DNA from: Margaritifera margaritifera
Lineage: Eukaryota; Mollusca; Bivalvia; Unionida; Margaritiferidae
NCBI GenBank assembly: GCA_029931535.1
Contig: JAQPZY010001548.1
Span: 248,001-312,000, forward strand
Length of the DNA: 64,000 bases
Reading direction: 5' to 3'
Shown: in pieces, positions 1 to 64,000 of the stretch
Layout of the letters: each line of letters begins with the position of its first letter
Position numbering within the stretch: the first letter of the stretch is position 1
Made by a program: the position numbers and the translations under genes
The notes under the pieces: model-generated
The model's input: the letters and a program-made list of their open reading frames with translations, nothing else
Databases searched by the model: none
Told to the model about the DNA's origin: nothing

Positions 1-85
1 TCACACATTTTTCACTTCTTTCAATCACATTAATTCTTTCCTCCAATGTTAGAATTTGTCTCTTTTTCATTGGAGGTTCTGCCAT
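1..85 (-). CDS. pogo/CENP-B-like transposase, N-terminal start only
   Basis: The minus-strand ATG at 85 opens a frame that runs off the left edge after 28 codons. It reads MAEPPMKK followed by RQILTLEERINVIERSEK. This resembles the start of the CENP-B/Tigger N-terminal helix-turn-helix, which typically begins with a basic stretch and then LTLEEK-x-x-VI. In pogo/Tigger elements that domain binds the terminal inverted repeats. The catalytic domain is outside the window, so intactness cannot be judged. The frame sits inside an element whose right terminus is visible at 1242, and it points away from that terminus as expected for a transposase transcribed from its own 5' end. A domesticated CENP-B-like gene is possible but less likely given that terminus. 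Confidence 0.6.
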   Translation of the reverse strand, partial: MAEPPMKKRQILTLEERINVIERSEKCV

Positions 86-570
86 TGTTATTAAAGTGCT
101 AGGTGTTAATGTTATAAGGGATCAATTGTAATAATGACTGTAGCGGTTTTGATCAGGATTTGGGGAAATATGGAATACATATACAATGTATATGTACCAA
201 TGAATGAAATAACAAGACAATTAATTTATCCAGAAACAGAATACATTTTTTTAGAGACAACAGTCAAAGATTTTATTCACCGATGATACAAAGGGATTAA
301 ATCTATAAACCGAGGGTGTAACCGAAGTCACTAAGGTGAACATATGACTGTTTGGTGTGTGGACTGTAATCACTGTAACATCAAAAACGCCCCAACAAAC
401 AACACAAGCCCTTCACAATGACAATCAAATCCAGAAAACGATTCTCACCTACTGGTATTAAAGACAAAGACAAAGACCTCATTCACCCCAGGCATTACGG
501 ATTAACTCCAAAGACAAATGATGTATGCGACCGCTATATTGACTTTGGCACTACAATGGCAGTTAGTGAC

Positions 571-1085
571 ATGTACTTTAGTCTGGTTTACAGTCTAGAA
601 CAAAGGAAACTACATGCATGACCTGCAAAAGTTAGAAAAACGGTAGCCAGTCTAATATGTTTTTATACTTGTTTTTTTTAGAACAGTCTTTACTTTGGAA
701 GCGGTCGTTGTTACAAAGGATAAAATAAACGTCAGTGGTGTTTGTCTCAGTTCTAGCGATAGGGTCGTTCATAGCAGTATTATTTTAGAACAAGCTGCCA
801 TACGCAAATTCGCGGGAAATCCTATGGATCATACTTTAGTCTCGCAGAAATAGCCGAGGTATTTCCGAATAAGCAATCGGCATGTACTCTAGTCTGGTTT
901 ACAATCTATAACATATAACACTACATTCATGAGCTGTACAATTCAAGAAACCGGTAGCCACCCTAATTTGTTTTTGATTTTGTTTTTAACATATTTGCTT
1001 CTTAAGTGGTTGTGGTTACAAAGAGTTAAATAAAGGTCAGTTGTGTTTATCTCTGTTTTGTGATGCGGTCATTCATAGCAGTGTC
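571..1085. repeat. about 310-bp imperfect tandem duplication
   Basis: The blocks 571-780 and 883-1085 are diverged direct copies. Shared landmarks are TTTAGTCTGGTTTACA / TCTAGTCTGGTTTACA, a GGTAGCCA motif followed by a T-rich stretch, and the ending TCATAGCAGT. The duplication lies in the leader of the partial pogo-like element. The small frame at 418-621 over the first copy has no recognisable domain and I do not call it a gene. Confidence 0.6.
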
Positions 1086-1242
1086 AAAATGTATATTTTG
1101 CCAGGAATCGCGGTAGCTGGTCGCGTTCTGCCCGTGGTCGCTCAGTGCGTTTATATAATAAAATCGATCCGTGCATTACGATTGTGGTCGCTCATGACAG
1201 GTGGTCGCTCATAGCAGAGGTCGCTCATGACAAGTTTTACTG

Positions 1243-1877
1243 TACTAGTATCATATAATTGCAAAGATTTTGCATTACTGAATTACAATACTGAGTTTTA
1301 TGTTATTGTTGCACATAGTATTTATTACTTAATGTTATTCTGTTCATAAATATGAATGTTATGCGACAAAAAAGATGTATGGCATTCTTTAGCAGTAACC
1401 TTTCATGATCGAGTCAGATACTGCAGATCTCCAATAAATACCATCAAACAAGAGTATATAGAGAGTAACACTAAACTTAGTTCAGTTTAAAATATCTGAA
1501 CAAATCAAATGGATGAGAAGTGAAGTAAAACTTAACAATAAAAACTTCAGCAGGTCACAAATGATAGTTGTCTCCCCTTTCTAGAAAGCATCCTAGTTCA
1601 TATTTTGAACCAGTCCTATATTTTACAAAATCTGATCAAGTTGTTGGTGTTTGTAGTGACAGGTAAAAAGAATAGTTTAATTATTTGTGAGGTATCAAAC
1701 ACTCAAAACAAGCTGAGCAACTTTTAAAACTGTAATGGAATCTGTTCAGAGATCCCACATAAAGTTTGACACAGGATGGATTGAAATTCAGGCTAAAACA
1801 AACAACTTCAGATATATCTGAGCAGCTGCATTTTTTTGGCAGCCATTTTTTGCTTTGTTGTGACACTGATACACATA
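1243..1877. other. unassigned AT-rich interval
   Basis: This stretch lies between two pogo-type termini, inside the putative third intron of LIG4. I see no exon with splice sites, no recognisable domain and no clear repeat. The minus-strand frame over 1681-1938 has no familiar motif and runs into the terminus of the next element. Confidence 0.4.
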
Positions 1878-3301
1878 ACAGTGAAACCCCACTATAGCAC
1901 ATTTCATTATAACACAAATTTGAATATAACACGGTCATGGCATGGCTCCCAAAATTTCACAATAATTTTACCAATTTATTAAAGTAGTACAAACTTTTAG
2001 TGTCAAAATAAACAAGAGTTTCATTTAATAATTTGACAACATGTATTGTATTTTTATTGTTAAAAATGTTTTTTCACTGCATTTTCTTTTATGAATAAAG
2101 ATGTTAAAAGTTGCTATTTGTGAATGGTCACTTCAATTGTGTAAATAGTTAATCACTTCACTTTGATCTAAGCTTTTTTTTTAAAGACATCAGCTATTTA
2201 AAAAGCTGATAATTGTTAATCTAATTATTACTGAACCATCAACAATAAGGCCATCAAGTCTTCTTTATGTTTGTCTTCAATGCATCCTGTGTACAATTGT
2301 CGCTTAGTCCAGGGTAAACCAAAGCCAACTGATGTTCGCTCAATCAGCCAGCATGCACAATCAATCACCAAACAATGCAGTGATCAGGAAAATGTATTCT
2401 CACCAAATTTATAAATCAAATTATTTACCTACCTAATTAAGTGCTTGTTAATCATCAATGTCAATCTTGCAGCTTATGATTGCTGAAATTAACAGGAGAC
2501 TACTTTACAAAAACATCAAAAAATGAAGCTATTATCATGCGCATGTGGCTTAGCCGTCTTGTCAATCATCATGCAATAAATCAACCAGTGAATCATATCA
2601 TCCATTCCCAAAATATTAATGTGTTCATTAACAATTATTCATGCTGTAGTCAAAAGAATTACGTACAGTATTCAGATTCGTATGGAATCTAGCAGAGAAA
2701 ATTCTAACAGTTTTAAATTTATACAGGCACTGCCTAATGACCTTTACAAGTACACACGCATACATACTGAACCATAAATGTTCTTTATTTTTCCTTGCAT
2801 TATTTTTGGATATTATTTTTGGCACTGAATTTAGACACATCAAGATCTATGCGAAAATGATTAAAACATATGCTTTTTTGTGCATATTTTTTATGGAATT
2901 ATGTTCACTGTTATGGATGCAATGACATGGGATGGTGAGTACATCATACATGTAGCAATACTTTAACTATTCATGCTATACATGTATGTACCAATGCATG
3001 GTACTCTGCTTAAAATCAAATATTAAATATGCACTCGCTATATTTTCACTATTTCTCATTAAATATGCACTAGCTATATTTTCACTATTTCTCATTAAGT
3101 GTGCATTAAGATAGTAACTGTGCCATTGAAGCACAAGCTTTGAGCCTATGTTTATATCCCACCCCTGCATTTGTAAAGCCTAGGGGAGGTCCATGCATTA
3201 TTTTCTTAGGTAACTGACTTGTCATGCCATTGCACAACACATTACATAGCATGATGGCACTCTGTGAATCCCAACCATCATGCTAAAGTGGGGTTTCACT
3301 G
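1878..3301. mobile_element. pogo-type non-autonomous element with 20-bp terminal inverted repeats
   Basis: The left end reads ACAGTGAAACCCCACTATAG (1878 on). The right end, on the minus strand, reads CAGTGAAACCCCACTTTAG (ending 3301), so the termini match over about 20 bp with one mismatch. A TA follows the right end and a TA lies one base outside the left end, consistent with TA-target pogo/Tigger insertion. The interior of about 1.4 kb has no transposase reading frame, so the element would depend on a related source. The terminus differs from the neighbour at 1-1242 after the shared CAGTrAAAC start, which suggests a separate family. Confidence 0.65.
3024..3103. repeat. two tandem copies of a 40-bp unit
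   Basis: The unit TTAAATATGCACTMGCTATA plus TTTTCACTATTTCTCA occurs twice with one difference. It lies in the interior of the pogo-type element. The small minus-strand frame here (2976-3170) repeats YLMRNSENIASA only because of this duplication. Confidence 0.8.
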
Positions 3302-3356
3302 TATGATGTACATGTAACATATGACACAAGTATTGATGGCAATATATAATAATGAA

Positions 3357-3515
3357 TGTTATTTGATTTGATATATTCTAATGTGTCTGAGCAACTGCAC
3401 TCCCTCTAGCAGCCTTTGATACTTGCTGTGATGTTATTTGATTTGATATATTCTAATATGTCTGAGCAACTGCACCCCTTCTAGCAGCCTTTGATGCTTG
3501 CTGTGATGTTATTTG
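3357..3515. repeat. 75-bp tandem duplication sharing a motif with LIG4 exon 3
   Basis: A unit containing ATTTGATTTGATATATTCTA and TCTGAGCAACTGCAC is present twice, with a third partial start near 3508. Each copy holds CTAGCAGCCTTTGATRCTTG. A similar string, CCTCTAGCAGCCTTTGG, ends LIG4 exon 3 at 7136-7155. No splice sites or open frame accompany the copies, so they are not exons. Confidence 0.7.
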
Positions 3516-3691
3516 ATGCTATGAAACAAACTGAAAATATAATATTTATAAGTGGGATTCCATCAATTTTTCATTTTTGGAAGTCCTGGACTTCTTTGGT
3601 TGGAAATTTGGAAGTCCCATAACTCAAGCCTGGAAGTCACATCAATCCACTTACCTTATAACTTGTGTACATTTTTTTACACTTAGTCATT

Positions 3692-3693
<2 letters not shown>

Positions 3694-3770
<77 letters not shown>
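3694..3770. repeat. (GT)n microsatellite
   Basis: An uninterrupted GT run of about 77 bp. The plus-strand reading frames of alternating Cys-Val that cross it are artefacts of the repeat. Confidence 0.97.
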
Positions 3771-3773
<3 letters not shown>

Positions 3774-3974
3774 TTTTTGAGAGAAAAAAATATGTATCCT
3801 CAACAGAAGGACAAATAAAAAATTTGATTGTGCATCATTTACAAACTGCACCTTGTCATGTGATTAAAGTTCCATTTAGTATAGCACTTTATTCATGTAC
3901 ATGTAATGAACATAAATGAGATAATGTACATTTTGATTACTTTAAAAAGTTGTACAGTTGATAAACCAATTTTT

Positions 3975-4306
3975 GCTAGTAAAATGTTTCTTCAATAATA
4001 CTTACCCAATCATAATACCTTAGGAGAACTACTACTACCTTGCAAATCCAGCCCTCCAATGCTAAAAGATATCTGCCCACCTAGGTGGAAGTTAGCGTGA
4101 TCTCCCCTTGATACAGGGATTGGCACCAAATCCCATGAATACTTCAGCTACTACTGGAGCAGAAGGCATGCTCTCTATATTGATGTAACTGCAGGGAGGG
4201 TGTATGTGTATTATGATCGGGTAAGTATTATTGAAGAAACATATTTTACTAGAAAATATTTGTTTCTTCAAAATACATTGCCCAATCATAATGCCTTAGG
4301 AGAATA
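3975..4306. repeat. compound inverted/direct repeat at the DIRS left end
   Basis: The block 3976-4015 (AAAATGTTTCTTCAATAATA then CTTACCCAATCATAA) is inverted at 4211-4252, and a diverged direct copy occurs at 4253-4306 ending CCTTAGGAGAAT. Such nested complementarity near one end is typical of DIRS elements, where it is thought to help form circular intermediates. That role here is inference. Confidence 0.65.
4066..4155. repeat. left inverted terminal repeat of the DIRS-like element
   Basis: The segment contains ATCTGCCCA, GTGATCTCCCCTTGATA, ATTGGCACCAAATCCC and GAATACTYCAG. The same blocks occur in reverse complement at 6859-6942. The outermost 20-30 bp have diverged more than the core. Confidence 0.8.
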
Positions 4307-4487
4307 GGTAAGAGGTTGAGTGAGTTACATCCCTTACCCCGGAGAGGCCATCTCCGGTCCCCAAAGGTATGTGTAGACAGCTTCTAGATAACCCGACTGG
4401 AGAATAGACTCCATATGTCGGGTAGAGGCTTTGAAAGGGAAACTTTTTCCCTCCTGCAAATCCAGCTGAAGTCGTGAAGCCGCATCC

Positions 4488-5484
4488 TTATGAAGCTGTA
4501 GAACAACCTGGGAAGGTAACCTGTTGTGCCAAGGCTATAGGTCCTACAAGGTCGAGCTGAGCCTTTTGGGATGAAAGATCTCGGAGATAAAAGCTGGAGA
4601 AAGTGGACTCTGACCTCCATCCCATGGCATGGATAATGTCAATTAGGGAACAGTATCGCTCAAATGCAATGCTTGTGGTGCCTGCCCTAACTTCGTCAGC
4701 CAAATGCATAGCAAATTCATTTGATCTGGGGTTATTTCCCAATATGCAGAACAAATAACCCATTTTATACCTGGATGAAAGTGCCCGTGCTGATATGTCA
4801 TCCTTTCCATCTTTGAGGCAAGTTCTTTTCAAGTACCACTTCAGAGTTCACACTGGGTCCTGTAGATGACCTTGAGATGAAGTGTCCAGAAAAGACATGG
4901 ATTTCATTACAAAAGTCTGATTCCTTGTGAATGGAAGCCTGTTCTTGTCAATGAAAGTAGGGGCTGTCACAAGTGATACTAACCCATCTAGTCGGAACTG
5001 TAAGTAGTTTTAGTCAACTGATACAGCATGTACTTCACTGATTCTGCCTGTGGTCACTAGTGCAAGTAGGAAGCAGGTCTTATGTGAGAGGTGAACCAAT
5101 GAAGTCCTCCAGAGTGGTTCAAATGGTGTCTTATTCAGCCAGGTTAGCACTAATGATATATTCCACTTAGGGCACTGAGTCAAAGCCTTTGGATGTGCGA
5201 ACTTGAAATTTGACAGAAGATTGGATATGTCTTTGCTTTTGTCCGACATCCTCTCTTCCATGATGATGCAACATGTCAGAAATCATGGAATGGTAGCCTT
5301 TGATTGTGATTGGTGCTAACTGTTTCTTGTCAATGAGACATAGTAGGAAGTTAGCTAACTGAGGTATTGATGCATTCAGCTGTGCAATGTGTTCATGCTC
5401 ACACCATTGTGTGAAATTTTTCCATTTCCCCTTGTATGCTTTCCAAGTGGAGGGCGATCTTGCTTGAGCAATTCTCTCCAGCAC
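4488..5484 (-). pseudogene. DIRS tyrosine recombinase, broken
   Basis: Pieces in different frames read in order as a DIRS/phage-type integrase. The N-terminal core-binding part contains PSTWKAYKGKWKNF and TIKGYHSMISDML. The middle part contains FEPLWRTSLVHL and LALVTTGRISEVHA, where the Arg is the first catalytic arginine. The end contains WRSESTFSSFYLRDL, whose Tyr is the likely nucleophile. The HxxR box appears as DEVR in LADEVRAGTTSIAF, so the histidine seems replaced by Asp (GAC for CAC). Frameshifts separate the N-terminal, middle and C-terminal parts (near 5170-5260 and 5010-4832). The enzyme would normally integrate the circular cDNA; this copy cannot be made intact. It lies directly downstream of the RT-RNase H linker fragment. 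Confidence 0.85.
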
Positions 5485-5523
5485 TTGATAACTGTTTGTT
5501 CTTGACGGCTTGTTTAATATGAT

Positions 5524-5994
5524 TCAGACATGCAGGTTCAACAACTCTAGATTCGGATGGAATGCCTGCCATTGTGCTTGCTTGAGCAAATGAGGAAATA
5601 TCTCTAATTCCTGGGGATTTCCGCCACTATATTGATGAGGTCGCAGATGTACTTTTTTCCCGCAATCAATCAGGATGAGGTGACACTCCGATTCTCTTGC
5701 TTTCTGTATCATGTTCGGAAACAGGTGTGTTGGTGGGTAAGCATATGCGTCCAAGCCATTCCAATCTACGGAAAGAGTGTCAAGTGCCCAAGCCTTTGGA
5801 TCTTTGGCTGGTGAGACAAAGGTTGGGAGTTTTGCATTCCCCTTGTCACCAATAGATCCGCCAATGGTCCATCCCAGCGGGCACATATGTGAGTGAAAAC
5901 CGAGGGATGAAGTGACCACTTGGTCTTGCCCATGTTCTAAATCTGCAAGACAAAACTTAGCAGACAATATATACAGGTGTAGGCTGGCTCGCAC
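5524..5994 (-). pseudogene. DIRS polyprotein segment after RT/RNase H
   Basis: A minus-strand frame of 156 codons contains NAKLPTFVSP, PKAWALDTLSVDW, LDAYAYPPTHLFP and ESECHLILI, and ends WQAFHPNLELLNLHV. This combination is characteristic of the region between RNase H and the recombinase in DIRS-like elements, commonly seen as FVSP-x-DP-x-AWA-x-DALS-x-DW followed by AYAFPP. The first 35 residues match nothing I recognise, and the reverse transcriptase palm that should precede the segment is absent upstream. It ends 40 bp before the recombinase fragment starts. The open frame is retained here, but it is only a fragment of the polyprotein. Confidence 0.8.
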
Positions 5995-5999
5995 CCTGC

Positions 6000-6560
6000 T
6001 TTATGAACTCAGAGAGTGTATGTGCAGAGGTGTACACTATGACAATTTACCTGTAAAAGGGCGCATGTGACAGCCAATACAGGTAGAGTATTGGAGCATC
6101 GCTATTATTACTTACGAAGTGGATGCTAAAATATCAATTCTAATAAAAGTTACCTGTAGGAAAAGCCAACTGACTGCCTATACAGGTAAAATCACTGAAG
6201 CATTGCTTATAGTAACTATGAAGTGGATGCTATGACTAAATTATGTATAGAAAACTTACCTGTACATGTCCAATCACAATGGAAACTATACAGCAATATA
6301 ATTGAGTATTCTACAGCACACAATACCCACACATAAAATAAAGCTACAGCTCTGAAGAGTCACTATTGATACTTATGAAGTGGATGTTATAATATCAATT
6401 GTAAGACAATGTTACCTGTAGGATAGGTAAAATCAGTAAATCATTGGGTATATAACTACGAAGTGGATGCTAAGACTAAATTAATATAGAAAACTTACCT
6501 GTATCTATCTGACCGTAGCAGAAATTATATGGCAATATTGTATGAGTTTTCTATATCATA
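6000..6560. repeat. degenerate repeat block with recurrent small hairpins
   Basis: The motif TACGAAGTGGATGCTA (or close variants) recurs near 6113, 6210, 6374 and 6459. The pair TTACCTGTA ... TACAGGTAA forms short stem-loops, for example 6150-6188. On the minus strand the motif reads TACAGGTAAGT at about 6255 and 6495, which also matches a splice-donor consensus. The block replaces the expected RT coding region of the DIRS-like element. Confidence 0.6.
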
Positions 6561-6858
6561 CACCAGACCTGCACATATTTAAATACAGCTATAGCAATGT
6601 GAGGGGATGCACTAGCGACCCGTGCAGGTATGTACCAAGGGCGCCTAAGTGTGTGAGAACAGCAAAGTGATGATACTAAAATTACAGAACTTTATCGTAG
6701 AAGAAAGAAAGAAAAGTTGGAAATTATAGATGGAGTATGCTTCCCTTTGAAGCAAAGACTCCCCAAACTTGCTTTAAGGTAGAAAACTTCCAGAATACTG
6801 GTATTGGATTGCAAGGCCTCTCTGTCTGTACAGAGTGTGCGACTTGGAACAAGCGGAA

Positions 6859-6942
6859 GTAGTATCTGGAGTATTCACGGGATTTGGTGCCAATTCCTTA
6901 TCAAGGGGAGATCACTCTATCTAACTGCCTGGGCAGATAACT
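6859..6942. repeat. right inverted terminal repeat of the DIRS-like element
   Basis: Reverse-complement partner of 4066-4155. It contains GGGATTTGGTGCCAATTCC, TATCAAGGGGAGATCAC and TGGGCAGATAACTT. It is followed by a G-rich low-complexity tract (6973-7000). Confidence 0.8.
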
Positions 6943-7135
6943 TGAGCTTTATAGCTAACAAGTTTTAGCTAGGGGGGGGGGGGGAGGAGGGGGGAGGGAA
7001 GTCCATAGGCCATCCAGTGGTAGAGTTCTGTTAGAGTTATGACAGAAAGTGCAGCATATAATGTTTATAATGAGATGTTATAACATAATTAATATGACTG
7101 CCATGTGATAAATTCTGACATATATGTGATGTTAC

Positions 7136-7237
7136 CCCTCTAGCAGCCTTTGGTGCCTTGTAGTGTAGCAGCTTCATCGCATCTGGACTCTCCTTACCCA
7201 GGCATAGCACCTCTATCAGCAGCTTAGCCAGCATGTT
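7136..7237 (-). CDS. LIG4: DNA ligase IV, coding exon 3
   Basis: This 102-bp exon encodes 34 residues containing [12 protein letters not shown] and [11 protein letters not shown]. They align with the part of the LIG4 N-terminal DNA-binding domain that reads MLAKLYIELLNL and DALKLLNYRTP in the human protein. A pyrimidine-rich acceptor, TTTTTATTTTTAG, precedes base 7237 and a GTAACA donor follows base 7136. Both boundaries are phase 0, so it joins exon 2 in frame (GIKE then NMLAK). The next exon, expected to start with the AGDFA region, was not found to the left and should lie outside the window beyond the DIRS and pogo elements. LIG4 with XRCC4 seals double-strand breaks in non-homologous end joining. 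Confidence 0.9.
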
Positions 7238-7703
7238 CTAAAAATAAAAAGGCCAGGACCTGCATGTTGAGTGCATGCTCAAAGCACTGCTTCAAACCTT
7301 GTGACCTTGATCTCAAGGTCAAAGGTTTATTGTCTGTTGCAGAGAATGAACTGTCTTTGCTTCATAATGATTCATCCTGAGTGCTGTATGAAAAGCATCC
7401 ATTAAAGGGTTTAGGAATACAGCATAAGTAAATTAACATTTTAACCAAAACCTTAACAAAACTGTTGACAAAGCAATAGCCATTGACACAGGCTTGGTCA
7501 CAAAAGTGATTGCTATGTTTTGCTTTCCCACTAATGTGGACTTAACAATAATAAGACAATTAACATTATACACTTTAAAGTTTAATTTTCACTTTTAATT
7601 TATGTAGCTTATGTCAATTTTACAATTTCTAAAAACACTGACATGCTCTGATGTTGGCACTTGATAGTACTGTCTATACTCGCGTATAATCCAGCTCCAA
7701 ATT

Positions 7704-7768
7704 CAAACTGCATAGACCCAGATCTGCTGTTGCATAATGCATCGGCAGATCAGTGTCTATGTTGTTTG
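7704..7768. repeat. palindrome 1 of 2 (hairpin)
   Basis: The left arm CAAACTGCATAGACCCAGAT and the right arm ATCAGTGTCTATGTTGTTTG pair with several mismatches around a GCATAATGC centre. It is less perfect than the second palindrome. Confidence 0.75.
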
Positions 7769-7787
7769 TTCTACTGATTAGTCATTA

Positions 7788-7852
7788 CAAACTGCATAGA
7801 CCTAGATCTGCCAGTGCATTATGCACCAGCAGATCTGGGTCTATGCAGTTTG
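7788..7852. repeat. palindrome 2 of 2 (hairpin)
   Basis: The left arm CAAACTGCATAGACCTAGAT and the right arm AGATCTGGGTCTATGCAGTT are nearly perfect complements around GCATTATGC. The predicted stem is about 30 bp with 2-3 mismatches. Confidence 0.85.
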
Positions 7853-9296
7853 CAGTTGGTATCGGATTATACGCAAGTATGTACGGTATTTTGGGTGGAG
7901 ACCAGATATCTTGGAGAAAAACAATGACTTTTTGACACAGTCCACTCAAGATTGCAGGTGCAGAAACTAGGGACTGAACTTGGATTACTGGGTTTCACTA
8001 TTTTGATGGGTACCAAATTTTGTTGGGTTCATGGTTGCTCCAAACCATGAAATTAAAGGCCCAATGAAAAATTAACCACATGTGATGCAGAAGGTGGCTT
8101 CCCACACCGTATTCTTACTGACACATTCCTAATGATCAACAAAGCTCAGCTATTTGATAATTCAACTTCATTATTGTAATAAAATATTTTTTAGATGTGT
8201 TTGTGTTATTTTAAACAATTTTTAAGAAGAAAAAAAAAGAACAAAAAAACAGTTTATACCATTTCAATGAAGCTGGCAGCTGTCTTTTCCACTCACTTCC
8301 TTAAATTGATGCATTATGAGATCAGTAAGGATAGAGATAAAGTATAAAGAGAGTAAACTATTTAAACACTAGTATTACTCAAATTGAAAGAATAAATGAA
8401 ATGTACGAAAATTAGAATTTAATACTTATTTATTTGAAACCACTGTCGACAATACTGCAAACATAGAAATTACAAAATTGCTCTTTATTCTCTGCAGTTG
8501 TCTGTAATTCAAGATTTAACCAGTCATGATCCATCTACATAAAGCATAGCTAAATGCAAACCTGTATACTTCTCATTGCAGGCAGCAAACTTACATGTGA
8601 ATAGTTAGATCATCCTGAAAGAATATCTCATTTTATCCATGCATTTAATCCAAAAGGAACAACAAGAGTGTCAAATACTAAAACTATTGCTTGAAGCATA
8701 AGTACTAATATATAGACACTAATTACATAACAGTATTAAAGCTTACACTTCATTGATTTTTGAACATACAAACATCTGTCACATAAATAATCCCAAAAGT
8801 GCAAAATTACACTACATGTCCAGGTTTCTCAAAGTCAAAGATATGTAGGACTGACCTCTCAAACATTTTATCTTGAACTGTTTTTCTCCACTACACATTA
8901 AAGGTTACCACAGCCTGCTGACTGCACTAAGTGGCAGTTGCTGACATATTTGGTACAACTTTATGGATAGTATTTCAAGATCATATAGATATGTTTGAAT
9001 TACTGCAGTTTTGTGTCTTGTTTGGTTGCAACAGATCAATTTGATGTTGAGCATGATCAATCAGACAAAATCAGTGTTAGTGATTGATCTTGACATGTGC
9101 TTGATTTGTGCCCATACTGGCAGTTTGGTTTGGTTTGGTGTTTTATGGCACAGCAACACAAGTAGGTTATTTTTTACAGAAGCAATTGGAATAAAGTGCC
9201 ATACTGACAGTAGTATTGTTTTAACCAATGAAGCCACCACTGTTTTTTGACAGCATATTTTTGTTCTTTGTAATCTTTATTATGGGTATTTGTAGA

Positions 9297-10975
9297 CAGG
9301 GCTGAGCAAATCCCATAGCAAATCCCATAGCCCGACGTCCTGGACTATTCATTTTCAAAGTTGGGCAAGTAAAATTTTTAGGTTCGCTAGTCCAGGACAA
9401 GTGCATTTTTCCCATTTTAAAAAGGTCAGGAAAATCGTTATTTTCGTGCTTTAATCACTATATCTACCTTTATTTGGCCATTCATGCCCTCTGAGTGTAC
9501 TGAATACTTGATTCTACCCCTCTCCATGTATACATTTACATCCTGTACAACACCTACAGGTGGTCAGTGATAACTGTCGCATATGTGCACATTCTGTTAC
9601 CGCTTGATTGCATATTTGGCTAAGCAACTGAATTAAATCAAAACATGTCAAACAAAACAAAGCTGGTATGATTAATTAGCAGTGTTTTAAGCGGCTTTGT
9701 TGCATTGTGTTTATTCAAACCAGATCCTCACGAGCGGCTCACTCGGATTTTAATCCAGCTTGTCAAGTGTAATTAAATTAATGAAAGGTACTTTACTGAC
9801 ATCAGTGTTGGTTTCCTTTATGAACTGAATAAAAGACAGTAAGAATCTTTAATTTTTAATTTATCAAACAGAGGATTAACTTCTACGTGCGATATTGCGT
9901 TTGAAGCGAAACAATTATGCTAATTAATGATCTGTCTCTGTTCGTATTTTATATAGAAAATGTATGTTATGATCACTTAAGAAGTAGTTGTCAAGCAAGC
10001 TGATATTTACTCTGTGGATAAAATGAGTTTGCTAAATTATTTTTGCAAGGAAGGTAATAAGGATGATTCAGAAAAGGAAAATTTTTGTGAAAGCGGCGGG
10101 ATAAAATGTAAGACTGCTACTGAGTGTGAGGTAGCTATTTCTCCAAAGAGACATAAGCCACAATCTGTGGTAGCAAAAAATGTCAAATATGATACTACTA
10201 AGAGACAAAGAAATTTTTAGCCGCATTGGGTCGATTGTTATTCCAGGCTTGAATTTATTGACTCAGAAGGAAAGATGTTTTGAAGTTATTGCAAACAATA
10301 TCCAAAACTGGCACAGGTTGGAAATTTAACCAGTGTATTTTTCAGTGGAACCAATCAAGTCTCATGACATTTCTGGACCCCACAAGGCCTGTGCAGCACA
10401 ATGTATGCATGGCACTAGCCAGAATGTGCAGAAAATCAGTAAAGTTGGAGTTGCTGACAGTCCCCTTTCAAAACTAAATGAGACTGAAATGAAAAAAAAA
10501 AAAAATGAAAGCTTTTTAATACAGCCTACACCCTAGCCAGTTATGGAAAACCAATCTTAATCATCTTGAAGTGATTTTCAAACAGGAAGACCATCATGCC
10601 ATTCATGAGCAGTATTTAGAGTTCAAAGCGAAGATGAGGGCATATAAGCAGTCACCAGATTCACCTGTTGAAATTCTTGGAACACTCTTAGAATACTCCA
10701 TCTTATCTCAGTCTGTTATGCAAACTATAAAAAAAATAATGTTTGTTATAAGCCCATCCACTGCCGAGTGTGTGTGTGGATATAGTTCAATGAACTTAAT
10801 CAAGACTTCAGTAAGGAATTCCTTAAACCAAGAGAGTTTACAAATTCTAATGAACATTTCAGCAAATGGACCAGAGCTTGAGAACTTTAACCCAAACACA
10901 GCTATCAACTGCTGGCTTAGTGCTGGTGCAGGTGGAAGACATGTACATGGAAATTTTTGCAAATCCCACGGCTAA
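9297..10975 (+). mobile_element. hAT transposon relic of the ZNF862-like type
   Basis: The element appears to start at CAGGGCTGAGCAAATCCC (9297), a hAT-style CAGGG terminus followed by repeated CAAATCCCATAG. It contains a broken hAT protein on the same strand. No matching inverted terminus or 8-bp target duplication is visible to the right, so the 3' end has probably been lost. It lies 150 bp downstream (in LIG4 orientation) of exon 2, inside intron 2. Confidence 0.55.
10014..10975 (+). pseudogene. hAT transposase, internally deleted
   Basis: The N-terminal segment (10014-10220) is a lysine-rich leader, MSLLNYFCKEGNKDDSEK and on. After a frameshift comes a zinc-finger-like piece with MFCKYCKQYPKLA (10272 on, its TGA stop replacing one residue) and a SHDISGPHKAC stretch, resembling the TTF-type finger of ZNF862/KIAA1586-like hAT proteins. 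From 10571 a different frame gives the C-terminal dimerisation domain: SPSTAECVCGYSSMNLIKTS, then RNSLNQESLQILMNIS and NTAINCWLSAG. The DDE catalytic core that should lie between finger and dimerisation domain, several hundred residues, is missing. The gene is dead by deletion, at least two frameshifts and stops. Confidence 0.75.
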
Positions 10976-11128
10976 AACATATATAGCGGAAGTAGCCAAA
11001 TGTATATCAACCAATGTTTTTGAAAAATTCAATTCTTTTAAGAAAAAATTATGTCATATATTATTTTGTTTGTTCTTTCTATGGATTAAGTGCATATATA
11101 TATCAGTAGCTATATTTCATAATATTAC

Positions 11129-11206
11129 CTCCTTGATGCCATAAGCTACTCTCTCTTTCTCCAAGTGTGGCAACAAAAGTCTCATTGCTGGATAGAATGA
11201 ATCAGT
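11129..11206 (-). CDS. LIG4: DNA ligase IV, coding exon 2
   Basis: This 78-bp exon encodes [19 protein letters not shown] plus VAYGIKE. It matches the human LIG4 stretch [19 protein letters not shown] then MAYGIKE nearly residue for residue. The acceptor is TTTTGTTCCTTTTCAG before base 11206 and the donor is GTAATATT after 11129. Both boundaries are phase 0, joining exon 1 (KENKDT) and exon 3 (NMLAK). Conservation and intact splice sites indicate a functional exon. Its acceptor and first 17 nt are repeated in tandem directly upstream. Confidence 0.93.
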
Positions 11207-11503
11207 CTGAAAAGGAACAAAATGTTCTTAAATTCCAAAATGTGTACGATGGATAGAATGAATCAGTCTGAAAAAGAACAAAATGTTCTTAAATTCCAAA
11301 ATGTGTATGATGGATAGAATGAATCAGTCTGAAAAGGAACAAAATGTTCTTAAATTCCAAAATGTGTATGATGGATAGAATGAATCAGTCTGAAAAGGAA
11401 CAAAATGTTCTTTAATTCCAAAATGTATATGATGGATAAAGTGAATCAGTCTAAAAAAGAACAAAACATTCTTACATTCCAAAATGTGTATGATCATGTT
11501 TTC
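11190..11503 (-). repeat. 61-bp tandem array carrying the LIG4 exon 2 acceptor
   Basis: About five copies of a 61-bp unit are present. Read on the minus strand, each holds ATTTTGTTCCTTTTCAG followed by ACTGATTCATTCTATCC, that is the polypyrimidine tract, AG and the first 17 nt of exon 2, and then CATCATACACATTTTGG. The copy next to the exon is the one used by the true exon. Copies diverge by a few bases (for example TCTTTTTCAG). The most distal copy, near 11450, is the most diverged. Confidence 0.92.
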
Positions 11504-12027
11504 CAGTGCAAAACACCGACTTAGAATATAATTCATGATATCGGTGATCATCACTATAGTCTTACAACACAGGATGTCAAAACTGATTTTTGATAGGCGA
11601 TTTGCCACTCTGACTCAATTGTACAATCTCATCAAATCCATGACATCACAATTGTTGTTTTTCTATTGTAATTAATTTAGCTATGTGCATTTTAACCACA
11701 TTTCCAATTTTATACTGAATTTTTCATTTGTCATATGATTCACTATATCTCCTTATTAGAACATTTTTCTATTTCACTTGGCATTTTTTTTGACAAAAAT
11801 GTATTATATGCAACTTACCATCAAGTAAACACAAACCCATGTATGTTTTTTTGTGTCCAATGTATATATACATACAGAGTGCATTAGAGCACTGGTACAC
11901 GACAGCTAGGAGATGGGTGCCATTATTCACGGCATGAATTAAATTCCTGTTTGGAATGAATTATACTCACTAACCCGTTTGATTATAGTTGTGTCATTCT
12001 ATACAACTTTCTTTCATATAATCTTAT

Positions 12028-12150
12028 AATCATGTATCCATACATACAATCATGTATCCATATATATAATTATGTATCCATACATATAATCATGTATCCA
12101 TACATATAATCAAGTATCCATACATATAATCATGTATCCATACATACAAT
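12028..12150. repeat. 20-bp tandem repeat, about 6 copies
   Basis: The unit AATCATGTATCCATACATAC, with small changes, repeats six times. Confidence 0.85.
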
Positions 12151-12344
12151 GTAGATCCAGGCATAAGCACTTTGCCTCTTTAGTATACAGGTGTCAATTT
12201 GTATATAGTTCAAACTAGTATTCAAAAAATGCAACTAGAATCGCTTTTGTGGACTGAGATTTTGCCTCTTAAATGCACATGAGCAATTTTCACTTCATCT
12301 ATTGATTTGAAGATGAGCCCCAGTGAAACATGGATTTGAGGCAT

Positions 12345-13111
12345 GAATGTAGTACAGAAAGCCACAGGACAAAAATTCACAGACAAAAAGTCACAGACAG
12401 AATGTCACCGGACAAAAAAACACAATTTGAATTTTCACTATTATGAGAGACAGGTTGGACAAAAAGTCACAGGTCATAAAGTCACACTTTGAATTTTACA
12501 ATGCTGTAGGTTTTTATTTGACACAACTTAATTAACTGCAACTTCGTCATCAAGATACTAACATAATAAACAAAGTATCAGAGTTTAGAACCACCCATGT
12601 TGCTTGTAATGATTTCCATTTTGGTATGATTTCTTTGACAAAAACCTTAGATTTTTTTTATTTTTTTTCAATCAAACAGGAGTATTTTTTGCTCATATGC
12701 TCACATCTGAAGCCATGGAAAGAAAAGCCATTTGCAAACCAAAAAAGGGTTTCATTTTATTTACATACTTGTTTATAAAGTAATTAGAGATTGAAACTAA
12801 AATTTTACTTGTTTATTCTCATCAAAACTACCTTTTCCTGTCAAATAGAAGCCTTAAATAAACCTCAGTGATCGCAATGTTATAGGTTTGTTTTACAATT
12901 TTCCTTTAAGACTTCAGTTGCTAAGCAATTCCCTTTTCCTGTGAAACCAACAATTTATTGTAATCATTCATAGTAATAATTATTGAATGTGACTTTTTGT
13001 CCTACATGTCCACCAATACTATGATAATTCAAATTGTGACCTTTTGTCTTGTGACTTTCTGTCCTATGTGTATTTGTGACCTTTTGTCCTGTAACTTTCT
13101 GTCTGTTTACC
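12345..13111. mobile_element. MULE-type non-autonomous TIR element, 9-bp TSD
   Basis: The perfect 9-bp direct repeat TTGAGGCAT flanks the element at 12336-12344 and 13112-13120. The termini align base for base in length: left GAATGTAGTACAGAAAGCC, right (reverse complement) GGTAAACAGACAGAAAGTT, followed by ACAGGACAAAA in both. Each end carries an array of about five GGACAAAAAGTCACA-like units (period 15-16 bp). The interior of about 0.5 kb is AT-rich and non-coding. A 9-bp target duplication and long repetitive TIRs point to the Mutator superfamily. It lies in LIG4 intron 1. Confidence 0.8.
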
Positions 13112-13249
13112 TTGAGGCATACCCCTCTTACTCCGTATGACAGTTTCTCATTGATCCGACTTCCCCGATTTCTGGAGCACCTAGTCTTTAACATGTGAAT
13201 AAATATCCCCTAATGTCCTAGTATGCACCACATTCATTAGCAGTAGTCC

Positions 13250-13350
13250 ACTAGCCTTTTTAAACTTTTTAAACCGTCACAAATATACATGTTTCTACAT
13301 TTTTCTGGGCCCTTTTAAATTTTGTGTTGGCTTCATTTGAGTAGATGAAA
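13250..13350. mobile_element. fragment of the neighbouring MULE family
   Basis: CTTTTTAAACYSTCMCAAAT and ACATGTTTCTACATTTTTCT with the following TGGGCCCTTTTAAATTTTG occur here. The same strings occur inside the adjacent intact-ended MULE at about 13500-13585, so this is a separate fragment just outside its left terminus. Confidence 0.6.
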
Positions 13351-13509
13351 TGATATGGAATTTGGACACTGTTTTAAGACATTATGGCTAATTAGGGGTA
13401 CAGACAAAATCCCCTTAGGACAAAATCCCCCTTGGACAAAACCCCCCAACAAAATGAAAGATAGGACATAATCCCCTCCCCCAGTCTAAGTTTATCCCTT
13501 TCTAGCTTT

Positions 13510-13790
13510 TTAAACTGTCCCAAATATACATGTTTCTACATTTTTCTGGGCCCTTTGAAATTTTGTGTCTGCTTCCCTTAGATGAAAGACGTATAGTATT
13601 CGGGTTAGATGAAGCCACATACATGTATATACGTATTTCTGGGCCCTTTGAAATTTTGTGGTTTTCTCTTGAGTAGATGGAAGATGTATAGTGTACGTGT
13701 TAGATGAAGCCACATACATACATGTTTCTGGGCCCTTTGAAATTTTGTGTTGGCTTCCCTTGAGTAGATGGAATACGTATAGTGTGCAGG
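13510..13790. repeat. about 100-bp repeat, three copies, inside the MULE
   Basis: Units contain TTTCTGGGCCCTTTGAAATT, then TTGAGTAGATGGAA and GGTTAGATGAAGCCACATAC. Inverted counterparts occur in the second MULE at 30660-30830, which supports common ancestry of the two elements. Confidence 0.8.
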
Positions 13791-14114
13791 TTAGATGTTA
13801 GATCTTAAGAGACAAGGAGATTGAGATGCCTAATGATCATTTTGATCTAAAGACTAATTGCATGCGCATGTGCTTTGTCACCTTGCTCTCATAAGCATCA
13901 CTCCACACACTTTTAATCCATCACATTAAATCCTTCCACAACATTTTTAACACTTGCATTTTATTGTATACCGTATTTAGAAAAATAGTGCCAAGATTTT
14001 GCGACTTATTTTGTTTGTTGTTGGAATACGAACTCCCATGTTAATGATCATAAATCGTCATATAATAAGCTGTATTTTGGGAAATGTGAAACCACTTGAA
14101 ACTTAATAATCAGT

Positions 14115-14459
14115 ATGGAAATAATCAGGAGTAATAAGGGTGGTGAAAAGTTGTGCTATGATGGTTACATGTACAAGAAGAAGGCTGAGAATAAAATCTG
14201 CATCTGATGGGAGTGCTCCCAAAGGAAGGCACGCCAATGCAAGGGCGCAATTACTACAAACTTAGATCGCAATGATTTACATGTGACTGTCCCGCACAGC
14301 CATGAAGCTAATCCAAACCTTGCTGAGGTAGTGAAGTTTAGGCTCCATTTATGTGCAAACTCTGAATTCAAGAGAATTATGCATGGATGCTGCCTTGGTA
14401 TCAATGGGTCTTCTTCAAGATGCAAGGGGCGAGGCACAGAAAAAAAAATAGTCAAATGA
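14115..14459 (+). pseudogene. FLYWCH zinc-finger protein of a MULE, truncated
   Basis: The frame starts MEIIRSNKGGEKLCYDGY, continues with an ICI-stop-WEC interruption, then QRKARQCKGAITTN and VTVPHSHEANPNLAE. The order G-x-x-Y, W-x-C, C-x-x-(A)-x-x-T, H-x-H is that of a FLYWCH-type zinc finger, the DNA-binding domain often fused to MULE transposases. The TGA inside the finger replaces an Arg codon (the second copy reads IRIRWEC). After the finger the frame ends within 55 codons, so the catalytic domain is lost. It lies in the forward orientation within the 9-bp-TSD MULE. Confidence 0.85.
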
Positions 14460-15007
14460 ATGACAAAAAAGCTGCAAAATTGTCTGATGAGGATCTGAAC
14501 GGATTATCAGCAACGCCTGAATACCATCGACAAAACCCTGATAGTTGTAGGGCACTGCATCCACTGGAAATAGAGCATTACTAGCATAAAGTTGGAACAA
14601 GTACAGAATTTACTTATTTGACCATTATTGTTACATTTTCTTAAGTACTTTATTGGATAAATATTAAATTCCATAATTTCATTAAATACGAGGTATATTG
14701 ATAATATGTCAAATTTCTTCTTTTTTCTTCCCCTTTCCTGTTTCAAAATAGGCCAGTACCAGATCTTTTAACTCGATTCTATAATGATAACATACTGAAA
14801 ACAAGTTGCCAGTATAGATGTATATTTGCAAGTTTAAACAGTTTCAAAAGGGCTAAATTTAGACTGGGGGAGGGAATTATGCCCTATCTTTGATTTTGCT
14901 GGGTGGATTTTGTCCCAAGGGCATTTTGTCCTACACCCGGCTAATTACAAGGGATATGTGGGTCATCTAAATACTGCAACATGTAAAGATAGGTGAACTT
15001 TTATCAC

Positions 15008-15205
15008 CGTGTCTTTGTTTTCCTTGTGAAGAGTTTCGTGTGACTGCCTCCAATGATCAATGAAATCTTTTAAAATTCTCTTTTTCTTGTCATTTCCTTG
15101 AGTTTTCCATATCTTCTCAAGAAGTCCACACAGCTCTGCAAATTTCACTTTAGATGCAAGACCTACGCATGCATCTATCGAGTCCCCTTTGTCGTCGTCT
15201 CCCAT
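15008..15205 (-). CDS. LIG4: DNA ligase IV, coding exon 1 (start of protein)
   Basis: The ATG at 15205 has a good context (ACAATGG). The exon encodes 66 residues: an acidic variable leader (MGDDDKGDSIDACVG) and then VKFAELCGLLEKIWKTQG, IDHWRQSHETLHKENKDT. This aligns with the human LIG4 start VPFADLCSTLERIQKSKG and LDSWRKFHDALHKNHKDV. The exon ends ACG before a GTGATA donor, phase 0, and joins exon 2 as [14 protein letters not shown]. The donor is weaker than consensus, but the joined protein matches the family exactly across the junction. A MULE insertion begins 60 bp into the following intron. The domain encoded is the alpha-helical DNA-binding domain that encircles nicked DNA. Confidence 0.93.
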
Positions 15206-15639
15206 TGTTTCAACTTTGAAACAAATACAATAAAATCATGTGCGTGTGTGTGTGTCTGTTTTGTGTATGAGTTCAGTGATAACAATCTAATTGGTCCGAT
15301 CCTTGGTGATGCACATTCACGTTGGTAATCGTACGTTCATATATTGTTATCACGGAAGTGGCTATTACCACGAAAATATTAGAGGAAGTAGCGGGAAAGG
15401 GCTAATTCGAGGAACAAAGTACACTGCACCAGAATGAAGCATAAAATGCATTATTTACACGAATACGATCAGTATGTGTATCGGAAAATTTAGCCAAAAA
15501 CACAAAAATACCTCAGTTTTCTTAAAATATTTTTACTGCTAGCAAATTCCTTACAAAGCACTAAGCAACGATGTTTGACCTCTGTGGGTACGTAAACATG
15601 ACTCACTGTCCTCTCGCAACCTGCTTTCTCGCACCCTCT
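15206..15639 (-). promoter_or_regulatory. LIG4: LIG4 5' flank, probable promoter and 5'UTR
   Basis: This interval lies between the LIG4 start codon and the inverted repeat of the next MULE. It contains ETS-like cores on the plus strand (CACGGAAGTG at 15351-15360 and GAGGAAGTAG near 15383). No TATA box sits at a clear distance from the ATG. The start site of transcription cannot be fixed from sequence, and promoter identity rests on position only. Confidence 0.35.
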
Positions 15640-15742
15640 AAGTCGCACACTAATAAAGTTATGTTGCACTCAAATATAAAGTTACCGATCTGTATAATAT
15701 ATCATATATGAAATTAATGTTATATGTTTTCCATTATTAGCC

Positions 15743-15953
15743 TTTATTAGTGTGAACTGCTTGCTTGATTGATGACACGATTAATTTATTAGTGTGAATT
15801 GCTTGATTGATGAAACGATTAATTTATTAGTGTGAACTGCTTGCTTGATTGATGAAACGATTAATTTATTGGTGTGAACTGCTTGCTTGATTGATGAAAC
15901 GATTAATTTATTAGTGTGAACTGCTTGATTGATGAAACGATTAATTTATTAGT
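15743..15953. repeat. 42-46-bp tandem repeat, five copies
   Basis: The unit TTTATTAGTGTGAACTGC, TTGCTTGATTGATGAAACGA, TTAA alternates between 46-bp and 42-bp versions; the shorter lacks one TTGC. The core TTAGTGTGAA resembles the element terminus ATTAGTGTGCGAC, so it may be a subterminal repeat of the MULE. Confidence 0.85.
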
Positions 15954-16320
15954 TCATTAATTATGTTTTGTTTATATATTTATTCGTGCAAAAATAGGTC
16001 ACAGCGTCATGCATTTCACATTCCACTGATTACATTACATTTCTGCATTTAGCTCAATTTCTCTGACAGTGGTGTATGTACAGTCATGAAACTTGACGGA
16101 TGTATTTATTTTGGACAGTTCCACTAGCTAAGATCAAACGTTCGTCACAATAACTACTTTCTTCCTCGGTTTTCTTTTTTTTTTAATGGTTTAATCAGCA
16201 GATGTCGTTATCTTTATTACTGAATTAATAATGTCCCATAGCTTTTCATTGACAGGTTGTATTTCACAGCGACTCAACAAGAAGATTTTTGTTTGCTTTT
16301 TGCTACATACCAAATGCTGG

Positions 16321-17176
16321 AAATGTTACCAATGGCAAAAACATGTCACTTTCCATGTGGTTAAACCACCATTTACCCAATTATTGAGTGTGCATACCTT
16401 CGTAAAAAAAAAAGATGGAGAAATAAAACAAGTTACCCTAGTCTAGCTTTTGCCTTGATGTCGCGGAAAAGAAAGAAAGATTATCAAAATGTGCTAAAAG
16501 CTATTAATATGATTCCCACTGAACCAAAGATGACAAAAAATGGTAGCCGACTTTGAGGCTGCTATGTGGAAGGGAGTGTTGTCGGTTTTTTCCAGAAGTT
16601 CAAATGCAACGTTGTGTCTTTCATTGGACCCAAGCGATTTGGAGGCAATGTGTGGAGATCGGCCTTCAGAAACCTTATAAAGTAAACAAGTCCATTCATG
16701 CTTTCGTCAGGAAATTAATGGCTCAACCATTTTTACAACAAGAGTACACACAGCCAAACTTTGTCGCCCTGCAAGAGAAAACCATCAATAACAAACCCTT
16801 AGCCGATCTATGTAGATACATAGAAAGGCAATAGATAACAAATCCATTATTCACATCTACTCTTTGGGCCGTATATATGCAGCTAATAAGGACAAACAAC
16901 GATGTTGAGGGGTGGCATCGCAGGCTCAATTCAGCTGCAAGAAGACGGAAACTGCCACTATACATGCTGATTAGCCTTTTATTTAAGGAGGCCCAATTTG
17001 TAAATATTTAGCTGCGGTTCTTGTACGAAGGGAAACTTAAAAGACAACAGAAACAAATGTACAAAGAAATGCAAGGAAAATTGTGTAATTATTGGGACAA
17101 GTTTAACGACAGAAACATGACCATTTCCCAATTGTTGTCTGCTTGCAGCAATTTGAATGGGCATGCTATGCAGTAA
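16321..17176 (+). pseudogene. MULE transposase catalytic domain, frameshifted
   Basis: Read across frames, the order is GTFHVVKPPFTQLLSVHTFV, then AFALMSRKRKKDYQNVLKAI, MVADFEAAMWKGVLSVF, FPEVQMQRCVFHWTQAIWRQ, IGLQKPYKVN, RTNNDVEGWHRRLN and LPLYMLISLLFKEAQFV. These are the hallmark blocks of the MULE DDE domain: the D of ADFE, the C-x-FHW-x-QA block and the E of NNDVEGWH. Frame changes occur near 16440, 16540 and 16590, and in-frame stops at 16831 and about 17010. The terminal stop is at 17174-17176. An active enzyme would cut at the inverted repeats and create 8-11-bp duplications. This copy is clearly inactive. Confidence 0.88.
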
Positions 17177-18562
17177 TTAAATTATTAGTAGTTCATTACT
17201 TATTTTATTAGTTTATATATTTAGTCTTTTTATTGTGTTATATTGATTTTAGTTCAGATTAGTAGTACCGTATTTACCGTATATCTTGGGACGTTGTATA
17301 TGTTGGTACATCATAAATTAATTTTTAAAGTAATTTTTGTGTGTACTGTAAGTTCTGGGACAGATGGGTTTTTTTTTTTTTTTTTCAAGTCGCAAGTTTT
17401 GGGATACCTTTTCGATCATGGTATCGATGCTCAGCTGGTAAAAAAATGCACGCAAACTTACATTTTGTCAGTGTTGTTTGTTTAAACTTTTCTTCCTAAC
17501 TGCAAACTTTTGAAGAACAAAATTTGATAAATCTATGGGCAATATTGGAAACTCAAGGTGTTTGCAGTACGCTAACAAAATATTGTAAATTCTAAATATT
17601 TTTACGTTTTCATCCCACTATTACCATTTAGAAATGCATGTATGGAATGATTTGAACATATTAAATTAAATATTACTCACAGGAAAGTGAAATGTCTATC
17701 AATGTTGTTTACCCTCGGATGTTTACTAGTAAATATATTGCATTCATATTCGTGCTTGTCCGAACAACCCATATTTGTATTATATTTTGTGTTTTGCTGT
17801 ATAAACAGTTTGTGTTTCATGCAATAAAAGTTTTGATTTGATTTATATTTTCATAAGCCAGATCTAATTCCCAAGTAATATTTCCTAAGTTTGAATTTAT
17901 TTTCGAAATTCCTGTGAATACCGATAAAAATAAACCAAAGTCGGCTTCCCTAGGTCAGCCTACTTTTAATATTTATTTAAAAAATCGGCACACTTGAAAG
18001 AAACCAAAGTCGACTTCCAAGGTCGGCTTGTTTTATAATAAATTAATCTTTGCATTTGATTGCCTACGATGAAACAATGTGTTTATTACTCTCTACCATG
18101 TGTGTTTATTCAACACCAAAGCTTCTATTGTTTGCCACCGGTCACCATGATAATTGATGTATTCATGGTACAATATCATACACAGCATTAATTGTCCTAA
18201 AGAATAATTTTTGTAACCCATGCTAGCGAAAATATTGTCATTTACACTCACAGTAAATGTTTTTCCTAATAATTATTTTTATTTGCGAAATATTGTTATA
18301 TTTTTAACTTCGATATAATACATTCTTTGTTATTTTTCACCATACACCGTGTTATGCGTTAATTGCTGGTGCCTTCAAGCAATCATTTTTTTTTAATTCT
18401 CTGTCTCTCTCCCTCTCTGTTTCTTTCTATTTTTTGTGATTTTGTTGGATTCAAATTTCAGTTTGATAACATATTCTAATAAAATCAATAATATCTTAAA
18501 TGAGGATGACTTTGGTATTGGTTTTATACTGGGTGCGACATAATTTTATTAGTGTGCGACTT

Positions 18563-19718
18563 GAACTGGGTGTCTCTCTTAAGTAATAGTAACAATAGTC
18601 GTATTTCATCAGATTCACTCTTTATTTTGACAAAATGCCAAAGCCTGTTATTTTGTTATTTTTTGCTTATACTTCTTTTTCGTTTGTATTTTGGGGTGTG
18701 CAACAATTATTTCTGACGAAATAAATCGGGAAAACCCTAATCCTCCTGATATGATATCATCGGACAAACATTGCCTGATTCTAGAGGAGGATAAGAAGGA
18801 ATAGGAGGAGAAGGAAGGAATTTGAAAGAATTTCTCCAGAGGTTATTGGAGATGATAATCCGACTTAATTTTTTTTTTTACTAGACCTAACGTTTATTTT
18901 AAAGTATGTTTTCTGATTCTTCAAAGGTATGTAAGCCCGATCGATCTTCACCACCACCACCAATAATAATAATAATAAAAATAAACAACTCACAGTAATT
19001 CTGACGATGAAAGATTATTGATCATCACATGGGATCACGATTGGGGTTCATTACTGAGGGTTCATACTATGCCAACAGGTGTAATTTTACTTTATGTTAT
19101 GTTTCTTGATTTTCTGAATGTCTGATTACAATTTTCACCTTATATTTTGCATTGTCCAAGGTGTTTTTTGTGTGCCCGCGGAAGAGGTTATAATGAATAA
19201 TAATAATTTTTAAAAAAATGGGTCAAGTTAATTGGTTGGTGCCCGCCACTCTCTCATAAACTCACAAATGTGCCTATATCCACAAGAAGGTTGGGGACCC
19301 TGCCTTAGGCCCACATATTTTGTAGGCCCTCCATTCCATGTTGAAGTAACAGCTGAACGACCTTCCCTCCTATTAGCCTTATACCCCACATAACCGTAAT
19401 CCGGCCCTACTGTCAATGCTATATTTCTTTTCTTTGTTTCATTAGTTAGTGTCTTTAATTGTATGATCTAAGATGTTGATTCGCATTTCACAACCCCATT
19501 CAACATATTGATCAAGGAGAGAATGTGTTTTTTGATATGCTTAACTTATCTCGTTATACGTTCTTCACAGAACGTGACATGCTTTTTTTAATGACCGTAG
19601 GCATTATGATTTAATTTACATCATGTTTGTTATTTTATTTTATAAAACCACGTATCTGTTAATTTACGACTGAAAATGAACGAACTCACACCTTACAATA
19701 TTAGTATATACACGTGAC

Positions 19719-19772
<54 letters not shown>

Positions 19773-20284
19773 ACGATCAGGTTGAGTTCAACAAACCTGA
19801 CAGCACAAACATGACAATAACAGGATGTTCCGGTTACACGTCACAAATGCAGTGCCCTTTACAAGAAACTAGCGAATATCTTCTGTCGGAAGAATTTGGA
19901 AATTAAAGGTTGATTTCCTAAAAATGTGGGCCAATTGTCCTCAGATTTTACAAACGTAATAAATAAAGTGAACTCAATGGATAGAGGACATATCATAACT
20001 TTGCCCGGATTTTCCATTTAAGTTCTGCTTCGCAGAGACTCTGCCGTTCTGTGTCAAGTTCGCTTTTCGCAGATACTAAAGATACACATTAATAGTTTAG
20101 TGTGGCACTTGGGGGTCAAAAATTACACTTCGGGTAAATGGGAAATTAACAATATGGCCATATAGTGTCATTTTTGGAATATGGGGTCAATGGGAACTTA
20201 ATATTATGACCTCAGAGCGTAATTTTTGCACTTATGAAGTCAAGGAAATATGGAGTCTAGGGAAAAGATAATGCTAAAAATGGC
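18563..20284. other. unassigned interval with a (CT)n(CA)n microsatellite
   Basis: No gene is recognised. A compound CT/CA microsatellite lies at 19718-19769. A minus-strand frame at 19228-19416 (62 codons, GPDYGYVGYKANRREGRS and on) has balanced composition and ends with a normal stop. It shows no domain I know and no flanking splice consensus. It could be a fragment of a mobile element or an exon of an unknown gene. Confidence 0.4.
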
Positions 20285-20645
20285 CATAAGTTGAACATAC
20301 ATTGACTCACCAACAACCACCTTTTCTAACCAACACCCACTGGTTCTGACCAACACGTCGTCTTACTGAACAGCACTCACATCAACTGACCAACCCCCAC
20401 AACAACTAACCAACACACAGTCTTACTGACTAGCACTCACACCTACTGACCACTGACCAGCATCAACGCTTACTAATCAATACACAGTATTACGAACCAG
20501 CACCCACATATACTGACCGGCACATACACCTACTGACCTGCACCCCCACCTACTAACCAAGGTAGAGTATTGCTGACCAGCATCCACGCTTATTAAACAA
20601 TACCTACTGAATAACACGCAGTCTTACTGACGAACACCGACACGT
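20285..20645. repeat. degenerate ACTGACCAACACCCAC-type repeat
   Basis: Roughly 20-bp units such as TTACTGACCAACACCCACAC vary heavily but recur about fifteen times. Related C-rich units reappear at 22570-22760. Confidence 0.7.
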
Positions 20646-20819
20646 ACAAATAGATGTGTAAGGGTGGGATGTAAAGTAAGGGGTAAAGTAACGAGAACTA
20701 ACACCTAATTTTAGACAGACAGTCACTCACTATCATCATCCAATACTCACCCTTTTTACAAATCAAACAAAGGAAGGGAAGTTCCAAGAACGAAATGGAA
20801 ATGCTGGCAAATGGCTAAA

Positions 20820-20823
<4 letters not shown>

Positions 20824-20913
<90 letters not shown>
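20824..20913. repeat. (TA)n microsatellite
   Basis: Uninterrupted TA run of about 90 bp. The Tyr-Ile frame crossing it is an artefact. Confidence 0.97.
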
Positions 20914-20916
<3 letters not shown>

Positions 20917-21000
20917 CAAATTGTGTTGGCGGTGTCGGTAAATTTGCGTTTATTGTACTGATGTTATTAATAGCTGTAAGAGCCAACTGATAATAACACT

Positions 21001-21290
21001 AAAATAGCCGTGACTAAAAGTAATGCTAAAATTACGAAACTGTCACAGTATTTAGCAAGGACTACAAAACCCCGGATCATCAATATTAAATTTGATCAGA
21101 TTCAAAGCAAACTTTCAAAACTAACACGGACGTAGCGGGGACTAAAAAAAAAAAATATATCAGGAATATTAAAAGTAATACTAAAATTCTCAAACTGTCA
21201 CGGACTTCAGCGGAGACTGAAAATAATCTGAACAAACTTAAGAAATATGGCCGAGGATAAAAGTAATACCAAAATTCGAAACTGATAAGG
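21001..21290. repeat. degenerate 75-85-bp repeats
   Basis: The phrase AAAAGTAATRCTAAAATT, followed by a C-A-A-A-CTGTCAC stretch and AGCRRRGACT, recurs three to four times with strong divergence. No coding potential is seen. Confidence 0.5.
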
Positions 21291-21473
21291 AATCTAGCTG
21301 ATATTTTTTACCGAATCTGTAACATTTGTACAAATTGTACAAACAATATAACAAAATTAACAATTTTAAATTTGTCAACATTATTAAAAAATTTAATTTT
21401 TAAAGAAAAGAAATTTAACATTGATACAAATAAAAAATGGGGGGGGGGTATTGAGTAGCATTTCTATTTCTAT

Positions 21474-22382
21474 TGTTACGGAATTATATATCATTTTTCT
21501 TTTAATAATGGTATAGTTTATTAGTTTGTGATCTCTGTTCTTAGTCTAACAGCTGTCGTCTTGCCGTGAGATCACATACGGTACATTGGATCAATATTTC
21601 ACTGAAGCCTTAATCATGTCACGTGATCCCGCGCGTGAGGGTATGAACTTCTGACCTAGATTCTATGATTCATTTTAGAGTCAATAAAGTATTGACTGTT
21701 AATAACGTCAGGGCACCAGTACTTTGGAGATGTCACGCATAACCTAGTTTCTGATTGGTTCGAAGAGGGTTGTAATTTAGAAGGAAATTATTTCGAAATA
21801 CTCAGTTGTTTATCAAAGACGTTGTATGGGTTTCATTTCGATTCTGCATAGTAAGAGACTATATAATAGGAAATGATCCTGTGTTTAGGCATTCATAGCA
21901 TAGTTTGAGAGCCTGAGAGGTCATAAACGAATTTGGTTCATTTTGTGTGCGGATTTTCTGTTTCAGTGATATCTATTATCACACAGTACATTCTGGATTA
22001 GTACAGTTTTCTTAAACTTTAATAATTATACAGCTCCGTGGAATTATCGGAAACATTTCAGGAACTTGTGATATTCCATAGTCATAAGGACTATTTGGAA
22101 TTTATAAAACTTGGATATAACTGATTCTTAGTAACACATCAGTACAGCAAAGGTTTCATTCCGAACCTACTGCATTCGGAATATTTGGATTAACTTCCGG
22201 ATCAGTGAACTTTAGAACAATTTAGGACTTTTAAGGATATTCTATACTGTAAGTTATTTTAATTCTTTCACTTTGATTGTTTCCTGAAATATTTTAATAT
22301 TTGAGGAAATAAACATTTGTATTTTAAATCTTGAAAGCTTGTTTGAGTCTTTTCTTTTGTTACATTACCCTTAGTCGTAACA
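21474..22382 (+). mobile_element. solo LTR, 4-bp TSD
   Basis: The 909-bp segment begins TGTTACGGAATTATATATC and ends TTACCCTTAGTCGTAACA. It has TG...CA ends and imperfect short inverted termini (TGTTACG / CGTAACA). CTAT flanks it at 21470-21473 and 22383-22386, consistent with an integrase-made 4-bp duplication. A TATA-like CTATATAATAGG lies at 21860 and an AATAAA near 22306, as expected for LTR promoter and polyadenylation signals. A second copy in opposite orientation occurs at 32895-33753. No gag-pol frame adjoins it. Confidence 0.85.
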
Positions 22383-22386
22383 CTAT

Positions 22387-24085
22387 AAACATCGGTGGCC
22401 ATGAAAAGGACCGTTGGGGGTAAACAAAAGTCTTTGTTGCTAACACATGCTACATTTTATTGATTGTTGATGCAACCATTTAGAGTGATGAGGACTAACA
22501 CCTAATAACCATCCATCACCAACTTTGACTGTCCAATACATACATACAAACAAAACGGACGAGGGAAAGGAGATAGTTAAGGGTCACTCACACCTACTTA
22601 TGGACAAACAAGCACATACCCTCACTATCCAACACCCACACACATGCATACAAACTCATTTTAAAGGGGATATAGACTATGTAGTTAAGTAGTGCTATCA
22701 CACATAATTACAATCCAACACAAGTTATTACAATCCAGCACCCATACACTTACAAACTTATGTGAAAGGGGCTGTAAGATTTCTAATGGGTAGGGACAAT
22801 GACACTCGTCCTAATAAACAAATACATATTTTTATTATCCAATACTCACCATTGCAAACAAAGTAAATGAAGGTAGAGAATGGGTGTATGTGATGATTAC
22901 TAACACACATTCTTACATGTATAAAATCTTAAATGACTTTAAAGAAATGAGGACGTTATACTAAACATCTTTGGCAAAGTCCAGTAGAAATAAACCTGCC
23001 TTCCCCCCAGATATCCAAACCGTCATCATCATCTTAATGAGGTAAGCAATTACAACAAGTACGATGACGACGGCAGCGGCGGTGGACTCGGACGAAAAAA
23101 AGGTTGAGTTCATTCACGAACATATCAATCAATGTTTTTTCAGGGCCATACAGTTTTTGCCTGAATAGGGCTTTTGGTGGTCAGAATGAAAGCCCAGGGT
23201 AAAATTTACCTATTTTTGTGCCACATTATAACATATAAAATATTTGAAAATACAAAGAAAGAAAAAAATATCAATCTTAGGCATAAGTTGCCTTTTATTA
23301 TTATTTTTGTATTTTATTTTTTTTTTTGTATTTTTTTTAAATCTTAATCCGGTATATGTGGACATTTGTGGCAATATGTCCAGAGTTTTAATTAACATTA
23401 AACCAATCAGAAGGCAATTTGATACAGTTATAGATCACACCGGGTTTTCACAGCCAAAATGAAAACCCTCAGCCTGCCTATTTCGTGGATCGCTGCTCCT
23501 TCTCCAGCCGGAACTCCCTGGTCGCTATTCCTTGAGAGCTCTATCAGGTTTTCCCTCCAGATTGCCTGGTGGTCTTAGCCGCTCACTTAACTGGATGGCT
23601 TGCTTCCCTGAGCTGTTTTTCAGAGGTTCATCCTGTTAGTTGGCCAGATGGTGGGGCTTGTTATTTTTGTTCTTGTTTTTTGTTTTGTTTTTTGTTGTTG
23701 TTTTTTTTGTTTTTTTTTGGGGGGGGGGGGGTCTGACAAACTTGTGGATACTTTGGTCGGATTCCACTAGCTGGTTTACTTTCCCTGTAGCTGGAAGACT
23801 CCCTCTCCTAACACACTGGACGGCTGGCCTCCCTTTTTTTTTGTTGGGGGGGGGGGGGGGGGGGGGCATGCCTCTCCTAGCGGTCCGGATGGTACCACCT
23901 ACTTCAGCCTTTCCCTTGGTGTTACCTCGCTGGCCTCACCAAAAATCCGCCAAACTGTCCCCTCTACTTCCATCTAACAGTTCTCTCCGCTGGCGATCCA
24001 ATGATGTTTCCTCCACGGCTGGCGGCAGACTAAAAAAATGAATGGTGATTAATCTTTCCTGGGCCGCACTGATTATATATAATAG
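22387..24085. other. unassigned interval, low-complexity patches
   Basis: There are poly-T/poly-G stretches at 23290-23340, 23690-23735 and 23835-23865. C-rich degenerate repeats lie at 22570-22760. The block 23460-24010 has loosely repeated CTGGMTGGC...CCCT phrases. Frames here are created by the homopolymers. No gene is recognised. Confidence 0.4.
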
Positions 24086-24812
24086 AGACCAATTAAAAGA
24101 TTAAGTTTAGGCATCTGTTACACTTTGAGGGAGGAAATGAGTCAATAAGGGTGCTGATTATTATTGATAACATTGACATTCACGTTTATATTGGGGCTAT
24201 ATAGAGGTATAAGGTGTAAAGAAGGGGTGTCAAACATACGTCCCGCCAGACTCAATATTTATTATTATTATTTATTGTTATTTATTATTATTTATATCAA
24301 ATCTGACTAGCGAGCTGGGCGCCCTTGGTGGTCATGGATCCTGATCCCCCAACCCAACCCAACTCATCCCCATCTCCGCTGGTAATCCGCCACTGAAAGG
24401 TGGGTGTTATTTTTTCTGATTCGATTTTCTATTGGCGTATGAAGTATTGACTCAATAATTTTGATTTATGTAAGCAGAAGACCAATTAAAAGATTAAGTA
24501 CAGGCACCTGTTACAACTTGAGGGAGGAAGTGAGTGAAAAGGGGTGCTGATTAATATTGATAACATTGACATTCACGTTTATACTGGAGCTATAATGAGG
24601 TATCCGGTGTAAAGCTTAATGGGGGAAGGGGACATAGAACAAATTTCACACACATGAATATGTGTCTGACCGGACAGCTAAGTGCCCCCCGCATTCACCC
24701 CTACCCACACCGGTAATCCACCACCGAAAAGTGGGTAAATTTTTTCCTCATTTCGATTTGCTTTGATGAGGGGTGGGGTTATTGACTCTTTAATTTTGAT
24801 TTATGTAAGTAG
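24086..24812. repeat. two tandem copies of a 390-bp unit
   Basis: The blocks 24086-24475 and 24480-24812 share GACCAATTAAAAGATTAAGT, TTGATAACATTGACATTCAC, GTAATCCRCCACYGAAARGT and TAATTTTGATTTATGTAAG. Identity is moderate, so the duplication is old. Confidence 0.8.
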
Positions 24813-25074
24813 CAATATTTCAATATAATATGCGAACCCGGTTTAGAATCTCATTAGGGTATACAATTCTCTAACCTGTATGACAATGTTCTTTCTCCAT
24901 AGATAGCTTTTTTTTTATGATGTATAAGAATTGTTCACCTGCCGTGTTTCGATCTGAATGTCTATGCTTTGCTCCTACAATACGCGGCTTTGCTTACAAA
25001 TACATTTACACTATGCGGCATTTTTTACCTGTAAATTCCTTTCAGAGGACATTTTGTTAACTGTATTCCATTCT

Positions 25075-25150
25075 AACCTGTTTAGTAAGATTGCATTTTA
25101 ACCTGTTCAGTAAGATTACATTCTAACATGTTCAGTAAGATTATATTTTT
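25075..25150. repeat. 28-bp tandem repeat, three copies
   Basis: The unit TTCTAACCTGTTCAGTAAGA, followed by TTACAT, occurs three times with few changes. Confidence 0.8.
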
Positions 25151-25704
25151 GATTTGTAATGTTCTCGTATTCATACTCGAGATGGTAATTTCACAATAAT
25201 AGTTTTGATTATCATTTTTAAAAGATCCCCATGTATTGATGGTCCGGTACTTTTCAATTTTTCTTTTTAATTTCTCGTATCCCTATACGGAAACAAAAAT
25301 ATGTGGTCAAGCTTCCGCATATCTTTTTTTTTTTTTTTTTAATGCACGAGGATTAGCCTACTAATTGGAAATAATGGATCGTGAAGGATAGTTAATGCAT
25401 AAAACATGTCCATAAAGGAATTGGTTAAATGGTCATGAAGGTTATTCCCCGTTGAAAAGTGATATGTCACATTGTTATCGCTAGGCCCATCGATCTTTTT
25501 CTCAAATTCATCACAGTTCCATCTTAAATGTAATGGTATTGTTATCGCATTTGTAAAACGACTTGTGTTAAGCCTACATTTCGTGCTATTTTGGTCAGAA
25601 AAGGCAGGGAATGGGACAAAATCCCCCCCCCAGCAAAATCAAAGATAGGACATAATCCCCTCCCCCAGTCTAAGTTTAGCCCTTTTAAACTTTTTAAACC
25701 GTCA

Positions 25705-25707
<3 letters not shown>

Positions 25708-25792
<85 letters not shown>
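25708..25792. repeat. (TA)n microsatellite
   Basis: TA run of about 85 bp just inside the left end of the second FLYWCH-MULE. The first copy (13395-14938) lacks it at the equivalent place, so it expanded after divergence. Confidence 0.97.
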
Positions 25793-25793
<1 letters not shown>

Positions 25794-25919
25794 TGGTAAC
25801 TTGTTTTCAGTATGTTATGATTATAGAATCGGGTTAAAAGATATGGAACTGGCGTATTTTGAAATGGAAAGGGGGGGGGGAATGTGACATATCATCAATA
25901 TACCTCATTTTTTATTTAA

Positions 25920-26522
25920 TTATGGAATTTCATGCATATCCGTATAGATTTGTTGATGCTTGTTTTGCAACAGTGCGCACACGCATGACACACATGTCTC
26001 ACCCAGGGGTGCTCGTATAACGTACGACTGTTTAAAGATCCATAGACCATTTGTTTGCTCGGGCAAGGTGATGCAATGCTGACTCGGTGGAGAACAGCAG
26101 AAGTCCCTGTGGAGCGGAGTCCGCAGGAAATCAAGTTCCTTAGGTTCCAAGTGCCGCGCCTCTGACGTCTAATGTTCCGCTTCAAAGTGTCGATTCGCCC
26201 TGTATGAGCCCTGACTGGATCCACAGCATCAAGCACCGAACTGGTCAGTATCTGAGCAGGCATATCGCTTGAATTCAGAGTTTGCTCCCTCAGCAAGGTT
26301 TGGATCAGCTTCATGGCTGTGCGGGACGGTCACACGTAAATCATTGCAATCTACGTTTGTAGTAATTGCGCCCTTGCATTGGCGTGCCTTCCTTTGGGAG
26401 CACTCCCATCGGATGCGGATTGTATGCTCAACCTTCTTCGTGTACATGTAACCATCATAGCACAACTTTTCACCACCCTTATTACTGTTTATTTGTGGTG
26501 TAATCCTAGTCCTTCCCAGCAT
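25920..26522 (-). pseudogene. FLYWCH zinc-finger part of a MULE protein
   Basis: The minus-strand frame from 26486 down reads NKGGEKLCYDGYMYTKK, IRIRWECSQRKARQCKGA and VTVPHSHEADPNLAE, an intact FLYWCH finger. In other frames, 26314-25916 continues with MPAQILTSSVLDAVDPVR and IDTLKRNIRRQR, matching the linker that usually follows the finger in MULE proteins. The catalytic domain is absent. The first eleven codons of the longest frame (MLGRTRITPQI) come from the inserted half-LINE, so they are not part of the original protein. Frameshifts near 26240 and 26150 break the linker. Confidence 0.85.
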
Positions 26523-28963
26523 ATATGGCTGGTTAGAGCATTGGAAAAGTCACCTCAAAAAATTCCAAATACCAAAAGGTTGATACTATTTTGATTTTGA
26601 TTAATGTTAAAATTTTGAAAACATAAAATTTGTGTTTTTGAGTGAGGTTCCTCTTTTTATTTTCCTATATTTAAAGTTTTCTTGGTTTAGGGGGTCCAGG
26701 CTCGTACTCACCTCCCTTCAGGTATTGCCTGTCGGGCGGGTTTCCGTTCCCTTCTCCCCTAAGGTAAGTTGTGGAAGACAGTGACCTTTGCCTAGAGGTC
26801 TTATTTTAATTTCTTTAAATTCAAGTCCCTTGTATTGTCATGTGTATATTTGTTGTTGTGTACATGTTTGTTGTCCTGGGACAGGCTCTATATAGTTCAA
26901 ATATCCATTTTCAGTTTTCTATTAGTTCTACAAGTTTGTTTTCTTTGTATATTGCGTGTATGTAAATTCATCTTTCTTTCTCTTCTCTTTCTCTGTTACG
27001 GTTTTGGTTAGGTTATGCTTATTTTATGTTATAGTTTGTTAGTGCATATAAGTTGTCGATATTATTATTTTTTTAATCAGATACATGGACACAAGCAAAG
27101 AGAGACAGCTGTCCATCCTCTGTGCGTGGGAAAACGAGACACAGGGCTCCCCCCCCCCCACCCAAAGGACTTTCACGTTGTCTACTTTGTGCGTTCCTTT
27201 GTGTACTTCTTCGCCGGTAAAGCTGTAAGACTGTTTTCCTCTATTAGTGTTAAAGATTTGATCAGTGTTGGTTAATAGTATTGTATATTAGTATGCCGCT
27301 GTAAGAGCTATTGTTGTAGATTAGTACATCAGGTTATTATTTTTATTATTATTATTATTATTTATTTTTTATTTTTTTCAGGTTGGTTGCATCCTTGCAC
27401 TCTAAGCTTTTCCTGGTTGTCTTTTTTTTTTTTTTTTTTAGTGGCTGAGTTGGAGATGTCTTCATCTGACACATTTATTTCTCCGAAGTCCAGTTTGTAG
27501 TATTCTTTCCTGGTTTCTGTTTCAGTCTTGCTTTGCTTTGCTTTCCTTGGTCATTTTCCCGTTTGTTTATTTGTTGTTGTTTTTTCTACTGTTTCTTTTG
27601 TATCTTTTTTATGAATGGATGCTTCTGTTGTTGATTCTTTGGTTTTTTGCTTGTGTTCTGCTCTGCTCCTCCCTGCTGATAATTCTTTTCTGTTGGGAGG
27701 TGGAGCTGTCGTCTGTTGTTTTGTTTTTGTTTTTTTTTTTGTTGCTTTATCTGGCTCTCTTTCTGACTGTGCTAGGTATTTTGCTACGATATGTAGGTCT
27801 GCTACGTCACTTGTTCTCATGTCCAAACTAGTGATCAGAGTTACTTGTTTTTGGAGTTTTAGTTCTGTTTTTTGGTGTTTCCATTTCTACAGGGTTTTCT
27901 AACCTTATTTCCGGAGTAATTTGTACACTATTTCCCTCTTCTGGAATTGGTGACTTTGTTGTTGTTTCCATTCTAGGGATGTTTTCATATGGTTCTTGTA
28001 TCTTGGTACATTTTCTCGGATCGTGTCCTGTTTCCTTGCATTTGGGGCATTTTCTGTGGTATATACAGCCTCTATACCATGTTTTGACTAAAAAGCCATG
28101 AATAAAGAAGAAAGTTGTCATCTTCTTTGCTTCATCTTGCTGTATTTGGATGATTCTAGCTCCTGTTTGTATGGTTGGATACTCTTTGTACGTTGCCATT
28201 TGTGCATCTTCTATTTTTATTCCGAATTTCTGTTCTAGTCTTTCTTTTGTGACTAGCAGGGGAATTTATATGGGGATTCCAGTTATGTAGACATCCACAT
28301 GTTTATTTGCGATTTCTCTATATATTTCTGGTGGATCAATGATTTGCCCTGTTTTGTTTCCTGTTTCTATGGGCCCCTTCTCTAGCAGAGTATTTTCTCC
28401 CTTTGTATGTATTAGGTATATTCCTTTTCCATTCTGTGTCAATGCTTCTATAAGGTCTAGCTTTATACCTTTAATCATTGGTGTTCTAAGGATATCCGCT
28501 GTTCTGGGTCGTTCTTCAGCTGTATATTGAGATAGGTCTATCCCTTGTGTACCTGGGCGTCTGCTTGCCACGAGCTTTCTCTGTCCCGCCCTATATTTCA
28601 CCTTAGAGTCCAAGTGGTGTTGGAGGATTGGCATTTTCGTGCCGTCCGTGCAACTTGATTATGTAAACTATAGTTGTCTTGTTCACAAATAATATTTCAC
28701 TAGTACATTGTAATATGTATTCAAAAATAATGAATTATGTCATTTCACAGTTTTCTTGGGAGAAAAGATTTTCTCAGTTTAAAACATGTTATATCGATTC
28801 AGAACATAAATACTTATCTAGAAAAGGCACTGGGTGAAACTGCGGCTGTCCATACTCCGTACTAGAAAAAGGGGGTAAAATCCTTTCCGGTAAATTTACG
28901 GGCTGTCTGTTTTGTGCGTGCTATTGTCCGACAATGTGTGTACAACTTTCCTTCGCAAGTATG
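26487..28963 (-). mobile_element. ORF1-only LINE (half-LINE) inserted in the MULE
   Basis: The insertion interrupts MULE sequence that is contiguous in the other copy. It is flanked by the 11-bp duplication CCCTTATTACT (26476-26486 and 28964-28974). Read on the minus strand it has a 330-bp leader, an ORF1 with a CCHC knuckle (28634-27551), and then about 1.06 kb of non-coding tail ending CACCACAAATAAAC, with no long poly-A. There is no endonuclease or reverse transcriptase. The variable-length 11-bp duplication fits target-primed reverse transcription. It resembles the half-LINE arrangement known from mammalian HAL1, though the sequence family is different. Confidence 0.8.
27551..28634 (-). 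pseudogene. LINE ORF1-type nucleic-acid-binding protein
   Basis: The frame starts MPILQHHLDSKVKYRAGQRK and runs through one in-frame TAA (28266-28268, between TGIPI and IPLLVTKERLEQKFGIK). The second half contains MATYKEYPTIQTGARIIQI and a CCHC zinc knuckle, CPKCKETGHDPRKC (C-x2-C-x4-H-x4-C). After a one-base frameshift near 27830 a lysine/threonine-rich tail follows, ending near 27551. Total length would be about 360 residues. Such proteins coat LINE RNA. The single stop and single shift suggest a fairly young copy. A gag of another retroelement is an alternative, but the absence of LTRs or protease argues for LINE ORF1. Confidence 0.7.
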
Positions 28964-29653
28964 CCCTTATTACTCCTGATTATTTCCATACTGATCATTA
29001 AGTTTCAAGTGGTTTCACATACCCCCAAATAGAGCTTATTATTTGACGATTTATGACAATTAAAATGGGAGTTCGTATTCCTCCGACAAACCAAATAAGT
29101 CCCAAATATTTGCACTATTTTTCTAAATACGGTGTTACGATAGAATTTTCAAGGAATTTTTATAACTCAAATTTTTATAATTCAAATTTTATAATTCTTT
29201 TATCGATGAATTTTTAAGGAATTCTCATAAAGACTAATTATTGTTTTAGAGTTAAAATGTTTATAATTATTAATAAAACAGAATTTGGAGTGCTTGAGTC
29301 CTCTAATACATTACATTACAAAAGTGTACTGCATTGATATTTTACGGTAAGAGTAACGATTTTTCTAACAGCACACAGGTAAAAGATTATACAGACAATA
29401 ATGCTGATGCAAGCGAATTCTTTCACGTTTACGTAAATCAACAAGTTCACCTAGCCAAGTCAGCAACCTGCATGTAGAGAGCGTAGTTCAGCTAACCTGC
29501 AACCATTTTTGGAAAAGAGAATGCGTTGTGTAAGTGTCTCGTGAGATCTCGTGGCTAGAGACCTGGAGCCCTAAACTCAATACTTTATATAGAATGGATT
29601 ACGCATTCCTTGACCAAGAACTGGATATAAGGCGCTGCGCGCCTTGAGAAAAT

Positions 29654-29696
29654 AGTTGTTACGTCTCTCTACATCTTAAGAGTTGCTCTTTTTGCA
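29654..29696. repeat. 43-bp direct repeat, copy 1
   Basis: Identical to 30279-30321 (starts AGTTGTTACG, ends GCTCTTTTTGCA). Spacing between starts is 625 bp. Confidence 0.95.
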
Positions 29697-30278
29697 TGTA
29701 AGAGAAAATTGTTTTATTATATTTTAAAAGATTTTTTGTAGGACTTTTTAAGTGCTGGAAGGTGTTTTTCTCTCTCTCTTGAAACTTATGTGTTTTTTAT
29801 TCTTTAATATTTAATTGTAATTTATATTCTTTTTTGGATTGTGAAGATTTTTTATTAGGAATTTATATGCATTATAATTGTGTAGATTTTAAGTAGGAAT
29901 TTATATGAATTGTAATTGTGTGAATTTTTTTATTGAAATTGTAATATTGAATTATTGTAAAACGATTTGCTGACAACTTCATGCGTTTGATAATTAATTT
30001 AGAAATAAAATATCGTTGGGTTGCAAAAATATGATACATGATAGTTATTTTGGTCGTAGTTCGAAATATTGAGTTTTACTATATTTTAAGTTATTTTGGA
30101 CATCTTTGGCTTATTCAATATTTAGTAATTTACATCAGAATTAAAAACTACAGAAATTAGATAAATGTATAAAGTCGGCAAGCTTTGAATCAATATATTA
30201 ATTATACGTGTATTTTTGTATTTAGAATATATATATCTTCCTATGTAGTTTTTATTTGGAATGTGTTAATTTAATAAA

Positions 30279-30321
30279 AGTTGTTACGTCTCTCTACATC
30301 TTAAGAGTTGCTCTTTTTGCA
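30279..30321. repeat. 43-bp direct repeat, copy 2
   Basis: Identical to 29654-29696. It directly follows an AATAAAAG, as expected around an LTR polyadenylation site. Confidence 0.95.
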
Positions 30322-30952
30322 ACCTCCTTTGTAGTTCGAACCCGGTACCCCTCTCGCACCACAGCGATGTAACCAGCAACATCGCAAGGAGTGACACCTC
30401 CGCAAGGGAGGCCGCAAAGAAGTCTTGCTGGACGAACATTCCTTTATCACCAGCAGCGATGACAAACTTTTTATACTAAATGCTGCCCAAAGAAAAATTC
30501 TCACAATAAGTGGTGATGGTCAAAATCATTTCCTAACAAGTGGTGATCATGAACATTTCTTGCATAATAACGGTATACGATAAAATGCAAGTGTTTAAAA
30601 CATCGCGGAATCATTTAATCATTAAGCATCTTAATCTCCTTGTTGTTAATTCTAACATCAAACGCGCACACTATACGTCTTCCATCTACTCCAGGGAAGC
30701 CAACACAAAATTTCAAAGGGCCCAGAAACAAGTATATATGTGGCTTCATCTAACCCGCACACTATACGTCTTTCATCTCCTCAAGAGAAGCCAACAAATA
30801 ATTTCAAAGGGTCGAAGCCGACACACAAAGCTGTATATTTGTGACGGTTTAAAAAGCTTAAAAGGGCTAAACTTAGTCTGGAGGAGAGGATTATGTCCTA
30901 TCTTTCATTTTGCTCGGGGAATTTTGCCCTGGGCCGATTTTGTCTTTACCCC

Positions 30953-32894
30953 AAAAAGTTAACACCCTACTGCAGATTAAATATGATATGTCCAACAATT
31001 CAATCAGTTATTTCTTAACCAATATTCACTACATACACACATACCAAAACAATTTTTTTTATATACATGCGTTCCCTTTCTTAGATAATGGAACAGCAAA
31101 ATTCAAAATGGTTTTGAGACCATTATATATAGAGAGAGACAGGGGGAGCACAGAGTACAGTCCCTGTGACAGAGAAAATTGTGAATGCCACACCATCCGG
31201 AATCGTAGTCGCCACATCCACTACTCTGTCTCAGACTAAAAATGACACACCACCAGTCTCTATTAGATAATCTCTTTATAGAGATTCTACAAATATATAT
31301 TTTGGATTATATCTTTTATCTCTTACATAAATGTAAATAAAAACTTGAACCAGATTTGAATAATTACAGCAAGTCCTAACAAAAACACAGGGGTTATAGC
31401 AAACGACAAAACATATATAGCACATATTCATATAGCACACACTTGACTTGTACAGATCCCTGGCAAGGACCACTGTAAATATCATATTTAAATGGCAAGG
31501 AAACCAGCCGCAAAGGTAATACCTGAGGAGGGGAATACAAGCCATAGGGTAAAGTTCTTTAGCCCAAGGGTGGAACGAATGGGAACCTGGACACGGGATC
31601 CTAATCAAGTACGCCCCATCTAAAAATCAACCATAAAGAGGAATCCTAGTCCAAAACAATAAAAATAAAACTTTTCTTCAAAATTCTGTTTGATTTTTTA
31701 AGAAACCCACAAGAACAGAACTTTGGGGGAAACATAGAGATATAAAATCCCTTTTATAACTTTTCGGCATCAAAGGGGGACACCTCAAAGGCCTCTTAGC
31801 TTAACATAGCTAGAAGTCCAAGAGGGGTCCACACACAAAAAAAGTTGTTTTCTGGCAAAATCATTTTTGCACAAAAAAAACCCATAAAACAATCCATCAT
31901 TTTTATTAAAGAAAAAGAGCAATGCTTGCAGTTTACATTTGTGTACGATCATGTTACATTAATATCTTATAGCGAACACACATTTATCTTTAGGTGTTTC
32001 AAGCAAATTTATATTGGATTCGTCTATGTCTACAGAATTACTCTTTCAAAAGTATATTTAGGGACTTCACATGTAGCAGTGCGTTTAATTATAATTTTTT
32101 TTTTTAAATTATTTTTTTTGTTTGTTTATTCCACCAATGTTTTTCCACGTATTAATACATACAATAAAGCAGCACAGTATTGCTAAAATCATGTTTTGTT
32201 ACACAACTAGATAGTAAAGTTCACGAAGTGGCTTTTTTTCCTCTTCAAAACCATCTTTTTTATCCGTATTTCTGATAAATTTTTATTAAGCGTCTTCGGT
32301 TCATCTTTCAACGGTTTTAATCGATCGTATAATTTGCCTAAACAGTTAAATTTTAAAGAAGGAAGATCATAATATTCAGGGTCAATAGTGTAAGAAGTAA
32401 AAAAAAAAAAGTATTCAAGCAGCATTGGCGAGTGCCGAGTATTTTCACTTATGACTTTTCACTTTTGATTTTGACTTAGGGATGCTCTAACGCAGTTGCC
32501 AGCACAATTTCATGTGTGTAACAGGGATTCTCCATTATTTTATGAATTTCTTTTTTTATGAAAAAATTAATTATCGCAATTTTTTTAATTCTTCAAAAAA
32601 CATCTCTTTTAATATTTTGTTCATCCTTTCTCTGTTAAAAGTAAAAACAAGTCATATACTTGTTTATATTTATTTAAAAATCGTTCACAAACATCATTCA
32701 CACGTATAAATTCTCTTAGCTTCATTGTTCAGTACATTTTCTTAATTTTGTCCAATATATCATGAGCATCGCACGCATCTTAAATATCATTTGGTCCTAC
32801 AAGGAAAAAAATACACCCTGTAACCTACGGGAAGCTCTAGTTAAAATACTAGATCAAGACTCACATTATGCTGCTCTTGTGTATATATATATAT
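30953..32894. other. unassigned interval, possible LINE 3' tail at 31480-31620
   Basis: No gene is recognised. The block 31480-31620 (GGTAATACCTGAGGAGGGGA on the plus strand) weakly resembles, in inverse orientation, 26700-26790 in the tail of the half-LINE (shared CTCAGGTATT-x-CCT and GGTTTCC). It may be another copy of that 3' region. The rest is AT-rich, with frames lacking known motifs. Confidence 0.35.
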
Positions 32895-33749
32895 TGTTAC
32901 GACTAGGGGTAATGTAACAAAAGAAAAGACTCAAACAAGCTTTCAAGATTTAAAATACAAATATTTCATTTCTTAAAATATGAATATATTTCAACAAACA
33001 ATCAACAAACAATCAAAGTGAAAGAATTAAAATAACTTACAGTATAGAATATCCTTAAAAGTCCTAAATTGTTCTAAAGTTCACTGATCCGGAAGTTAAT
33101 CCAAATATTTAGAATGTAGTATGCTCCGAATGAAGTAACCTACACTGTACTAATGTTCTAATAAGAATCAAATATATCCAAGTTTTATAAATTCCAAATA
33201 GTCCTTGCGAATATAGAATATCACAAGTTCTAGAAATGTTTCCGATAATTCCACGGAGCTGTATAATTAATAAAGGTTCAAGACACAGTACTGAATCCTA
33301 AATGCACTGTATACTGATATATCACAAAAGTAGAATATCCCCCACACAAAAAGAACCAAATTCGTTTATGACCTCTCATTCCAGTGTAGCTATGAAGAAT
33401 GCCAGAAATTAAAACCCATACTACGTCTTCGATAAACAACTTGGTATTTCGAAATAATTTCCTTCTAATAAACACGATTCATTCTTCGGTAGTGACCTTA
33501 AACTATAATCCCTGGTCAATACAATGTTTACTCTTAAAAGTACGACAACTAGGTCAAAAGTTCAAACCTCACGAGCTAAACCATGTGATATACTACTGTT
33601 ACAATTGATAATCCTTCCCACGACCTAATGTACTGAGTCACATTGAAATACCATATATGTACTATCTGCAAGACGACAGCTGTTAGACTATTATGCAGAG
33701 ATCATAAACCTATACCATTATTTAAAAACGAAATAATACATAATTCTGT

Positions 33750-33753
<4 letters not shown>
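32895..33753 (-). mobile_element. solo LTR, inverted second copy
   Basis: Reverse complement of the LTR at 21474-22382. It starts TGTTACAGAATTATGTATT and ends TTACCCCTAGTCGTAACA. It is 50 bp shorter, with scattered changes. ATAT flanks both sides (32891-32894 and 33754-33757), but because the site is a TA microsatellite the duplication is not independent evidence. No internal coding sequence adjoins it. Confidence 0.85.

Positions 33754-33813
<60 letters not shown>
33754..33813. repeat. (TA)n microsatellite at an LTR insertion site
   Basis: TA run of about 60 bp adjoining the LTR. A shorter TA run lies at the other side (32880-32894), so the LTR appears to have landed inside a TA array. Confidence 0.95.
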
Positions 33814-33816
<3 letters not shown>

Positions 33817-35191
33817 TTTCTGCATGAATAATTCAAACATTTACATAATTTCTAAACTTGTCCAAAGTTCTCAATCTGAGATTATAATTGCAGCGCTACA
33901 TAAACTTTCAAAACTGATCTCACTGGGCATGAATTTATTTTTTCATGTAACTGAGTTAGACACATACATTCCTAAAATCCAACAGAAAATATAGTCTATT
34001 ATTAAAGTAACACATTTAAAGCGCAAGGAGCAACAGCGATTTATTATCACTGTAAATCTTCCTCTGCATAGAATTTGCCCACGCACAATAAGCACTGTAT
34101 TTATGCACTATATCGCAATAATTGCTATCATTATATTGAATATATATTAAGTCTAGGGAATATGAAATCAAATCGGTCATACGGGACTTAAGTTAATATT
34201 AGTTAAAATTATGGGGCATGTGAAAATGTGGTGCACTTAAAATTATAGGGCATGTGAAACTGTGGTGCACTTTGGCTGATTTGACGTAAGAAACTAAAGT
34301 GAAGACCTTACCAATTCGACGTAAAAAAGGACGATGCATCTCGTCTTGGAGAGTGGCCAGGTGGACCCAAACTCCAGAGATGGCTGCCCCCAGGGATTAA
34401 CAGACCAATGAGTTCAGATGGGCTTTTGCAGAAAATTCAAAACTCGAATATTTTTCAAAGCTATAAAGCACAATGTTGAACACACATCGTCTCTATAGAA
34501 GAACAAACAATCTGCATATCCCAATCGATTGAATTCCTAAGATATAAACAAAACTTAGAAAGAGTACACCAGTAATTTTTCTGTGTTCTACTCCAAAATA
34601 AAAAATAAAAATATACAATATAATGTTCAGTGATATTCACTCAAGTCCCTGGTCATGATTAAAGAGATACAGATACAGTTACCAATATAAAGTTTACACC
34701 CACAACAAGTAAAGAACTAATGGTGTCTAGCTCTGTTAATCCAATCGTTTAAAAAAAGCTGAGCTAGTTTACAGTACATTTTGAGCCATGTTGGCTATAA
34801 TTTTGCTATAAATTGGTCATGTAGGCTTTAAATCTCTCATTTTATCTCCACTTGTTCTAGCTGTTCTTATCACTCTTCATTATCTATATAATGTTTAGTT
34901 ACTTGATTCTGTTTTGAATTTTGAATTAGTCTGTATTTCCTGTTGTATTATTTTGTGTTTATTTAGATTAGACTTTAAAATGTTACGTTTACACTCACCT
35001 GTATTTTTATAGACTAAACTAATAGTTACTTATACAATCACGTTTATGCTCATATTTAATCTGTTATCATAATTAGCAAATTTTCTGTCCACTGTGTCCT
35101 ATATTCTCTTAGGTATATCATCAATGTGACTTTACATGTGCAACCTTACATTGTACTATTGTGAGAGGCGAATTAATCGTGTAAGTAACTG

Positions 35192-35193
<2 letters not shown>
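33814..35193. other. unassigned AT-rich interval
   Basis: No coding, RNA or TIR feature is seen. A 35-bp unit, AAAATTATRGGGCATGTGAA then AMTGTGGTGCACTT, is duplicated at 34205-34271. Confidence 0.4.
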
Positions 35194-35233
<40 letters not shown>

Positions 35234-35258
35234 GAATAATAATAATAAGAATAATAAT
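35194..35258. repeat. (TAA)n tail of the LINE
   Basis: TAA repeats with a few TAAGAA interruptions. They form the 3' end of the minus-strand LINE. Confidence 0.9.
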
Positions 35259-35597
35259 TTAACGAAGATAACACATTTGGTCATAAAAGACCAATCTGCC
35301 ATGTGGTCTTCAATTTTTATAACAGGTCACGTTAAAAAATAAAAATAAAAAAAATAAAACATAAAATACAAAGTCACTTACACACACTCACGTATGATCG
35401 CACACGTACTCACACAAATTTAAAATGGATTAATATATGTAACTATAGTGGTCAACAGGTACATATATGAAAAAGATACCATACACAGGTATACACATTT
35501 CAGCATGTCAGAAGTCGCATATACATAGATAGAATTAAACATGCACATATTATCTCTGGATACAATGATAAAATTCTGTATTGGAGGCTTTAATATA

Positions 35598-37115
35598 TCA
35601 TTTCAGCTGGTCAAGAAAGAATTTCTTTAATGAGGTTTTAAACGGTCAAGGGAATTTGAATTACGTGTCCTCAAAGGTAATGTATTCCAAAAGGTAGGTG
35701 CTGATACAGTAAAAGAGCTTTTGATGGTTGGTTTTCATCCACAGAATCTGGAGTTCGTTGTTAGTTGTTGATCGGAGATTACGCTCAGTATTTGCTGATC
35801 TTAGTTCAGTTATGTTAGAGATATAATCTAGAGAAAGATTGTTTAGAGACTTATATATGTCATGATTCCTTTAAAATAAAGAATACATTTTTGTATAGGT
35901 AGCCATTGTAGACGTGAAAACAAAACATTCGAAGGAGTCGTAATAGTAAGTTTCAGAATTATTGACGCGGACATTTTCTGGATAGATTAGAATTGGATGT
36001 GTTTTCCCATATGGTACAGCCGTAGTCTATCAGTGGTAGTAGTTTATATCCCGAAAAATAAAGTTCATGCGACTGGGAAGGTAGAAATTTCGACAGTAAT
36101 TTTAAGAGAATTATCTTTTTGACTACCATTGCACATATGTGATCGATATGTGTATTCCAGCTGAACTGTTGATCAATGTAGATACCAAGACGTTTTTGAT
36201 TTTTAACACTAGACACACTTAAGCCATTTAGAGTTAGAACTAAATCCATGTTAGTGGATTGCTGCTACCTTGTTCCGATTGTCATACATTTCGTTTTACA
36301 TGCATTAATATGCATTCTGTTTTGTTGACACCAAACTGATATGCTGTTGAGGTTGACTTGAAGTTTATTTTCAATGGAGTGTAGAGAATTATCAGATGTA
36401 TGCAGTGTAGAATCGCCAGCGAAAAAATCTGTGTTAGAATGCACTGGATACAAAGCTAAGTCATTGATAAACAGTACAAAAAAAGAAGAGGTCCTAATAT
36501 AGAGCCTTGAGAAACACCACTTAAAATATAATTTGAATCGGACGTATAGTCTACCTGTACAAACAACCTGGGGTCTTTTAGTGAGATACGACGTGAACCA
36601 AGTAACTGAGTTTGAAGAGAACTTGTAGGCTGATAGTTTTTTAATGAGCACCGAATGGTAAACCAAATCGAATGCTTTTTTTAATATCAATTAAGATTGC
36701 ACCAGTAAGTTCGCCCGATTTGATTGCTAGTATCCACTGGTCTATAAGTTTCGTCAATGCAGTTTGACATGAATGTTTTTGTCGGATACCTGACCGTGAT
36801 TTATGGTGGAGTTGATACTTGTTAAGATATCCTAAAAGATGCTTGCTGACATGTTTTCAATAATTTTTGAAAGTACAGATAGAACAGGTATGGGTTGATA
36901 GTTAGATGGCTCATTCTTTTCACGTCCTTATGAATTGCGAATACTTTTACTAATTTCAATTACTCTGGAAATTTACAGGAAGTAATACTACAGTTAATTA
37001 TTTCTTTCCATGGCCCAGAGAATGATAAAGCCGACATTTTCATAATTTTGGGGTAAATTCCAGCTAGACCCGCCGATTTGTTAGTGTCTATTTTAGTGAT
37101 AATATCAATAGTATA
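35598..37115 (-). pseudogene. LINE reverse transcriptase, frameshifted
   Basis: Across frames the order is TNKSAGLAGIYPKIMKMSA, GPWKEIINCSITSCKFPE, ILIDIKK/KAFDLVYHSVLIKKL, VTWFTSYLTKRPQVV, FINDLALYPVHSNTDFFAGD, STLHTSDNSLHSIENKL, LGIYIDQQFSWNTHIDHIC, LLPLIDYGCTIW and LSLDYISNITELRSANTERN. It ends KKFFLDQLK-stop at 35598-35600. These are RT blocks of the Jockey/CR1 group. The YxDD box reads FAGD, so the first catalytic Asp is lost. An extra A in a run near 36680 and several further shifts break the frame. The gene would have copied the LINE RNA at the nick; it is inactive. Confidence 0.88.
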
Positions 37116-37442
37116 AGTTAATGTAATTAGGGGGATACCAAAACAAAATTTTGGTAAACAACATATAAAGCTGATTCAAAGCCATAATCAGTTTTCACTA
37201 ACATTGACCATAGATGCTCTGTTAAATGGGTCATCGGATTTTGTCTGTGAATGAAATTTCGCGTTTATTTAATATAATTCAAACTTATATAAAAGAAACC
37301 AAACGTTTTTTTTAACTGTTCAGAAATAGAATCCTATATTTCTTTCTTTTTTATCCTTCCCCTTTAAATGGTTCAAGATACTTCTAATTCATTAGAACTG
37401 GCAGTCACAATAATGTACATAACTTGTTTCTGTCACGGTCAA

Positions 37443-37445
<3 letters not shown>

Positions 37446-37474
<29 letters not shown>
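37446..37474. repeat. (TC)n microsatellite
   Basis: Short TC run of about 29 bp. Confidence 0.95.
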
Positions 37475-37476
<2 letters not shown>

Positions 37477-37694
37477 GAACCATATAATCTTTTTTGTTTT
37501 TATCGTTTGCTGCTATCCACGCGTAATGTACAACTTTCTGTAGGGAAAGGGCTTTTTCTAAGTTGTGAAAATTTGTAGCCCAATCGCATTATAACACTTA
37601 CTGAAATAAAATATGTTTCAATTAAATAAACATTCTAGTTTTATATATAAATGGTTTGAATATATAAGAAACATTTTGATTTCATTTTGAAGAA

Positions 37695-38197
37695 TCGACC
37701 TGTTCCAAGAAGCATCAATACGTAACCCTCAAGCCCTGAAAGCACGAGTTGCACGATCTTTAACCGATTTCTTTATGCAGGAATGGAGTGCAAGATTAGA
37801 AGGTACATCGAAAGGTATGACTTATCAATTATTCAAACGGGACTTGAACTTTGAGAAGTACTTGATATCTTTAGAAAGAAATGTTTATTTGCCTTTGCTA
37901 AAATTTAGAAATAGCAACCACAAATTTCCAGTTGAGTCAGGACGTTGACATGATAGAAAATGCACCGTGTGTGACTTATCAATTATTCAAGCGAGAAACG
38001 AGACATCATATGTGATGATTTTCATTATTTGTTTGTCTGTCCTTTTTTCTCAAGAGAAATAAGTAAATTTAAATCGTCTTATTATTGCTCTTTTCCTAAT
38101 GAAATATATTTTGGTAAACTTTTTCCCTCCAGAATCTGCTCAGCATTATCAAGTCTCGCTAATTTTGTTGACACGATTATGAACAAAATGTTGTAAT
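37695..38197 (+). pseudogene. C-terminal end of a LINE reverse transcriptase protein
   Basis: One frame reads RNPQALKARVARSLTDFF, MTYQLFKRDLNFEKYLISLE and LPLLKFRNSNHKFPVESG, then a stop, then RKCTVCD. A shifted frame gives FHYLFVCPFF, and another gives SREISKFKSSYYCSFPNEIY and ends NFVDTIMNKML-stop at 38197. The order LP-x-x-KFR-x-x-x-HK-x-PVE, C-x-x-C, then E-x-HYLF-x-C is the C-terminal cysteine-histidine region common in invertebrate LINE ORF2 proteins. The RT palm is absent upstream. Three frames are used, so it is a pseudogene fragment. It may belong to the family whose endonuclease lies at 46.7-48.0 kb. Confidence 0.7.
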
Positions 38198-40541
38198 TGC
38201 CAGCAGGAGATAAATTGCATCGCCGACTGGATGTGCATGTGCACATATACACATGTATGTATATATATATATGTATAATATGTATATGTATGTACGTACA
38301 TATATATTTGTTTGTTTTTTTTTTAAATTTGGTCACCTAGCCAGTAAGGTTTTTTTTCTTTTTTTTTAATTTTTGGTCACCAAATTCAAATTATGCCTAC
38401 GGTATAGCAGTTTCAGTAAAAAACAATACAATTATCATGCAAAGGAAAAAATTGGTATCGCCTTCTGATAGAGGCTGACACCGAGCAGTGAAACAATCAT
38501 GTGATGTTATAGCCTAATTATCCATTGACAGAACCAGAAACAAATGTAATTAGATTAGTGTGGTATTCATAGTATTCATACCAATAACGAGGCTCAACCT
38601 AAAACGCTGGTACTTTGTCACTAAAATTCACTTTCGTCGCGAAGATTTGTCTAGCCAATACTGTCAAAATCATTTTCAAAAAGGGATCACTTTTTTCTGG
38701 TAAAACGTTTACGCCCTGGCCTGTACAAAATGACTAGGTTTTTAATGTAGATACTTGTTCTGCTTAATCCTCTTTCTTCCCCCCACCCCCCCAAAAAAGT
38801 CACTAATCTTTATTTTTAATTAAGTTTGAGAGTTCACCAGTCAGTTTTTTAATTAAAAGGAATGCACAAAGAAACGGAAAAGCAAACACTTTATTTACAG
38901 ACGTAGGTTCAGATAAGCGGGTAAGTGCAAGTGCAAGAGTAACCTAGGAAAGAAAAAAAAATAAAGAATGAATGAATTAATGAGAGAATAAATAAACAAA
39001 ACGAACGAACCAGCAATAAATGAAAGTAGGAAAATAGAGAGTTACACATAGGAGGATTGCGAAATATATGATTTTAAACACGAATGGGAATGAAAGAGAG
39101 GTTAAATAAATGAACATCACAAGCATGTAAGATTATAAGCTCAAGTAAAATACACAAAATGATACATTTCTCAAATCATCGTCGCAACCTACAGACAATA
39201 ATCCGCTCTGTTCCTTTCGTGTGACGGAGTTTCGCCTGTGGCTTACGACGGTGTTCGCAAATGGGAATACTAGCTTAATGAAACATTGAAGGGTAATACA
39301 ATTGCTATATAAATTACAAGAATGAACGGATGTTACTTTTGAATGGGAATTTTATTTAGTGTTTTTATTAGACCGAGTAAATGTCCCAGTCGCCCTCAGG
39401 TGCATATAATATAACCTTTCAACATAACCGACAAGCCCACTAATCTTTCATAATTAGAGGACTTCGAGACAACAAAACAAGTCTTAAATATATTTAATCT
39501 ACTACAACAGGCAAAGTTACCCTCTATTGCAAAATTACAAACCTTACTTGCCACCAATAATATAAAATTCTCCAAAATCTTGCCAAATTTTTTACTCTAA
39601 TAATGATTAAAATATCATAAACTGTGTGATATTTGTGGAATTGGAAATTTGTCATAGTTCATAATGCTATACTATTTTTTTCTCTTTTACAAATTTTGTA
39701 CACTCCAGGATAGTCACTGTATTCTGTCATACAAATGTTATATATATGGACCCAAATGTTATATTTATGTACCCAAATGTTATCGTATTTCCTTAGAATA
39801 TTTAATATTCTTGCTCTGATATTAAACGTCGACCAGTGATGTGATGCGTATATCCATAGGTTAGTGACGTCACCTTATAAAATTATATCAGTTCTCATAT
39901 ACCATCTATGTGTGGCCTAAGATTTACTTTCAATAATAAAAGTTTTGTTCTTCTTCCAATAAATACAGTATTACATACACTAAAGCATTGGTATACATGA
40001 TTTAACAGAGTGCACACATTGACGAATTACATACATGCAAATCAATATAGTAGTACATATAGTAATACATTATTGCACAATTAACAAAGTACATATATGT
40101 ATCGATATATATACTATTTTTTATTGTTGGGGCATGTATATAACCTACTTATATACCTACCTACACTAACAAACATACACACAAACATACATACATTACA
40201 TATTGAAGCATATATATACCACATATATAAACCATCATTATATACAGTTTCACATAATTTTACATTAATTTACATGACACATGCATCCACGTACATTCAT
40301 ACAAACAAACATTACAGAATAAACATCACTTGTAGCAGTAGGGAACTAAAAGCTCTGAATAATTGAAAACAATTAAAAATGAAGGAAATAAACAACATAT
40401 GCACACAAAAAAGGTACAAATTTTCAGCTAATTCTAAATTCTAAAATGCAGGCATAAAAACTTGCCAAGCATAGGTTAAAGCTTCGGCAAAAGCTGTTTG
40501 CACAATTAGCATAATACCATTCCAACTTTTGATAAATTTCT
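38198..40541. other. unassigned AT-rich interval
   Basis: No gene is recognised. A short TATATG-rich stretch lies at 38250-38310, and a 20-bp ACCCAAATGTTATATWTATG unit repeats about three times at 39724-39785. The plus-strand frame at 40097-40366 is a product of TACATA-rich sequence. Confidence 0.45.
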
Positions 40542-40850
40542 TAAAATCATTGAAAAAGCAGATGTTTTCATATTCGTTTCAAGCTAGTTCTATAAAATCA
40601 TTGAAAAAGCAGATGTTTTCATATTCGTTTGAAGCTAGTTCTATAAAATCATTGAAAAGCAGATGTTTTCATATTCGTTTGAAGCTAGTTCTATAAAATC
40701 ATTGAAAAAGCAGATGTTTTCATATTCGTTTGAAGCTAGTTCTATAAAATCATTGAAAAAGCAGATGTTTTCATATTCGTTTGAAGCTAGTTCTATAAAA
40801 TCATTGAAAAAGCAGATGTTTTCATATTCGTTTGAAGCTAGTTCTATAAA
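40542..40850. repeat. 51-bp minisatellite, six copies
   Basis: The unit AAAATCATTGAAAAAGCAGA, TGTTTTCATATTCGTTTGAA, GCTAGTTCTAT repeats six times with almost no divergence; one copy is 50 bp (one A lost). Because 51 is a multiple of three, it creates an open frame of repeated MFSYSFEASSIKSLKKQ (40663-40869). Flanks show no coding signal, and the one-base deletion would break a longer frame, so I treat it as a young minisatellite. Confidence 0.92.
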
Positions 40851-40869
40851 AATTGTACGGCTGAACTAA

Positions 40870-40872
40870 AGC

Positions 40873-40905
<33 letters not shown>

Positions 40906-43229
40906 TCTTCTAGACATGACTGTTTGAGATTTGCTATTTCTGCCATATTTACACACGTGGAATAATAGAGTTTTTATTTCTAGAGCTACTTGCAAGCATG
41001 GAGAGCCTGTTGCTTTTTTATCCTTGTTTTTTCTTTATACACATTAAAATAAGAAGAGTAACACAATTAAAATGAGATATTTTACCATTCTCAGGCGACG
41101 TAATACATAGCTGTCTTGGTTAAACTTCGATAAATCAAAACTTGTTTGTCTGTAAAAGATCCATATTTGTTTTATACTTTTTGCCTGAAGAGAAAGTATT
41201 AATGTGTAAAACATAAGTTTAAGACGTTGAGGAATGTGGTTGTTTTTTTACCAAAAATTTCTAGATGGCCTACTGAGTACGGTTTGCCGCTTGAGGGAAA
41301 CCTCGCAAGTTCTCGCGTGATTTACCTTCACGTAAAGGTTATCGGTAATGCCAATAGGCTTCATAGGGTGGGTGAGTGTTGTATAGCCAAATATCACGTA
41401 TAGCACGTAATAAGTGGAAATTTATAAAGTATTAACTTTTAAAAAAAATGTAATTTAAATGTGCAGGTACATTTTTGCTTTGCGGAAAAGGTATTTATAA
41501 GAGCTAATATATACAATTTTATATTGCATTTTACGCGCAATAGACCACGACACTGAGATAGAATTGAGCTATTGCATTGGAAATATCGTGTTACATGGAG
41601 ACTAAGCAAGATGCAACGAGCGTTACATTTTACATATACATTGGGCCTTGCGTACACTGCATGTAGCAAACAGCATGTAATGGGGGCTGCCATATTGGTC
41701 TTTTTCCAGTCCACACAGTCTCATGACTGACAGACATATTACACGCATAGGTGTAACCCGATGGCTATCAAACTTTCCATATAGAAAGTACAGTCGTGGT
41801 CGGTACTGTTAATACCAAAGACAATTCCTAAACATTCCTGAAATACATACTATGAAATGACTTATTTGCTTGTTTACATTTCACTTCTTTTCCTCACTTC
41901 TTTCACAGCATGTAGTTCTGTAAATATTCATCTGCCAAAGTTTATATCTTCGGGTATTATCAGTCCTTCGTTTTTAATATCCGTCTAAAGATAATGAAAA
42001 GTACTTGACATTAGCTAATTATCCTAAATAAACCTTATATGTATGCATATATGGGATATATATTGAATTTACTTGTAAGTATGAGAACTATTTTAGTTGT
42101 TGTTTGTGTTTCCGCTAGCGTGTGAGAAGGCACTTCCCGCAATGCAAAAGGATGGTTCAAATTAAGATAAAGAAAAATTTACAAAATTACAAACGGATCA
42201 GGTAAGATATATGAGCAGTTGCATACTTTCGAAGAAGGTACTTCGTTCAGTTCTGTTGGATGGTACGATTGTCACTAATCGTGAATGTTAAACCAAGTAT
42301 AGCGCAACATACCTAGTGACGGTGAATATGACGTTAACGTGCATATATCCATGAGCTTTTCTACAGTGGATTCTACGGTGTGTCGAACAGGCCACGTTTA
42401 GGGAAAGAGTTGACACTTGTTTGCACAATTAATTAATTATATACATACTAGTGGTGATTTAGTGACATTTTTCGGTATTTTTTCATAAATAGTTATTGAT
42501 ATTCTTTTTTGTGTGACATTGGAACACTAGGTAAATTAGTTTTTATCGTTGTAGAGTGTAGTCAATTGCAAATACATCAGGTGTTTTAGAAAGTAGGATA
42601 CAAGGAGGTGGCTTAATGTGGCTGGTGGTCTGCATAAAGGGGAAATATTAGACCAAAGTCTTACATTTTGTACATTTTGCCTTAAACCCATTACAAGGAT
42701 ACCAAGAAAGAGGTCAGATTTAAACTCAAGACTCAATAATTAATACAGTATAGAAAACTAAATTACCAATTGTGGTAGAATATATAAATGTACAGTATGT
42801 ACAGAAGGAGATATGACAGAAAATATAAAAAATATTCCAGACTGTTCATTTTGGGGATCATCATAATGTTTGTCACTGAAAATTGTGTATTTATTATTAT
42901 GACCAAAATACATGTATATATGTGTCATTGTCTTCATAATAAAATACTACTTATGGCCAGTACAGGCATCACTACCATTTTTAGGAACTGCTCTAAAGGT
43001 TGTTCAGGCAGGATTGACAAAAATCCATTTTATTTGCAAACAGTATGTGCAGAAAAATAGCTCATGTTCAATTTCTCCCAGTTTTATACAAAATCCACTT
43101 CTCCTTGCCACTAAATGGGTTATTCATAAGTGTCAGTGACATTTCTTTTTCACTACATACATACTCCATATTGCAATACACTGCATCAAAGTCTGTGGAC
43201 AAAGAGGTATGGATTTGTTTTATTATAAG
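40870..43229. other. unassigned interval
   Basis: It starts with a poly-T tract (40872-40896). No conserved protein blocks were recognised. The minus-strand frame 41714-41439 (MDWKKTNMAAPITCCLLH) and the plus-strand frames 42788-43305 lack known motifs. The slightly GC-richer patch 41270-41350 (CTCGCAAGTTCTCGCGTGAT) could be a regulatory remnant, but nothing supports that directly. Confidence 0.35.
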
Positions 43230-44150
43230 TTATTCTTTCACACACTCACTGCTAAATGTTGCAGGATACTTAATTGAAAGAGATGGGAGATCACTATTAC
43301 CATAATTTGTAGCCATTTTATCACACTCAGAGTACCATGCCCACACCCACCTGTACTGAATTGTGCATTACCAATAGCCCTCAATGGCGTGCACAAAGAC
43401 AAGGTAAACAAAGCCTATTAACACGCCTAAAGAACTGACAAATCACCAAGCACCACCTACCTGCCACCAGCTGTCAGTCAAGCATTGTTTATTAGTCATT
43501 TCAATTGACTGCTGCCCATTCTGAAGGCGGGCTGTACGAAATAACCGTCTAGGGTACTATGTTTGATAGACTATAAAACGGCCAGACTAAGTGATGGTCT
43601 GTCATCTTGTCCAGTTCAACTATACAACTGTATATAACATGTACACATTCGTGTTGTTATAAGTGGTTAAATTGTGCAAAAATTGTCTTTCGTTCGAAAG
43701 ACAGTATTATGCTAATTAGGCGGCGTGGTTATCTCGGATTTGGTGATTCGTTAGTTAGTAAGGCGTAACACTTCTTGCACCCTACAAGCTCCTAAAATAG
43801 ACGATTTATTCACTGGGTAAGTCTCTGTCTCTCTCTCTGTTCTTTCTTTCTTTCTGCTTCTTCTTCAAAACAGAATTCTCTTGTGTTAGTTACAGTTTCT
43901 CTAACATTTTATTTTAAGTTACCAGTCATCTGATACTTTTAATTTGGTGTTTATGGTTACTTATTCTTAGCTTGTTTGGTACTGTGAGGCCACTAAGGAA
44001 TTATTGACAAATGTATAGTCTACAGAAATAAATATAATCACAAAACTTTCGTATTTTTTATTCGGGCTGGATAGTGGGAACGGTATCATGCTGTTAAGCT
44101 ATTTGATAATATATATATGTTATTCTTTCACACACTCACTGCTAAATGTT
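43230..44150. repeat. 32-bp direct repeats flanking an LTR-like segment
   Basis: GTTATTCTTTCACACACTCA then CTGCTAAATGTT occurs at 43230-43261 and 44119-44150. The sequence between has a TATA-like CTATAAAACGGCC at 43570, a polyadenylation-like AATAAATATAATC at 44027 and a C/T-rich stretch (43818-43865). This spacing resembles an LTR or retro-insertion, but TG/CA ends and a clear short target duplication were not found. The repeats may equally be remnants of a segmental duplication. Confidence 0.4.
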
Positions 44151-44153
44151 TAT

Positions 44154-44156
<3 letters not shown>

Positions 44157-44232
<76 letters not shown>
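44157..44232. repeat. (TA)n microsatellite
   Basis: TA run of about 75 bp, next to one of the 32-bp direct repeats. Confidence 0.97.
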
Positions 44233-44233
<1 letters not shown>

Positions 44234-56267: not shown

Positions 56268-58617
56268 AGATCTATTCAGCTCCTCTTGAGTTTTGCTTTA
56301 TATTTTTCTGTGCTGCACTTGGTTACAGTGGTAAATATATTTTTCTGTTAGATTCCACTATTTCATTTCTCATTTCTGCCATTATTTTCAACTGTGTGGT
56401 TCATTATCCCTGTTATGATTTAATTGGGACTGAGTTCTCTGGACTTTTGGGGGCTTAAAATGGTTGGGTCCAAAGGTAGAAAACATGGATCCCAGACCTA
56501 CCTCAAGGATAATGAATGTTCATCCCCATCACATTTGCACAAGATCCAAAGCACAACTTAGATATCAGAATAGAAACATTTTATCAGACTAAATAAAACT
56601 AAACAAACCACAGGGTTTGGCCTAGGATTGAAACAAGTTTTGCCACAACCAAGTCCACTAAAAACTTTCTGTACTGATGCTTCTCTTAAATGTCTTGTGT
56701 ATTTTTTATTTAAGGTCATTCTTTTCAAGCATTTTATTACAAGTATGGATCGTTCTTTTTACCAAAAGATTTTGACTCGAGGCTAAATAGCATCATTGTC
56801 CGTTTAATATAAACAAAAGGGCATTAAAATAAAAAACATAATGTTAAAATTTTAATGTATTTTGACACCTTTGTATATATACATGTGTATTTTTTTTATA
56901 GCATTTATTAAAATTCAGAACAATGTGCATTATTGTAAAAAGTTGCAACAGAATCTGAATATCCATTACAGATTAATTTTATGAATTTTATCCATAATTT
57001 AAAATCTCCAAAAAGAAAATAAGATTTAAATATTGTCTGGAATCAGACAAATAAGGTTGTAAAAGGAAGCAAATAGTAATTTTGGTTAAAAAAAGTATCC
57101 CAGGTATAAATTTGTTAAATTTGTGTTGCATAGACTATTATTCTAAATATTTATTGACAATCAAATATAAAAATTCATAATTGGATGAATGAAGACCAAC
57201 ATCTAAGACAACAAGAGTTGATGAATGTTTTTTACTTGTTGCATTTTGGGTGTCACTGAGACAGTTAATGGGATATAATTTAAAGGGAGTATTATTTTAT
57301 GTGAGGATAAATGGCTTCCCTCCCACATGGTTAATTTTGACACCTTTGTAAATATCTCTAATTATTAAATGTAATGAAGGTTAAATAGAGATAATAAAAT
57401 AAAGTTAGTTCATTAGTCTACTTGACTGGAAAACAAATATACACTTCCTGTAGTTAGGTAGCATTGGTTCTCTAATCTCTACTTATGCCAGGAGTAGTTG
57501 TTACTTTGACTTCAAAGATTTGACACTTTTATTGGCAGGTACAAACATGTCACAAATACTTTGGTGTCACTTGGTTTGTGACATGTTTGAAACTACAATA
57601 GTAGCATTTAGCATACATGGTACTGTATACAATAAGATATATACATATCATTAAATGAAACAAAGAATGATTGAGAATGAATACATTGATTACCATAGTA
57701 AACTGTTGCCTGAGCAGTAAGCCCTGGGAAAAACATGGGATAGAATAGGGTCTTATGATGTAATTTTTAGAACACCTTTGGTAGTTAAAGCAAGAGGTTT
57801 GAGATCACAGATGTGATCTGTTGTCATGGTGAATTCACACCAGCTTTTATATTTTTATGCTGAAAAATTACCAATCAAATGGAACATACAAGATAGTTTA
57901 TTAAGTCTTGATTGTTTCCCTGATTGTTTTCACTTACAGTGGGCTTTGATTTCTATAAAAATAAAGCTCATGTGTACAGAATCATCACACTGAAAAAAAG
58001 ATACCTGACTTGCGTATGGTAATGGAGACTATTGTATGATTTGCAATAAGATTTGCTAAATAACAGAACTGCTGTAAATGTTTTTTCAAAACTTCATCCA
58101 TATTTAGCTTTCTGTGAAAGATGATACTATGTATTGTTTTGATGTGATTGGAAAGATCAAAACCTGAAGGTTTAGATGTACAGAAAGGCCAAAGTTCTTG
58201 TAGTAATTTCAGTTTAATGTACATTCTATTGAAAATAGCTAAAACCAATTTGTACCCACCAGTCTTGAAGAGAAATTCTTAAAATAACTATGCATACAAA
58301 TGTCATTGATAAATAAGTGAAGTATTTAACAGATTTTTCAGTAAACATCTTTATTTCTACTGTTTTTATACAAAATTTTGTATATATACTTTAATTCTTA
58401 AACACATTGATCTTCAGATTTTAGACTTCAGTTGTACGAAATATTTGTTGTCAATAGTAAATATATGTTGTTAAACAAAATAATAGAGTATGTAAAATTA
58501 GATGAATTACAGGAGAAATTAAAGCCCTTTGTTAGAGCAAATAATCGGGAAACAATCAGGACTTAATGAACTAGCTTGAATGCTTGTTTGTGGTGATTTT
58601 AGCTCTACTGGTCACAG
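56268..58617. other. unassigned AT-rich interval
   Basis: No recognised gene. The minus-strand frame 58248-57985 (87 codons, KLLQELWPFCTSKPSGFD and on) has ordinary composition but no motif I know. It could be a transposase fragment or chance. Confidence 0.4.
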
Positions 58618-60614
58618 ACAGTACACCTTTCACTCTCAGAGAGTTACAAGACTCTCTTGATTAAGTCCATGACACTTCAGCAGGACCAAATGATACCCAC
58701 TGTCAACTTCTGAATCACTTACTTGACACGGCTCTAAATACACTGCCAAACATTTTCAATAAAATTTGGGAAACTGGTGGCTTTCCACAGTCTTGGTGAG
58801 AAGCAAGGTGATACCTTTACCCAAACCTGAAAAGGACCAAACCGACCCTTCTAACTATTGTTCCATATCATTAACAAGCTGTTTCTGCAGAGCCATGGAT
58901 GATAGACTACTCAGGTATCTTGAATCCAACAAACTATTATCAGGCATTCAATGTGGATGCAGACTTCAGAGAAGCACAATAGACCATCTTGTCAGATTTT
59001 AAGCATTTATTTGAGAATCTGTCTCTTTCAACTTGGAGAAAGCTTATGACACAACATGGAAGTATGGCTTAATGAATAACTTAATCAGCTTTCTAAGTCT
59101 AATGGGCTGCCTACACAGCTTTCTAGGTCTAAGGGGCTGCCTACCTAGCTTTCTAGGTCTAATGGGCTGCCTACCCAGCTTTCTAGGTCTAATGGGCTGC
59201 CTACACAGCTTTCTAGGTCTAAGGGGCTGCCTACCTAGCTTTCTAGGTCTAAGGGGCTGCCTACCCAGCTTTCTAGGTCTAATGGGCTGCCTACCCAGCT
59301 TTCTAGGTCTAAGGGGCTGCCTACCCAGCTTTCTAGGTCTAAGGGGCTGCCTACCCAGCTTTCTAGGTTAAAGGGGCTGCCTACCTAGCTATATCTCCAA
59401 TTTTTTGAAAGATAGAAACTTCAGACTTAAGGTAGGCAGCACCCTTTCTGAAAGCTATCCTCAAAAGATGGGTGTATCTCAAGGCAGCATATTGTCAGTT
59501 ACATCAAAATTAACAGCATAGTGAAATGCCATAAGTCAGGAACTGACTGCTCATTATATGTTCATGATTTTTTGATCCGCTATAGATCAAAGAATATGCA
59601 CACTATTGAATGTCACTACAGATAGGCTTAAACAGTGTTCAGAAATGGGCAGAAGATAATGGGTTAAGATTTTAAAAATCTAAAACTGTATAAACTTTTG
59701 CTGACTACATCATATTCATGATGACCCAAAACTCGACGGATGTCTTATTCCTGTTGTGGAGGAGATAACATTTTTAGGGCTTATTTACGACCATTAACAA
59801 AATTTCTTCCACGTATTAGATACCTCAGGGACAAATGTCAAAAAGCCCTGGATTTAAAATGAGTCAGGGCAAACACAGATTGGGGAGCAGGTAGGAAGGT
59901 CTTGCTCCATTTAATCAGGTCATTAGAAAGATTGAAACTTGACTATGGCTTGATTCTGTATGGATCAGCTTGTAAATCTTACCTGCAGGTGCTTGATCCA
60001 ATACACAGGAATTTACTCAGGGTGCATTTAGAACCTCCCCTTCAAAAAGCCTCAATGTTGAGGCAGATAAACTATCACTTTATCTCAGATGAACGACATT
60101 GGCTCTTCAGTATGCTACCAAACTATCTTCTAATCCTTTTAACCCCGCATATGATGTAGTCTTTAGACCCAAATACCAAAACTTGTACACTCAGAAACCA
60201 AACTTTTTTCTACCTTTTGGCATACAAATCCATCCTCACTTAGAAACAGCAAATAGTGCAAGATTTTATACTTCCAAATCACCACCATCTCGAGCCACTT
60301 ATTGGATAAGGCCTCAATTTTTATTGCAGAAGTTACAGCCTACAGCTTTGAACTATGTTAAAACCTCTCAACAAATGAATTTCATCATCTTTTTGGATTC
60401 CCTTTCGACACTGAAAGCCTTGCAGAATTTTAAATCTGACAACCCGTTAATATCCCAGATATTACAGAAACATGATGTTATCATTCAATATGGGAAAAGT
60501 ATTTTGGACTGTTGGGTGTCTAGTCTCATTGGTATAAAGGGTAATGAAAGGGCAGATAAAGAAGCCAAAGCTGCTCTACAGTCACCTGTTTCCCATTGGA
60601 AGATTCCATATAAC

Positions 60615-60617
<3 letters not shown>
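58618..60617 (+). pseudogene. I-type LINE RT-RNase H, broken and expanded
   Basis: Blocks in order are TPFTLRELQDSLD, SAGPNDTHCQLLNHL, VIPLPKPEKDQTDPSNY, RAMDDRLLRYLESNKLLSGI, FNLEKAYDTTWKYGLMNN (motif A, where Asp is Asn), a 30-bp minisatellite, then LPSYISNFLKDRNFRLKVGS, LSESYPQKMGVSQGSILS, SLYVHDFLIRYRSKN (YVDD is YVHD), LKLDYGLILYGSACKSYLQV, LNYVKTSQQMNFIIFLDSLS, KALQNFKSDNPLISQILQKH and IGIKGNERADKEAKAAL. The last three belong to RNase H (D of LDS, and NERADKEAK). At least two catalytic residues and several frames are lost, so it is inactive. The reading frame is nevertheless kept through the minisatellite apart from one stop in its last unit. Confidence 0.87.
59088..59388 (+). repeat. 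30-bp in-frame minisatellite within LINE RT, about 10 copies
   Basis: The unit CTTTCTAGGTCTAAKGGGCT then GCCTACCYAG (variant CACAG) repeats ten times at exactly 30 bp. Translated it gives repeated FLGLRGCLPS. The normal RT sequence at this place is a single G-L-x-G-x-LPS-x-I segment, seen just after the array as GCLPSYISNFLKDRN, so the repeat grew out of the coding sequence. The last unit has GGTTAA for GGTCTA. Confidence 0.95.
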
Positions 60618-60649
<32 letters not shown>

Positions 60650-60650
60650 G
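60614..60650. repeat. (TAA)n tract joining two LINEs tail to tail
   Basis: About twelve TAA units. It is the 3' end of the plus-strand I-type LINE and adjoins the 3' end of the minus-strand LINE. Confidence 0.92.
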
Positions 60651-60651
60651 G

Positions 60652-61906
60652 TGTTAAATTATGAAGGGTTTTATAAACCATAACACATCTGTGATATGAA
60701 ATTCTTTTGTCAAAAGGGGTGCCAGTTTAAAGACTTAAACATGTCCACATTGTCATTGGATCAACATCTAGAATAATTCTAGCTGCATGCATTTGAAGTT
60801 TTATTATACAATTAATATTAGTTGTGTGCATGAGCCCCATACTGTGCAATAGTAGTCCATAATAAGTAATATGTAAGTTGAATAGAATAGTTTCCTTGCA
60901 TGCATTGCTAGATATTTCTTCAGTCTTTGCAGTAGAGTTTGTTTGGAGACTATTATGTTACAGACATGATCTATGTGATGATTCCAAGTTAGTTTATCAT
61001 CATTAGATATATATTCATCATATACAGACAATCGAATGGGGTTTTCCATGGATAATCTGTTTGATGTTCCTACTAGCATTGCAGTGGTCTTTTTGGTATC
61101 TATATACATTCCATTGTCTTGACACCATTTACAGATATGATTAAGATCATGCTGCAGCTGTTCTTGTATTGTGTTGCTGTTTTGACCTGATGTGTGGAAT
61201 GTTGCATTATCTGCATACCTATCAGTTTCAGTGTTTTCTCTATACAATGGCAGGTCATTAATATTTAAGAGAAAGAAGATAGGTCCTAGGATTGAGCCCT
61301 GAGGGATACCATATTTTATATGACCAGGACTTGATAGAGTACTGTTTAGTTGTACTTGCTTGATTCTGTCACTAAGATAAGATTGTATCCAGGAAATGGT
61401 TTTTGCACTGAAATTGTAATAAACTAGTTTTCCCAGAAGTATGTTAAGGTCAACAAAGTCAAATGCCTTCTTTAGATCTAAAAAGATAGATACTATTGTG
61501 TTACCCTTATCAATGTCTTCAAGCCATTTATCAATTATCTTTATTAGCGCAGTATGACATGAGTGGTTTGATCAAAAACCTGATTGGTGTTGATGTAGGA
61601 GGTCATTTGTTTGTAAGAAAGTACTGATTTGTTTTGCAATATGTTTCACAATATTTTGGAAATGGTGGGTAGAACCGAAATAGGTCTGTAATTATCTGCA
61701 AGATCTTTCTCATTTCCCTTGTGTAATGGTGTTATTCTTGCCCTCTTTAAGGTATAAGGAAATTTATAACATTTTAGGCTTAAGTTTATAACGTGTGCTA
61801 TTGACTTGTGTATTATATTAGCACTTAGTTTTAACAATTTAGGACCAATAACCTTCTACCCCTGTAGCCTTTTGTGTATTAAGGTTTTTGAGATAGTGCC
61901 ATACAT
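60652..61906 (-). pseudogene. LINE reverse transcriptase, broken
   Basis: Blocks are IPNEDVWHYLKN (resuming after the insertion), LKCYKFPYTLKRARITPLHK, KDLADNYRPISVLPTISKIL, QSGF-stop-SNHSCHTALIK, VSIFLDLKKAFDFVDLNILL, SWIQSYLSDRIKQVQLN, YGIPQGSILGPIFF, DRYADNATFHTSGQ (YADD is YADN), WNHHIDHVCNIIVSKQTLL and YSTYILLIMDYYCTVWGS, ending near LHNLTP. The order is that of Jockey/CR1-type RT. The second Asp of the catalytic box is lost, and several stops and shifts are present. Confidence 0.87.
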
Positions 61907-61915
61907 CTTCATTTG

Positions 61916-63082
61916 GAATCAGGGACGTTTCGCCCCATGTTTGTTTCGGCCCAAGACATTTCGCCCCACTTCAATGGTCATTTTGCCCCACTTCAATAGA
62001 CATTTTGCCCCACTTCAATGGACATTTCGCCCCACTTAAAAAAAAAAGAATGGACATTTCGCCTCACTTGAATGGTCGTTTCGGACCATGACATCGTTTA
62101 ATAAATAATTATGTTTGAAACAAGTCTTTTCTCCATGTATCGTGATGAAGAGTATAGAAAATAAGAAATAGTAAGACAAGTTATCCTCATATCAGAATAA
62201 GATAGTAATAATGATAATAATACTAAGAAAAAGAAGAAGAATAGGCTTATACTTAGACTATTTGACAGACCCATTTCAATTTGTTAGATTTACATTCAGC
62301 CTGTCATTATATCTGACAATATTTTCCCCTTTTTCTTTGTTTATGTACTAAGACTGATCAGAAAATGAATCTATCATTTACAGTGATCATTATTTTCTAT
62401 ACTGCAATATTTTTATTTTCGCAGTTACGAAAACTGATGAAAGTCCTTTTTTGGTGATGGTCATTTGCAAAAAAGGAGTTCAATGTTTTCTTCTTAGTTT
62501 GATTTACAATTCTGATATTACCGGTATAGTTTAAAATAAGTCCAGAAGAGTTCAAAGGCATAATCATTTATTCAAGAAAGAAACAAATGGCATGTACTTG
62601 GTGTGTAATAGAAAAAGATGAGGTCACAGTCCAGCTTTAATGTTGATCGGTCTAACATGGGCCATACATTCTGGCACAGCATTTCAGTAAGGTGTTGGTG
62701 CTGAATTTCAAAAACAAACTTCAAGGAAATGCCGGGTGCTTACGCGAGTAAGTTTCTCAACCAGCGACACGTTCTTTAATCTCGACGACAGAAGTCTCAG
62801 AATAATTCAAGATGACAACTAGTATGAGCGAAGATCAAATGAAATGCCGCTTAACTACATGCACTTTAATATGAAGTAAACATATTTGTTGGGATTGATA
62901 GTTAAGAAATGTAGAAATGTACACTGAATGTGGGGCGAAATGTCTTGGGCCAAAACGTCCATTGAAGTGGGGCGAAATGTCTTGAGCCGAAACGTCCATG
63001 GGGCGAAACATCCAGGTACGTCCATGAAGTGGGGCGAAATGTCTTGGGCCGAAACCTGCATGGGGCGAAACGTCTCGGTACC
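61916..63082. mobile_element. MULE-type TIR element inserted in the LINE, 9-bp TSD
   Basis: CTTCATTTG flanks the element at 61907-61915 and 63083-63091. Removing the element and one copy restores the LINE protein as MEITNEDVWHYL, which confirms the boundaries. Ends: left GAATCAGGGACGTTTCGCCC, right (reverse complement) GGTACCGAGACGTTTCGCCC, similar for about 55 bp. Both ends carry arrays of GGACATTTCGCCCCACTTCA units (about 22-24 bp). The 0.8-kb interior has no coding potential. Frames of repeated FRPTS or DISPH are produced by the arrays. Confidence 0.88.
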
Positions 63083-63091
63083 CTTCATTTG

Positions 63092-64000
63092 TTATTTCCA
63101 TTATTTCTAGTTTGTTTTCAAGGTTGTTCTGAAGTTTGGATCCCAGATATTCTTCTAATTTTGTATAGTCTGGTGTTGAGTCATTGATTTGGATATCATT
63201 AGCACAATTGCAGAAATGGTTGTTTAGATGTTCAGCTATGTCTTTTGTGTCAGAGAGGATTTTATTGCCATTTTTCATTTTATTTGGGAAACCTGGATTT
63301 TCTTTGGGATGTAATTCATTAATATTTTTCCAAAGAGTTCTAGTGTCTTTTATTTTTGTTTATTGTTTCTGTGAAATAGGCTTGTTTCGATTTCCTGAGA
63401 AGAGACACTATTTTGTTGTGCCATAATCTGTAATTTCCCTGATCGCTTTGTTTTTTATATTGATCTCGTAGCTTTCTAGCAGTTTGGATTTTCTTATTAT
63501 ACCAATGAGGCTGTCTGTGTGTTTTAATTCTTTTATGCTTTTGTGGAGCATGTTTATCAAGTATATTTAAGAAATTTGTGTAAAACATATCAAGACCTTC
63601 ATCTGAGTCCTCACATTCCAAAATTTGAGTAAAACATATCAAGACCTTCATCTGGGTCCTCACATTGCAAAATTTCTTCAAATGATGTGTTAGATAAATC
63701 TAGTGGAAAATTATTCTTATTTAATTTTTTATAACACCTGTATTTCATTTCTAAATGCTTTCCTTTCTTTGGGGCATGTAAGCCAATCTTGTGAGTAAGA
63801 CAAACTGGACAGTGGTCACTGTGACTTATAGTGAGTGATAGCACTCTTCATTCTATGATATTCTCAGGATGAGTGGAATATACATGGTCAATAATAGATC
63901 AGGTGCCATTTGTTCGCCTTGTTGGTGTTTTCACAATCTGACTAAGATTATATGTTTGTGTCATATTTAACCATTTACTATTGGTACAAGATGGGTGAAA
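63092..64000 (-). pseudogene. LINE endonuclease end and linker, frameshifted
   Basis: From the right edge the pieces read SKWLNMTQTYNLSQIVKTPT, SIIDHVYSTHPENIIE and ISHSDHCPVCLTHKIGLH; the SDH is the C-terminal motif of the endonuclease fold. Then come MKYRCYKKLNKNNFPLDLSN, LDKHAPQKHKRIKTHRQPHW, SLLRKSKQAYFTETINKNKR and AEHLNNHFCNCANDIQIN, the usual linker before RT. A 49-bp duplication (63581-63678) shifts the frame, so CED-x-DEGLDMFY appears in two frames. In-frame stops near 63858 and 63897 add to the decay. Confidence 0.82.
63581..63678. repeat. 49-bp tandem duplication in LINE coding sequence
   Basis: TAAAACATATCAAGACCTTC then ATCTGRGTCCTCACATTSCA, AAATT begins at 63581 and again at 63630, with three differences. 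As 49 is not a multiple of three, it causes the frameshift between the two neighbouring frames. Confidence 0.93.

Follow-up and report, generated by a model that had tools for sequence, protein, structure and literature searches.

The LIG4 Gene and Other Features of the Window

The window, meaning the whole stretch of 64,000 nucleotides that was analysed (C1119:248001-312000), carries on its minus strand exons 1 to 3 of a gene for DNA ligase IV (LIG4; Table 1). A search of the assembly with a human LIG4 protein gave 17 collinear minus-strand pieces, lying between residues 10 and 906, along about 86 kb (C1119:176802-263205). These pieces are protein matches and not all of them are base-exact exons; two are weak (E 0.010 and 0.005), residues 782-806 have no piece, and one extra match out of order (E 2.9) was dropped. 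Joined in phase 0, exons 1, 2 and 3 encode 126 amino acids that match DNA ligase 4 chains of the PDB (E 6e-38) and the Pfam domain DNA_ligase_A_N (1.9e-16). The closest LIG4 with a named organism was that of Lingula anatina (67% over 110 residues), and the human protein reached 58.5% over 106. The premise of the sequence-only reading, homology to LIG4, therefore holds, and the collinear pieces together with the PDB and Pfam matches make it firm at the level of sequence. The borders of exon 2 are identical in three ORFs from relatives (P0027-P0029), which read Q|xDSFYP...GIKE|V, and at the donor position of exon 1 the ORF of a relative (P0005) continues through it, with ...KDT followed by V.

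In the other parts of the window, a reverse transcriptase fragment of a retroelement was found at 60804-61571 (Pfam RVT_1, 4e-17), and ten 30-bp units (59086-59390) lie in frame inside an ORF (59015-59371) that looks by eye like a piece of reverse transcriptase. LIG4 intron 3 contains neighbouring minus-strand ORFs between 4488 and 6000 that appear mobile-element-like by eye, the longest of them (5524-6000) having no Pfam match. In addition, an (ATAC)51 microsatellite with 99% matches occupies positions 49143-49347, and an Rfam scan of the window at gathering score gave no match.

Table 1. Exons of LIG4 and border-spanning arrays in LIG4 and in kinase loci
Feature	Position	Strand	Description
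LIG4 exon 1, coding part	15008..15205	-	66 aa; donor ACG|gtgata
LIG4 intron 1	11207..15007	-	3801 nt; four complete upstream acceptor copies and the real acceptor
LIG4 exon 2	11129..11206	-	78 nt, phase 0, 26 aa; PDB DNA ligase 4, E 1.3e-9
LIG4 exon 3	7136..7237	-	102 nt, phase 0; same borders in relatives' ORFs P0023-P0025
Border-spanning array, LIG4 exon 2	11190..11494	-	5 x 61 bp: 44 nt of intron end and 17 nt of exon start
Copy 1, outermost	11434..11494	-	most diverged; acceptor TTTTTTAG; first exon nt 11450
Copy 2, decoy acceptor	11373..11433	-	first exon nt 11389
Copy 3, decoy acceptor	11312..11372	-	first exon nt 11328
Copy 4, decoy acceptor	11251..11311	-	first exon nt 11267
Copy 5, authentic acceptor	11190..11250	-	first exon nt 11206; sole open LIG4 frame of the five
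LIG4 exon 5 donor array			65-bp unit; three donor copies
LIG4 exon 6 donor array	C1119:233959-234612		54-bp unit; twelve identical CCAGAAG|GTAT donors
Kinase locus L060, acceptor array	294-742		51-bp unit; nine units around ACAG|GAGGG
Kinase locus L064, donor array	821-984	-	89-bp unit; two units
Kinase locus L069, donor array	971-1577		43-bp unit; fourteen units around TTCAG|GTTAGAC

The Exon 2 Acceptor Is Repeated Five Times

It had been proposed from the letters alone that a 61-bp minus-strand unit containing the acceptor of LIG4 exon 2 is repeated about five times. This was confirmed by TRF (period 61, 5.0 copies, 94% matches, score 535, 11189-11494) and by the spacing of the splice sites, as the array contains five AG|ACTGATTCA sites exactly 61 nt apart. 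The proposed span, 11190..11503, was correct at its start, whereas the array ends at 11494. The string AGACTGATTC occurs five times in the window, both strands counted, and all five occurrences are acceptor sites of the array. An AG and a pyrimidine tract are present in every copy, with the five AG dinucleotides intact. The identity of the acceptor and exon sequence among units that the same reading described was found in four of the five copies, where ACTGATTCATTCTATCC is exact; the outermost copy departs from it, with two differences (ACTGATTCACTTTATCC) and with TTTTTTAG in place of CAG. Copies 2-5 differ from each other at one to three of the 61 positions, and the outermost copy differs from them at six to nine.

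The 61-bp unit has no other occurrence in the window outside the array, and in the 2.45-Gb assembly (G000) the array was the single match of a search that skips very common words. Upstream of 11494 no decayed extra copies were seen, the best ungapped match being 31/61 against a background top of 34.

Predicted Products of the Five Acceptors

Joining exon 1 to the acceptor at 11206, and this in turn to exon 3, leaves the frame open, and this acceptor is the only one of the five to do so. When exon 1 is joined to 11267, 11328 or 11389, a stop is met after 87 residues, and when it is joined to 11450, after 78. From these premature stops to the exon 2/3 junction the distance is 73, 134, 195 and 283 nt for the decoys at 11267, 11328, 11389 and 11450, respectively. 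It exceeds 50 nt in all four cases, so that under the 50-nt rule the four decoy messages are predicted targets of nonsense-mediated decay. The argument that an upstream copy would shift the frame because 61 is not a multiple of 3 is incomplete, as three units add up to 183 nt and keep the frame; every upstream choice is ruined by a stop codon inside the unit.

Scoring with an approximate 3' splice site matrix gave, from the outermost copy to the real site, 12.9, 12.4, 12.4, 13.1 and 12.4, all within 0.7 bit, and placed the five acceptors of the array as the top five of the 202 AGs scored in intron 1 and exon 2. The weaker tracts attributed to the distal copies were thus not borne out with this matrix. 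Since the five acceptors are equal in predicted strength, position and not strength separates the real site from the decoys, and the sequence by itself gives no reason for the last copy to win. A role as branch point for the CTGAT of the exon piece, located 57 nt before the next AG, was considered and dropped because another AG intervenes. The ORF that runs on through the array gave no candidate when used in a protein search.

Arrays at Other Borders of LIG4

Analysis of the complete gene revealed three LIG4 borders inside arrays, the exon 2 acceptor and the donors of exons 5 and 6, the last two outside the window. At exon 6, reading past the real donor meets a stop. At exon 5, use of the first decoy donor inserts 65 nt, which shift the frame but contain no stop, a case against frame-stopping decoys as a general rule; with the second, the insertion is 116 nt long and does contain a stop. 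The introns after exons 9 and 10 contain arrays of 42 and 21 bp, respectively, which start about 14 and about 10 nt in and repeat GTAAGT/GTGAGT or AG|GTAA motifs.

Within the 144 kb around LIG4, TRF detected 67 distinct arrays with a period of at least 20, covering 14.5% of the sequence. Coverage was 19.6% in the gene body (C1119:176802-263205), 4.4% in the 48.8 kb upstream and 20.8% in the 8.8 kb that follow the last of the LIG4 pieces, the latter value indicating that the richness in arrays is not confined to the gene. This density in the gene body explains the frequency of border-spanning arrays in LIG4. An array was found within 15 nt of 4/16 donors and 1/16 acceptors, against 0.207 of random gene-body positions, and hence no enrichment over density was detected at LIG4 splice sites within this distance. 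Within 150 nt, the counts were 7/16 donors and 2/16 acceptors against 0.279, a mild donor-side excess; in both comparisons the random figure is for the donor-side interval only, and some LIG4 borders were set by eye and may be up to 4 nt off. Arrays occupy 27.9% of the first 100 nt after LIG4 donors and 6.5% of the last 100 nt before acceptors.

Arrays at Kinase Exons

The kinase sample consisted of 40 short stop-free matches, hand-picked among the 139 kinase-domain matches listed (135 of 1100 candidates scored) and taken as two sets of 20 with 700 nt on each side. Exon borders in this sample were placed by the ends of the matches and the splice signals close to them, and not by transcripts. 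Border-spanning arrays were found at three of these 40 exons (L060, L064 and L069; Table 1), compared with 3/17 exons in LIG4. Counted per border, this corresponds to 3/80 (about 4%) for the kinases and to 6/112 when LIG4, itself chosen because of the finding, is included. The arrangement seen at LIG4 exon 2 is found with unrelated repeat units at LIG4 exons 5 and 6 and at the kinase borders. An array of this type had been called unusual; in view of the two further LIG4 arrays and the three among 40 sampled kinase exons, it is less so here.

Unit numbers in the kinase arrays are those of TRF, and altered units were read by eye. In L060, the AG is lost in place in one of the eight decoys, with an AG 1 nt further on, and in L069 the GT is lost in one unit and the base before it changed in two. 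Reading past the real donor of L064 and L069 reaches a stop, as does reading from a decoy acceptor in L060, again by eye. In four more loci (L045, L049, L056 and L059), an array begins at most 120 nt downstream of the match and does not reach across the border.

Arrays cover 8.5% and 12.6% of the two sets of kinase loci, and 2.8% of the top 30 kinase matches with flanks, mostly long frames; the minisatellite share of the LIG4 body, about 20%, compares with this range of 2.8-12.6%. An array was present upstream in 5/20 and downstream in 8/20 loci of the first set, and in 9/20 and 7/20, respectively, of the second. The idea that arrays prefer the donor side, downstream of the exon, was accordingly dropped, because the preference was not repeated in the second kinase set.

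Relation to Lancelet Mirages and Other Systems

Tandem duplications of intron-exon borders have been described in lancelet genes as "mirages" (PMC3087553 and PMC3902484, with Canestro et al. 2002 cited there). In these two reports, mirages are found in Adh3, BflGb6, BflGb9, TnC and PGBD5 (PGBD5 added, and TnC cited, by PMC3902484), vary in length and go along with apparently normal splicing. Their units measure 10-72 bp in Adh3, 60 and 108 bp in PGBD5 and 150-160 bp in the globins, and BflGb6 has six and three units in two haplotypes (PMC3087553). As far as these descriptions go, the LIG4 array likewise runs head-to-tail, spans an exon-intron border and carries splice signals, and its 61-bp unit falls inside the published range of lengths. 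BflGb6 has the same geometry, intron end plus start of exon 2, and the same pattern of homogenised inner and diverged edge units (PMC3087553). With a border-spanning tandem duplication, splice signals and homogenised inner and diverged edge copies all present, the LIG4 array belongs, judged by its sequence, to the known mirage kind. It differs from the lancelet cases in the gene (DNA ligase IV), in the presence of three arrays within one gene and in the animal, which is probably not a lancelet, its assembly measuring 2.45 Gb and lancelet genomes about 0.5 Gb. A search of open-licence full texts found no report of mirages outside lancelets; what is new here is the pair of further border-spanning LIG4 arrays outside the window and the arrays at kinase exons. 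Length instability and apparently normal splicing are observations made in lancelets.

In NAGNAG acceptors, the AGs lie 3 nt apart behind one tract, whereas each AG of the LIG4 array has its own tract and is 61 nt from the next. This spacing, with the next AG upstream of each acceptor 20 nt away, sets the array apart from the NAGNAG type, although in both cases several AGs compete for one donor. Tandem acceptors of the NAGNAG type are the subject of PMC2875228. Internal tandem repeats modify human paralogs in segmental duplications (PMC2812944); there, intragenic minisatellite growth likewise alters exon/intron structure and can involve cryptic splice sites. Those repeats change exon or intron length in recent paralogs, whereas the LIG4 array is a border array with a single match and a complete acceptor in each unit. 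Intron gain through duplication of AG|GT does not apply, as ACTGATT follows the AG in every unit, and a canine LHX3 repeat (PMC3223203), described in connection with intron shortening, is not alike.

A separate observation concerns a two-copy 75-bp tandem repeat in LIG4 intron 3 (3356-3517), in which 17 nt are identical to the last 17 of exon 3 (CAAAGGCTGCTAGAGGG, 7136-7152). Its local alignment with exon 3 scored 40, against 30 for the best tile outside the repeat and exon 3 among 1570 tile scores. The repeat may be what is left of a mirage of the donor of exon 3, decayed and displaced.

Origin of the Array and Alternative Explanations

We consider it probable, with good though not full confidence, that the exon 2 array is a minisatellite of the mirage type, a near-neutral passenger spliced mostly from the exon-proximal copy, and that it most likely arose passively as minisatellites grew. 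An initial tandem duplication would have run from a breakpoint 44 nt deep in intron 1 to one 17 nt deep in LIG4 exon 2. The unit joins read CTATCC|ATCATAC and the outer flanks AACATG|ATCATAC and CTATCC|AGCAATG; as at most 1 nt is common to the breakpoints, the first duplication does not seem to have been seeded by long homology. A later expansion to five copies would have followed, with their likeness kept by slippage or unequal exchange. Inner copies that are alike next to a diverged outer copy form the pattern of tandem turnover and, in the one haplotype represented, suggest growth and homogenisation of the inner units after the first duplication.

The spliceosome would mostly pick the copy nearest the exon interior, presumably because no other copy has the remainder of exon 2, with its donor, following at normal distance. 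If an upstream copy were used now and then, 61-244 nt carrying a stop codon would be added, and nonsense-mediated decay would degrade the resulting message. The array would be carried as a nearly neutral passenger. It is one of several such arrays found in this genome, in which the sampled introns are rich in minisatellites. Individuals probably differ in its copy number, a length polymorphism that is plausible by analogy with the two lancelet BflGb6 haplotypes.

The idea that the array controls dosage, with decoys sending a fixed share of LIG4 pre-mRNA to nonsense-mediated decay and array length tuning the amount of ligase IV, is a sharpened form of the sequence-only reading. It agrees with the fact that each decoy is a complete acceptor, predicted to be as strong as the others, that five of five AG dinucleotides are intact and that the early stops precede the next junction by over 50 nt. 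However, similar arrays are present at unrelated borders of LIG4 and in kinases, which is what a general mutational process would give, and L060 and L069 each contain one decoy without its splice dinucleotide (by eye), as drift would give. Lancelet mirages, moreover, apparently leave splicing undisturbed (PMC3087553, PMC3902484). We therefore regard dosage control as unlikely, and less likely than passive carriage. Mirage repeats have also been proposed, for lancelet globins, to be able to become real exons or introns (PMC3087553), and skipping of exon 2 would preserve the frame. The array could in this view be material from which a new exon or intron forms, and mark an incipient change of gene structure. 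Against this, no good donor was recognised by eye in the units behind the 17-nt exon piece, and read-through meets stops; we hold such a change to be quite improbable.

Tandem arrays are prone to miscounting in assembly, and the copies could for that reason have been invented or miscounted by the assembler. One lancelet mirage seems to be misassembled in the draft genome (PMC3087553), but the LIG4 copies carry copy-specific differences, the outermost at 6-9 of 61 positions, and the array sits within a 4.16-Mb contig. An artefact is, in our judgement, the least probable of these explanations. Passive carriage of a mirage-type minisatellite is the reading that we retain.

Implications

With the LIG4 arrays, mirages would be known from an animal that is probably of another kind than lancelets, and the arrays indicate how introns rich in minisatellites can bring decoy splice sites into a DNA-repair gene. 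That mirage arrays are common throughout the genome of a non-lancelet animal is about as likely as not on the present sample. If about 4% of borders carry 2-14 alike sites and the genes work, splice choice would have to be set by position (exon definition) and not by sequence, and minisatellite growth would supply alternative splice sites steadily.

Alike competing splice sites placed in series are a classic splicing experiment. Natural series of this type are found here, with five acceptors at LIG4 exon 2 and 12 identical donors at exon 6, together with nine acceptor units and 14 donor units in the kinases, a few of these altered. The number and exactness of these decoy series make the choice between position and sequence in splicing testable from RNA reads.
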